In this document: piece after piece, positions 1 through 48,520 of the stretch
How positions within the stretch are numbered: the first letter of the stretch is position 1
How the letters are laid out: every line of letters starts with the position of its first letter
Source of the DNA: Planctomycetia bacterium
GTDB taxonomy: Bacteria > Planctomycetota > Planctomycetia > Gemmatales > Gemmataceae
Direction: 5' to 3'
Length of the DNA: 48,520 nucleotides
Assembly: GCA_005772955.1 (NCBI GenBank)
Contig: SXID01000183.1
Span: forward strand, 1-48,520
Notes under the pieces: model-generated
The model's database searches: none
What the model saw: only the letters and a program-made list of their open reading frames with translations
What the model was told of the DNA's origin: nothing
Position numbers and translations under genes: made by a program

Positions 1-3000
1 CGCATCCCCTGCCCCAACCCGTCGAGCAGCGCCGCGTCCGCACCGGGCGCCCGGCCTTCGGCGACAAGTTCCAGCACGCGCGCGATCTGTTTCGCATCGC
101 CCTTCGCGCCAACCATCGCGGCGACCCGCGACACAATCACCGGGCTCGGCTTCCGGCCCTTCGCGGTCAGCGTTTCGAGCAACTCGAAGCCGCACGCGCT
201 GGCAGAACTGAGCGCGGCGGTCACGGTCCACGGGTCGCCTGCGTCTTTCTCCAGAAGCGCGGCGAGTACCTTCGCAGCGTCAGAAGTCGGCATTGCGCCC
301 GCCGAGAACGCGAGTTGGAATCGTACGCGGGGCGAGGGATCAGTCGCGAACTTGGTCGCCCGCGTACACAGTGCGGCAGAGTCCGCGAAGAACGGCTCGG
401 ACAAGCGCAGCGCCTGCTCACGAACGCCGGCATCCGGGTCTTCGTAGGCTGGCAACACATCAGACGGTTTCAAGACACCCAGGCCGTGCAGCGCCCAGAG
501 CAAACTCACGCGACCCGGCTGGCCAGACGCAATTGGCAGCAGTTCGCGAATGCGTGCAACCGCGTCCTTGTCTTGCTTCTCCACGATCAACCGCTGCGCG
601 GTGAGTCGGCGCCCGGGGTTCGCGTTCGTGAGTTCCTCCGCGAGTTGTTTCGCGGTCATCACACTGAGGTCCGGCATCTTCGCGGGCTTGAAGCTCTTCG
701 GTGCGATGCGCCAGATACGGCCCCGGCCACGACTCTCCAGGTCCAGTTGCTTCTTGATGTCCTCCGGCAGTGACAACGGCGTTTCGATCACTTCGCGGTA
801 GAAGTCGAGAACGTAAATCGCGCCGTCCGGGCCGGTCTTGAGATCGACCGGACGGAACCAGTTGTCCGTCGAAGCGAGGAACTCTTTGTCCTCGTAGGCG
901 CGCACCGCGGTGAAGACGGCGCCCTTCTCTTTCAGCAGTTCGCGGTGAATGAGGTTGTTCGCGGGGTCGCACACGAAGTTGTTCCCGCGATACTCCTTCG
1001 GGAGCAGGTCCGCGGTGTAGATGAGCGGACTGCACGCGGACGTGATGTAGCCGCCGGGCACGAGTTCGGTGGTTGGGAATCGCTTCGCGTCAGGCGCACC
1101 GGCGCGGCGCGTTGTGCGTTCCACTCGCCACGGTTCAAACGGGCTGATGCGGAAGACCTTCGCGGCGGCCCCGTGTTCGGGGATGTCGAGCGTGACCGCG
1201 CTCACCGCGAGGTACGGGTTGCGCTTCAGGTAATGTTCCGGTAACACGATTTGCCGCAGGTGCTGGCTGTTGGTCGCGGTGAACCAGCGCTGGTAGTCGT
1301 CGGCGGCGAGACCGTACTGCCCGCCGGAGCTGGTCGGCTCCAAGCTGCCGGGCACGTCCGGCTTGAACCGGAAGCCGCGATTGCGCAACGAAAGCGGCGG
1401 CATGTCCTTCTTCTGTGGCGAGGTGATTGTGCCGCCGTCGCTGCCGCAGATGCCGTACACCCAGTTATCCAAGCCCCATTGCAGACTGTTCACCATCTGC
1501 TGAATGTTCGCGAGGTTGAAGCCGGTGTAGAGGACCGTTGTCTTGTCCGCTTTGCCGTCGCCGTTGGTATCTTCGAGGTACAGCAGGTCCGGTGCGACGG
1601 CGACGAGAAGACCGCCCTTGTACGACATCACGCCCATCGGGAACCGTAGCCCTTCGGCGAACGTGCTTACAGTCTCGAACAGGCCGTCGCCGTCCTTGTC
1701 GATCAGGCACTTGATCTTGCCGCGCGTCTCGTTGCCAGTGCCGACACCGCCGTTCGGGTAGCCGCGCATCTCGCACACGAACAGCCGGCCCTTTTCGTCG
1801 AAGCACATCGCAACGGGATCGACAATGTCCGGCTCGCTCGCCACGAGCGACACTGCGATACCTTCGGGGATTTTGAACGTCGCGAGCTCCTCCTTCGGAG
1901 TGAGCGCACCGGGCGGCTTCGGCAGTTCCGCGACTTTCGAGGTGAGATCCTTCACCTTCGCAACGATCGCGTCTTCGATGGTCGTGCTCCACTTGCCGGG
2001 CATGCCGTAGTAGATCTGTGACGAGTCGGCCTCGTAGCCACCCTCCTTGAGAACGCGCGCGCTCGGGATGTAGGCCATCACGTCGTTCGCATAACCCATC
2101 ACCCACAGCGCGCGGCTCGTCGGAACATCCTTCTTCAAGCGAATCGCGTAGTCGATGACGACCTCGCCACCGAGCGCGACCCACAGGATTTGGTCACCGA
2201 GCGCCCAGGTTTGAACCGGGTAATGCGGGTATTCGTCACTAATCTTGCCGTCAGCTTCGAGTTGTTTGAGCAGCCGTTCCGCGCGTTTCTGAATCGCGAG
2301 TGTCTTGCTCAACGTGTCGGCCGCGAGCTGCGCCTTCGTGGGAACCGCCTCGAACTTCAACGTGATTTTCTCGTACTTCGCGGCGAACTTGCCGGTGACC
2401 GGCTTCGCGGTCTTCACGGTAGCCGCAACCGCGTCGGCGAGTTCCTTGCCGTACTGCTCGGCGAGTTCGATCTTGCGCCGCGGGAGCGGATTGGCGTCTG
2501 CACCGCAGCCGGTCCAGAACATCCCGACCGCGCCGGGGTGCGTCTTCTCGACCGCAATCTGTGCGAAGCCAGCGTAGTCGCCACTCCACTGCATCAGATC
2601 GAGCGTCGTGTTGTGGCACGCGTACCCGAACACCACCGCGACCTGCTTACCGTCCTTCCCTTCCGCGACCAGCACCGGCACTGAGTGATCGACCGGCCCG
2701 GCCGGGTTATTGCCGTTGATGACTCCCTTGTCTGTCGGCTGGCGGCGGTTCACCGCGAACGTCGCCTTCCCGGTGCCGTACTTGAGCGACACCGGTTGCA
2801 GGTTCTTCAGACACGCTCCAACCAGCGTGACGAGATCGTCTTTGAGTTGCTTCGTGTACGCATCGACTTTCGCGGCGTCTTCTTTCGTGAGCGGATACAT
2901 GTCCACGAGGTTCTCGCGAATCACCGGCCCGGAGTGCGTGTGCGATGCGCTGAGAATGAGTTCGTCACGCTTGATGGCGTGTTTCTTCTCGACCTCATTC

Positions 3001-3278
3001 GCAACTTGTTCTCCGAGTTCGCGCGGAATCCCGATCAGGTCGGTTGTGACCAGCACGAACCGCTTGCCGGCGGAATCTTCGAGGCACAGCGCCTTCGCGT
3101 AGAGGTCGTGAATCTTCCCGTTGGCGGGTTTGGTACGCGATGCGTACCCGGCCATCCACACCGCTTCTGCGGGCGTGATAACCTTCGTCGCCACTCCGGC
3201 CTTGTACGTATTCGCATCGGCCGCGAACCCCGGTACAGAAAAACCCAATGCTATGGCTAGCGTGAGCAGCGTTTTCAT
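1..3278 (-). CDS. Ceramidase-like domain fused to PVC-type membrane-bound dehydrogenase domain and HEAT-like region (C-terminus off window)
   Basis: The frame is open from an ATG at 3278 to the left edge, giving 1092 residues with no stop. Residues 1-20 are a signal peptide ending in GFAA. Residues about 25-455 resemble neutral/alkaline non-lysosomal ceramidases (PF04734): HTHSG at about 113-117, a YACHNTT segment and FWTGCGAD. From about residue 465 a second domain starts (GIAVSLVASEPDIVDP, then DEKGRLFVCEMRGYP), typical of the planctomycete TIGR02604/sorbosone-dehydrogenase-like beta-propeller. Residues after about 850 are helical and HEAT-like. Family members usually end in a CxxCH heme domain, which would lie outside the window. 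The ATG overlaps the stop of the upstream ceramidase-like gene (ATGA), so the two are probably translationally coupled. Secreted or periplasmic hydrolysis and oxidation of an amide- or sugar-containing substrate is inferred; the substrate is unknown. Confidence 0.85.
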   Translation of the reverse strand, partial: MKTLLTLAIALGFSVPGFAADANTYKAGVATKVITPAEAVWMAGYASRTKPANGKIHDLYAKALCLEDSAGKRFVLVTTDLIGIPRELGEQVANEVEKKHAIKRDELILSASHTHSGPVIRENLVDMYPLTKEDAAKVDAYTKQLKDDLVTLVGACLKNLQPVSLKYGTGKATFAVNRRQPTDKGVINGNNPAGPVDHSVPVLVAEGKDGKQVAVVFGYACHNTTLDLMQWSGDYAGFAQIAVEKTHPGAVGMFWTGCGADANPLPRRKIELAEQYGKELADAVAATVKTAKPVTGKFAAKYEKITLKFEAVPTKAQLAADTLSKTLAIQKRAERLLKQLEADGKISDEYPHYPVQTWALGDQILWVALGGEVVIDYAIRLKKDVPTSRALWVMGYANDVMAYIPSARVLKEGGYEADSSQIYYGMPGKWSTTIEDAIVAKVKDLTSKVAELPKPPGALTPKEELATFKIPEGIAVSLVASEPDIVDPVAMCFDEKGRLFVCEMRGYPNGGVGTGNETRGKIKCLIDKDGDGLFETVSTFAEGLRFPMGVMSYKGGLLVAVAPDLLYLEDTNGDGKADKTTVLYTGFNLANIQQMVNSLQWGLDNWVYGICGSDGGTITSPQKKDMPPLSLRNRGFRFKPDVPGSLEPTSSGGQYGLAADDYQRWFTATNSQHLRQIVLPEHYLKRNPYLAVSAVTLDIPEHGAAAKVFRISPFEPWRVERTTRRAGAPDAKRFPTTELVPGGYITSACSPLIYTADLLPKEYRGNNFVCDPANNLIHRELLKEKGAVFTAVRAYEDKEFLASTDNWFRPVDLKTGPDGAIYVLDFYREVIETPLSLPEDIKKQLDLESRGRGRIWRIAPKSFKPAKMPDLSVMTAKQLAEELTNANPGRRLTAQRLIVEKQDKDAVARIRELLPIASGQPGRVSLLWALHGLGVLKPSDVLPAYEDPDAGVREQALRLSEPFFADSAALCTRATKFATDPSPRVRFQLAFSAGAMPTSDAAKVLAALLEKDAGDPWTVTAALSSASACGFELLETLTAKGRKPSPVIVSRVAAMVGAKGDAKQIARVLELVAEGRAPGADAALLDGLGQGM

Positions 3279-4582
3279 GGCTTCCCTTTCATTTCTGCTT
3301 TGAGCAACTTCCGCATTGCGGCGTGCAAGATGTCTTCGGAGTCTGGGCCAGTCAGCGCGACGGTCGGCTCGTAGCCGCCTTCGAGGTACGCTTTCGCGGT
3401 CGGGATGTAACCCGGGCCATCGTCGCCGTAGGCCGCGACATTCACCACCACGTCCTCTCGCATCTTCTGGGCCGCGAGTTGGTACTCAACGAACGACTCG
3501 CCCGGCAGAAACAGGCTCAGCACTTTCCCGCCGAAGTCGAGGCAGTTCACTTCGATCGGCGTGTCCTTGCGCTTGAGCCATGCGAGCTGATACGCGGCGT
3601 TGTTCCGCTTCGCGGAGGTCGCCTTCTCGTCGTTCAGCGCCTTCGTACTCTCCTCCGCACTGAACGAGGCTTCTTTGCGTGGCGGCAGTTTTACCGCCTC
3701 GAAGCGCCAGTCCCACTCTTTCACTTCGGTTCGCTTCATGTCCCTGGATGCCGCAACCATCGCCGCGTGGATGCGGTCGCGCAGAACCGGGCGGTTCTCC
3801 TTCGAGCCGTCGTTGTACTTGCCCGCGGTCACGTTCCCGCCACAGCCGTTGAAGTACACCTGAAAGACCTTCGTTTCGTCCTGCAACTTCTGACGCGCCA
3901 AGCCGCAGAAATCTGCGCTCACGCGACCGTCCCCGTAATAACTCATTGGGTGGCACGCGTAGAAGTGCAGCGCCGCGAGTGCTCTGTCCCCATCGAAAAA
4001 GCTCAGCGTGCGCAAACGCGGGTCGATGAGTCCTTCCGGTGCGTCGCGTGCCTCCTTGTTCTTGGTCGCGCTCGTGCGAGTGAACTTCACCTTGCCGTCG
4101 TCGCCTAGCACGCGACGGTTCGACGCGACTTCCTTCACCTCCGCGGACCCGGTCCCGACGTGCGTGAACTTCACCGACTTCATCACAGACGCTTTCAACG
4201 CGTCCTCGCTCTTCTTCACGCACTCCGCGTAATACTTCAGGTCAAGCGACTTCGCGGCTTTCGCGGCGGCGATGAGTTTTTCGGCTTCCAAGTCCGCGAA
4301 GGGCGCGTTGTGCGGGTGAACACAGTGCAGCGAAACGTGTTCGGGAGTGGTGTGGGCCGCATCCGCGAGCGCCTTTCGCCAGATGCGGAACGCTTCGTTG
4401 CGAAGTCCGGTCCAATCGACCGCGCACAGCACGACCGGTTTACCGACACCGAGCAGCACTACGCCGAGCGCCCGCAGCGGGTCATCGACACCGCGAACTG
4501 GCGTGATCCAACCGCCACACAGCGGGTGATCTTCGGGTGGCGTGACATCGCACGCGAACGTCGCAATGTGGAGAGGCGGCAT
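3275..4582 (-). CDS. Neutral/alkaline non-lysosomal ceramidase-like protein
   Basis: This 435-residue protein reads MPPLHIATFACDVTPP, the usual opening of planctomycete ceramidase-like proteins. Supporting motifs are HPHNAP near residue 89, FYACHPMSYYGDG near 205 and VYFNGCGGNVTAGKYND near 250, which correspond to metal-binding His segments and the glycine-rich segment of PF04734. The frame stays open upstream to 4810, but that stretch translates an inverted repeat (4592-4703) and the end of the EamA gene, so the ATG at 4582 is the better start. No signal peptide is visible from this start, unlike the downstream paralogue. The stop overlaps the ATG of the next gene (ATGA at 3275-3278). The role is probably hydrolysis of an N-acyl or related bond; the true substrate is unknown. 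Confidence 0.85.
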   Translation of the reverse strand: MPPLHIATFACDVTPPEDHPLCGGWITPVRGVDDPLRALGVVLLGVGKPVVLCAVDWTGLRNEAFRIWRKALADAAHTTPEHVSLHCVHPHNAPFADLEAEKLIAAAKAAKSLDLKYYAECVKKSEDALKASVMKSVKFTHVGTGSAEVKEVASNRRVLGDDGKVKFTRTSATKNKEARDAPEGLIDPRLRTLSFFDGDRALAALHFYACHPMSYYGDGRVSADFCGLARQKLQDETKVFQVYFNGCGGNVTAGKYNDGSKENRPVLRDRIHAAMVAASRDMKRTEVKEWDWRFEAVKLPPRKEASFSAEESTKALNDEKATSAKRNNAAYQLAWLKRKDTPIEVNCLDFGGKVLSLFLPGESFVEYQLAAQKMREDVVVNVAAYGDDGPGYIPTAKAYLEGGYEPTVALTGPDSEDILHAAMRKLLKAEMKGKP

Positions 4583-4591
4583 GGGATTACC

Positions 4592-4703
4592 AAGAAACGG
4601 ACTAACCACAGAGACACAGAGACACAGAGTAGACAGGAGAGAATGCGTTTTGAAAACAGTCTTCTCGGTATTTCTCTGTGCCTCTGTGGTTATTCCGTTT
4701 CTT
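4592..4703. repeat. Long inverted repeat of the 'ACCACAGAGACACAGAG' type
   Basis: The arms at 4592-4624 and 4671-4703 are 33 bases each and match at about 30 positions. They contain AACCACAGAG on the left and CTCTGTGGTT on the right. The 46-base centre also has partly complementary ends, so the unit can fold into one long hairpin. It sits between two minus-strand genes, and its right arm includes the last codons and the stop of the EamA gene. Translated, it gives the low-complexity peptide LCLCVSVV. It is probably a dispersed intergenic repeat that may also act as a transcription terminator; no transposase or poly-T tract accompanies it. Confidence 0.85.
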
Positions 4704-5637
4704 GTTTCCGTGGTAGGTATCGCCACACGAGCGCGAGCAGAATTAGCGTACCGCCTACGAGCATCCACATGTTCGGCGTGTCCTTCTCCGGCGTGATCAG
4801 GTACGCCCACACAGGGTTAAGAAGCGGCTCGATGAGCGTGATGATCGCGGCTTCTTGTGGCGAAACGGTGCGCAGCCCGCGTGCGAACAGCCAATACGGG
4901 AATGCCATCTGGAACGCACCGAACACAAACAGAACCATGACCTGACACGCGCTCGGGGCCGTCGCCCAACCGACGAACGCGGTCGGGCCGTCCGCCATTA
5001 ACACGAACAGCCCGATCGCGGCCGCACTGCCCAGCAAGTTGATAGCGACGAGCCACGCGGCCGAGTGCTCGCGTAGGTGGCGGAGAAACAGCACGACGAT
5101 CGCATACACAACGCCACTTCCTAGCCCCAGGAGCAGTTGAAGCATCTGCTTGTTGCGCTGCGCGCCGTCGAAATCGGATGGAAGGTTGCGCGGCCAGTTC
5201 CCCGCGACGATCACTGTGGCACCCGCCGCCGCGAGCACTACGGCGAGCCACCCTCGCCGGTCGCCGCGCTCGCCGATTGCCAATACCGCGAACAGGTACA
5301 CCCACACCGGCGCGGTGTTTTGGAGGAAGATTGCGTTCGCCGCCGGGCCGTCGAGCGCGGAGAGGTACACGCCACTCATCACCGCGAACGCTGCTACCAT
5401 GCCTAGCATCGGCAGACGGAACGTCACCTCAACGCGATAGACCAGCGCGAGCATGACCATGCCGCCGAACAGCCCCCGATAGAACGCGATCTGGAGAGGC
5501 GTGAGGAGCGGTTCGTCCAATCCGAGGCCGAGCGGTTCGCGCAGCAACCGCATGAAGACGCTACCGAGGCTCCACAGAACTGCAGCCAGAATCAGGCACA
5601 GCCTGGCGCGGGCGAGCGAGGGGTTTCCGGCCGACAT
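4690..5637 (-). CDS. EamA/DMT-superfamily transporter
   Basis: This 315-residue polytopic membrane protein has about ten hydrophobic helices arranged as two EamA-like halves. The first half includes LCLILAAVLWSLGSVFMRLL and FLQNTAPVWVYLFAVLAIGER; the second includes SPQEAAIITLIEPLLNPVWAYL, the conserved EamA end-of-repeat signature with an acidic residue and Pro. The family exports or imports small metabolites across the inner membrane, and the substrate cannot be predicted. An in-frame TTG one codon upstream is an alternative start; the ATG at 5637 has a weak GGTGGTGA ribosome site. The last codons (RKQETE) and the stop lie in the right arm of the inverted repeat, so the C-terminus may have been altered by insertion of that repeat. 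Confidence 0.9.
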   Translation of the reverse strand: MSAGNPSLARARLCLILAAVLWSLGSVFMRLLREPLGLGLDEPLLTPLQIAFYRGLFGGMVMLALVYRVEVTFRLPMLGMVAAFAVMSGVYLSALDGPAANAIFLQNTAPVWVYLFAVLAIGERGDRRGWLAVVLAAAGATVIVAGNWPRNLPSDFDGAQRNKQMLQLLLGLGSGVVYAIVVLFLRHLREHSAAWLVAINLLGSAAAIGLFVLMADGPTAFVGWATAPSACQVMVLFVFGAFQMAFPYWLFARGLRTVSPQEAAIITLIEPLLNPVWAYLITPEKDTPNMWMLVGGTLILLALVWRYLPRKQETE

Positions 5638-5866
5638 CAATCACCACCGTGGCTGCTCGGAATTGATCACACGAGAGGTGATTATTGATACGACGTGGGC
5701 GGAAGGCCATCTGGAACGTTGAGGGTTTCTTGTACCCCAGTCGGTCCAGAGGATTCGACACCACAGTCGGCCGCGTGCGGACCGAGTGACTCGCGAGGAC
5801 CGCGAACAGCACCGCGCCCGTTCCGACGATCCACAACCACACCGAAAGTCGGAACCTCGGCGCCAC
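5561..5866 (-). CDS. Possible small single-pass membrane protein
   Basis: A GTG-initiated frame of 101 codons starts with MAPRFRLSVWLWIVGTGAVL, a positively charged end followed by one hydrophobic helix (residues about 7-27). The first 60 codons have GC-rich third positions like real genes nearby. The last 76 bases overlap the start of the EamA gene in another frame, and that part looks like shadow sequence. It could be a genuine small protein with an over-extended end, a decayed gene, or chance. No family is recognised. The remaining sequence from 5867 to 6010 holds no gene I can support. Confidence 0.3.
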   Translation of the reverse strand: MAPRFRLSVWLWIVGTGAVLFAVLASHSVRTRPTVVSNPLDRLGYKKPSTFQMAFRPRRINNHLSCDQFRAATVVIDVGRKPLARPRQAVPDSGCSSVEPR

Positions 5867-6010
5867 CGAACGATTCGCCAGAGGTTAGCTGCAAGGCGGA
5901 AGGCTTCGCGGACTTATCGATGGGTAGTGGTCGGACCGGGTCGGTATCTGGGGCGTCGGATCGAGGCACGCGGCCTTGGTTCACGAATTCCTAGCGAGCA
6001 GATTGGCTCG

Positions 6011-7516
6011 TTACTGTTCCGGTGCGAGGTGCGAGGTACGAAGCGTGCGTAGGCGGGTGAGGAGCGGTTTTGGTTGGTCAGAGCCGTCGAGCAGCCCACC
6101 ATGCGGAACCAAGTGCGGCTCCGCGTCCGACCAGTGATCCCAGGTCACCGTGCAAACCTGCGGCCAACACAGAGCAAGCGCCACTAACGAAGCGCCCCAC
6201 TCGGCCTGTCCTTCGGGCGAGGGCCGCGACAGCCACCCCGGTTTCCAGAGCGACTGTCCCTGTTTGAGCGCCTCGCGGTCCGGTTCGTCGGACGACGGCA
6301 AACTCAGAACAACATCAAGTGGTAAACCGAGCATCCCGAAAACATCGAAGAGGCGAGCAGTGTCGAGCAGGTCGCGCGGCATACTTCCGCGCGGGCGGGT
6401 TGCGGCACGCACTTCCAGTTCTACCGCCGAAAGCCGGACGCCCGCGCGAACTAGGTCGTCGGGGAACGTGATCGGTGAGATCGTCTGTTCCTCGTCCACG
6501 AGGTACTCGCCCCACGGTTGCGCGACACTCAGAATCAGGTCCAGACTGGAATCGACCTGTGCCGCCGCTTCGAACAGTCGAAACGCGAGCCGGAGTCGGT
6601 CGTCATCCTGAAGACCCAACGCGTCGGCGTGGTTGAATCCGGCGCACACCACCCAGCGGTGAACGTCGCCTTTATAGCGGTTGATCGCGGTTTCCAGGAA
6701 GTCACACATGCACGCGGCGAGTGTTGGTAAGTCGGTCGCCCAGCCGGATGCCCACGCGGGGATCATCCCCGGCGCGAGGTCGATGACCGGCCCGATGGTC
6801 ACCGGCAGGCCCGCGGAACAGGCAGCGGCAACGGCCGCGTCCGATTCGGTCCAGTCATATAGGGCCTCGTTCGGTTCGATATCAGCCCAGCAAATGCACA
6901 CCGAGGCCGCCGTGAAGACGCGGCAATACTCGTCGATCGCGGCGCTGCGCAGTGGCCGCTTGTGACGTGCAGCAAGCCGCGTCTCGATTGGCCCCTCGGC
7001 CTTGTGGCGTGTCGCGAGCATTTGTGAGGTGTAGTCCCGCGCGAGCCGGTCCGCGAGAGCATGCGCCTGTTCGAGTACACGAGTTGCTAGTGTGTCAGCC
7101 TCCTGACCGTTCGGAGTCAGGACTGCGTGCCCGAACTGCCGGCTGGCCTCCGCGACCGCGCGATCGAAGTCCGTGGCGGTCCGCAGCCCGATCGACTGCC
7201 ACTCCGCGGTCTGCGTACGGACCTGGTTCAGTTTGCCCCGCGCGAGTTCGACCAGCAACCGGTACGGTTCGCCCCGTTCACGGAGCGTGGTCGTCGTGAC
7301 CACAAGGGTTCCGAACGGGTCGATTGGCCACGGAACAATTAGGTAACCGCTCTCATTCTGAGGGCGTGTGAGGGTCAGTAACCCGTCCGTGATCGAAACG
7401 GTCGTCGGTCCAGGCGTCATGTCGTGATAGCCGACACTCGCAACACACGCCTCCCCCAGGACCACCGCAGCGGCACCTGAGAGAGGGTTCGGCAGTAGAA
7501 AGGACATGGACCCCAT
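6011..7516 (-). CDS. GH10-like TIM-barrel protein with altered active site
   Basis: The chosen start (MGSMSFLLPNP, ATG at 7516; another ATG at 7507) gives about 501 residues. The first 190 residues form a beta-rich and then helical N-terminal part. From about residue 210 the chain resembles glycoside hydrolase family 10 xylanases: a CICWADIEPNEALYDWTESD segment like the family's FNxxTPENxMKW region, then VHRWVVCAGFNHADAL where GH10 enzymes have WDVVNE, and LSAVELEV where they have the nucleophile strand TELD. The acid/base Glu appears to be missing, while a Glu is present at the nucleophile strand. Members like this occur in planctomycetes and may bind or cleave a glycan in a non-standard way. 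The gene follows lpxI after about 180 bases, so it may have its own promoter. The frame reaches 7699, but the extra N-terminus looks non-coding. Confidence 0.75.
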   Translation of the reverse strand: MGSMSFLLPNPLSGAAAVVLGEACVASVGYHDMTPGPTTVSITDGLLTLTRPQNESGYLIVPWPIDPFGTLVVTTTTLRERGEPYRLLVELARGKLNQVRTQTAEWQSIGLRTATDFDRAVAEASRQFGHAVLTPNGQEADTLATRVLEQAHALADRLARDYTSQMLATRHKAEGPIETRLAARHKRPLRSAAIDEYCRVFTAASVCICWADIEPNEALYDWTESDAAVAAACSAGLPVTIGPVIDLAPGMIPAWASGWATDLPTLAACMCDFLETAINRYKGDVHRWVVCAGFNHADALGLQDDDRLRLAFRLFEAAAQVDSSLDLILSVAQPWGEYLVDEEQTISPITFPDDLVRAGVRLSAVELEVRAATRPRGSMPRDLLDTARLFDVFGMLGLPLDVVLSLPSSDEPDREALKQGQSLWKPGWLSRPSPEGQAEWGASLVALALCWPQVCTVTWDHWSDAEPHLVPHGGLLDGSDQPKPLLTRLRTLRTSHLAPEQ

Positions 7517-7695
7517 GCGTGTCTCAAATCCGCTCTCAGGCGCAGAACCAGAACGAGCCAGGCGGTTGTGATCTACGAGGCATGATTGGTGCCCCGGGGC
7601 GCTGATGTAGTTATATCCGCACGAGCGGTCGGAAGGGAACAGTGTCCGCCGGTCGCAAAGCTGAGTAACTCGCGAAACCGCCAGTCTATGCGACC

Positions 7696-8583
7696 TCACA
7701 CCGTGGGAGGGGAGATCAGACTGGTGATAGTGATGCCGTACTTTTCAGCGAGCGCGACCGTGGCCGCCGAATCAATGACGATGGTCCGCCCGGCCTCGAT
7801 CGCGAGCGCCGTGGCCCCAGCCTTTCGCATTGTCTCGATAGTTCGCGTTCCCACAGTCGGGACGTCGAACCGGCGGTCCTGTTCGGGCTTGGCCACCTTC
7901 ACGACGACGAACGCGTTCCGTCGGCACAGTTCGCCAGCCCGGAGAATGGCGAGGTCTGTCCCCTCGATCGCCTCAACCGCAAGAACGGCACGCTCGCGGA
8001 CCATGACGCTCTGGCCGACATCAAGCCGGCCCATTTCACGCGCCAGATGCCAGCCGAACGCGATGTCCTGTTGCTCGCCCTTGGTCGGCTTCCGCCGCGT
8101 CAACACGCCTTCGCTCACGAGCAACTCCGGGCACAGGTCCAAGGCTGATACGCATTCCAGACCTTCCGCCCTCAGTTCGTTGATGCCACCGAGGAGGAGG
8201 GAGTCATCGTTATTCGCGTTGCGGCGCCGGAAAAACCAGAACCGGATCATGCGCCAGTCCGGGACGAGGAGGAACCAGCGCCACGGGCTGAACAACACCC
8301 GCTTCTCGAACTTCCCCGCCATAGTCCACCGCTTCACCCCGCCACGACGGAACGCGCGAATGATTGTCCCAATGGACATGCGTCGGAGCCAGGTGAACTC
8401 CGTGCAGATGGATCTGAGGACTGGGTCTGCCATGCCGTGAGCCGCGACGCACACGACCGGGATGCCGCACTCGCGGGCCTTCTCCGCGAACACGACGGGG
8501 AACCGCCCGCCGCACGCGAGCAACCCCACTGGTTCGCGGGATTCGAACGCGCCACCACCGGAGAGAACCGCACCGGGAACCAT
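7696..8583 (-). CDS. lpxI: UDP-2,3-diacylglucosamine diphosphatase LpxI
   Basis: This 295-residue protein carries LpxI (DUF1009) features: an N-terminal GLLACGGRFPVVFAEKAR segment, KPTKGEQQDIAFGWHLAREMGRLDVGQSV in the middle, and near the C-terminus KPEQDRRFDVPTVG followed by TIETMRKAGATALAIEAG. LpxI hydrolyses UDP-2,3-diacylglucosamine to lipid X and UMP in the cytoplasm, the step done by LpxH or LpxG in other bacteria. Its ATG follows the lpxD stop with no gap (TAG then ATG), so the two are translated together. The length is close to typical LpxI. This supports a lipid A pathway in this planctomycete. Confidence 0.93.
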   Translation of the reverse strand: MVPGAVLSGGGAFESREPVGLLACGGRFPVVFAEKARECGIPVVCVAAHGMADPVLRSICTEFTWLRRMSIGTIIRAFRRGGVKRWTMAGKFEKRVLFSPWRWFLLVPDWRMIRFWFFRRRNANNDDSLLLGGINELRAEGLECVSALDLCPELLVSEGVLTRRKPTKGEQQDIAFGWHLAREMGRLDVGQSVMVRERAVLAVEAIEGTDLAILRAGELCRRNAFVVVKVAKPEQDRRFDVPTVGTRTIETMRKAGATALAIEAGRTIVIDSAATVALAEKYGITITSLISPPTV

Positions 8584-9606
8584 CTACTGAGCCCCCGTGT
8601 CGAGTTGCTTCTTGATTTGCTTCACGTCCTGGCGCAAATCCGACAACCGACGAAGGTTCACGTGCAGCCGCAACTGTTCCTGCAACGGCAGCGCCGGCGT
8701 GCCGAGCGCCTGCGAGTCGGACGGTAGGTCGGTCGTGACGCCGGATTGCGCGCCGACCCCGACCCGCGCGCCGATGGTCAGGTGGTCCGAAACTCCGACC
8801 TGACCGCCCAGCATCACGTGATCCCCGGTCACGCACGACCCCGCGACGCCGACCTGACCGCAAAAGATGTTGTGTCGCCCGATCTGGCAGTTGTGTCCGA
8901 TCTGGACGAGGTTGTCGATTTTCGTGCCAGCCCCGATGCGGGTCGGCCCGAACGTACCGCGATCCACCGTCGAGTTGGCCCCAATTTCGACGTCGTCCTC
9001 GATCTCAACAGATCCCAACTGCGGAACCTTCTGCTGCGTGCCGCGAACGGTCCGGTAGCCGAACCCGTCCGCCCCAATAACGACTCCGGCGTGCAACGTG
9101 ACGCGATCGCCAATCACGCAGTCGTCGTACAACACGACACGCGGGTGCATGGTCACCTCACTGCCGATCTTGCAGAAACGACCGATCACAACTCCGGCAT
9201 GGATCGTGGAGTTCGCCCCCACTTCGACGCCCTCTCCAATTACAGCGAACGGCCCCACGGAGACGCCAGGCGCGAGTATCGCTGAGGGGTGAACGTGAGC
9301 TGACGGGGACACATCACCCGGTGACTCTGCCGGGCGGGCGCGGAGGTGTTGAACGATGTTCACGAACGCCATGAGAGGGTCGACGACTCGGATGACCGGG
9401 CGGCCATTCACGGGAACCGACGCGGGCACGACAGCGGCTGAGGCCTTACTTGTGTGCCACGCCGACAGGTGCTTTGCGCTCTCGACAAAGGTGATGTCGC
9501 CTGGCTGGGCATCACCAAGCGTGCGGGCGTTCGAGATGGCCAGGTCAGGGTCGCCGAGAACCTCGCCTCGAACCCACTCGGCAAGTTGCCGCACGGTGAC
9601 GTTCAC
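8584..9606 (-). CDS. lpxD: UDP-3-O-acylglucosamine N-acyltransferase LpxD
   Basis: This 340-residue protein opens with [20 protein letters not shown], the LpxD uridine-binding domain, followed by a left-handed beta-helix of hexapeptide repeats (residues about 100-290; e.g. [22 protein letters not shown]). The GADGFGYR and [11 protein letters not shown] segments carry the conserved Gly/Phe motif and the catalytic His. The C-terminus is a helix ([18 protein letters not shown]) as in trimeric LpxD. It transfers a hydroxyacyl chain from ACP to UDP-3-O-acylglucosamine in lipid A synthesis. It is directly followed by lpxI; fabZ and lpxA, often found between them in other phyla, are absent here. Confidence 0.95.
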
Positions 9607-9803
9607 GGTGGTTGGTCCCTTCTTCCGTGCGAGCCGGAATATCCGGTCGCCCGGAGTTCGCGGAAGTTAGCGAACCCGCACGGGCGGGACAAGCCCAACC
9701 GTTCAGGCGCGCAACACTGACATTGCTGGATATCGACAGGGAGGCAGGTGCGGGAAGAGGCGCGGGTGTGGGAACACCCGGAACACACAAGCGCCCGTAG
9801 CAG

Positions 9804-10181
9804 TTATGCCGGGTGGATGTTGGAGAGGAGTGCGAATTCGGTGTGGGAAACTGCTGGACCGGTGTCCGTGACCAAGGTTCCGCCACCGGACGCGGCACAC
9901 GCCCACGCAACGCGGTCGCGCGCCGCAAGAAGCGCCGCGTCCGCGTTACTCCAAACAGTGCAAGTGATTGCGTCAGTTGATTGGCGAATGGTGATCATGC
10001 CGCCCCCGGCTGTGATGCGCAACTCGCGCCAGCCAGCCTCAGGCGTCTCGTCCGGGAATGCCGGGAGGTTGTCGATCAGGCGCAACGGAGCGGGTTCACC
10101 AACCCGCGCGAGGTGCGACTTGATAGCATCCCACGCCGGCACGCAGCCGGCGGGGAATCGGATGATGCGGTCCAGGCCCAT
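9804..10181 (-). CDS. Conserved hypothetical protein
   Basis: This 125-residue protein starts MGLDRIIRFPAGCVPAWDAIKSHLARVGEP and has no signal peptide or membrane segment. It contains a predicted beta-rich middle (WRELRITAGGGMITIRQSTDAITCTVW) and a helix rich in Ala. Codon use matches its neighbours. It lies 7 bases after the stop of the Spy-like gene and about 200 bases before lpxD on the same strand, so it may be co-transcribed with the former. I do not recognise a family. Confidence 0.7.
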   Translation of the reverse strand: MGLDRIIRFPAGCVPAWDAIKSHLARVGEPAPLRLIDNLPAFPDETPEAGWRELRITAGGGMITIRQSTDAITCTVWSNADAALLAARDRVAWACAASGGGTLVTDTGPAVSHTEFALLSNIHPA

Positions 10182-10188
10182 GAGTGTC

Positions 10189-10509
10189 TCATTTCTCCTT
10201 GCCGGTCAGAATGTCATCGAGCCGCTTCTTCTGGTCCGCTGTCAAGACGGCTTTCATTTCTTTCGTGCGGTCGGTCTTCGCCACGTCGATCTTGGCCTGG
10301 AGCTTCTCGATCTCGTCGTCGTACTTGTTCTGTACCTTGTAAATCTTCTGCACCTGGTCGTCCGTTAGACCGATTTTCTTCCAGTTCGCGGGAAGAACGC
10401 CCTTCACCTTCACCGGCGGTTCGTCCTTTTTGGGGTCTTGGCCGACCAGACCACCGGACAGCACGACGAGACCAGCAAATAGCACAGCGAGCATGCTTGC
10501 GCGAAACAT
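10189..10509 (-). CDS. Small secreted helical protein, Spy/CpxP-like
   Basis: This 106-residue protein has a signal peptide (hydrophobic residues about 5-23) followed by a charged helical domain: IGLTDDQVQKIYKVQNKYDD, then EIEKLQAKIDVAKTDRTKEMKAVLTADQKKRLDDIL. The repeated L-T-x-x-Q/D pattern (LTDDQ, LTADQ) resembles the LTXXQ motif of periplasmic Spy/CpxP chaperone-like proteins, common as small Gemmata secreted proteins. The function is not established. Upstream sequence (10510-10637) separates it from the radical SAM gene and includes an AAAAAGGGGAG-type purine tract just before the start on the plus reading. Confidence 0.75.
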   Translation of the reverse strand: MFRASMLAVLFAGLVVLSGGLVGQDPKKDEPPVKVKGVLPANWKKIGLTDDQVQKIYKVQNKYDDEIEKLQAKIDVAKTDRTKEMKAVLTADQKKRLDDILTGKEK

Positions 10510-10637
10510 GGGCGTACCTCAGCAGGGAAAAAGGGGAGAACAGCAGATTCGCAGGAACGCTCTACTATGCGTTCACCCTGTTTTCGTTCGCAAGGGAAAA
10601 ATCTCCACGAGAACGGAATCCTTTTCCCTCCCCGACT

Positions 10638-12506
10638 TTACCCGCCGCACCCTTTGGGTGCTTCGCCGGCCTCCCCGCCTTCGCCAATGACCGCGTCGGC
10701 CATCACACGAAGTTGGATCACGCTACGCTCCTGCTCCTTCTCGAGGTATGCGCGGCCTTTCTTCACGTTGACGTGGTCCCACGGCAGTTTCTCGCCGACC
10801 GGGCGCGGTCGCGTTCGGTAGAAATCCACGTCGATGCCGAGATCCTTGAACGCACCACACCACACGTCTGGCTTGAAGCACTCCTTCCAGCCGTCAAATC
10901 GGGCACCGCGTTTCCACGCTTCGTACAGCCCGGGCGCGACGCGACGATCCCCGCGTGTCAGGATACCTTCGAGCAGACTCGTCTCGATGTCGTGTTGTTT
11001 GATCTTCACGAACTTGTTGCGCTTCTGGCGGTGCAGGTAGTCGCCAGCCCAGCGGAAGTATTCGCGGGTCTGCATCCCGTTCCACTGATATGGCGTGTGG
11101 GGCTTAGGGATGAAGTTCGATACCGACGCGGTCACTTCCTTGTGACGCCCGGTCGCTTGCTTACCCACCTCGCTGATGGCTTCCGCGAGTTCCACGATGC
11201 CGTCGAGATCTACGGTGCGCTCGCCCGGCAGCCCGCACAGGAAGTAGAGTTTTACGTGCGACATACCGGCCTTGAACGCCTCGCGACAGCCCTCGATGAG
11301 GTCGTCGTTCTTGATCGGCTTGCGGATCTGAGTTCGCATGTCGTCGCGCGCGACTTCGGGCGCTAGTGTGAGACCGGCGCGGCGCCAACCCTGCATGAGT
11401 TGCGGCACGCTGCGGAGTTGGTGGTTCACGCGAAGGCTCGGCAGAGAGACGTTCACCCCCAACGGCCCAAACACCTCATGCATCCGCTTCACCAATTCCT
11501 CGAAGTGCGGGTAGTCACTGCTCGACAGCGACAGCAGACTGACCTCGTTCATTCCGGTGTTGCGGTAACTCTCCAGTGCAGCCTGTACGATGGTCTCCAC
11601 CGAACGAACGCGGAGCGGGCGCTTGATGACGGTGGACTGGCAGAATCGGCACTGCCACGGGCAACCTCTCATGATCTCGATCGCGACGCGGTCATGCGGC
11701 GTCTGAACGAACGACACGACCGGCCTCGTCGGTAGCGGAATGTCGTCGAGGTCTTGCGTGATCGTGCAACTTTCGATCTGCATCGGTACGTCGCTGCGTG
11801 TTCGGTTGACCGCAGCGATGGTGCCGTCCGCGTGGTAGTCAAATTCGTAGAACACGGGCGCGTACGCCCAGCGAGTACTCTGGACCAGCTCCGCGAGCAT
11901 CTCAAGGCGGCGCTCAGGAGAGAGATCGTCTTCGCGAATCGCGACTTCCTTGAGCGCCATCCACTTTTCCATCACCCACGGCAGCGATTCCTCACCGTCA
12001 CCGATTACGAAAAGGTCCACGAACGGGGCGAGCAACTCCGGATTCTGCGCGCCTGGTCCACCCGCGATCACGAGCGGGTCCGAAACGCGACGCTCCTTCG
12101 CGAAGTGGGGGATTCCGCCGAGGTCGATCATCGTGAGCAGGTTCGAGTAACACACTTCGTACTGAAGGCTGAACCCGACGATGTCGAACTCGGAGAGCGG
12201 CGTGAAGGTTTCTAGTCCGTAGAGCGGGAGTCGGTTGCGGCGGAGTTCGCGTTCAAAGTCCATCCACGGCGCAAACGCGCGTTCACAGGCCCACTGCGGA
12301 TCATTGTTCATGATCGTATAGAGCACCTGGAACCCGTGGTGGCTCATGCCCAGCGTGTACGCATCAGGGAAGCACAGGCACACTTTCCCGCGAACCTGCC
12401 GGTGGTCCTTGGTGATCGAGTGGAGTTCGCCACCGGTGTACTGCGCGGGGGTCTTCACTCGCGGCAGCACCCGCATGACAGCTTCGCGAACGGCGGTGTT
12501 CAGCAT
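10638..12506 (-). CDS. TIGR03960-family B12-binding-type radical SAM protein
   Basis: This 622-residue protein begins with residues typical of TIGR03960 (VLPRVKTPAQYTGGELHSI, then CLCFPDAYTLGMSHHG). A cobalamin-binding-like Rossmann region occupies about 40-185 (IAGGPGAQNPELLAPFVDLF, GDGEESLP). The radical SAM cluster motif MRGCPWQCRFCQ gives Cys282, Cys286 and Cys289 in CxxxCxxC spacing. The substrate of this family is not established. In many bacteria a TIGR03936 partner follows, but none is visible here. The last residues (GEGGEAGEAPKGCGG) are encoded by GC-rich sequence with a short hairpin (GCACCC, GGGTGC) and may be a non-conserved tail. An extended -10 promoter lies 40 bases upstream. 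Confidence 0.9.
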   Translation of the reverse strand: MLNTAVREAVMRVLPRVKTPAQYTGGELHSITKDHRQVRGKVCLCFPDAYTLGMSHHGFQVLYTIMNNDPQWACERAFAPWMDFERELRRNRLPLYGLETFTPLSEFDIVGFSLQYEVCYSNLLTMIDLGGIPHFAKERRVSDPLVIAGGPGAQNPELLAPFVDLFVIGDGEESLPWVMEKWMALKEVAIREDDLSPERRLEMLAELVQSTRWAYAPVFYEFDYHADGTIAAVNRTRSDVPMQIESCTITQDLDDIPLPTRPVVSFVQTPHDRVAIEIMRGCPWQCRFCQSTVIKRPLRVRSVETIVQAALESYRNTGMNEVSLLSLSSSDYPHFEELVKRMHEVFGPLGVNVSLPSLRVNHQLRSVPQLMQGWRRAGLTLAPEVARDDMRTQIRKPIKNDDLIEGCREAFKAGMSHVKLYFLCGLPGERTVDLDGIVELAEAISEVGKQATGRHKEVTASVSNFIPKPHTPYQWNGMQTREYFRWAGDYLHRQKRNKFVKIKQHDIETSLLEGILTRGDRRVAPGLYEAWKRGARFDGWKECFKPDVWCGAFKDLGIDVDFYRTRPRPVGEKLPWDHVNVKKGRAYLEKEQERSVIQLRVMADAVIGEGGEAGEAPKGCGG

Positions 12507-12544
12507 GGGAAGGCTCTCGACTTTCGGCGGAACAGGTCACGCCG

Positions 12545-12553
12545 ATTATAGCA
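12545..12553 (-). promoter_or_regulatory. Extended -10 promoter element for the radical SAM gene
   Basis: On the minus strand these bases read TGCTATAAT, a perfect extended -10 (TGn plus TATAAT), about 40 bases upstream of the ATG at 12506. No good -35 is present; its place is taken by the hairpin repeat at 12561-12629. The same 19-base context occurs at 14432-14450. Confidence 0.55.
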
Positions 12554-12560
12554 AGAACGG

Positions 12561-12629
12561 CGAACGGCCGGTGTAAGCCGGCTGGTGAGGGTTGGAAATT
12601 CTCACCAGCCGGCTTTCACCGGCCGTTCG
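12561..12629. repeat. Near-perfect 29-bp inverted repeat (CCGGCTGGTGAG hairpin)
   Basis: Arms at 12561-12589 and 12601-12629 match at 28 of 29 positions and flank an 11-base loop. It lies between the stop of the thioredoxin/PDZ gene (12642) and the promoter of the radical SAM gene, both on the minus strand, so it may terminate the first transcript. There is no strong poly-T run. It resembles dispersed hairpin repeats seen in Gemmata genomes. Confidence 0.9.
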
Positions 12630-12641
12630 CCCTGCAGAGGG

Positions 12642-13844
12642 CTACTTCAACAACAACTTCACAACGGTGCGCTTTCCACCTCGGATGATGTTGATGGCGA
12701 CATCATCGCCGACAAGGTAGTTTCGGCGGACGTAGCCGAAGAGCTTGCTGATGTCGCCTTCCACAGTCTTGCCGTCGAACCCGATCACGATGTCGCCGCC
12801 CTTCAGGCCCGCGGCCTTGAGTATCGCGTGAACCTCCGCATCCTGGCGAAGCGCGGCGTGCTTCGGGTCCAGTCCCATCGCGTTCTTCTCGGCCTCGGTC
12901 AGTTCGCCGCCGCTGAAAGGTGCTGAGGGGAGGATATCTAGCATTGATGGCCGCCACGTCAGGTTGGTCTTTCGCCAGCCATCGGTAACGGAAATCGTGC
13001 CGGTCATCTCCTTCCCGGCGCGCACCCACGAGACCGGGAGTTCGCCCTTCGCCGGCGCCTTGTGCAACGCGTACGATGCGTCCGCGAACGACGCGACGCC
13101 ATAGCCGTTGAGCTTCGCGAGGCGGTCACCAGACTTTAGCCCGGACTTCTCCGCTGCCGAACCGACCGAGACCGTTTTCACGAGGTCGCCGCTGTCCACG
13201 TCGAGCGTGATGCCAACGTTCTCTGGCAGCGGGTAGACCCACACGCTGTTACGGTCCCACTTTCCCGCAGCCTTGAGGTCGGCCCTGCGAAACTCGTTGA
13301 TGTTGTGACAGTGGATGCACCCCTTGTGCCGACTCGCTGCGACGAAGTCCTCTGCCCGCTCTGGTCGCCCGGCAATTGCGACGGCAGCCGGCGGCGATTT
13401 GTGCGCGTCAAGCGCGCGGAGCATCGCGTGGCGCAGTCCCTTCATTGAGAGGCGTGCTTCGGCGTCGGACGCGTCGCGCCCGCCATAGCGCCCGTAAATC
13501 GTCTCGTCTGCATTGAGGAGAAACGCGAACCAGGTGAGGTCGTGATCGAACTCAAACCGACGCAAGTCTGCCCCGGCGATCTTCACCAGGCGGACCCGAA
13601 CGAACTTATCCGCGATGTCGGCGATGTCCTTGTGGAGACGAACAACCTGCTCGTCTATCGAGGCACAGTCGCCTCAAGGCTCGCAGCGGAAGACGAGCAG
13701 CATCGGCTTGCCGGTGCGATTCGCCTCCGCTTTCGCGGTCGCGTAGTCGGAGTGCCAGCCGTATTTCGCGGCGTCGAGTTTGGGCGCGGCTACGGCAGAA
13801 CCGGCGGTGAGCAGCAGGGCGGGCAGAACCAGGACGCGGTACAT
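12642..13844 (-). CDS. Probable selenoprotein: secreted thioredoxin-like UxxC domain, CxxCH motif and two PDZ-like domains
   Basis: The protein starts at MYRVLVLPALLLTAGSAVAA (signal peptide, ATG at 13844). Its frame is interrupted by a single TGA at 13676-13674 and then continues open to 12642, giving 400 residues if the TGA is read through. The TGA is codon 57 in the context FRCEP-U-GDC, i.e. a UxxC redox motif right after the strand GKPMLLVF, where thioredoxin folds carry CxxC. Downstream come the rest of a thioredoxin-like domain (to about 145), a CIHCH heme-type motif (Cys176-His180), a PDZ-like domain at about 205-260 and a second PDZ-like domain at about 339-400. A hairpin after the TGA fits a bacterial SECIS element. 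The parts on either side of the TGA would otherwise be two broken genes. Selenocysteine insertion is inferred; a nonsense mutation or sequencing error is the alternative. Confidence 0.78.
13636..13676 (-). promoter_or_regulatory. Candidate bacterial SECIS element with its UGA codon
   Basis: On the minus strand, UGA (13676-13674) is followed after 17 bases by an 8-bp stem, AGACGAGC paired with GTTCGTCT (13656-13636), with one G-U wobble. The five-base loop is AGGUU. Bacterial SECIS elements place a loop with conserved GGU about 16-37 bases after UGA, and E. coli fdhF has AGGUCU. The fit was judged by eye. Confidence 0.65.
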
Positions 13845-13946
13845 GGGTGGGGTCTCGGGTCGGGTGGGTGTCGGGGTCAAACTCGCGCGCCGTGGGGTTC
13901 ATCACGGTTGTGGAAAGACCGCGTAAGAACCCTGCGGCGCCGGGAA

Positions 13947-14348
13947 TCACTTCTTCTCTTCTGGTTTCTTGAGTACCTCGAGTTTCATCACCCGGAACCG
14001 CTCCTCGAATAGCCAGTCGATCTTCACACGACTATTCACGGCGACAGTCTTGATCTGCGCGACCATGTCCTTGTCCGGCCCGCCACCTGCGGCCGGGGCG
14101 CCACCCTTCCACTGAGGCACGTACTTGCGTGCCTTTTCCTCACCGTCAGCCTTGAGTTCAATCCAGTTGTCACCCTTCGCAGTGACCACACCAGTAACCG
14201 CACCCTTGCGATCTTTCTCGTCTTTCTTCTCGTCCTTCTTCTCAACCTTCTTCTCGTCAGGCTTCTTGTCTTCCGCGCCGCCGGCGACGAGACAAAGTCC
14301 GATCATCCCGACGCCCAGCGACCAAGCGAGTGTCCAGCGCGCGAACAT
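13947..14348 (-). CDS. Small secreted protein with Lys/Glu-rich linker
   Basis: This 133-residue protein begins MFARWTLAWSLGVGMIGLCL, a signal peptide, with a GGAGA ribosome site before the ATG at 14348. A low-complexity charged linker rich in DEKK units follows (about 27-48), then a compact beta domain (AVTGVVTAKGDNWIELKADG, then VNSRVKIDWLFEERFRVMKLEVL). I recall similar paralogues in Gemmata, but the function is unknown. The frame extends upstream to 14513, but that part is not protein-like. It is probably exported and bound to something through the beta domain. Confidence 0.75.
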   Translation of the reverse strand: MFARWTLAWSLGVGMIGLCLVAGGAEDKKPDEKKVEKKDEKKDEKDRKGAVTGVVTAKGDNWIELKADGEEKARKYVPQWKGGAPAAGGGPDKDMVAQIKTVAVNSRVKIDWLFEERFRVMKLEVLKKPEEKK

Positions 14349-14681
14349 CTCCGAGTCTCCGTGGTAAGTGGAATCCAATGGGAACAGCCACCGCGTTAAC
14401 ACCGTGCGGGCGGAACGGTTCCGTCGGCCACGGTCACGCTGATTATAGCAGCACGCATCACGAAAGACCCGGACGGGGTCCAGGGCTTTCGCTTCTGGTC
14501 GCGCGGGGTCCACGGCCTGTTTGTTTCATCTTTCCTTGCGCTGTGATGAGCAGAGCAAACTCAACTGACGCAACACCAGTCGCGTGGTTTTCACCACGAT
14601 GAGTTAATCCGGCCCGACACAACTCAACGCCGATACGTTACACTCCGAACGTTCATCGTGATACGTTGGGGATTAACTCGA
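14349..14681. other. Divergent intergenic region
   Basis: This spacer lies between a minus-strand gene (start 14348) and the plus-strand DUF1415 gene (start 14682). It contains the extended -10 at 14442-14450 for the minus gene. I see no clear plus-strand promoter and no open frame with coding character. Confidence 0.6.
14442..14450 (-). promoter_or_regulatory. Extended -10 promoter element for the small secreted protein
   Basis: The minus strand reads TGCTATAAT about 95 bases upstream of the ATG at 14348. The surrounding bases match those at 12545-12553, with 18 of 19 positions shared. A -35 is weak, as expected for extended -10 promoters. Confidence 0.5.
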
Positions 14682-15230
14682 ATGAACGCCGACAGAGTCG
14701 TGGAAGCAACACAGAGGTGGATCGCGAACGTGGTGATTGGGCTGAACCTGTGCCCGTTCGCGCGGCGGGTCTTCGACGGATTGTTGATTCGATACACCGT
14801 CACCGACGCGACAGACGCGGAGTCGCTCCGCGCGGCCCTCGCGGTCGAACTCCGAACCCTCGCGGACGCTCCTATCGAACAAGTGGAAACCGCTTTCCTG
14901 ATTCACCCGTTCGCGCTCGGCGAGTTCCTCGATTACAACGATTTCGTTGTCGAAATCGAATCGCTGATCGCGGAACTCGGTCTGGAAAGCGTGATCCAGA
15001 TCGCGAGTTTCCATCCCGGTTACCAGTTCACGGGGACGCGCCCGGACGATGTCGAAAACTACACGAACCGCTCGCCGTTCCCGATGCTGCACCTATTGCG
15101 CGAAGACAGTATCAGCGCCGTGAACAACGATCCCGAGGCACTCCAGAACATCCCGCGGCGGAACATGGAGACACTCCGCCGACTCGGTTTGGCGAAGGTA
15201 CTCGCGCTGCTCGGTCACGGCGACACTTGA
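14682..15230 (+). CDS. DUF1415 family protein
   Basis: This 182-residue protein starts MNADRVVEATQRWIANVVIG and shows the DUF1415 (PF07209) signature: GLNLCPFARRVF near residues 24-35, then DYNDFVVEIE and ASFHPGYQFTGTRPDDVENYTNRSPFPMLHLLRE. The conserved Cys in LCPFA and the FHPGYQF motif are intact. The family's function is unknown; it is cytoplasmic with no membrane segment. The ATG at 14682 was preferred over an upstream in-frame start at 14658 because family members start near here. The gene is followed after 77 bases by a membrane protein on the same strand. Confidence 0.92.
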   Translation: MNADRVVEATQRWIANVVIGLNLCPFARRVFDGLLIRYTVTDATDAESLRAALAVELRTLADAPIEQVETAFLIHPFALGEFLDYNDFVVEIESLIAELGLESVIQIASFHPGYQFTGTRPDDVENYTNRSPFPMLHLLREDSISAVNNDPEALQNIPRRNMETLRRLGLAKVLALLGHGDT

Positions 15231-15307
15231 GAGCGAGTGGTTCCGCCCCGCCCCGAACATACGATAGCCCAACTCACTCGCGACTGCTCTTGGGAGTCCG
15301 CACGCCC

Positions 15308-16612
15308 ATGATGAATGACGTGTTCTACGGCTCGGCCGAGGGCGGTTGGATCTACCCACTCATCAACGGAAACGTGGTTCTGCCCGTGAAGATGGGAGTG
15401 CTGCTCTCCGCAACGGGTGCGTTTCTGATCTACCACTCGCGCCGATGCATCGACCAGTTCCCGACACTCGTGATCGCGATGTGGCTCTTGGTCGCAACGG
15501 CGGGTCAGGCCACGATCCGTACCCTGGCGCCGTTCCCAGATCGCGATGCCGTGTCGATGGGGTCGAATGGCTTCTACAGGGATGCCGGCGCCTACCCGCC
15601 CACGAAGTTCCTACGGGACTTCCGCGAGATCGCTCCACACCTGCACTTCCACGTACGCGCAAATCTGGCCGGGAAGGTACTCTTCTACCACCTCCTGCGA
15701 GGCATCACCGATTCGCCCGCGGACATCGCGTGGCTCATCCTCGGCGTGTCGAATCTCGGCGCGCTGCTGGCCTACGCAATCGTGCGCGAGTTGTTCAACG
15801 ACCGCTTCGCCGGTCTCGCGGCTCTGATCCTCTACCTCTTCCTGCCGTCGAAGATCTTCTTCTTCCCGCTGCTGAACACCGTCAGCCCGGTGTTCATCCT
15901 GTTGCCGCTGTGGTTGCTCGTCCGGTACCTTGCCACTCGGAAACCAACCTGGCTCGTCGCGATGGGTGTCTCGCTCTACGCACTGGTACTCTTTGAACCA
16001 CTGCCGCTGATTACCGGTCTCACGTTCGTCGCGCTGATTGGGCGCGCGTGGGGGCTACACACGATCGACTGGAAAAACGTCGTCGCTCTCATCGCCGTGG
16101 TTCCGCTCGGGTTCTTCGTGACGAACCTCGTCGTCGCCCAGGCATTTGGGTACGAGATTGTGAGCGCGTTCGAGTTCGCGTACCACGACGCAAAAGAGTT
16201 CAACGTCAGGCAGAACCGCCCCTACGACGTGTGGCTCGTGGCGAACCCGATCGAGACACTGTCGAACACAGGGCTGTTCACGTCCGCGATCGTGTTTGGG
16301 ATTGCGGGTGTCGGGATGTTCCAGATGAGCCGCGTGATGTGGGCCAAGGGGTGGAGAAGCGCATGGGCAGTCGCGTGCGAGCCGGAGCTGTGCCTCGCGA
16401 TGAGCGCGCTAGCGTCGCTCGCGGTGGTCGATTCGATGGGCATCAACCGGGGCGAAACGGTCCGACTGTGGATCTTCCTGGGGGTGTTCCTGCAACTCCC
16501 GGTCGCCAGGCTGTGCGCCCGGCGACCGGTCTTGCTCATCGGGGTGCTGACGGGGTCGATCATGCAAGCGTGCGTGGGCCTCGGCAGTCGCGGCTTCGTG
16601 CTGCCAGGTTGA
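15308..16612 (+). CDS. Polytopic membrane protein, glycosyltransferase (GT-C)-like
   Basis: This protein of about 434 residues has 9-11 hydrophobic helices, e.g. LPVKMGVLLSATGAFLIYH and IAWLILGVSNLGALLAYAIV, with a loop PLLNTVSPVFILLPLWLLVRY. An early extramembrane segment (FPDRDAVSMGSNGFYRDAGA) carries an acidic residue in the place where GT-C (ArnT/PMT-like) enzymes have their catalytic Asp. That suggests a lipid-linked sugar transferase, but the assignment is weak. Two adjacent ATG codons (15308, 15311) are possible starts. The frame extends further upstream but as shadow sequence of the DUF1415 gene. It ends 6 bases from the stop of the convergent minus-strand gene. Confidence 0.75.
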   Translation: MMNDVFYGSAEGGWIYPLINGNVVLPVKMGVLLSATGAFLIYHSRRCIDQFPTLVIAMWLLVATAGQATIRTLAPFPDRDAVSMGSNGFYRDAGAYPPTKFLRDFREIAPHLHFHVRANLAGKVLFYHLLRGITDSPADIAWLILGVSNLGALLAYAIVRELFNDRFAGLAALILYLFLPSKIFFFPLLNTVSPVFILLPLWLLVRYLATRKPTWLVAMGVSLYALVLFEPLPLITGLTFVALIGRAWGLHTIDWKNVVALIAVVPLGFFVTNLVVAQAFGYEIVSAFEFAYHDAKEFNVRQNRPYDVWLVANPIETLSNTGLFTSAIVFGIAGVGMFQMSRVMWAKGWRSAWAVACEPELCLAMSALASLAVVDSMGINRGETVRLWIFLGVFLQLPVARLCARRPVLLIGVLTGSIMQACVGLGSRGFVLPG

Positions 16613-16618
16613 GACCGG

Positions 16619-19600
16619 CTACTTCTTGAACATCGCATGGTTCGGGTCGCCGCGACTCAGCATGTACGCAAGCATGTCCAGAACCTCGTTCTCGTTGAGC
16701 TGGTTCAAGAGCTTCTCCGGCATCAGAGAGATAGCCGACGGCTTCACGGTCGCCACGTCATCCTTCTTGATCTCAACGACCTTGCTCGAATCTTCCGGGT
16801 CGGTGACGATCACGTACTTGCCGCCCGCGTCGTTCACGATCTTGCCCGTAATGGTTTTGTCGTCCGTTGTGCGGATCACGGATGCCTTGTACTGATCAGA
16901 GATCACCTTGCTCGGTTCGACGAGTGCTTCGGCCAACTCCTTCACACCGAAGCGCCCGGCGACCTGCGAGAGGTCCGGCCCGGTCGCACCGCCGTCGCCC
17001 CCCATGCGGTGACACACCACACACCGCGCGGCGGCATACGCACGCTGACCGTTCTTGAAGTCGCGGCCGTTCTTCAGTTTCTCTTCGAGCGCAACTACGC
17101 TCACGGTCGTCCACTCCTTGCCAGGGCCGACAGGCTTTGGCAACGCCGGCGCTTTGTACGCGGGGCGCATCCCTCCCGCCTCGATCGCGAGCCGGTCGAG
17201 GTCGGTCGCATTGGCGAACGCTTCCTTCTCGATGTTCGTCAGGAAGCCCTTGAAACTGGAACCGCCGGACTTGCTCTGTGCCTCCTTGAGGAAGCCGTAA
17301 TAGCTCTTCCAGCGGTCCATGTTCCAGCCGACAGTCGCGTTGCGGAGCGTGAACAGATACGACAGTTTCTGTTGGTCCGCTGAGTTTTTAAGCATGTTCG
17401 CGATGGTGCCGCCGTAGCCGCGGTTGCGGAGCAGCACCTCGTCCAACCCCTCCTGTGTGAGCGGCTTCGACGGCTTTTTCATCTCCGCAGTCACCTTCTC
17501 AACGATCGTCGGGGACTTGAGATAGACGAGGACTTGCGCGAGTTCACGGTTGACGAGATCGGACTTGTGCGGGAACAGCGGGTCGATGTTCGCGACCAGC
17601 GTCGCTCCCGCGACTTTCTCAGGCTCGCCGGTCCGTGTGAAGACGACTTGATACGCGCGAAGCAGGTCGAGTTGCTGGCGCTGATCGAGTTTGGCGAAGT
17701 CGAGTGTTGCGAGTCGCGCGAGCAACTTCGGTTGCAGAGTTTTCGTGCCTTGGTGTGCCAGTCCGACGACCGCGTTGACGACCGCATCTGGTTCGGCGAG
17801 CGCGAGCGCCTTGTCCTGCCAGTGCTCCACGGGTTGATGTTCGAGCGCGACGCGAGCGGAGTAACGAACGAAACGGTCCGCGTGGCCGAGCAGCGGGAGC
17901 AAGAACTCGACCGCCTTCCCGGCGTCGACCGTTGGCTTGTGGTACTCCTCGATCTGTTTCAGCAGTTTGCGTTCCGCGGTCACGGCGGTCGCGGTCTCGG
18001 CCTTCGCGGTCGAATCCGTGCCGACATACGTCACGCGGAACAGTTCGCTCTGCGCGCCGCGCCCGCCGACCGTGAAGTACATCGCGCCATCAGCCGGGTT
18101 GATGACCACGTCCGTCAGCGGCAGCGGCGTGCGGCTCAGGAACTCTTCTTTCGTCGCCTTGTAGGTCGCACCATCAGGAGTGGTGTGGATCGCATACATC
18201 GTGCCGAAGGTCCAGTCGCAGATGTACAGCGCCTTCTGGTACTTCGCGGGGAACTTCGCACCGTAGCCGAACTCAACACCGACAGGCGAACCTGGGCCGA
18301 TGTCGACGGCAGCGGGCAAGCTATCGACGTAGTAATTCGGCCACACGCCGGAGCCGCTGCGCCAGCCATACTCGCCGCCACTGACGGTGTGACTCACTCG
18401 CGTTGGCCGATACCACGGCATGCCCATGTCCCACTCCATGTCGGAGTCGTAGACGAACATCTCGCCGTCCGCGTTGAACGCGAAGTCGTACTGGTTCCGG
18501 TAACCGGTGGAGAACATCTCCCACGTCTTGCCGTCGAAGTCGGTTTTCACCACGTACCCGCCAGGCGCCAGAATCCCGCGAGCGTGGCCGCCCGCGTCCC
18601 ACTGTCGCGGCAGGATGTGGTCTTCGGACCAGTTCTTGGGCACGCGGCTGTGCGTGAGTTCAGGCGCCTGCGTGTGGTTTCCGCACACGACGTAGAGCGA
18701 TTTGCCGTCTGGCGCGAGCCGGATCGCGTGCGGCCCGTGTTCGCCGCCGCCCGCGATCGCCTTCAACTTCTCGACCTTGTCGAGCGTGTCGTCATTCTTC
18801 GACGAAGTGACGCGATACAGCCCACTACCGGGGCCGCCGTTGCACACGACGTACAACGTCCCCTTGTGCCACAACAACCCCTGCGCCGCGCTGATCTTCG
18901 CGGGGATCTTCTCGACCTTCGTCTCATCGTCAGTGCCGACCTTGCCCGGCGTAATTCGGTAGAGTCCCAGCCCGCCCTGGTCGCTCGCGATGAGCCGGCC
19001 TTTGTCGTCGGCGGTGAGGCACACCCACGAACCAAGCGTCGCCTTCGGCACCGTGAAGAGCTTCTCGACCTTGAAGCCGGGCAACGCGACGAACGTGTTC
19101 GCCGGCACCTTCGAGCCGGGTTGCGCCGCGGCGCTCGCCTCGAACACCTTGCCCCACGGACCGTCGCCGTACGTCGCGATCTTCTTGGCTATTACTGCCT
19201 TGACGCCCTGCTTCTCGGCCGCAAGCCACGACTCGTCGGAGACGACATATTTCACGTCGCCCTTGTCATTGACCATCGCGAGTTTGAACACGAACCCGGC
19301 GACACCGCCGTCGTTCTTCACCTCCGCGACCAGTTCGTTCTTGTCCTTGATGAGCGACGTCACGTCGGCCTCAGCGCCGTCTTTCCACTCGTCGGACACG
19401 GACACCTGCTTGCCATTGAGGAACAGCGTGACGTGGTTGTCTGCGGACATCTTCAGGCGCGCGGCTTTGACACCGGTCGCGGCGAACTCAGTGCGCAGAA
19501 CGTAGTTCTTAGTGGGTGTCGCACCCCAGACCCAGAGCGGTACCGGACCGCCGTCAAACCGCTTCGACCACTCTGTGGACACGACCTCGACCGGCACCGG

Positions 19601-19720
19601 CTTTGGCACCTCGCCGCGCTCGACCGTTGGCGCGACGGTCGGCTTCTGGGTGAAGGTGTCGTCGGCGCGTGCGAGCGTACACAGCGCCAAAGAGAGCAGT
19701 GTGAGTGTTGTGGTGCGCAT
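16619..19720 (-). CDS. PVC-type CxxCH heme-binding protein with beta-propeller
   Basis: This 1033-residue protein has a signal peptide (MRTTTLTLLSLALCTLARA). Residues about 40-195 form a beta-sandwich resembling carbohydrate-binding or sialidase N-terminal modules (VKAARLKMSADNHVTLFLNG). Residues about 210-570 form an NHL/sorbosone-dehydrogenase-like propeller (GDGPWG, LIASDQGGLGLYRITPG, YRNQYDFAFNADGEMFVYDSDMEWD). HEAT-like helices follow, then a TIGR02603-type C-terminal cytochrome domain with CVVCH at 900-904 followed by GATGPDLSQVAGRF. It is probably a secreted oxidoreductase acting on sugars or other alcohols and passing electrons through its heme. It lies downstream of DUF1501 and PSD1 genes on the same strand, a planctomycete catabolic arrangement. 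Confidence 0.93.
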   Translation of the reverse strand: MRTTTLTLLSLALCTLARADDTFTQKPTVAPTVERGEVPKPVPVEVVSTEWSKRFDGGPVPLWVWGATPTKNYVLRTEFAATGVKAARLKMSADNHVTLFLNGKQVSVSDEWKDGAEADVTSLIKDKNELVAEVKNDGGVAGFVFKLAMVNDKGDVKYVVSDESWLAAEKQGVKAVIAKKIATYGDGPWGKVFEASAAAQPGSKVPANTFVALPGFKVEKLFTVPKATLGSWVCLTADDKGRLIASDQGGLGLYRITPGKVGTDDETKVEKIPAKISAAQGLLWHKGTLYVVCNGGPGSGLYRVTSSKNDDTLDKVEKLKAIAGGGEHGPHAIRLAPDGKSLYVVCGNHTQAPELTHSRVPKNWSEDHILPRQWDAGGHARGILAPGGYVVKTDFDGKTWEMFSTGYRNQYDFAFNADGEMFVYDSDMEWDMGMPWYRPTRVSHTVSGGEYGWRSGSGVWPNYYVDSLPAAVDIGPGSPVGVEFGYGAKFPAKYQKALYICDWTFGTMYAIHTTPDGATYKATKEEFLSRTPLPLTDVVINPADGAMYFTVGGRGAQSELFRVTYVGTDSTAKAETATAVTAERKLLKQIEEYHKPTVDAGKAVEFLLPLLGHADRFVRYSARVALEHQPVEHWQDKALALAEPDAVVNAVVGLAHQGTKTLQPKLLARLATLDFAKLDQRQQLDLLRAYQVVFTRTGEPEKVAGATLVANIDPLFPHKSDLVNRELAQVLVYLKSPTIVEKVTAEMKKPSKPLTQEGLDEVLLRNRGYGGTIANMLKNSADQQKLSYLFTLRNATVGWNMDRWKSYYGFLKEAQSKSGGSSFKGFLTNIEKEAFANATDLDRLAIEAGGMRPAYKAPALPKPVGPGKEWTTVSVVALEEKLKNGRDFKNGQRAYAAARCVVCHRMGGDGGATGPDLSQVAGRFGVKELAEALVEPSKVISDQYKASVIRTTDDKTITGKIVNDAGGKYVIVTDPEDSSKVVEIKKDDVATVKPSAISLMPEKLLNQLNENEVLDMLAYMLSRGDPNHAMFKK

Positions 19721-19842
19721 GGTTCTGAGTAAGGAGGTTTGAGGTCAGGAGGAGCCAGCCGCCCCTTATGCAAAGGGCGGCTTGGGTTGGTTGAGTGTAG
19801 ACATTGAACCGACGTTCAGTCGCAACCAGTCATGGGGAACGA

Positions 19843-21291
19843 TCAGGCCAGGACCTCTTTCACGACCTTGCCGTGAACGTCAGTGAGCCGGTAGTCGCGG
19901 CCCTGGAAGCGGAACGTCAGTTTCGTGTGGTCAAAACCGAGACAGTGCATGAGCGTCGCTTGCAGGTCGTGGACGTGAACCATGTCCTTCGCCGGTTTGA
20001 AGCCAAGATCGTCGCTCTCGCCGTGCGTGTGACCAGCCTTGATTCCACCGCCCGCGAGCATCAACGAGAAGCTATCTGGGTAATGGTCGCGACCGAGTAC
20101 CTGCCCGCCCGCGGTGCGGCCCTCGCGGAACGGCGTGCGCCCGAACTCACCGCCCCACACGATGAGCGTGTCCTTCAGCAGGTCGCGGTTCTTCAAGTCC
20201 ATAATGAGCGCCGCGACCGATTGCGCGGTGGTGGTTCCCTTCTTCGTGAGTCCATCGCGGATGTCTTCGTTCGGCCCGGTACCATGGAAGTCCCAGCCCC
20301 AGTCGAAGAGCTGAACGTACCGCACGCCCTGTTCGATGAGGCGCCGGGCGAGCAGACAGTTGTTCGCGAACGTACCCGCGCCAGGTTTCGCGCCGTACGA
20401 GTCGAGTACCTTCGCCGGCTCCTTCGAGATGTCCATCACTTCGCTTGCGGAGAGCTGCATCCTGAACGCGAGTTCGTATTGGGAGATGCGGGTTCGCGTT
20501 TCGGGGTGACCGAGTTCTTTTTCCTGTAGTTCGTTCAAGTCTTTCATCGCGTCGAGGCCGAGTCTGCGCATGTCGCGGTCGAGTCCCGGCGGATCGCTGA
20601 GGTACAGAACCGGTTCGCCCTTACTACGGCACTGCACGCCCTGGAAAACGCTCGGCAACAACCCGCTACCCCAACAGCCCTGACCGCCACTCGGCTGGAC
20701 GCCGTTGGAGATCAGCACGACGAAGCCGGGCAGATTTTCACTCTCGTTGCCGAGGCCGTAGCACGTCCACGCGCCGAGGCTTGGCCGCCCTGGTCGCGCG
20801 AACCCGGTGTAGAGGAGCAATTCCGCGGGCGCGTGGTTGAACTCGTCGGTCTTCATCGAGCGAATCACGGTCACATCGTCCGCGACCGCGTGCAGCGGCT
20901 TGATCGCGTCCGACATCCATGTGCCGGCCTTACCGTGCTGCTTGAACGGCTGCCGCGTCCCTAACAGTTTGGGAACGCCAGATGTGAACGCAAACCGCTT
21001 CCCTTTCAGGAACTCGTCCGGACAGTTCTTCCCATCCTGCTTCTGCAACTCCGGTTTGTAGTCGAAGATGTCCAGGTGCGGCGGTGCCCCTGACATGTGT
21101 AGGTAGATCACCCGCTTAGCCGTGCCCGCGAAGTGCGGCTTCCTCGGCGCCAACGGGTTCTCGTTCCTGGGTGCATCGGCGCGTGCTTCGCCCATCAGCG
21201 ACGACAGCGCGAGGCCGCCCAACCCCAGCGAAGAGTCCTGGAGAAAGTTACGGCGTGTGACAGCCTGAAGGCGTTCGAGTGCTGGGTGCAT
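19843..21291 (-). CDS. DUF1501 domain-containing protein
   Basis: This protein of about 482 residues starts at MHPALERLQAVTRRNFLQDS. It carries a twin-arginine signal (TRRNFLQ followed by a hydrophobic SSLGLGGLALSSL), so it is exported folded by Tat. DUF1501 hallmarks follow: KRVIYLHMSGAPPHLDIFDYKP, FNHAPAELLLYTGF, YVQLFDWGWDFHG, IVWGGEFGRTPF and GRDHYPDSFSLMLAGGGIKAG. The fold resembles sulfatase/alkaline-phosphatase enzymes, but the reaction is not established. The start at 21291 is supported by an AAAGGG ribosome site 8 bases upstream. The preceding PSD1 gene ends 46 bases upstream, and these two families occur as a pair across planctomycetes. Confidence 0.95.
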   Translation of the reverse strand: MHPALERLQAVTRRNFLQDSSLGLGGLALSSLMGEARADAPRNENPLAPRKPHFAGTAKRVIYLHMSGAPPHLDIFDYKPELQKQDGKNCPDEFLKGKRFAFTSGVPKLLGTRQPFKQHGKAGTWMSDAIKPLHAVADDVTVIRSMKTDEFNHAPAELLLYTGFARPGRPSLGAWTCYGLGNESENLPGFVVLISNGVQPSGGQGCWGSGLLPSVFQGVQCRSKGEPVLYLSDPPGLDRDMRRLGLDAMKDLNELQEKELGHPETRTRISQYELAFRMQLSASEVMDISKEPAKVLDSYGAKPGAGTFANNCLLARRLIEQGVRYVQLFDWGWDFHGTGPNEDIRDGLTKKGTTTAQSVAALIMDLKNRDLLKDTLIVWGGEFGRTPFREGRTAGGQVLGRDHYPDSFSLMLAGGGIKAGHTHGESDDLGFKPAKDMVHVHDLQATLMHCLGFDHTKLTFRFQGRDYRLTDVHGKVVKEVLA

Positions 21292-21337
21292 TGATAACCC
21301 TTTCACGCCCATCGACTGCATTCGATGGGCCGGAAGT

Positions 21338-23671
21338 TCAGCGTTTCATCACCATTTCGTCGAGGTTCAACACGACGTTGGCGACGACGGTCATAGCCGC
21401 GTAGTTCGCCGGGGCGACCAGCGGCGGGAGCGGGCCGGCGAACTGGTTCGCCTTCTGGATGTCCTTGCCGAATTCTTTCTTCGCGTCCTCGTACAACTGC
21501 ACGAGTCGCTTCAACTCTACGTCCGTCGGAGGGCGGACGAGGCAACTGCGGAACACGACAGTGACCGCGTCCTCGGTGGATTGCGCACCCTTCATTGCCT
21601 TCTTTGCCAGTGCTTGCGCGGCTTCGATGTAGACAGGGTCGTTCATCAGGACAAGCGCTTGCAGCGGTGTATTCGTGCGCCCGCGGCGCACGACGCATGC
21701 GTCGCGATTGGGTGCGTCGAATGTGGACATCGACGGGTAGGGGTTTGACCGCCGCCACTGCGTATAGACCCCGCGGCGGAACTTGTCCTCGCCCTCGCTT
21801 GTTTTCCAGTCGATCGAGCCGCCGAACGCAGCGCTCACGCCCAGGTTCGGTTGTACCGGCCGCACCGAGGGGCCGAGCATCTTCGGGCTGAGGAGTCCGG
21901 CCGCGAAGAGCGCCTGGTCGCGGATCATCTCGGCCGAAAGCCGCACGCGAGGCCCGCGCGCCAGGAGGCGATTCTCCGGGTCTTTCTCGAATAACTCCGG
22001 CGTTACCTTCGCTGACTGCCGGTAGGAGGCAGACATCACGAGGAGTTTGAGGAACTTCTTCGTGTCCCACTTCTGCGCGACCAACTCAGTCGCGAGCCAG
22101 TCGAGCAACTCGGGGTGCGAAGGCTGTTCGCCCTGCGCGCCAAACTCCTCGCTCGTGCGAACGAGGCCGGTGCCGAACAACTGCTCCCAGTAGCGATTCG
22201 CGATCACACGCGCCGTCAGCGGGTTCTCAGCGCTCATCAACCACTTGGCGAAGTCGAGCCTGTTCAAGCCTTGGTTCTTACTCAGAGGCGGGAACGCCGC
22301 CGGGACGCCCTCGTTGACTTCCTCGCCCAGATCCATGAAGTTGCCGCGGAACTGCAACCGGGTCTTGCGGCGTGCGGCACCAGCCAGTTCCTTGAAGATG
22401 GGAACGGTCGTCAGTGGCTTCACCGCGACGAGGTCTTTCTTGAGCGTCGCGAGTTTGTCGCGGTCCGGCTTCATCTCGTCAGGCTTCTTGCCCTTCAGGA
22501 GTGCTTCGAGATCCGCGATCTGCTTTTCGAGCGCGGTCTTCTTCCCAAGTAGTTCGTCGGTCCAGAACGGGAGTGTGGGGCTTTCGTCGGGCTTGTCCGC
22601 GTCCGCGGTGTTGTTGAAGAACGCGAGCGAACGGAAATACTCGATCTGCGTGATGGGGTCGTACTTGTGCGTGTGGCACTGTGCGCACGCCATCGAGGTT
22701 CCCATCCAGACCGTGAACGTGGTGTTCACACGATCGACCACCGCGACGTTGCGGAACTCCTCGTCGTTTGTGCCGCCCTCGCTGTTGGTCATCGTGTTGC
22801 GGTGAAACGCTGTCGCGATGAGTTGTTCCGTGGTCGGGTTCGGCAGCAGGTCGCCCGCGAGTTGCTCGATCGTGAACTGATCGAACGGCTTGTTCGCATT
22901 GAACGACTGGATCACGTAATCGCGGTACTTCCAGATGGTGCGCTGCGGGTCGTCGGCGTAGCCGGCGCTATCCGCGTAGCGGGCGAGGTCGAGCCACATC
23001 CGCGCCCAGTGTTCACCAAACGCGGGCTTCGCGAGCAGCTTGTCGACAAATTGCTCGTAGGCACGCGCGGTCTTGTCGGTCACGAACGCCTCGACTTCCG
23101 CCTGCGTGGGCGGTAGCCCGGTCAGGTCGAGCGCAATCCGCCGCGCGAGCGCATACCGGTCCGCTTCTGACGAGGGCTTCAACTTCTCCGCCTCTAGCCT
23201 CGCGAAGATGAACGCGTCGATCGGGTTTGTGATTTGGTGCTTCGTCTTAGGGAGTTCCGACCGCTTCGGTGGAACGTACGCCCAGTGAGTCGTGTACGCG
23301 GCGCCTTCCTTGATCCACTGCTTGAGGATTTCGACCTCGCGGGGCGTGAGCTTCTTGCCGGTCTTGAGCGGCGGCATCACGCTTTTGTCGTCCGGGGTCG
23401 CGGTGAGCCGGGTAATCAGTTCGCTCGCGTCCGGCTTGCCAGGGACGATGGCCGCAACGGTTGCGCCTTCACGCGTGTCGAGGCGCATTTTCGCCTTCCG
23501 CACCTTGTCGTCGGGGCCGTGGCACTGAAAGCAGTTGTTCGACAGGATGGGCAGAACGTCGCGACTGAAATCGATCTTTGCAGGAAGGGGGACCGGTTGT
23601 GCGCGCGCCCCGGGTGCGGTGAAGGCAAGTATCGCGAACAACAGACCGAGTGAGCCAGTGGGGAGACGCAC
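21338..23671 (-). CDS. PSD1 and planctomycete cytochrome C (DUF1549/DUF1553) protein
   Basis: This protein of about 777 residues has a signal peptide ending in GARAQ. A planctomycete cytochrome C domain with CFQCH at about 47-51 follows, then a DUF1549 region ([37 protein letters not shown]) and a central CAQCH motif with HKYDPI near residue 330. DUF1553 covers the C-terminus ([40 protein letters not shown]). It is exported and probably binds two hemes. A GAGGG ribosome site 5 bases before the GTG at 23671 favours that start over the TTG at 23683. It is followed by DUF1501 and then a CxxCH propeller protein, probably one exported catabolic unit. Confidence 0.95.
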
Positions 23672-23773
23672 AGGCACCCTCAATTGATTAGTGGTGAGAG
23701 CGGGTCGGGTGGTGGGTAGTCAACGCAGTCAGTGTACCGGACAGGCGGTTCGGTGTGGGAACAAAATATGCAG

Positions 23774-25123
23774 TCAGGACGGAGATGACGGACTCGGGGT
23801 CCAACTCGGGCGGAATGATTCCTGTTTTTGACGCGACTTGTGGAACGCCTCAGCCAGCAACAGGAGCGAGTAACACCGCGCGCGGAACGTGGCGGTATGG
23901 TCGTTCTTCTCGGCGGCGCAATCGGCGGTCGCCACGAGTTTCGCGTGTGCTTCGAAGTCGGTCGGGATGCCGTGACTGCGGTTGCCCGCAAGGAGTGACG
24001 CCTCAATCTGCGCGAAGCGATCTGCGAGTTCACGCGTCAACTGGCAGTCGTGCTTCTTGTACACGTTCAACGCACGCGGCGCCGTGTCGGCCACGGTCAC
24101 GATGGCTCCGGACGTTTCCTCTTTCTGCACATGAACCGTTAACCCCGCCAGACCTGTGAGGATGAGAATCGCCGCGAGGACGAAGAAGATTGTCGCGCCG
24201 GGGACGCCGCCGATTTGCAGCGACAGCGAGAAGAGCGCGAGTGAGACACCCATACCGAGGACCGAGAAGGACCACGGGACTCGCTTGTTCCATCCGGACC
24301 AGAGGCGTGCGAACGCACTACGTCCCACTGCCGTCGTGGCCTTGCCTTTCTGCCGACCATCAGGCATCTGAACGATGAGTACGGTGATATTGTCCGGGCC
24401 GCCGCGAAGGTTGGCGATTTGGACCAGAAACCGGGCCGCGTCGTCGGGAGGCAGCGCGGTAACGACCGCGCCGATTTCCTGCGGCGTGACGACCCCCGTC
24501 AGACCATCGCTACACAGAAGGAACGCATCTCCCGGTTCGAGCGGGTATGGACCTTCGATATCAACTTCGACTTCCGGGTCCGGCCCAAGCGAGCGAATGA
24601 TGACGTTCTTCTTGAAGTCACCGAGTTCGTCCGGGTCCACACCCTTTCGCCGTGCGATCTCCCACACCCAGGAATGATCAAAGGTGAGTTGCTCCGTCAG
24701 CCCCTTGCGGATGCGGTAGGCGCGGCTGTCTCCCACGTGCCCGACCCACGCGCCCTCAGGTCGGATGAAGAGCGCCGTACTCGTGGTGCCCAGCCCGCGG
24801 AACTCCGGGTTTTGTTGCCCAATTGCGAAAATGCCGGCGTTCGCTTCCTGGAACGCGTGGCGGATAGCAGCAATTATCCCGTCACGTGCGTGCTTCAGGT
24901 ATAGGAACGGAATATCTCGTGCAGCTTTCGCGCTGGCCTTCTCCCCTACGGCGTGCCCGCCCATACCGTCGGCAACGACGAATACGTGCCCCTGAGCCGC
25001 GAACCCGGCCGCGTCCACCGCAGGCTGCGCGGCGCAAGCGTCCTGGTTGTGGCTGCGTTTTACGCCCACATCTGTCAGCGCGGCGAATCGCACCGGTTCA
25101 AACGCCGACACACAACACCTCAT
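23774..25123 (-). CDS. PP2C-type serine/threonine phosphatase with C-terminal membrane anchor
   Basis: This 449-residue protein has the PPM/PP2C motifs in order: KRSHNQDA near residue 22, VFVVADGMGGHAVGE near 47, GLGTTSTALFI, AWVGHVGDSRAYRIRKG near 125, LLCSDGLTG and RGGPDNITVLIV near 240. The metal-binding Asp residues are present. Two hydrophobic helices (FSVLGMGVSLALFSLSLQIGG and ATIFFVLAAILILTGLAGL) follow at about 285-330, and then a soluble C-terminal part. It reverses Ser/Thr phosphorylation, probably of kinase targets encoded elsewhere, as no kinase is in the window. Divergent from the PEGA lipoprotein gene. Confidence 0.93.
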   Translation of the reverse strand: MRCCVSAFEPVRFAALTDVGVKRSHNQDACAAQPAVDAAGFAAQGHVFVVADGMGGHAVGEKASAKAARDIPFLYLKHARDGIIAAIRHAFQEANAGIFAIGQQNPEFRGLGTTSTALFIRPEGAWVGHVGDSRAYRIRKGLTEQLTFDHSWVWEIARRKGVDPDELGDFKKNVIIRSLGPDPEVEVDIEGPYPLEPGDAFLLCSDGLTGVVTPQEIGAVVTALPPDDAARFLVQIANLRGGPDNITVLIVQMPDGRQKGKATTAVGRSAFARLWSGWNKRVPWSFSVLGMGVSLALFSLSLQIGGVPGATIFFVLAAILILTGLAGLTVHVQKEETSGAIVTVADTAPRALNVYKKHDCQLTRELADRFAQIEASLLAGNRSHGIPTDFEAHAKLVATADCAAEKNDHTATFRARCYSLLLLAEAFHKSRQKQESFRPSWTPSPSSPS

Positions 25124-25273
25124 TCTTCTTCACACATACTAGGCCATCTCGAGACAGAATACCGCAGCAGGTACGGAAATACTGGCGAGAGGGTGACGTT
25201 GACCGTGTCCAAATGTCCTGGTATGCAGGCGCCTCGCTTTATGCAACAGCGGTTTGACCGCGAGGGAACCGGG

Positions 25274-25771
25274 ATGACGACGGCGCGAACCGTGCGACTC
25301 GCTGCGGTACTGGCCTGCTTGACAGCCTCAGGGTGCGTGGATCGCCGATTCATCATCGAATCGAACGTCCCCAACGCCCAGGTCTACATCGACAACAGGT
25401 CGATCGGTGCAGCCCCGGCGCACACCTCGTTCGAGTACTACGGCCACTACACGGTCAAGATCGTCCAACCCGGCTACGAGACACTCGAAAAACGCATCCA
25501 CGTGACTGCGCCGTGGTACGCCTACCCGCCGTTCGACTTCCTCGCAGAAGTTGTGTGGCCGTTCCCGATCCGCGACACCCGACGCTACTACTTTGAACTC
25601 CACGAAGTGGCTCCGACTCGCACGGACGACATCCTGAACGCGGCCGACGCGCTGCGCCAGCGCGGGCTGATGCTCCCGCAAGCGGAACGACCCGCCGAAC
25701 CGCGCACGCCACGCGAACAACCACAAGTACCCAGCCCCGTGCCGAGTGTCGTGCCAACCGTGCTGCCGTAA
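25274..25771 (+). CDS. PEGA-domain lipoprotein
   Basis: This 165-residue protein starts at the ATG at 25274 with a GAGG ribosome site. The first 21 residues form a lipoprotein signal ending in LTASGC, so Cys21 is the likely lipidation site. A PEGA-like domain follows (SNVPNAQVYIDNRSIGAAPA, YYGHYTVKIVQPGYETLEKRI), then a proline-rich end (PREQPQVPSPVPSVVP) that could span to another layer. Proteins like this are common in planctomycetes and are thought to be surface or periplasmic. A larger frame from 24953 is shadow sequence of the phosphatase gene. Confidence 0.9.
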   Translation: MTTARTVRLAAVLACLTASGCVDRRFIIESNVPNAQVYIDNRSIGAAPAHTSFEYYGHYTVKIVQPGYETLEKRIHVTAPWYAYPPFDFLAEVVWPFPIRDTRRYYFELHEVAPTRTDDILNAADALRQRGLMLPQAERPAEPRTPREQPQVPSPVPSVVPTVLP

Positions 25772-25815
25772 ACTCTGTCTTCCGTGGGGCAGGTCATGGC
25801 CGGTCTCACCGCAAA

Positions 25816-27237
25816 TCAACGTAATGACGACGCAATCTGAATGAACCGCGACTCGAAGACGTCGCGCTTCGCCCACTGGCACCAGCAGTGGAGTACCACG
25901 GTTTTGTCCCCAACGCGGACCGCAGAGATCACGACCAGGCGTGATTCCGATGAAGCGGCGATCTTCTTCGTCACCGGGTCCAGAACTTTGCTTTCGAGCC
26001 GGACGATCGGCGTGGGTCCCTTCGCCGTCTCATCGCCCAGCGCCTCGCCAGTGAGTTCGGTGAACGTCGGCGCTGGAAGCGGAGTGAGAAGCCCCACGCT
26101 AGCGGTCTGCACGTGGTTCACCCAGTGAGCCTGGACGTACTCGCGTGCCTGCTGGAGTGGGTCGCCTGCGGGATCGAGGAGGTAGATGCGCAGATCGGCA
26201 TCGTCAGAGAGCGCCTTGCGGTCGCTACGTGGCGTGTGATTGATCCGCAGCAACCGGTCGAGATCGGGGTTTATCTTCTTATCGGCTTCGTGCGACGCCT
26301 CGTTCCAGACGGCTTCCGCGTCGGTAAACGTGTAGTGCGGCGTCAGATTCCCCTTATACTCGACTTCCTTCGCGACAACTTCACGCCAGTCGTTGCGGAC
26401 TTCGAGCAGTTTGAACTTGCCACGGAACTTCGAGAACTCGTCTTTCAGCCCGTCATAATCGCCCTCTCCGCACCAACTGACCCAGAAATACGCGATCCCT
26501 TTGCTCGCGACCGTGAACGATTCGCCTTGCCAGATCAACCCATCGCTCGACGGGGCGCGGAACTTGAAGGCGTGTCGCTTGCCAACGATCTGACCGAGCC
26601 AGTTCGTTTCGGGCGGTTGCTCCTCCTCAAACTTCGTGAACAGTTTCTGCATCGGTAGCTCGAGATCGCGGCGCATCTCGCTCGCGCGCGGCGACCGTCC
26701 CTGCGCGTACTCGGCGGACCCAAACGCAACGTAGGCTTCGGGGTTCTCGCGCTTGAAACCGTACACGTAGGGCGAACCGACCTTGAGGTGCGTGGCAGAG
26801 TCCTGCACCCAGCCAGTCGGGAGCGTATCGAGGCCGACGTTGCGGTTCTTGTCCTTCAGCGCGCTGTCGCCCCCAGAACCGCGATTCCCGCGGTTCATGA
26901 CCTTGAAGATGATTGCGAGAGTAGTCCCGGCCATCAGCGCGGCCGCGATGCCCGCGAGGATGAATACCTGGTACTTGTTGGTGCGACGACCGGGCATCTG
27001 CGCGTCCGGGTCGCGATCCTCGACTGCGGTGCGGCCAACCGCTTCGAACTCGGACTCCGCTGGAGCGGTATGGGGGCCAACCCCATACCCCGGCGGCGCG
27101 GCGGGTCCGGTCGTAGGCGAGCCGAGCGTGAATTGCATCGCGCAGCGCGGGCAACTCAACACGACACCCGTCGGCACCTGAGACGGGTCGAATGTGTAGG
27201 GGCAAGTTGGGTTCGGACACTTCAGCATATTGCTCAC
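25816..27237 (-). CDS. Zinc-ribbon (MJ0042-like) membrane protein
   Basis: This 473-residue protein begins MSNMLKCPNPTCPYTFDPSQ, and its Cys pairs (CPNPTC and CPRC) form an N-terminal zinc ribbon. A linker to about residue 90 is followed by one transmembrane helix (YQVFILAGIAAALMAGTTLAIIF, 90-112). The remaining 350 residues are predicted extracytoplasmic, with aromatic-rich strands (WQGESFTVASKGIAYFWVSW). The zinc ribbon is on the cytoplasmic side, so the protein may link a cytoplasmic signal to an exported domain; this is inference. It ends close to the convergent lipoprotein gene. A ribonuclease D gene lies directly upstream on the same strand. Confidence 0.8.
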   Translation of the reverse strand: MSNMLKCPNPTCPYTFDPSQVPTGVVLSCPRCAMQFTLGSPTTGPAAPPGYGVGPHTAPAESEFEAVGRTAVEDRDPDAQMPGRRTNKYQVFILAGIAAALMAGTTLAIIFKVMNRGNRGSGGDSALKDKNRNVGLDTLPTGWVQDSATHLKVGSPYVYGFKRENPEAYVAFGSAEYAQGRSPRASEMRRDLELPMQKLFTKFEEEQPPETNWLGQIVGKRHAFKFRAPSSDGLIWQGESFTVASKGIAYFWVSWCGEGDYDGLKDEFSKFRGKFKLLEVRNDWREVVAKEVEYKGNLTPHYTFTDAEAVWNEASHEADKKINPDLDRLLRINHTPRSDRKALSDDADLRIYLLDPAGDPLQQAREYVQAHWVNHVQTASVGLLTPLPAPTFTELTGEALGDETAKGPTPIVRLESKVLDPVTKKIAASSESRLVVISAVRVGDKTVVLHCWCQWAKRDVFESRFIQIASSLR

Positions 27238-27272
27238 CGACGTTCCGCGACGGGCGTTAAGCCACGGCGTTA

Positions 27273-28592
27273 TTACAGCGAACCGTTGGTCGTAACGGAA
27301 GGGGGAATTGGTTCCGTTGGCCTCCGCGACTCAACTTCCGTCGACTCCGCGACCTCATTGGCCTCTTCCGCATCCGGGAGTTCGTCCTCTTCCGGTTCCA
27401 GTTCGACTAGCTCCAACGGATCGGTCGCCTTCGGGTCAGCGACACGGATCGCCGCGTCACCGGATAGAATCGCGAGTAGCACTGGGAGAACAGCCTTTGC
27501 CCGCCACCCGCGGCACAACGGCACGTCCGGCAGCGGTTCGCCGTACACCCGACTGCGGACGATCGCCTTGAGGTCAGACCCGGACGAGACGAGGTTCGCG
27601 GCCAGCCGATTCCGTCCGGAGAAGTCCGAGAGAACCACGTTGAGCAGGTTGCCAAGCAACACGATATTCGAGGTGTCGTTGTCGCGTACTTCCGGTTCGG
27701 GACACTGTTCGGGCGGCAGCGCCTTCGCACGCGTGATCGCGTCGATGATCGCGTCCGCTTGACCGCGCGGCAGTCCGCGGACCGCGTGCAACTCTTCCGC
27801 CTTCGTCGGCGCGCGCTTCGCAATCTCGATCAGGAGATCATCGCGCATCAGGAACCGCGGCGGTCGGTTCAGACGTTCCGCGAACTTGTCGCGCCAGCCA
27901 TAGACTTCGCGTGCGACAGCGAGTTCGCGCCGGTTTAGCACGCCGATGCCCTTGATCTTTCGCCATCGCTCGATGGTCACGTCGTCTGCGACGGCCCTTC
28001 GCACCGCAGTCGCGAACTCCTCTTCCGCCCATTCGAGCCGCTTGTGGCGCTTCAGACGTTCCGTGAGTTTACGGTGCGCTGGAAGCAAGAAACGCACGTC
28101 GTCGTAGGCGTACCGTACTTGTGCCGGCGTGAGCGGACGCTGCCGCCAGTCGGTGAGGGTTTCGCCCTTCGTCATACGCTGGTGGAGCAGATCGTGGACG
28201 AGGCCCGCATAACCAATGGGGTAGGTCATCCCGACAAGCCCCGCGGCGATCTGCACGTCGAAGACGTTCGGCGGCGCGGTGCCTGCTTGAAAGTAGCACA
28301 TGCGCACGTCCTCACGCCCCGCGTGGACGATGACGGTGCGTGCAGGGTCAAGCAGCAGTTCCCAGAAGCTGTCGAGCGGACCGCATTCGTACGGGTCGAT
28401 GACGAACAGTTGCTCCGCTGTCGATACCTGAACGAGGCACAACTCCGGCCGGTATGCGTCTTCCCCGACGAACTCGGTGTCGAAGCCAACGAGCGGGGCG
28501 GTCGCGAGGTGCGTGAGACACACGGCGAGTTGTGCCGGGTGCGTGATGAGTTGCTCGGGGAGCGCGGGCCGTTTGGTCGGTCGGCGGGGCAT
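27273..28592 (-). CDS. rnd: Ribonuclease D-like 3'-5' exonuclease
   Basis: This 439-residue protein shows the DEDDy exonuclease motifs: FDTEF (Asp38, Glu40) in Exo I, HAGREDVRM near residue 91 in Exo II and RYAYDDVRFL near 161 in Exo III, with a Tyr four residues before the final Asp. Two HRDC-like helical regions follow (about 205-290 and 300-375), as in RNase D. The last 50 residues form an acidic tail (EPEEDELPDAEEANEVAEST) that standard RNase D lacks. The enzyme trims 3' ends of stable RNAs such as tRNA precursors. A -10-like CATAAT is on the minus strand at 28615-28620, about 25 bases before the start. Confidence 0.93.
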   Translation of the reverse strand: MPRRPTKRPALPEQLITHPAQLAVCLTHLATAPLVGFDTEFVGEDAYRPELCLVQVSTAEQLFVIDPYECGPLDSFWELLLDPARTVIVHAGREDVRMCYFQAGTAPPNVFDVQIAAGLVGMTYPIGYAGLVHDLLHQRMTKGETLTDWRQRPLTPAQVRYAYDDVRFLLPAHRKLTERLKRHKRLEWAEEEFATAVRRAVADDVTIERWRKIKGIGVLNRRELAVAREVYGWRDKFAERLNRPPRFLMRDDLLIEIAKRAPTKAEELHAVRGLPRGQADAIIDAITRAKALPPEQCPEPEVRDNDTSNIVLLGNLLNVVLSDFSGRNRLAANLVSSGSDLKAIVRSRVYGEPLPDVPLCRGWRAKAVLPVLLAILSGDAAIRVADPKATDPLELVELEPEEDELPDAEEANEVAESTEVESRRPTEPIPPSVTTNGSL

Positions 28593-28742
28593 GTGGGAAA
28601 GCCTGCGTGCGAGTATTATGCGAACCTATCGTGGCGCGTGGGTCGCGCTGCGGTCAAGCGCCCGCTCCTGCGGTTAGGCATATTCCGGGAACGCGAACTT
28701 CCCAGATGGTACAATCGCTTGAGCCACTTCGCGGAGACCGTC

Positions 28743-29006
28743 ATGCTCGATGAGTTGCTCGAAGAGAAAGTGGTAATCGACCTCGTCAGCCCCTACGTGT
28801 GCCTGGGCCGCTTGGTGCGCTACGACGAACACTTTCTGGAGCTGAAGAACGCGGACCTGCACGACCTACGCGACACAGACACGTCGCGGGAACTGTACGT
28901 CGCGGACTCAGTCACGACCGGCATCAAGCGGAACCGGAATCGCGTCTTCGTGCGAAGAAGCGAGGTCGTCGCGATCTCGAAACTTGAAGACGTGGTGGAC
29001 GAGTGA
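28743..29006 (+). CDS. Sm-like small protein
   Basis: This 87-residue protein (MLDELLEEKVVIDLVSPYVC onward) has an alternating pattern of short strands with GRLVRYDEHFLELKNADLHD in the middle and RVFVRRSEVVAISKLEDV at the end. The pattern (V-I-D-L, G-x-L-x-x-x-D-x-x-F, then a final V-V-A-I-S strand) fits an Sm/LSm beta barrel, the fold of Hfq-like RNA binders. No Hfq motif is present, so the assignment rests on pattern alone. Its ATG at 28743 lies in a longer frame from 28044 that is a shadow of rnd. It is transcribed divergently from rnd. Confidence 0.7.
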   Translation: MLDELLEEKVVIDLVSPYVCLGRLVRYDEHFLELKNADLHDLRDTDTSRELYVADSVTTGIKRNRNRVFVRRSEVVAISKLEDVVDE

Positions 29007-29030
29007 AACGAACCGCGTCTGGAGGTGACC

Positions 29031-29180
29031 ATGATGCGCACCGTTGTGGTACGGAATGTACGCGACAATCGTGTGTGCAAGGTTCGTGTCACCCGTATAG
29101 CAAGCGCGCTGCGCGCGATGAGAGCGGTTCTCATCGGCGCGAATTCTAAGTTAGGTCACGGGGGTGCGGGCGGTGCATGA
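29031..29180 (+). CDS. Possible 49-codon small ORF with a strong ribosome site
   Basis: An ATG at 29031 is preceded by GGAGGTGA (29021-29028), one of the best ribosome sites in the window. The frame encodes 49 residues starting MMRTVVVRNVRDNRVCKVRV and ends at a TGA at 29178-29180, overlapping the next gene by 17 bases. The product is basic. It may be a small regulatory or leader peptide, or the remnant of a longer gene. No family is recognised. Confidence 0.3.
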   Translation: MMRTVVVRNVRDNRVCKVRVTRIASALRAMRAVLIGANSKLGHGGAGGA

Positions 29181-29655
29181 CCTTGACCCACTAATCCTTG
29201 TGGTTAGTCGTGAGGAAGTCGAAACCTTGGACACTACGCCGGCGTTGAGTGTGCTCCGTCGCCTCTTTTCCTCACCTGAATTGATCCACCAGTACCGGAC
29301 GCGAGTTGACGTTGCCTTCGATGGTTACAACAACATTCGAGACGAACTCTTTGAATTGCCAGCGGTGCGCCAGTACGTCTCCCAACTCGATACTGAGTTT
29401 CCATACTGGCTCTACTTCATGTCGCGTAACCACAGCGGATTGCAGTGCCTCAGTCGCTGTTTTCTTCTGCCGCATCTCTCCGAGCGCGCACAAGCGGAGC
29501 GACATCCGCGTCAACTCGCGGAACTGATCGAGAGTCGTTGGGGTCCGGCGCTGAATCACATCTGCGCTGCTGTTGAATTGCCTGACGAAGTAGCCGATGG
29601 ACTCTTGCTCAGCGCGATGAACTACTTTCGGAATGGGCCGTCTCGGAGTGAATAG
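29164..29655 (+). CDS. CRR6-like conserved protein
   Basis: This 163-residue protein (GTG start at 29164) has a central ELFELPAVRQYVSQLDTEFPYWLYF segment and a preceding RTRVDVAFDGYNNI. Both match what I know of the chlororespiratory reduction 6 (CRR6) family of bacteria and plastids; this is a recalled resemblance, not a search. The protein is cytoplasmic with no signal or membrane segment. Its function in bacteria is unknown. It stands between the Sm-like gene and the convergent MarR gene. Confidence 0.55.
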   Translation: MRAVHDLDPLILVVSREEVETLDTTPALSVLRRLFSSPELIHQYRTRVDVAFDGYNNIRDELFELPAVRQYVSQLDTEFPYWLYFMSRNHSGLQCLSRCFLLPHLSERAQAERHPRQLAELIESRWGPALNHICAAVELPDEVADGLLLSAMNYFRNGPSRSE

Positions 29656-29712
29656 CGCGGTCATGCAACAACGGGACTAACCCGACGCTACACCTGCCCG
29701 CCGCAGCTCATC

Positions 29713-30240
29713 CTACCCCGCGACTTGCGCGAGCCACCTTCGCAGCAGTCCCGTGAGCGTCGTCATCTCGTCGGGTTTCAGCGACGGCAGCGAATCCTTC
29801 GCTTCGGTGAAGCGCGTCTTGGTCGCGTTGTCGATCACGCGACGGCCCTTAGATGTGAGTTCGATCACCACCATCCGCCGGTCGTTGGGACTTGGCTTCC
29901 GCGTGATGTAGCCGGCTTCTGCGAGCGCATCCAGCCGCGCTGTCATCCCGCCACTCGACAACACCACGCTTTCCAGCAGGCGAGTGGGAGTTAGCCCGCC
30001 TCTCTTCCCATGGCGCCGTAGCGTCGCGAGGATGTCGAACTGGCCCAAGGTGAGATTGTTCTTCTCCAGCGCACTTTCGACGCTGCGTTCCAGGTGTTGC
30101 GCCAGCACGATCACACGCCCCACCACCTCCAGTGGCGACGCGTCCAGGTCAGGCCGCGCCGCCTTCCACTGCGCGAGCAACCGGTCGACTACGTCACAGG
30201 TGCTGGTGGATTCCGCAGGCTGCGCGTCTGTCGTGTCCAT
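29713..30240 (-). CDS. MarR-family transcriptional regulator
   Basis: This 175-residue protein starts MDTTDAQPAESTSTCDVVDR. The winged helix-turn-helix covers about 70-140: NNLTLGQFDILATLRRHGKRGGLTPTRLLESVVLSSGGMTARLDALAEAGYITRKPSPNDRRMVVIELTSKG is the region, with the wing at the Asp-Arg-Arg segment as in MarR proteins. It binds DNA as a dimer and probably responds to a small molecule. It is divergent from ilvC with only 82 bases between the starts, so it may control its own promoter and that of ilvC. Confidence 0.93.
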   Translation of the reverse strand: MDTTDAQPAESTSTCDVVDRLLAQWKAARPDLDASPLEVVGRVIVLAQHLERSVESALEKNNLTLGQFDILATLRRHGKRGGLTPTRLLESVVLSSGGMTARLDALAEAGYITRKPSPNDRRMVVIELTSKGRRVIDNATKTRFTEAKDSLPSLKPDEMTTLTGLLRRWLAQVAG

Positions 30241-30250
30241 GTTTGAATTC

Positions 30251-30278
30251 TTGACGTCGAAGTAATTTTTCGTAACCT
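30251..30278 (+). promoter_or_regulatory. Predicted promoter of ilvC
   Basis: TTGACG (30251-30256) and TAACCT (30273-30278) are 16 bases apart, giving a sigma70-like promoter about 45 bases before the ilvC start. A CGAA...TTCG imperfect palindrome occupies the spacer and could be the MarR operator. Confidence 0.45.
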
Positions 30279-30322
30279 CTCATCAGAGGATATTCGTCCT
30301 ACCCCACCGCGAGTAGACCCAA

Positions 30323-31372
30323 ATGAAAGAGATTCGAATCGGCGACACCGTTGAGCAAGCCATCGAGCGTGCCGACTACCCCCTCGACCGCGTCCGCGAG
30401 ATCCTCAAGGACGAGATCGTCGCGGTGGTCGGCTATGGAGTCCAGGGCCGCGGACAATCGCTCAACCTGCGCGACAACGGCATCAAGGTGATCGTCGGTC
30501 AACGCAAGGGCGGCAAGGCTTACGACCTCTGCCTCGAAGATGGCTGGAAGCCGGGCGAGACCCTGTTCGACCCGGTCGAAGCCGCCGCGAAGGGCACCGT
30601 CGTTCAATACCTCCTGTCCGATGCCGGGCAGAAAGCGATGTGGCCCGAAATCAAGCCGGCGCTCACGAAGGGCAAGGCGCTGTACTTCTCGCACGGCTTC
30701 TCGATCGTGTTCAACGACCAGACCGGCGTAAACCCGCCGCCTGACATCGATGTGATCCTCGTCGCGCCAAAAGGCTCCGGCACCACGGTGCGCCGGCTGT
30801 TCGTCGAGGGCCGCGGAATCAACTCCAGCTTCGCGATCCACCAAGACGCGACCGGTCGCGCCCGCGAGCGTTGTCTCGCGCTCGGCATCGCCATCGGTTC
30901 GGGCTACTTGTTCGAGACCACCTTCAAGAAGGAAGTCGTCAGCGACCTGACCGGCGAACGCGGTGTACTCATGGGTGCCATCTACGGGCTGTGGCTCGCA
31001 CAGTACGAAGTCCTCCGTGCGAACGGCCACTCACCCAGCGAGGCCTTCAACGAAACGGTTGAGGAAGCGACTCAAAGCCTGTACCCGCTGATTGCCGAGA
31101 AGGGTATGGACTGGATGTACGCGAACTGCTCCACCACGGCGCAGCGTGGCGCGCTCGACTGGTTCAAGGCGTTCCGCGACGCGTCGAAGCCGGTGTTCGA
31201 GCAACTCTACACGTCGGTCGCGACCGGTGAGGAGGCACGCCGCACGCTCGACGCGAACAGCCGACCCGATTACCGGCAGCAGTTGGAGAAGGAGTTGAAG
31301 GAGATCGCGGACAGCGAGATGTGGAAGGCCGGCGCTCAAGTGCGTGCGTTGCGCCCCGAGCGGCAGGAGTGA
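30323..31372 (+). CDS. ilvC: Ketol-acid reductoisomerase
   Basis: This 349-residue enzyme converts acetohydroxyacids to dihydroxyacids in valine, leucine and isoleucine synthesis, using NADPH and Mg2+. The Rossmann motif GYGVQGRGQSLNLRDNG is at about residue 38, with VGQRKGGKAYD as the cofactor-specificity loop. KGKALYFSHGFSIVF, ILVAPKGSGTTVRRLF and TFKKEVVSDLTGERG follow, then NETVEEATQSLYPLI and MDWMYANCSTTAQRGALDW. These last segments are nearly those of the fungal mitochondrial enzyme ILV5 rather than the E. coli or Bacillus type, from what I recall of ILV5. A MarR gene is divergent upstream and a good terminator follows 80 bases after the stop. Confidence 0.96.
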   Translation: MKEIRIGDTVEQAIERADYPLDRVREILKDEIVAVVGYGVQGRGQSLNLRDNGIKVIVGQRKGGKAYDLCLEDGWKPGETLFDPVEAAAKGTVVQYLLSDAGQKAMWPEIKPALTKGKALYFSHGFSIVFNDQTGVNPPPDIDVILVAPKGSGTTVRRLFVEGRGINSSFAIHQDATGRARERCLALGIAIGSGYLFETTFKKEVVSDLTGERGVLMGAIYGLWLAQYEVLRANGHSPSEAFNETVEEATQSLYPLIAEKGMDWMYANCSTTAQRGALDWFKAFRDASKPVFEQLYTSVATGEEARRTLDANSRPDYRQQLEKELKEIADSEMWKAGAQVRALRPERQE

Positions 31373-31449
31373 GCGTAACGCCGCTTGCGGCTTCGCGGGA
31401 GAGTACCGTGTTCCGAACCGGTCCAGACTCGCCAAGCCGCGAGCGGCTA

Positions 31450-31494
31450 GCGCGAGTGACAATGCGTTGTCACTCGCGCCGCGCGGGTGTTTTT
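31450..31494 (+). terminator. Rho-independent terminator after ilvC
   Basis: A perfect 13-bp stem (GCGCGAGTGACAA and its complement, 31450-31462 and 31467-31479) encloses the loop TGCG. A short GC stretch and five Ts (31490-31494) follow. Confidence 0.8.
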
Positions 31495-31757
31495 CGCTCC
31501 GCGTCCCCACTAACTCACGATCAGCCTAGTAATCCCTGATGTTCCCCCCTAGGGAGTGACATCGCACAAACACAAGCGAACGTAATCACGACTAAAGCGA
31601 TTGTCAATCACTTCTAAATTAACTTGTAACGATTTGGATTTTTTTTCCGCAGACATCCGTCACGGGCGTCGGCCATAACTGCTTACCGCGCCCCCTGAAC
31701 CGTGAACCGGTCTTGACGCTCCCATCATCGGGCGAATCTCCCCGTGCATCTGGACTA

Positions 31758-31787
31758 TTGACACCCCTCAAAACCGCCTTCTATGAT
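31758..31787 (+). promoter_or_regulatory. Strong sigma70-like promoter
   Basis: TTGACA (31758-31763) is an exact -35 and TATGAT (31782-31787) a near-perfect -10, with 18 bases between. Transcription would start near 31794, leaving a leader of about 150 bases before the gene at 31943. Confidence 0.7.
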
Positions 31788-31843
31788 ACCCCAACTGAAC
31801 TGAGCCGCGACTCAATCACGCCAGTCGCTGTCCAGGTCGATTC

Positions 31844-31874
31844 GTGCCAATGATTTTACCTATCATACTGGCAC
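31844..31874 (+). promoter_or_regulatory. Leader hairpin
   Basis: GTGCCA and ATGAT pair with ATCAT and TGGCAC around the loop TTTACCT, with a two-base bulge. It lies in the transcribed leader of the 31943 gene and may be regulatory. Confidence 0.45.
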
Positions 31875-31942
31875 ACAAGCGTTTACAGACAAAGTTGCGT
31901 TATCGCCGGTAGCCGCGGGTCCGGACCGCGGGGAGTGTCGCT

Positions 31943-32329
31943 ATGCCGACCCAGGATCCCATCACCGAATTCCGGTCCGCGTGGATTCCGCACGTCACAA
32001 AAGACGGGCTTTCGCGCGTCATCGAGTTGCTCGAAAAGGGCAGCCCCTTGCTTATTCACGGCGCATTTACGCGAACGATGCCGATGGGGTGCCTCGCGTC
32101 GCACATCGCCTGGAACCATCCGCAGACGTGTAAATACCAACACGAGGCCGGTGTGATGTGGCTCTCGCGCGTTGCGAAACTCAACCCTGCGACCTCAAGC
32201 GTGATCCTTGCGTGGGACCGTGAAGGCTCTGCGGACTTCGCGCTGCGATTCAATCTGCTTGAAACCTGCCTCGAAGAGCGTCAGCGACGCGAGAAATGCC
32301 CCGACGCCCGCGAACCTGCACGTCGCTGA
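31943..32329 (+). CDS. Conserved hypothetical protein
   Basis: This 128-residue cytoplasmic protein begins MPTQDPITEFRSAWIPHVTK. It has no signal or membrane segment and contains a His/Cys-rich middle (GCLASHIAWNHPQTCKYQHE) that could bind a metal. A GGGGAG ribosome site precedes the ATG. The end (RREKCPDAREPARR) overlaps the longest possible frame of the next gene by 34 bases, and if that gene starts at 32356 the gap is 26 bases. No family is recognised. It is the first gene after a strong promoter with a long leader. Confidence 0.7.
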   Translation: MPTQDPITEFRSAWIPHVTKDGLSRVIELLEKGSPLLIHGAFTRTMPMGCLASHIAWNHPQTCKYQHEAGVMWLSRVAKLNPATSSVILAWDREGSADFALRFNLLETCLEERQRREKCPDAREPARR

Positions 32330-32355
32330 CCTCGTCCGGCCGCCCGGCGCCAAAA

Positions 32356-33126
32356 GTGTTCAACGCGATCTCACTCCTGGAACGATTCGGCCGGCTCGCG
32401 GCGTTCGCGCTGCGGGCCGTTCCCGCTTCCATCGCAGCGCTTCCGAATATCGGTCAGTGGCTGAAGCCGCTGTATGCGGTTGTCATCGGCGGGCTGCCCC
32501 TTGCGACTGTAACGGGACTGGCGCTGGGCGTCGTGATTTGGCTACACACGCGCGATGTTCTTGCCCGCACTGGGACTGGTGCCGTCGAGTACCTTCCCAC
32601 ATTCCTCGCAGCGGCCGTGTTACTTGAACTCGCCCCTGTCGGTGCGGGGTTGATCGTCGCGGCTCGCACCGGTGCGAGCCTCGGCGCAGAACTCGCCTCA
32701 ATGAAGGTGAGCGAACAGATCGATGCGCTGGAACTGCTCGGCGTCTCACCGCTGCGCCGGCTGGTCGGACCACGCGTGATTGCGTGCGTGATCGCGGTAC
32801 CTCTACTCCACATTATGATCGCAGCGACCGCACTCGGTAGCGGGTTCGTCGCGGAAATGGTAACCGGTTCGACTACCTACTTGAAGTACGACACGGCGGC
32901 TGTGCGCGAACTGCTTTTGCAAGACGTGATCCCCGCGGGCTCGAAGACTCTCGTCTTCGGCTTCGTCGTCGGCATGACGGGTTGCTTCATCGGGTTGAAC
33001 ACGCGCGAAGGCTCCGAAGGCGTGGGACGCGCTGCGACAGACAGTGTGGTCGCGTGCGTGCTGCTCGTGTTGGCGGTGGATGTTCTACTCGTTGGGTTAA
33101 TCAAGGCACTTCAGGGGCTGTTCTAG
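32356..33126 (+). CDS. mlaE: MlaE-family ABC transporter permease
   Basis: From a GTG at 32356 the protein has 256 residues and reads VFNAISLLERFGRLAAFALR, the usual opening of MlaE/YrbE permeases (PF02405). Family segments follow: GASLGAELASMKVSEQIDALELLGVSPLRRLVGPRVIACVIAVPLL, the cytoplasmic coupling region that contacts the ATPase, and GCFIGLNTREGSEGVGRAATDSVV at the C-terminus. Five or six transmembrane helices are visible. The permease takes part in phospholipid movement between the inner and outer membranes. MlaF (ATPase) and MlaD (MCE) usually sit next to it, but none is found here. An ATG at 32296 would give a 276-residue form. Confidence 0.85.
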   Translation: MFNAISLLERFGRLAAFALRAVPASIAALPNIGQWLKPLYAVVIGGLPLATVTGLALGVVIWLHTRDVLARTGTGAVEYLPTFLAAAVLLELAPVGAGLIVAARTGASLGAELASMKVSEQIDALELLGVSPLRRLVGPRVIACVIAVPLLHIMIAATALGSGFVAEMVTGSTTYLKYDTAAVRELLLQDVIPAGSKTLVFGFVVGMTGCFIGLNTREGSEGVGRAATDSVVACVLLVLAVDVLLVGLIKALQGLF

Positions 33127-33480
33127 CGCCAGAATTAAACGCGGACGGCGCGTTGGGCGAACCTGGGAGACGTGCCGCCCTCAACCCCTACTCGCGTTCC
33201 CTGGACAACCCGGAACTTGTATGGTGTGGAAGGCTCTTAGATCCCCGTTGCGCTCCGATGCGTTCAACGCACCAACCTGCTGCATCCGGCCTGCCACACA
33301 GGACAAACAGCCTCAACAATCACCCAAGACTCTGTCTCGCACAGTTTCGCGGCTGATTGTCAGACACACCCGGCGTTCTGGGACAACCCAACGGCGACGA
33401 AGAAGTGGAGCGATCGCCTCGCGACAGCGGCCACGCGAACCATTACAATCGCCGCGAGACTCTCCCTCGGAGGATTTAAC
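33127..33480. other. Non-coding spacer
   Basis: No frame here has coding character in either direction. The last part holds a candidate promoter (33421-33449) and a ribosome site (GGAGGA) for the gene at 33481. Confidence 0.6.
33421..33449 (+). promoter_or_regulatory. Candidate promoter
   Basis: GCGACA (33421-33426) and TACAAT (33444-33449) are 17 bases apart, and the -10 is about 31 bases before the ATG at 33481. The -35 is only a 4/6 match. Confidence 0.35.
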
Positions 33481-34320
33481 ATGGCGATTCCAACGCGAGC
33501 GATCGGGGTATGTAGTTGGTCGCTGCAAGTGACCAGCATCCCGGAACTCAAGACATTCATGGATCGGCTCGATATTGACGTGGTGCAGATCGCCTGTGGC
33601 GACCCGCACCACGCGAGTTGGGACGAAGGTGAGGCGATGCCGGTCGCGGCACTCGCTGCCGGCTTCCAGATGTCCGGGGCGATGCTCGGGTTCCCCGGCG
33701 AGGACTACACCTCCCCACAAACGATCGAGAAGACCGGTGGGTTCGGAGATCCTGCGACGCGGCCGGAACGTCTTGAGCGATTCAAGTGGGCGCTGGCCCG
33801 CACGAAAGAACTAGGGCTGACCGACGTGATGCTCCACGCGGGGTTCATCCCCGCGGTCGGCGCGCCGGATCGGAAGGCATTTCTGGACACGCTCAGCCAC
33901 GTCGCGGATCTCGCGAAGCGAGTTGGAGTGACGGTCGCGTTCGAGACCGGGCAGGAGTCCGCGGCCCTGCTTCGGCGCACGCTGGACGACTTGAAAGCCC
34001 CGAACCTGAAGGTAAACTTCGATCCCGCGAACATGCTGCTCTACGATATGGACGACCCACTCCAGGTACTCGACCTGCTAGCACCCGACATCGGTAGCGT
34101 TCACCTGAAAGACGCGAAGCGGCCGACCGTGAAAGGGACGTGGGGCGAAGAGGTGCCGTTGGGGTTGGGTCAGACGAACACGAAGGCGTTCGTGAAGGCG
34201 CTTCAACGGATCGGCTTCACGGGGCCGCTGTGTATCGAGCGCGAGGTGGGCACCCAGGAAGCCCGGTTCCGCGACATCGAGTATGGTGTGCGATTCCTGC
34301 GTGAGTGTCTGTCGAGTTAG
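33481..34320 (+). CDS. Sugar phosphate isomerase/epimerase (AP endonuclease 2 family)
   Basis: This 279-residue TIM-barrel protein begins MAIPTRAIGVCSWSLQVTSI. The pattern GVCSWSL, then VQIACGDPHH, ERFKWALARTKELGLTDVMLHAGFIP, VTVAFETGQES, LKVNFDPANMLLYDMDDP, VHLKDAK and LCIEREVG, is that of xylose-isomerase-like TIM barrels (PF01261), with the metal-binding Glu, Asp, His and Glu residues in the expected strands. It probably isomerises or epimerises a sugar or inositol derivative; the substrate is not predictable. A strong GGAGGA ribosome site precedes the ATG, and a perfect hairpin follows the stop. Confidence 0.92.
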   Translation: MAIPTRAIGVCSWSLQVTSIPELKTFMDRLDIDVVQIACGDPHHASWDEGEAMPVAALAAGFQMSGAMLGFPGEDYTSPQTIEKTGGFGDPATRPERLERFKWALARTKELGLTDVMLHAGFIPAVGAPDRKAFLDTLSHVADLAKRVGVTVAFETGQESAALLRRTLDDLKAPNLKVNFDPANMLLYDMDDPLQVLDLLAPDIGSVHLKDAKRPTVKGTWGEEVPLGLGQTNTKAFVKALQRIGFTGPLCIEREVGTQEARFRDIEYGVRFLRECLSS

Positions 34321-34360
34321 CCGCTTGCGGCGTAGCGGGGAAACGCTACGCCGCAAGCGG
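34321..34360. terminator. Perfect 17-bp hairpin between convergent genes
   Basis: CCGCTTGCGGCGTAGCG (34321-34337) is exactly complementary to 34344-34360, with the loop GGGAAA. It begins right after the stop of the plus-strand gene and ends two bases before the stop of the minus-strand gene, so it could end both transcripts. There is no poly-T tract. Confidence 0.75.
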
Positions 34361-34362
34361 CG

Positions 34363-35334
34363 TTAGAGGCGAACGACCTCAGGCGCTGGGCTACCCCGGA
34401 ACTGCGTCTCAGCGAGGAAAAGGCAGCCGGCGTTGGGGCACTTCGCCCGCATGTCAGTTGGCATTCCTTCGGTCGCAGTGGTGAGGATCAGTTTCACGCC
34501 GTCAGGGCGCTTCACAAGGAGGGGGCACGTCACGCGCGGCGAGCCGGGCGTGGTCCACTCCTCCACTGCTTCCCCGGTGGCGAGGTTGAAGCGCACCGCC
34601 CTTCCCGCCTTCACAAAGTCAGGGTTGTAGAACGCGACGATCACGCTTCCGTCGCCGCAATCGCACATGCCGTCAGGGAAACCAGGTTGGTTGCTGAGGT
34701 CGAGCGCCACGCCGTCAGGGGTCACCGTGCGCGCCGCCACGTCAAGTCGGTAGCGGACGACCTTGCGCGTCGGTGTGTCGATGTCGAACAAGATCAACCC
34801 ACGCTCGTATGAGGCGAACACCTTGCCATTGGAGCAAACCTGTTTGTCAGCGAGCACCGAAATGCGGTTGTCATCGACGGTGTAGAGATACAGGTGCGCG
34901 AGTTTCGCGTCGGCGTCGAACTGCGTGTCCTTCGTGCCGAACACGATCGCTTTGCCGCCGGGCACAATCTCCCCGTCGTTGATGATCGTTCGCGGGTTGT
35001 CGTCAGTGATTGAGGCGAGCGGTTCGGTCCACGTCCCGTCGGTGAGGTCAACAACGCGAAGTTCCTTACCAACTCCGACCAGTGCCTGACCCTCGTCCGC
35101 GAGCGGCAGCACGAACCCAGGACGCCCCGGACAACCCATCGCGGAATCGTCGCTCCCGTCGGTTCCGGGGATGTGCATATGAAGGTCGCCACGTGTGGCA
35201 GTCACATCGAGTTGGTTGTTGACCCACACGAGCGCGTGGCGCCCGTCAATAGTCATCCATCGCGGTCCTTCGGGTAGGAACCGGTCGGGTTCTTCCGTGA
35301 AGTCGATGTAGACGCGAGCTTCGGTACTTCTCAT
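34363..35334 (-). CDS. SMP-30/gluconolactonase-like protein
   Basis: This 323-residue protein starts MRSTEARVYIDFTEEPDRFL and continues LPEGPRWMTIDGRHALVWVNNQ, the usual first strands of SMP-30/regucalcin beta-propellers (PF08450). The metal-site Glu is in PEGPRW, the Asn is in RTIINDGEIVPGGKAIVFGTKD, and the Asp in GFPDGMCDCGDGSVIVAFYN. This family hydrolyses lactones such as gluconolactone. No signal peptide is present, so the protein is cytoplasmic. It is divergent from the SDR gene, and both could act in sugar catabolism with the isomerase nearby. Confidence 0.9.
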   Translation of the reverse strand: MRSTEARVYIDFTEEPDRFLPEGPRWMTIDGRHALVWVNNQLDVTATRGDLHMHIPGTDGSDDSAMGCPGRPGFVLPLADEGQALVGVGKELRVVDLTDGTWTEPLASITDDNPRTIINDGEIVPGGKAIVFGTKDTQFDADAKLAHLYLYTVDDNRISVLADKQVCSNGKVFASYERGLILFDIDTPTRKVVRYRLDVAARTVTPDGVALDLSNQPGFPDGMCDCGDGSVIVAFYNPDFVKAGRAVRFNLATGEAVEEWTTPGSPRVTCPLLVKRPDGVKLILTTATEGMPTDMRAKCPNAGCLFLAETQFRGSPAPEVVRL

Positions 35335-35407
35335 CCCGGTACTCCCGTTGCGGTGCGGTTGCTACGTTATCCGTGAATCGCGTCGCTGGCGAGGCGGAGT
35401 GTTGAGC

Positions 35408-36202
35408 ATGTTGAAAGGCAAGTGCGCTCTGATCACCGGAAGCAGCCAGGGAATTGGCCTCGGCGTCGCGCAGGCGTTCGCGGCGAGCGGGGCGCGGGTG
35501 GTTGTGACCAGCGAAAAGACGCTCGCGAAGTGCCCCGATGTGCAGCGCCTCCTCAGCGACTACGAACACACACGCTACGTGCAGGCCGATTTGCTCTGCG
35601 ATGGCGAACCCGAACGCCTGGTCGCGGAAGCGTGGGCCGCGTTCGGCGGAATTGACGTGCTCGTGAACAATCTCGGCACGTACAAGGAACCTCCGCTCAA
35701 GCAGATCTCGCGCGACCATTTCGACTTCATCTTCAGGTTGAACGTCTGGATTCCGGTCGCGTTGTCGCGTGAAGTCGTTCGCCGGGCGCACGCGAGCAAG
35801 CGCGGCGGGCGCATCCTGTTCAGCACGTCACTGAACGCAACCCGCTCCGAACCACTGCACACGCTCTATGACGCGAGCAAGGGCGCCGTCAACGCACTCA
35901 CGCGACAACTCGCGGTGGAACTCGCACCGCACGGCTTCACGACTGCGGCTGTCGCACCGGGGCTGGTCGAAACACCGCTCACAGACTTTGGGCTGAAGTC
36001 ATCGCCACTCGAACGTGAAGCTGTGATTGCACAGATACCTATACGCAGAATCGCGACCGTGGAAGATGTCGCATGGTGGTATGTGTTCCTTGCGTCAGAC
36101 CGCGCGAACTACAGCACCGGGAGCGTCTTCACCGTGGATGGTGGTCTGGACGCACAACAGATGGCGCTTCGCCCGGTGACGGACGCGGAGAAGCAATACT
36201 AG
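35408..36202 (+). CDS. Short-chain dehydrogenase/reductase
   Basis: This 264-residue protein starts at MLKGKCALITGSSQGIGLGV, with the NAD(P)-binding TGSSQGIG motif at residues 10-17. LVNNLGTYKEP, FRLNVWIP and STSLNATRSEP follow, then the catalytic YDASKG (Tyr and Lys) near 157-161, and VAPGLVETPL. GSVFTVDGGLD is the typical SDR end. It oxidises or reduces a hydroxyl or ketone group of an unknown substrate. The ATG at 35408 was chosen because the residues upstream (from 35348) are not conserved-looking. It is divergent from the gluconolactonase-like gene. Confidence 0.94.
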   Translation: MLKGKCALITGSSQGIGLGVAQAFAASGARVVVTSEKTLAKCPDVQRLLSDYEHTRYVQADLLCDGEPERLVAEAWAAFGGIDVLVNNLGTYKEPPLKQISRDHFDFIFRLNVWIPVALSREVVRRAHASKRGGRILFSTSLNATRSEPLHTLYDASKGAVNALTRQLAVELAPHGFTTAAVAPGLVETPLTDFGLKSSPLEREAVIAQIPIRRIATVEDVAWWYVFLASDRANYSTGSVFTVDGGLDAQQMALRPVTDAEKQY

Positions 36203-36281
36203 CTCACCTCAGGGAACACATTGGATATTGTTTACGTTCGTCTGCAGTTGAGGCTCTTCAACTGCCTTGTGGAGAAGTCTG

Positions 36282-37943
36282 ATGCTTCCTCTCTTGCTCC
36301 TCTTAGCTCCCGCAGCAGAGCCGCCGGTCGCGGCGGACCTCATCGTTCACAACGGCAAGGTCTGGACCGGTGACACGAAGCACCCCGACGCGCAAGCGGT
36401 CGCGGTGTGGCGCGACCGCATCATCAAGGTCGGCACCCATGCCGAGGTGAAGGCACTCGCCGGCTCGAACACGCGTCTCATCGACCTGAAAGGCCAGCGA
36501 CTCGTGCCCGGATTCTACGACAGTCACCTGCACTTCCTCGGCGGCGGATTGTCACTTGCGCGCATCGATCTGAAAGACGCGAAGGACGAATCTGAGTTCG
36601 GCAAGCGACTGATGGCGTTCGACAAAAACACTTCGCGCGAGCGCTGGATCGTCGGCGGGTTGTGGGACCACGACCGCACCTTCAAGGGTGAGCTGCCGAC
36701 AGCCGCGACCATCGACAGGTACGTGAAAGACCGGCCGGTGTTCATCCGCCGTTACGACGGGCATATGGGCCTCGCGAACTCCGCGGCGCTGAAGCTCGCG
36801 GGGATCACCGCGAACACAAAGGAAGTCCCCGGAGGCGTGATATACCGACTAGCGGACGGCAAGACGCCTTCAGGCGTTCTCAAAGACAACGCGATGTCAC
36901 TCGTCGAACGACTTATCCCCGAACCCGGCGACGAGGAGATCCTCGAAGCGGTGCTTGCCGCTCAGAAGGCTACCGCCGAAAGCGGTATCACGAGCGCACA
37001 AGACCTTGACGGCACGAGTGCCGAAACGCGACGCAAGCTGTTCCGCATCTACCAGCGGCTCGCGCGCGAAGGAAAGCTGACATGCCGGCTCGACCTGCGC
37101 TGGCCGATCGCCTTCCACAAAGAACTCGCGAACGCGGGACTGACGGCCGACTTCGGCAACGGCTTCGTTCGCGTCGGCGGCGTGAAGGGCTTCATGGACG
37201 GCTCGCTCGGCAGCAGCACCGCAAAGATGTTCGCCCCATACACGAGCGACGCGAAGGTGACGGGCGTGTACGTCACCGAACCGGACACAATGCGAAGCTA
37301 CATCCGCTCCGCGGACGCGGCCGGCCTGGACGTGTGCGTCCACGCGATCGGTGATCAGGCGAACGCGGTCTTACTCGACCTGTTCGCGGATGTGGCGAAG
37401 CAGAACGGCGCGAAGGACCGCCGGTTCCGCATCGAACACGTTCAGCACCTGCGCCCAGAGGACTACAAGCGGTTCAAAGAGTTGGGCGTGATCGCGTCGA
37501 TGCAGCCGTATCACGTGGTTGATGATGGGCGCTGGGCAGAGAACCGCATCGGGGCGATGCGGTGCGCGAGTTCGTACGCGTACCGGTCTCTGCTCGACGC
37601 GGGGGCGAGACTCGCCTTCGGTTCGGACTGGCCGGTCGCGCCGCTCGACGTGTGCGCCGGTATCGACGCTGCCGTGAACCGCCGCACGCTCGACGGCAAG
37701 CACCCCAACGGCTGGTTCCCGGAGCAGCGTATCACGGTCGCGGAGGCGATCGAAGCGTACACGCTCGGCAGCGCCTTCGCGGGACATCAAGAGAAGGATC
37801 GCGGCACGATCGCGGTCGGCAAACTCGCGGACTTCGTACTGCTCTCGCGCGACATCTTCAACCCCGCGGAGAAGGACAAGATCGCCGACACGAAAGTACT
37901 GCTGACTGTGGTGGGTGGGAAAGTGGTGTTTGAACGGAAGTAA
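36282..37943 (+). CDS. Amidohydrolase family protein (PF07969, YtcJ-like)
   Basis: This 553-residue protein starts at the ATG at 36282 (GGAG ribosome site) with a signal peptide (MLPLLLLLAPAAEPPVAA). A TTG at 36267 is a poorer start. The order ADLIVHNGKVWTGD, GQRLVPGFYDSHLHFLGGG (metal-binding HxH), RRYDGHMGLANSAALKLAG, GGVKGFMDGSLGSSTA, CVHAIGDQAN, RIEHVQHL, ASMQPYHV, FGSDWPVAPLD and LADFVLLSRDIF is that of PF07969. It hydrolyses C-N or similar bonds with a metal centre, probably outside the cytoplasm. The substrate is unknown. Confidence 0.94.
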   Translation: MLPLLLLLAPAAEPPVAADLIVHNGKVWTGDTKHPDAQAVAVWRDRIIKVGTHAEVKALAGSNTRLIDLKGQRLVPGFYDSHLHFLGGGLSLARIDLKDAKDESEFGKRLMAFDKNTSRERWIVGGLWDHDRTFKGELPTAATIDRYVKDRPVFIRRYDGHMGLANSAALKLAGITANTKEVPGGVIYRLADGKTPSGVLKDNAMSLVERLIPEPGDEEILEAVLAAQKATAESGITSAQDLDGTSAETRRKLFRIYQRLAREGKLTCRLDLRWPIAFHKELANAGLTADFGNGFVRVGGVKGFMDGSLGSSTAKMFAPYTSDAKVTGVYVTEPDTMRSYIRSADAAGLDVCVHAIGDQANAVLLDLFADVAKQNGAKDRRFRIEHVQHLRPEDYKRFKELGVIASMQPYHVVDDGRWAENRIGAMRCASSYAYRSLLDAGARLAFGSDWPVAPLDVCAGIDAAVNRRTLDGKHPNGWFPEQRITVAEAIEAYTLGSAFAGHQEKDRGTIAVGKLADFVLLSRDIFNPAEKDKIADTKVLLTVVGGKVVFERK

Positions 37944-37951
37944 TGCTTCGT

Positions 37952-38029
37952 CTTGGGAGCGCGGCGTCCCTCCCGCTGCTTCGCGCGTCGTGCCGCGATG
38001 AAGCGGGAGGGACGGACGCGATCCCAGGA
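37952..38029. repeat. Imperfect inverted repeat between convergent genes
   Basis: The left arm from 37952 and the right arm to 38029 pair over about 32 bases with a few mismatches; the core GTCCCTCCCGCT pairs with AGCGGGAGGGAC. The element fills the gap between the convergent stops (37943 and 38030). It is a likely terminator and resembles Gemmata intergenic repeats. Confidence 0.7.
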
Positions 38030-38536
38030 TTAATCCTTCTTGGGCGCTAGATCGAAATCAAAGGTGCCTTCTAGCGTGGTGTTGTCGTCGTTCGCGGGGA
38101 ACTTCCACGTCCCCTTGAGCTTCTTCCCCTGTAGCGTCGCGGTGTACGGAATGTTGAGAATCGCCTCGGTGTTCTCCACCCCTTTCGCCCCCTTAGAAAC
38201 GAACTCGACCTTGTAGCCCTTCCCTGGCTTGTCCTTGTCTACCGGTGTGATCGTCCCGCGAATGAGGTACGTCAGTTTCAGGTCGTCCGTCTTCTCAAAC
38301 AGTTCGGCTTCAAACTTCTCGCCGTCGCGCTTGGTGATAGTGAACTCGCAATCGAACTCCGGCGGGGAACCGCCAACGCCTTGATACTCGCCTCTCTGAG
38401 TGAGTTTGCCTTTCCACACGGTGCCGATCAGAACCGGGTCGCCGTCCTTCGCCGGTGCCGCGTTCGCCACCAGCGCGCCCGCGACCAGCACCACCAGCAC
38501 CGCGACCGCCCTGAGGATCTTGAATGTGGTGTTCAT
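38030..38536 (-). CDS. Secreted hypothetical protein
   Basis: This 168-residue protein starts at the ATG at 38536, preceded by AAGGAGG, a strong ribosome site. A signal peptide (residues 1-27, ending in ALVANA) is followed by a beta-rich domain: VLIGTVWKGKLTQRGEYQGV, then FDCEFTITKRDGEKFEAELFEKTDDLKLTYLIRGTITPV. A lysine-rich end follows. The domain is probably exported, but no family is recognised. The longer frame from 38566 is unlikely. It is convergent with the amidohydrolase gene. Confidence 0.8.
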   Translation of the reverse strand: MNTTFKILRAVAVLVVLVAGALVANAAPAKDGDPVLIGTVWKGKLTQRGEYQGVGGSPPEFDCEFTITKRDGEKFEAELFEKTDDLKLTYLIRGTITPVDKDKPGKGYKVEFVSKGAKGVENTEAILNIPYTATLQGKKLKGTWKFPANDDNTTLEGTFDFDLAPKKD

Positions 38537-38721
38537 GAGCGTTCCTCCTTCGATGTGTGCGAACAAGAGATATTCTCACGCCGGATAACGCACACTGCCA
38601 GTGCAATCGCGCCGTCGTTTCGCGTTCGACCCGAAGGGGCGTTATGCGAACCACGCGCAATCAGCCCGCATCCGTATACTGGCCCTTCAGAGATCGCACC
38701 ATTTTACGCTGGGAGTTGGCA

Positions 38722-40638
38722 ATGGCCGAGTGGCAACGAACGCACACCTGCGAACAGCTTCGCGAGGAACAGGTCGAGCAGACGGTCACCCTGAACGGGT
38801 GGGTGCTGAGCGCCCGCGACAACGGGCACCAGACCTTCATCGACCTCCGCGATCGCTACGGACTGACGCAGGTGGTGTTCCACAAGGCCGACAACGCCGA
38901 TCTGTACGCCCAGGCCAAGGAACTGAAGAGCGAGTGGGTGGTGTCCGTGACCGGGGTCGTCCGCAAGCGGCTCGAAGGTGCGGCGCGCGCCGACATTCCC
39001 ACAGGCGCGGTCGAGGTTGAGGCCAAGGTTTTACGCGTTCTGAACGAATGCCCGCCGCTGCCATTTGAGGTAAACGAGTTCGGCACGGAGTTGGCGAACG
39101 AAGACTTGCGCCTTCAGTACCGCTACCTCGACCTGCGTCGACGGTCGCTTCAACGTGTGCTGATCCTGCGGCACCGGCTCTGCAAAGTGATTCGCGACTA
39201 CATGGACGCGAACAATTTCCTGGAGGTTGAAACACCGCTGCTTGGTAAGAGCACGCCGGAAGGCGCGCGCGACTACCTCGTACCCAGTCGCGTGTTCAAC
39301 GGCGAGTTCTTCGCGTTACCGCAGTCGCCGCAGTTGTACAAGCAACTGCTCATGATTTCCGGCTACGACCGGTACTTTCAGATTGCTCGCTGTCTGCGAG
39401 ACGAGGACTTGCGCGCCGATCGCCAACCGGAGTTCACGCAACTCGACGTGGAAATGTCCTTCGTCGAGCGCGAGGACGTGACCGGCATCATGGAGAAGCT
39501 CGCAGTCGAAGTCTTCGACAAGTGCCTTGGCGTTAAGCTGAAGACGCCGTTCCCGCGACTCAGTTACGCGGAAGCGATGGCGAAGTACGGTTCCGACAAG
39601 CCAGACCTGCGGTTCGGTCTTGAGATTGTGGACGTGACCGACCTCGCGGGCGCGAGCGAGGCACAGTTCTTAAAGGACGCGATCGCGGCCGGCGGCCTCG
39701 TGCGCGCGATCAACGCGAAAGGCGGGGCCACGGCACAGGACGCGAAGAAGGCTCCGCTGTTCAGCAACTCCGCGCTCAAGCCCGGCGGCGAGTTGGCGAA
39801 GGTCGCGGAGACGTACAAGGCGAAGGGGCTGGCGTTCCTGAAGCTCGAAGGCGGTAAGTTCACCGGCTCGCTCGAAAAGTTCTTCAGCGACGAACTGAAG
39901 GCGAAACTGGTCGACCGCCTCGGCGCGGCCGACGGCGACTTGCTGTTGTTCGTCGCGGATAAGGAAGCGGTCGTGTGTGACGCGCTCGGCGCGCTTCGCG
40001 TCCACCTTGCCACACGGCTCAAGCTCTACCAGAACTGGTGGGAAGAAAAGGCCGACCACGACGCGAGCGAGAAGAAGAAGTCCGACGCCGCCAAGAAGAA
40101 GAAGGAGACCTACGCACCGGTGCCGTTCCAGCCGCGACCCGAACATTTCAACTTTCTCTGGGTACTCGACTTCCCAATGTTCGGGTGGGACGACGAAGAG
40201 AAGAAGTGGGCCGCGATGCACCACCCATTCACCGCGCCGATGGACGAAGACCTCGCGCACTTCTGGAAGAACGAAGAACTAGGGAAGGTCCGCGCAAAGG
40301 CTTACGACCTCGTGCTTAACGGCTACGAAGTCGGCGGCGGCTCGATCCGTATTCACCGCCAGGACGTACAGAGTCGCGTGTTCGAGATCCTGGGCATGAC
40401 CATCGAAGAGGCGAAGGGGCGGTTCGGGTTCTTACTCGACGCGCTCGCGAGCGGCGCACCGCCGCACGGCGGGATCGCGCTGGGCCTCGACCGCTGGGCG
40501 ATGATCATCGCAGGCACGACGAACATTCGCGACGTGATCGCGTTCCCCAAGAACCAGCGTGCCCGCGACCTGATGACCGGCGCCCCGGCAACCGTGGACG
40601 AGCGGCAGTTGAAGGAACTGGGCATCAAATTGAGCTAA
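38722..40638 (+). CDS. aspS: Aspartyl-tRNA synthetase
   Basis: This 638-residue class II synthetase charges tRNA-Asp. The start MAEWQRTHTCEQLREEQVEQ leads into an OB-fold anticodon-binding domain (LNGWVLSARDNGHQTFIDLRDRYGLTQVVFH). FLEVETPLLGKSTPEGARDYLVPSR and FALPQSPQLYKQLLMISG are motif 1 and 2 regions, followed by RCLRDEDLRADRQPEFTQLDVEMSF. A GAD-type insert is seen at about 300-420, and motif 3 is GIALGLDRWAMIIAG. A lysine-rich insertion (EKKKSDAAKKKKE) lies at about 448-462, just before PEHFNFLWVLDFPMF. A GGAG ribosome site and a good terminator frame the gene. Confidence 0.97.
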   Translation: MAEWQRTHTCEQLREEQVEQTVTLNGWVLSARDNGHQTFIDLRDRYGLTQVVFHKADNADLYAQAKELKSEWVVSVTGVVRKRLEGAARADIPTGAVEVEAKVLRVLNECPPLPFEVNEFGTELANEDLRLQYRYLDLRRRSLQRVLILRHRLCKVIRDYMDANNFLEVETPLLGKSTPEGARDYLVPSRVFNGEFFALPQSPQLYKQLLMISGYDRYFQIARCLRDEDLRADRQPEFTQLDVEMSFVEREDVTGIMEKLAVEVFDKCLGVKLKTPFPRLSYAEAMAKYGSDKPDLRFGLEIVDVTDLAGASEAQFLKDAIAAGGLVRAINAKGGATAQDAKKAPLFSNSALKPGGELAKVAETYKAKGLAFLKLEGGKFTGSLEKFFSDELKAKLVDRLGAADGDLLLFVADKEAVVCDALGALRVHLATRLKLYQNWWEEKADHDASEKKKSDAAKKKKETYAPVPFQPRPEHFNFLWVLDFPMFGWDDEEKKWAAMHHPFTAPMDEDLAHFWKNEELGKVRAKAYDLVLNGYEVGGGSIRIHRQDVQSRVFEILGMTIEEAKGRFGFLLDALASGAPPHGGIALGLDRWAMIIAGTTNIRDVIAFPKNQRARDLMTGAPATVDERQLKELGIKLS

Positions 40639-40937
40639 TCGCGCGCAAGCCGCTCGTGGCGTCGCGTTCCCATTCCGCTTACAGGCACCAACTCTTCCCC
40701 AGAGTTGAAGGCCCGCCGGGGCGTTCCCGGCGGGCCTCTTTTTGCGCGCCTGTTTGCGTCCGAATCTTCAGATCGCGATGAGCGGCTGGCTTCCTTCTGG
40801 GCCGCCCTCCACCAGTGCTGGAAGAGGTACGCGACCAACCCCGCCGCGGGCAGCCCAACTTGTGCAACAGTTAGTAGTTCCCGGATGCGAACCCGGCTTC
40901 CAGACTTGCGGTACGAGCGATATCGGATGGGCTTCAC
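40635..40937 (-). CDS. Possible small membrane protein overlapping the aspS terminator
   Basis: A GTG-started frame of 100 codons reads MKPIRYRSYRKSGSRVRIRE, then a hydrophobic stretch (LTVAQVGLPAAGLVAYLFQHW, about 22-42). The rest is basic and crosses the aspS terminator in antisense, so the C-terminal half is doubtful. If real, the protein is a small single-pass membrane protein. I see nothing else in 40938-41052. Confidence 0.25.
   Translation of the reverse strand: MKPIRYRSYRKSGSRVRIRELLTVAQVGLPAAGLVAYLFQHWWRAAQKEASRSSRSEDSDANRRAKRGPPGTPRRAFNSGEELVPVSGMGTRRHERLARD
40709..40743 (+). terminator. Rho-independent terminator after aspS
   Basis: AGGCCCGCCGGG (40709-40720) pairs perfectly with CCCGGCGGGCCT (40726-40737) around GCGTT, and five Ts follow at 40739-40743. 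Confidence 0.9.
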
Positions 40938-41052
40938 GGAAGAACCGCAAACCGCGGACCGGAATCATGCAAAGTAGAGATGAGCCACGCAGTGGCCCCG
41001 CGTCCCGGCGCGGAGAACTCGCCATTGCTGCCCGCGCTGAGCGCGAATTACG

Positions 41053-43116
41053 TCAGGATGGAATTGCCGGTTCGCTTCCGAAGGCCAGAGTCAGCGCCGC
41101 TCCTGCCGTGGCGACCGCATGAATCTCGATCGCGGAACGAACATCGGCGGGCAACTCGTTCACCACGCCCGCGTTCGCCGCCGGGATGACGACGTGTTTG
41201 CGCCCGGCCTTCGCGGCCGCAGCGATCTTATGCAGCATTCCCCCGACCGCCCCGACCTCGCCGTGCAGCGCCACCTCGCCGGTGAACGCAAAACCCGGCT
41301 TGATCGGCTTGTTCGCCAGCGCCGACACGATCCCGACCAGAAACGCCAGCCCCGCCGACGGGCCGTCTTTCGGCTGCGCGATCTTCACAAGATGGACAGC
41401 AACCGTTTGCGATTTGAGCCGCTGCTCGGGGATGCCGAACTCGCGGAAGTTGGCGCGGAGCAGGTTGTAGACCGCGCGCACCGAGTCACGCAGTTCCGCC
41501 CCGTGAATGCCCGTCACCTCGACGCGGGGAGGGCCGTTCAGCGCCGACACCTGAATCAGAATCATGTCGCCACCGAACTCCTGTTCGCCGCTCGTTAACA
41601 CCGCGAGGCCGGTGGCCGCGCCCACCACCGCGTCGGTGTTCAGCCGGTCCTTCTCCGGCGACGTGATCCTCGGCTGAAGGTCGGGCGCGGCGTGTGACAA
41701 CACCTGCGCCGGGGCGATCAGTTTCGCCTTGAACTCGCCGGGCGCGATCGCGCACAACTGCTGGTGGACCCGCTGCCGCAGTTCGCACGCGAATGTCACG
41801 AGTTCGAGCACCTCCGCCTCGGTCGCGTTGCCATCGGGGTGCAGAATCTTCAGCAACCCGGAGGCGAGCCGCTCGACCGCGGTCTGGTCCCGGCGCGTGA
41901 GACCGGGGTGCATCGGGATCGAGCGCACACGATCCACGAACGTCTCTTCCCGCAGCCTGACCAGCACTTCCCCGAAGTAGTCGGTCACGAAGCCGACACC
42001 GGTGGCGAGCGACCCCGGCGCGATCTTCGGCACTTCCCAGCCGGGAATGTACCCGTGGATGCGGTCCTGAAACGCGGAGTCAATCAGCTCGTCCGGGAGC
42101 GGTTCGAGCAGGTGCGCGTACCGTGGGTGCGGCAGGTTCCCGTCCACGTCGAGGTTGCCGGTAAACACTAACCCAGCGTCGGCCGCGAACGCCAGAGACC
42201 CGCGGCTGAAGTTCCCGCTCTCCATGTAGTCCTTGAGCGTCGAGACGGTCGCGTCGTCGCCGAACGTGGTGTGCGCGATCTCGTCGAACACTACGACCTT
42301 GCGGGTGCCGATGATGCCGACCTGCTTGGTCGCGAGGTTGACGAACAGGTTCGCCGGGGTCGTCTTACCGCCGGACAACGTGAACACACGGGGGGACAGA
42401 TTGCGCAGCAGAAACGTCTTGCCGGTCTGTCGCGGGCCGAGTTCGATCACGTTCACGTTCCGTTCGACCAGCGGAACCATCCGGGCGAACAGCATCAACC
42501 GCGTGCGCCGGTCGGGGAACGCGCCGGGCGCGTACCCGGCGCTCTGAAGCACGAGCGCGGCCCATTCATCAGACGTGAACTGCGCCCGCGCCGCCTGGTA
42601 AGCCGCGATGTCGGGCGGGCCGATCTGGAACGGCGTGAAGCTCGCGAGTTCGTTCGGTGCCTCGGAGTTCGCCTCCGGGGTGTAGCGGATCTTAGCCGTG
42701 CCCCATAATCCGCCTAGCAGCAAACCCGGCGACTGCTCGACGATCGCGCGCGGCACGCGCACCTTCGGGTCGCCGAGCGCCGGAACGCGCCCCCAGCGCT
42801 GGCCGCCCTTCAGGTCCACGCGCACCTCGACGTGGTCGATCAGCGTCACTTCGCCGCGCCCGAGCAACTTTTCCTTCAGCAGTTCGCGGTGTTCGAGGTC
42901 GGGGAGCAACTCCTTGATCTTGGCCTGGATTTTCGCGAGGTCGTCGCGCCACGTCTCCAGCTTGACGTACTTCGCGATCAGGTATTCGGAGACATACCGC
43001 GGCAACTGTTGAAGCGATGCCTGTTGCGCGAGTGACTTGACCACCACCTTGTCCCCGAGGACGGCGTGCGCCTTCTTGTCGAGTTCCGTGAGTGGGAAGT
43101 CGTCGAACAGGGACAC
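41053..43116 (-). CDS. brxL: BrxL-type AAA+/Lon protease
   Basis: This 687-residue protein matches the BREX component BrxL from end to end, by recall of the family. The N-terminal part (1-220) includes SLFDDFPLTELDKKAHAVLG and WGTAKIRYTP. The AAA+ core has Walker A ELGPRQTGKT (226-234), then FTLSGGKTTPANLFVNLATKQVG, Walker B VVVFDE (275-280), DYMESGNFSRG and AFQDRIHGYIPGWEVPKI. The Lon domain has the catalytic Ser587 in KDGPSAGLA and Lys630 in GGMLHKIAAA, 43 residues later as in E. coli Lon. The GTG start follows a GGAGGA ribosome site (43123-43128) lying at the end of the upstream gene, three bases after its stop. Binding DNA and ATP-driven antiphage action are known for BREX BrxL; in this context they are inferred. 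Confidence 0.9.
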   Translation of the reverse strand: MSLFDDFPLTELDKKAHAVLGDKVVVKSLAQQASLQQLPRYVSEYLIAKYVKLETWRDDLAKIQAKIKELLPDLEHRELLKEKLLGRGEVTLIDHVEVRVDLKGGQRWGRVPALGDPKVRVPRAIVEQSPGLLLGGLWGTAKIRYTPEANSEAPNELASFTPFQIGPPDIAAYQAARAQFTSDEWAALVLQSAGYAPGAFPDRRTRLMLFARMVPLVERNVNVIELGPRQTGKTFLLRNLSPRVFTLSGGKTTPANLFVNLATKQVGIIGTRKVVVFDEIAHTTFGDDATVSTLKDYMESGNFSRGSLAFAADAGLVFTGNLDVDGNLPHPRYAHLLEPLPDELIDSAFQDRIHGYIPGWEVPKIAPGSLATGVGFVTDYFGEVLVRLREETFVDRVRSIPMHPGLTRRDQTAVERLASGLLKILHPDGNATEAEVLELVTFACELRQRVHQQLCAIAPGEFKAKLIAPAQVLSHAAPDLQPRITSPEKDRLNTDAVVGAATGLAVLTSGEQEFGGDMILIQVSALNGPPRVEVTGIHGAELRDSVRAVYNLLRANFREFGIPEQRLKSQTVAVHLVKIAQPKDGPSAGLAFLVGIVSALANKPIKPGFAFTGEVALHGEVGAVGGMLHKIAAAAKAGRKHVVIPAANAGVVNELPADVRSAIEIHAVATAGAALTLAFGSEPAIPS

Positions 43117-43119
43117 TGG

Positions 43120-44622
43120 CTATCCTCCGAAAACGTCGTCGAGGTCGGGGTTGTGACGCGGGTCCGCGGGCGGCGGGGCGACCGGCTTTTCGAGCGGTTC
43201 GTTGAACGCGGCGATCAGGCTCTCGGCCGCGGCGCGCATCCGGGCGGCCTTCTCTTCCGCGAGTTGGGCGAACTCCGGACCCATTTCGCGCGCCCGCGCC
43301 AGGTCGAGTTTGGCGGTCAGCATCGCGAACCTGCGGCGGATCAGTTCCGGGGAGAGCGCGGTATCGGGCGCAATTTCGAGGAACACGCGCGGGTCCGTCA
43401 CCGGTTTGGGAACCGGCACGGGCGGCGACAGCTCTGGCGCCTTTGGCAAAACCGGCGCAGTTTGGCTGATGACGACACCGAGCGCGAGCGCGATCCGTTC
43501 GAGTGCTTCGCGCTCACGCGATTTCCGCTCGCCGGTCGCGTCCGCGATCTGTTCCGCGAACCGGTACAGTTCCCCGCGCTCGGGTTCGGTGGCGACGGCT
43601 TGCACTTCGGCCAGGGCTTCGGCCTCGGTCGGGACCGCGGCTTCCACTTGCTCCATCAGCGGGTCGATGTGCCGGGCGAGCGCGTCGTTGTGCCCGAACC
43701 GGGCCGCGAGGAACGAGCGGATCACCTTGCGCTCCGCCTGAGCGACGCGCCCGTCCGACCGGGCGGCCACGAACCCGAACCGCGCGAACGCCCACATCTG
43801 CGACAGAGCGGGGTGAGCGGCCGCGCTCGGTTGCGGTTCACCCGGCGGTGCGGCCAGGAGCGCCGGCGTGGGCGGTGACAGAGCAAGTTTCGCAACCGCC
43901 ACCGGTGCAACCACTGGAACCGGCGGCGCGTGGGGCGTGCTCGGCGCGGGCGGCACGACCACCTCCGGCAGCGGGCGGTTCATGACCTCGTCTGTAACGC
44001 CAGGTGCGGCGCCGTGGAATAGGTACTCCCAGAACGTGACGTCCCGTGCGAGTTCGTGGAGTTGCTCAGTTTCGCGCAGCACCCTGTCGATCGCGGTCAA
44101 CTCGCGGGCGCGGGCGCGGGCTTCTTGCTCTGCGGCAGCGTGAAGCGCAGCGGCGCGGCGGTGGTAATCTTGTGCTTCCGGGCACGCGCCGGCCTCGAAC
44201 CGCGACCTCGCCTCCCGGACCAGCGCGCGAACCGCGTTACAGAGGGCCGTTGCCCGCGTCGGGCCGAAGCCAACGATCGCCTCGAACCGCAGATTGGTGA
44301 TGGCCCCGAGATCGCGATACCCTTCGTTGCGGAGGCGGGCAATTGTCGCCGGACCGATACCGGGGTGAGCATCGAGGGCTTCGAGTGGGATCGTCCGCAG
44401 GTATCTTCCGAAGTGGTCGTCGAGCAGCGCCGCGAGTGCGATCTTTGTCCCATCGCTGTGCCGTAACCGATCGCGCCGAGTGCGAAGCGCCTTGGCCCAG
44501 CGGCTCACGCGCTTGCGCCACACCGCCGGTGGCCAACTCTGGTATTGCCAGTACATAACTCCGAGCATGACCGTCGGGGTCAGAATGACAAGCCCGACAA
44601 GGAGAACGCCCGCGGTGGCCAT
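43120..44622 (-). CDS. Membrane-anchored HhH, TerB-like and degenerate J-like domain protein
   Basis: This 500-residue protein begins with one transmembrane helix (residues about 4-26). Two helix-hairpin-helix motifs follow, HPGIGPATIARL (86-97) and VGFGPTRATAL (117-127), a fold that usually binds DNA. A helical charged stretch (about 135-200) and a Pro/Ala-rich linker (215-270) come next. Residues 274-384 resemble TerB (MWAFARFGFVAARSDGRVAQAERKVIRSFL, with acidic helices). Residues 413-473 look like a J domain (FLEIAPDTALSPELIRRRFAML), but the HPD motif is replaced by KLDLAR. The order membrane helix, TerB-like, J-like recalls DjlA. It is directly upstream of brxL with a 3-base gap, so the products probably work together. 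Confidence 0.75.
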   Translation of the reverse strand: MATAGVLLVGLVILTPTVMLGVMYWQYQSWPPAVWRKRVSRWAKALRTRRDRLRHSDGTKIALAALLDDHFGRYLRTIPLEALDAHPGIGPATIARLRNEGYRDLGAITNLRFEAIVGFGPTRATALCNAVRALVREARSRFEAGACPEAQDYHRRAAALHAAAEQEARARARELTAIDRVLRETEQLHELARDVTFWEYLFHGAAPGVTDEVMNRPLPEVVVPPAPSTPHAPPVPVVAPVAVAKLALSPPTPALLAAPPGEPQPSAAAHPALSQMWAFARFGFVAARSDGRVAQAERKVIRSFLAARFGHNDALARHIDPLMEQVEAAVPTEAEALAEVQAVATEPERGELYRFAEQIADATGERKSREREALERIALALGVVISQTAPVLPKAPELSPPVPVPKPVTDPRVFLEIAPDTALSPELIRRRFAMLTAKLDLARAREMGPEFAQLAEEKAARMRAAAESLIAAFNEPLEKPVAPPPADPRHNPDLDDVFGG

Positions 44623-44931
44623 GGAACCGTTTCGCGCCGGTGCAGTTCAAAAGGGGTGAGCGTAGTCTATCACCGATGCGGCCGAAGGGTGAAGAGCGCT
44701 CCCCCAAGTTTGCGGCCCCCGAGCGGGTCGAGTTCAAAGGGCGAGCGACGTGCGAACGGAAGTTCGAGCACGGCGGCTCCCAAAGCGGTACTCTTCTTGT
44801 CCCGGATTCATCCCAAATCGCGGTGAAGAATCGTCTTCTGTAGCCGGCCTCTCGGAGGCCGGAGCTACATGACTCGCAGAGCACCGGCCTCACAGAGGCC
44901 GGCCACAGTTAGAGACCAACACGACTGGGTA
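44623..44931. other. Intergenic region upstream of the brxL-TerB unit
   Basis: This spacer lies between two minus-strand genes. It contains the tandem hairpins at 44839-44902. No convincing promoter was found; a TAGACT-like -10 near 44665 on the minus strand is weak. No coding frame is supported. Confidence 0.5.
44839..44902. repeat. Two tandem copies of a GGCCTC/GAGGCC hairpin
   Basis: The same stem CCGGCCTC ... GAGGCCGG with a 3-base loop occurs at 44844-44862 and 44884-44902. The first copy is extended by TGTAGC pairing with GCTACA (44839-44869). It follows the stop of the multiheme cytochrome gene and may end its transcript. It resembles Gemmata-type intergenic repeats. Confidence 0.8.
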
Positions 44932-46797
44932 TCACTTCTTCGGCGGAACGAGCGGCCAACCGCCGGCCGGGGCGAGACCGCTGTGATTCACTTTCGGCCA
45001 GTATTTGTAGATGTCGAAGTGCGGGTCGTTGTCCTGGTCGTGGCACTTCATGCACGCACCGCCGACGCGGTTGAGAGTCAGTTGAACTGCGGGCGCGATG
45101 GCTTCCTTGCCGCGTGCTTCGGGACCGAGTTTCGCCATCTTCTCGATGAACGCGGCGTCCGGCATTTTCACGTTACCGGGGATGCCCTGCTTCCAGAGCG
45201 AGAGCAGTCCCGTTAACTCTTTGTTCTTCGGGTTGGCAGCGTGCCCGCTCCCGGGACCGTGGCAACTCTCGCAGCCGACGTGCTTGAGGTTGGGCGTCTT
45301 CTTCTCGTCCGCGTACCCCGTCGGGTGCTCGAAGCCGACCACGTGGCATTTCACGCATTCGCCGTCGAACTGCCGCAGGCTCGGGCGCTTGGCGAGCTTC
45401 TCCAGCGCGTCCAGCGCGTGGCCGTGGTTAGTTTTCGCCCACTGCGCGTGTTCGGCCGCATGACAAGCCTTGCACACGTCGGACCCGACGTACTTCAATT
45501 CCACTTTGGGGTTCAGCCCGGCGGCGTGAATCTGCGCCGTGTGCGGTTCGCGACGGTAGTCCTTCGCCAGGTTGATCTCAGCCTTCACCGACTTCGCGTA
45601 GGTTTCGAGGATGTCAAGCGTCCTGTTCGCCTTCCGCGCCTCGTCCTCGGTGCCTGGGGTGATGAACTCCTCGCCCATCGGCACGAGTTGGTACTTCAAG
45701 TCGAGGCCGCCAGCAGCGTTCCTGAATGCGCCGAGCACTCCAACGTGCTGCCCCTTGTGGCCGACCTGGACGAGGAGTGTGTTCGTTCCCGCGGCTTGCT
45801 GTGGCATCAGCGGTGGCAGCGCGTCATCCGCCTGACTGAGGATCACGTTGAACTGCGGGAAATCCTTTGCGACCTTTGCGGCGTCCGCGCTGGTGCCCTG
45901 ATAGATGAGTACGTTCAGTTGCGGCTTCTTTGCGTGCTTGCCGAGTTCAGCGGTCGCGGCCTTCAGTGTTGCCCCGAGATCGGCGAAGTCGATCGAGGTG
46001 TCGAGTTTGGTCGTTCGCGCTGCCAGCGCGAGTGACGTCCCAACGACGCCCGCGACACCGACGGGCACCGTGCCCACGTCCGCGACCTCGGTCAGACCGA
46101 TCAGCGGACGCGTGTCGCCGGGCGTCACCGGGAACCGCTGGAGCCGCGGCACTACCTTCCCGGCGTTGTCGAGGCCAACCGCGTTGCCTGCGAGCGTGAA
46201 CGGGCGTTGCTCCTTCTGCAGGATGTACGCGCCAAGCAGCGTGTCGAGTTGCCCCGTGAGATCCGTCTTGCCGACGCCGACCGCGACATAGCCCATTTCG
46301 CGCAATGCGTGCATCGTTGCGATGTACTTGAGCCGGCCTTGATCGCGAACCGCTGGCTTCTCGGGGTACAAGTCGCCGAGGTCTATGCCGATAACGGGCC
46401 AGCCCTTCGCCTTGAGCGTATCGATGAAGTACGCGCGTCGTTCCAAACCGCCGGTCTGCGGGCGACTACACCCGCACGGCTGAAGTAAGCCGAACGTCTG
46501 GCCGGAGAAGACGATGACCGCGTCCGGCTTCTGATCCTTTGGCCAGTTCGCGAACAGCGGCACTCCGCCGACAAGCGTTTCCTTGCCTTTCGCGGGCGGG
46601 TCGACCGGAACACGCGCGCCCGGCACCAGAATCGGAAGTGTCGGGGCTGACGTGCTATCGGCGCTGACTGGCGTGAGGTGAGATTCCGGGGTGGCCGCGA
46701 CGCACCCGACAGCGATCAGCGCGCCGACTAGTGCGGAAAAGGCAAACCGCCGTTGCGATGACTCAAGTGCGAACGGAATTGGGGTCGGATCGGTCAT
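44932..46797 (-). CDS. Tetraheme c-type cytochrome with 5'-nucleotidase-like N-terminal half
   Basis: This 621-residue protein has an N-terminal hydrophobic stretch with a possible lipobox (LIAVGC). Residues about 85-400 resemble the 5'-nucleotidase/metallophosphatase fold (DAVIVFSGQTFGLLQPCGC, TGGLERRAYFIDTLKAKGWPVIGIDLGDLYPEKP). The LQPCGC segment typical of this bacterial type is present. The C-terminal part has four CxxCH heme sites in order: CKACH, CVKCH, CESCH and CMKCH, spread over about 160 residues, like cytochrome c554-type domains (PF13435). It is probably periplasmic or outer-membrane bound and moves electrons, but the partner is unknown. Start at 46797 is the first ATG, with no strong ribosome site seen. 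Confidence 0.88.
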   Translation of the reverse strand: MTDPTPIPFALESSQRRFAFSALVGALIAVGCVAATPESHLTPVSADSTSAPTLPILVPGARVPVDPPAKGKETLVGGVPLFANWPKDQKPDAVIVFSGQTFGLLQPCGCSRPQTGGLERRAYFIDTLKAKGWPVIGIDLGDLYPEKPAVRDQGRLKYIATMHALREMGYVAVGVGKTDLTGQLDTLLGAYILQKEQRPFTLAGNAVGLDNAGKVVPRLQRFPVTPGDTRPLIGLTEVADVGTVPVGVAGVVGTSLALAARTTKLDTSIDFADLGATLKAATAELGKHAKKPQLNVLIYQGTSADAAKVAKDFPQFNVILSQADDALPPLMPQQAAGTNTLLVQVGHKGQHVGVLGAFRNAAGGLDLKYQLVPMGEEFITPGTEDEARKANRTLDILETYAKSVKAEINLAKDYRREPHTAQIHAAGLNPKVELKYVGSDVCKACHAAEHAQWAKTNHGHALDALEKLAKRPSLRQFDGECVKCHVVGFEHPTGYADEKKTPNLKHVGCESCHGPGSGHAANPKNKELTGLLSLWKQGIPGNVKMPDAAFIEKMAKLGPEARGKEAIAPAVQLTLNRVGGACMKCHDQDNDPHFDIYKYWPKVNHSGLAPAGGWPLVPPKK

Positions 46798-46980
46798 CGC
46801 GGGTCGTCCTCCTGAACGGCGGGTGGGGTCACTCCCCTACAGGTTTCGACCAGAGTGCGACGACGTGTCGAGCGGTGGGGCGGGCGCCGGGGTGTCGAAG
46901 GTGCGTCGCGTACCGGGTTGCGCGGGCTGGGCAAGGGTGCGTGAATCGCGCCGCCCGCGTGCGTCGCACGACCGGCACAC

Positions 46981-48520
46981 TCACCCTGGACCGCCAGAAC
47001 CTTTCACGGGGATCCTCATCCGCTGCGGGGTCGGCCCCTTCACTTCGATCACAATCATCGGGTTATCGAGGATCGCTCCGAACTGCCGCCCGGGGGGTAT
47101 CGTAATTTTCAAGTCGTAGACGCCCCTACCGCCACGGTCGGCCTTCTTAACTACTTCGTACTCCCAACCGACGATCTGCGGCTTGCAATCCGCTTTGACA
47201 ATGCTCAGTTCCGTGCCCGGCGCCTCGGTCAGCAGTTCGCCGATGGAGTGTTCCTTCAACCCCAACCGGCCCTTGAACGTTTCAAGTTCAATGTCGGACT
47301 TTCCGCTCGCCAGCCACACGGGGCCGCGCACCATCGCGCTGACGAGTACCGACTGCGGCTTGGCATCGCCGGCCGTCAGGTACACCGTGCGTTCCATCTG
47401 ACCGATGTCGAGCCGGGCTTTGCCGATCTTGGGGCGCACCACAACTGTTACCCGGTACGCACCCTGCACCTTCGTGAACCTCCCCTGTTTAGCGGCTTCC
47501 CGCACCACGTCGAACAATTCGTGTTGGGGGAGTCGCTCCACCTTAGTGACTTCTACGAACTGACCGGGGTCAATGCCGGGCGGTGCCTGGATGACGCACT
47601 TGGGAAGATCCAAGTCGCCAAACTCGGAACCTGGGCCGCGTGTCGCGGAGTACACGAGAAAGGTGTATTCGCGGTCCGGGGTGAGTTGGTTGATCTCGCC
47701 CGCGTCAATCGTGGGCGTCGACACCAGACATGCCTCGGATGGGGAGAAGAAGATCTCGAACCGGTGCCTCCCGACCTGCTCTGGGTTACCGTCCACCTGG
47801 GTAGCGAACTCGGTCCACAGGGGAATCACCGGCTTGGGATGCACAATGAACGTGAACTCGAGGATGCCCCACTGCGCGGACCATTTGTCCGGCACGGCGG
47901 GCGCCGGGGGCACCTTGTATGCCGCGTTCCGGTTGTCGCTGAACTTGTGACTGGTCCAGTCGAGTTTGTCGAAGTCCGCCGCAGGATCCGCCAACCCAAC
48001 CCCGAACGCGTTGAACGGCCCGATCGGGAGCGCGGCCAACGCGGTCCGGTGCAGGTACGCCTTCGTGACTTCTGGCGGGATCGCGGCGACCCGGCCCCCG
48101 CTACAAGCGGAGCAACCCAGGTCTTTGAGTTGCAACGTGACCGAGTGCGGGTTTCGGTTCTCAAACCAAAACGCGGTCCGCCGTTCCTGCGGTCCCGGTT
48201 CGTAAAAACCCTGAAAGATGCGATCCTGCATGCTAAACGAGAACGGCAATTCCTTCGAGGGGTCACGAGACGGGGCCAGGAGCGGGAAATCCCTGTACTC
48301 CGGCGCGAGCGAGGGCGGATCCCACACTCGCGTACTCGCGAAGAACACCAGCGGCGGCTCGTTCCTGGAGGTTCCTGACTCGCCGGGCTTTCCCTTGGGT
48401 TCAACCTCGGGCGGCTTCTGCGTGTACTGAGCAAAGAAGGTGACGCCGAAGATCACACCCATGAGCGCAACGATTGGCACGGCGATTTTCAGTGTGGACT
48501 TCAGTCCGCCCGTGGGCGTC
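46981..48520 (-). CDS. Membrane-anchored exported protein (N-terminus off window)
   Basis: The frame is open from the right edge, reading TPTGGLKSTLKIAVPIVALM and then GVIFGVTFFAQYTQ, a single transmembrane helix. About 470 extracytoplasmic residues follow. A Cys pair (LGCSACSGG) sits near the beginning of this part in a segment that follows NPHSVTLQLKDLG, which resembles the DUF1573/immunoglobulin-like pattern of 'difference to sulfur-bearing Cys' proteins, though this is uncertain. Beta-rich segments dominate (AYRVTVVVRPKIGKARLDIG, DLKITIPPG). The function is unknown. A GTG near 48480 is an internal alternative start, but the frame upstream is open. Confidence 0.7.
   Translation of the reverse strand, partial: TPTGGLKSTLKIAVPIVALMGVIFGVTFFAQYTQKPPEVEPKGKPGESGTSRNEPPLVFFASTRVWDPPSLAPEYRDFPLLAPSRDPSKELPFSFSMQDRIFQGFYEPGPQERRTAFWFENRNPHSVTLQLKDLGCSACSGGRVAAIPPEVTKAYLHRTALAALPIGPFNAFGVGLADPAADFDKLDWTSHKFSDNRNAAYKVPPAPAVPDKWSAQWGILEFTFIVHPKPVIPLWTEFATQVDGNPEQVGRHRFEIFFSPSEACLVSTPTIDAGEINQLTPDREYTFLVYSATRGPGSEFGDLDLPKCVIQAPPGIDPGQFVEVTKVERLPQHELFDVVREAAKQGRFTKVQGAYRVTVVVRPKIGKARLDIGQMERTVYLTAGDAKPQSVLVSAMVRGPVWLASGKSDIELETFKGRLGLKEHSIGELLTEAPGTELSIVKADCKPQIVGWEYEVVKKADRGGRGVYDLKITIPPGRQFGAILDNPMIVIEVKGPTPQRMRIPVKGSGGPG

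Follow-up and report, generated by a model that had tools for sequence, protein, structure and literature searches.

The Trx7/PDZ selenoprotein family

Bacterial selenoproteins that combine a thioredoxin-like domain with PDZ domains have already been described, both in databases and in reviews. NCBIfam release 20 holds an equivalog model, NF041199 (trx7_PDZ_seleno), named "Trx7/PDZ domain-containing (seleno)protein", and the Trx7/PDZ row of a 2026 review gives the motif as CxxU with one selenocysteine (Sec), citing Zhang and Gladyshev 2008 (PMC13188914). A 2022 review has an entry "PDZ domain-containing protein" (pfam13899) with the motif CxxU (PMC9312934). In the Global Ocean Sampling study of 2008, an entry "putative secreted serine protease MucD" has the motif CxxU, two selenoproteins, and 12 Cys homologues (PMC2398784), and "MucD" is described elsewhere as CxxC/U fused to a PDZ domain (PMC9402790). 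The 2008 study never mentions PDZ in its main text (PMC2398784); because the Trx7/PDZ row of the 2026 review cites that paper, its MucD is probably the Trx7/PDZ family, named from PDZ similarity. Sec insertion genes are reported in Gemmata obscuriglobus and Isosphaera pallida in a paper whose main text does not contain the word PDZ either (PMC4807772).

Here, we examined a window of 48,520 nt from the genome of a Planctomycetia bacterium (GCA_005772955.1, contig SXID01000183.1). On its minus strand, positions 12642–13844 hold an intact reading frame of 400 codons from ATG to TAG, including a single internal stop, the TGA at 13676–13674, which is codon 57 (Sec57) and lies in the context FRCEP-U-GDC, at the redox position. 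The mechanical ORF list splits this gene into 12642–13586 and 13606–13950, as had been expected of automatic annotation, and gene calling that treats UGA only as a stop yields a truncated gene. The protein matched NF041199 with 447.3 bits (cut-off 300) over residues 29–397. Five other family proteins were compared with the same model, and four exceeded the cut-off; the fifth (L044), which is cut short, scored 262.5 bits. L044 is one of three family members, with L160 and L181, that stop after about the first PDZ domain.

The window protein has the domain order of NF041199, thioredoxin-7 and then PDZ, with the CxxU motif in the former, and its near whole-length match revealed no difference from that family. 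The first-pass annotation had proposed a new selenoprotein with an architecture that it could not name; the selenoprotein call is borne out by the results below, and both the novelty and the lack of a name fall away. Since the family is already in public databases as a selenoprotein, the gene is not a discovery but a well-supported addition, which very probably encodes a real, exported, selenium-containing redox protein. A serine protease of the HtrA/DegP/MucD type was considered as another identity and rejected: Pfam found no protease domain, only thioredoxin and PDZ, and the NCBIfam Do model reached 63.4 bits, below its cut-off of 416, through the PDZ part only. The protein thus shares CxxU with the Global Ocean Sampling entry named MucD (PMC2398784) but is without a protease domain.

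Domain architecture and redox pair

Residues 1–20 (13785–13844, minus strand) form a probable signal peptide, read by eye, and the structure model has low confidence there. The thioredoxin-fold domain covers residues ~25–152 (13389–13772, minus strand) and carries C54-x-x-U57-x-x-C60. It is followed by a CxHCH motif (CIHCH, residues 176–180; 13305–13319, minus strand), which, as first noted, is present and is kept in relatives, and by two PDZ domains at residues ~205–295 (12960–13232, minus strand) and ~304–400 (12645–12935, minus strand). Both PDZ-like domains of the original reading were recovered by Pfam, which scored Thioredoxin_7 at 44 bits (cut-off 27) and PDZ_2 at 47.3 bits (cut-off 27) in two stretches, and by the structure model.

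An AlphaFold2 model built from 50 rows had a mean pLDDT of 93.5 and a pTM of 0.87. In VIA comparisons, residues 28–152 of the model matched 3f9u (Z 12.9, rmsd 2.4, 115 aligned), with further matches of the thioredoxin part to 1sen (residues 23–152, Z 12.1), AGR2 (22–151, Z 11.9), and DsbH (27–149, Z 11.0). Residues ~200–296 and 304–400 each matched PDZ-containing HtrA-type chains at Z ~11–13, and in a whole-model Foldseek search the 50 rows listed were HtrA-type and RseP proteins, aligned over the PDZ pair. The predicted architecture is therefore a thioredoxin fold, a CxHCH segment, and two DegP/RseP-type PDZ domains, with no protease domain. AGR2/AGR3, TXNDC12 (ERp19), DsbH, and 3f9u share the fold of residues ~28–152 (Z 11 to 13); to our knowledge, no protein of this Thioredoxin_7 structure group has a CxHCH segment or a PDZ pair.

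The redox pair had initially been read as UxxC. The part that stands is the place of Sec57, which the alignment puts at the active-site Cys of AGR2; Cys60 falls at the AGR2 Ser three residues on, and the kept partner of Sec57 is position 54, where AGR2 has no Cys. The alignments print U as C, so positions 54 and 57 were counted as Cys or Sec. In a 35-row alignment (A1), both positions were Cys or Sec in every row and C60 was kept in 32 of 35; in a second alignment (A3), whose 50 rows were found through a pattern ending in RC, all three positions were kept in 50/50 rows. Among the loci read, position 54 (Cys or Sec) and position 57 were never lost, whereas C60 was lost in ten (L028, L050, L051, L054, L159, L174, L184, L186, L187, and L191). 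Since the loci read preserve as partner the residue three positions before Sec57, the conserved pair is CxxU, which corrects UxxC. On these alignments, Sec57 is predicted to occupy the thioredoxin-type nucleophile site, with position 54 as its most conserved partner.

Proposed function

Every row of A1 (35/35) and of A3 (50/50) keeps C176, C179, and H180, which give the CxxCH pattern of c-type cytochromes, and H178 was kept in 34/35 and 49/50 rows, respectively. In the AlphaFold2 model, the segment follows the thioredoxin part and precedes the PDZ pair, where a predicted helix (179–192) begins. A His inside CxxCH is not needed for heme c; because H178 is conserved beyond what plain heme attachment needs, a metal site is an alternative to heme. 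The odds that the segment binds either heme or a metal appear about even.

We consider it highly probable that the protein is an NF041199 selenoprotein working as follows. The protein would be exported, and in the cell envelope Sec57 would be the nucleophile that attacks a client's disulfide, peroxide, or otherwise oxidised thiol. Resolution of Sec57, through a selenenyl-sulfide, would fall to Cys54, with Cys60 helping where present, and the PDZ pair would hold clients by their C-termini or by unfolded stretches. The CxHCH segment would carry heme c or a metal and might exchange electrons, in either direction, with the Cys-Sec pair. Taken by itself, the assignment as an exported thiol/selenol oxidoreductase is likely.

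The strongest competing explanation accepts the selenoprotein but gives CxHCH and the PDZ domains another role: instead of working as an oxidoreductase on client proteins, the protein would resemble a small cytochrome and carry electrons, guided by its PDZ domains. The presence of CxxCH in every row of both alignments speaks for it, as may a 1033-aa cytochrome c domain protein that the window encodes 2.8 kb upstream. Conversely, the nearly invariant H178 suggests a metal site instead, and Pfam found no cytochrome match in the window protein. We regard such a carrier as unlikely, although it deserves more weight than the selenium-free readings considered below, and we prefer the oxidoreductase.

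The UGA codon in relatives

The window protein was searched in 99 genomes including its own (5.9 Mb, 278 contigs, completeness 100). At least 86 matched at E ≤0.001, many weakly or via one domain, and among the matches listed the UGA form was carried by at least 34 of the 99. Altogether, 45 loci with UGA (the window's included) and 20 without were read. One UGA was present in 29 of the first 30 UGA loci, the exception being L028 with two, and in 11 of the next 15; the other four have two UGAs, namely L044, L047, L046, which runs off its contig, and L045, which has three further stops. As the search for Cys homologues proposed at the outset required, the codon corresponding to 13674–13676 encodes Cys in 20/20 UGA-free relatives read, one of which is an intact Cys paralogue in the window's own genome (G000:C52, L058). 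A further locus, L057 (G038:C395), was left out of all counts: it is a fragment in which residues 11–58 match up to CxxU, after which nothing resembles the family, and is either a remnant or another protein.

UGA forms such as L109, L122, and L147 were also found on contigs labelled Verrucomicrobia or Armatimonadaceae, and L090, with roughly half of its residues identical to the window copy, lies on a contig labelled Candidatus Kuenenia; transfer, wide inheritance, or wrong binning could each account for these copies. Viral contigs scanned with single-protein patterns yielded no relative.

SECIS-like hairpin downstream of the UGA

The hairpin with loop AGGUU that had been noted behind the UGA was confirmed. 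The sequence GACGAGC-AGGUU-GUUCGUC (13637–13655, minus strand) starts 18 nt after the UGA and folds into 8 bp with a GGU loop, as an A-U pair closes within AGGUU, placing the loop 26 nt past the UGA. The 40-nt segment from the UGA has a folding energy of −17.9 kcal/mol (z −3.32), and 1 of 200 shuffles was as good. The limits printed for bacterial SECIS elements are a loop of 3–9 nt, a stem of 4–16 bp, a G within the first two loop positions, a distance of 16–37 nt from the UGA, and an energy of ≤−7.5 kcal/mol (PMC13188914); the hairpin lies within all of them, with the energy taken over the whole 40-nt segment. An Rfam scan of the window gave no family at the gathering score.

Comparison of the loci showed that the pairing goes with the UGA. 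Over the seven hairpin pairs, standard pairs filled 95.6% of cells in the 45 UGA loci versus 21.4% in the 20 Cys loci. Among 80 named genome loci, a set that overlaps the former in species, the values were 97.2% (46 UGA) and 24.4% (34 Cys), and at least six pairs were formed in 44/46 versus 0/34, where the 34 include L095, truly a UGA locus with 5/7 pairs. When phylum-wide loci were added, the share of cells with standard pairs was 91.7% for 77 UGA loci and 22.0% for 24 Cys loci; at least six of the seven pairs were present in 65/77 UGA loci, with 12 falling below six, versus 0/24 Cys loci. Furthermore, synonymous codon resampling of the hairpin, from which L044 was left out on account of a linker shorter by two codons, gave a mean z of −2.95 for the 77 UGA loci and 0.02 for the 24 Cys loci.

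Codon choice within the stem is coupled. The eighth codon after Sec is GAG/GAA (Glu), GGG/GGA (Gly), or GCA (Ala) in 43 of 45 UGA loci, and codon +11, mostly Val, is GTT with Glu in 16/17, GTC with Gly in 19/23, and GTG with Ala GCA in 3/3. Base 2 of codon +8 and base 3 of codon +11 were paired in 14/14 distinct hairpins (permutation p 0.0003); p values here are overstated because related sequences are not independent, and the permutation test keeps relatedness in. This match is not demanded by the protein. These results indicate that the hairpin behind the UGA is under selection at the RNA level. The 18-nt linker between the UGA and the hairpin (13656–13673, minus strand) can itself form a short hairpin in many members; it was set aside as a candidate signal, the resampling mean z values of −0.83 (77 UGA) and −0.46 (24 Cys) being too close.

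Selenocysteine machinery and selenium-free alternatives

All four genes named for checking in the first-pass annotation, selA, selB, selC, and selD, were found in the window's own genome. The scores were 461 bits for selA, 380.7 for selB (cut-off 242), 385.9 for selD (cut-off 125), and 71 for tRNA-Sec (selC; gathering score 47), which ARAGORN also calls as tRNA-SeC with anticodon tca (UCA). Across the 99 genomes, a strict SelA match (E ≤1e−60, a threshold picked after the match list had been viewed) occurred in 31 of 34 genomes with the UGA form versus 41 of 65 others among the matches listed (Fisher p 0.004). The three UGA-form genomes without a strict SelA match are G034 (95% complete) and G056 (92%), which have selB over the cut-off, and G018 (65%), in which selB was not found either. 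UGA has not simply been reassigned, because the upstream neighbour gene terminates at an ordinary TGA stop. The UGA is thus aligned with Cys, followed by a hairpin within the SECIS limits, and accompanied by the full machinery. Since the UGA is kept, the hairpin appears to be under RNA-level selection, and the machinery is complete, insertion of Sec57 by SelB and tRNA-Sec is the most likely outcome; on this comparative evidence, we regard Sec insertion at codon 57 as nearly certain.

A hairpin right behind a stop codon is also a feature of some read-through signals, and the UGA could accordingly be a programmed leaky stop that yields two selenium-free products, a truncated thioredoxin and an extended form. 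This reading was rejected as very improbable: all four sel genes are present, UGA goes with SelA, and the UGA-free relatives read use Cys at this codon in every case, not the near-cognate Trp.

Protein constraint was estimated behind the UGA. The dN/dS values relative to the window gene were 0.119 (L011), 0.162 (L012), 0.143 (L013), 0.275 (L015), and 0.172 (L017), and in the comparison with L014 synonymous sites were saturated; these values suggest that strong constraint on the protein persists downstream of the codon. That the UGA is a sequencing error, or a real stop in a decaying gene whose remainder is a pseudogene, hardly merits consideration even though the ORF list splits the gene and the intact Cys paralogue could have made it redundant, given the UGA at this codon in 45 loci read, the strong constraint after it, and a hairpin maintained solely in loci that have the UGA. 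Sec insertion accordingly remains the preferred reading, and covariation and machinery together support selenium use by an uncharacterised, probably exported planctomycete redox family.

Relatives with two probable selenocysteines

A pattern of UGA, 6 nt, UGA, 18 nt, and hairpin was found in 6 of 397 genomes of the window's class; the same pattern read backwards was found in 0 of 397. L044, with its shorter linker, is a seventh double-UGA case. In a phylum-wide sample, at least 124 of 392 genomes matched NF041199 at E ≤1e−40, and among the 150 matches listed, two UGAs were present in 65, a single one in 33, three in 1, and no UGA in 51; these counts are lower bounds, with four candidates scored per genome. 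Forty of the 150 were fetched, hand-chosen over many families. The motif was UxxU in 31/31 fetched loci with two or three UGAs, CxxU in 5/5 with one UGA, and CxxC in 4/4 without UGA. The UxxU loci comprise L028/L158, L044, L045/L162, L046/L161, L047/L163, L159, L160, L164–L182, L184–L194, and L203.

In the UxxU relatives, which are frequent outside the window's class, the two UGAs lie nine nt apart in register with one SECIS-like hairpin behind them, at 26 and 35 nt from the loop and thus both within the printed range of 16–37 nt. In a quick tree of 66 rows, UxxU required six changes for six rows, with several forks unresolved, and Sec versus Cys at position 57 required three changes; in this tree, the fragment L046 was left out, L045 was cut before its further stops, the motif columns were masked, and the phylum-sample rows were absent. 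The first Cys (position 54) seems to have been converted to Sec several times independently. Two of these loci, L045 (G064:C54) and L046 (G065:C42), are second, UxxU copies beside the CxxU copies L042 and L043 in the same genomes, and L045 may be decaying because its frame meets further stops after the motif.

Trx7/PDZ proteins across Planctomycetota are probably in the main double selenoproteins, with a UxxU motif capable of a possible diselenide and one hairpin serving both UGAs, and the window protein would be the single-Sec form. NF041199 relatives often have two UGAs, whereas the 2026 review row gives one Sec; literature searches for a two-Sec form, supplements aside, led to that review only (PMC13188914). 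The UxxU loci offer many natural cases in which to ask whether one SECIS decodes two neighbouring UGAs, and they raise the question of what purpose a diselenide-capable thioredoxin fold serves.

Neighbouring genes

A gene for a small, probably exported protein of ~133 aa lies directly upstream (13947–14348, minus strand). Of the UGA loci compared, 10 of 41 (window included) have this gene as a neighbour, against 0 of 18 Cys loci, some flanks being short; this association may reflect shared ancestry, because relatedness was not removed. The gene may form an operon with the selenoprotein gene; no sigma-70-like promoter site was found in 12500–14700. Neither the window copy nor the L089 copy had a Pfam or NCBIfam match, and a long form in L079 gave weak matches under the cut-offs, except one of 26.3 bits (cut-off 25) to a 48-position domain model. 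The protein is lysine-rich, with the core KGAVTGVVTAKGDNWIELKADGEEKARKYVP in the window, and L079 seems to contain the domain several times.

The gene for the 1033-aa cytochrome c domain protein (16619–19720, minus strand) adjoins one for a DUF1501 protein (19843–21321, minus strand), a pair that is common in planctomycetes. On the other side of the selenoprotein gene, LpxI and LpxD-like genes of lipid A synthesis lie at 7696–9606 (minus strand).
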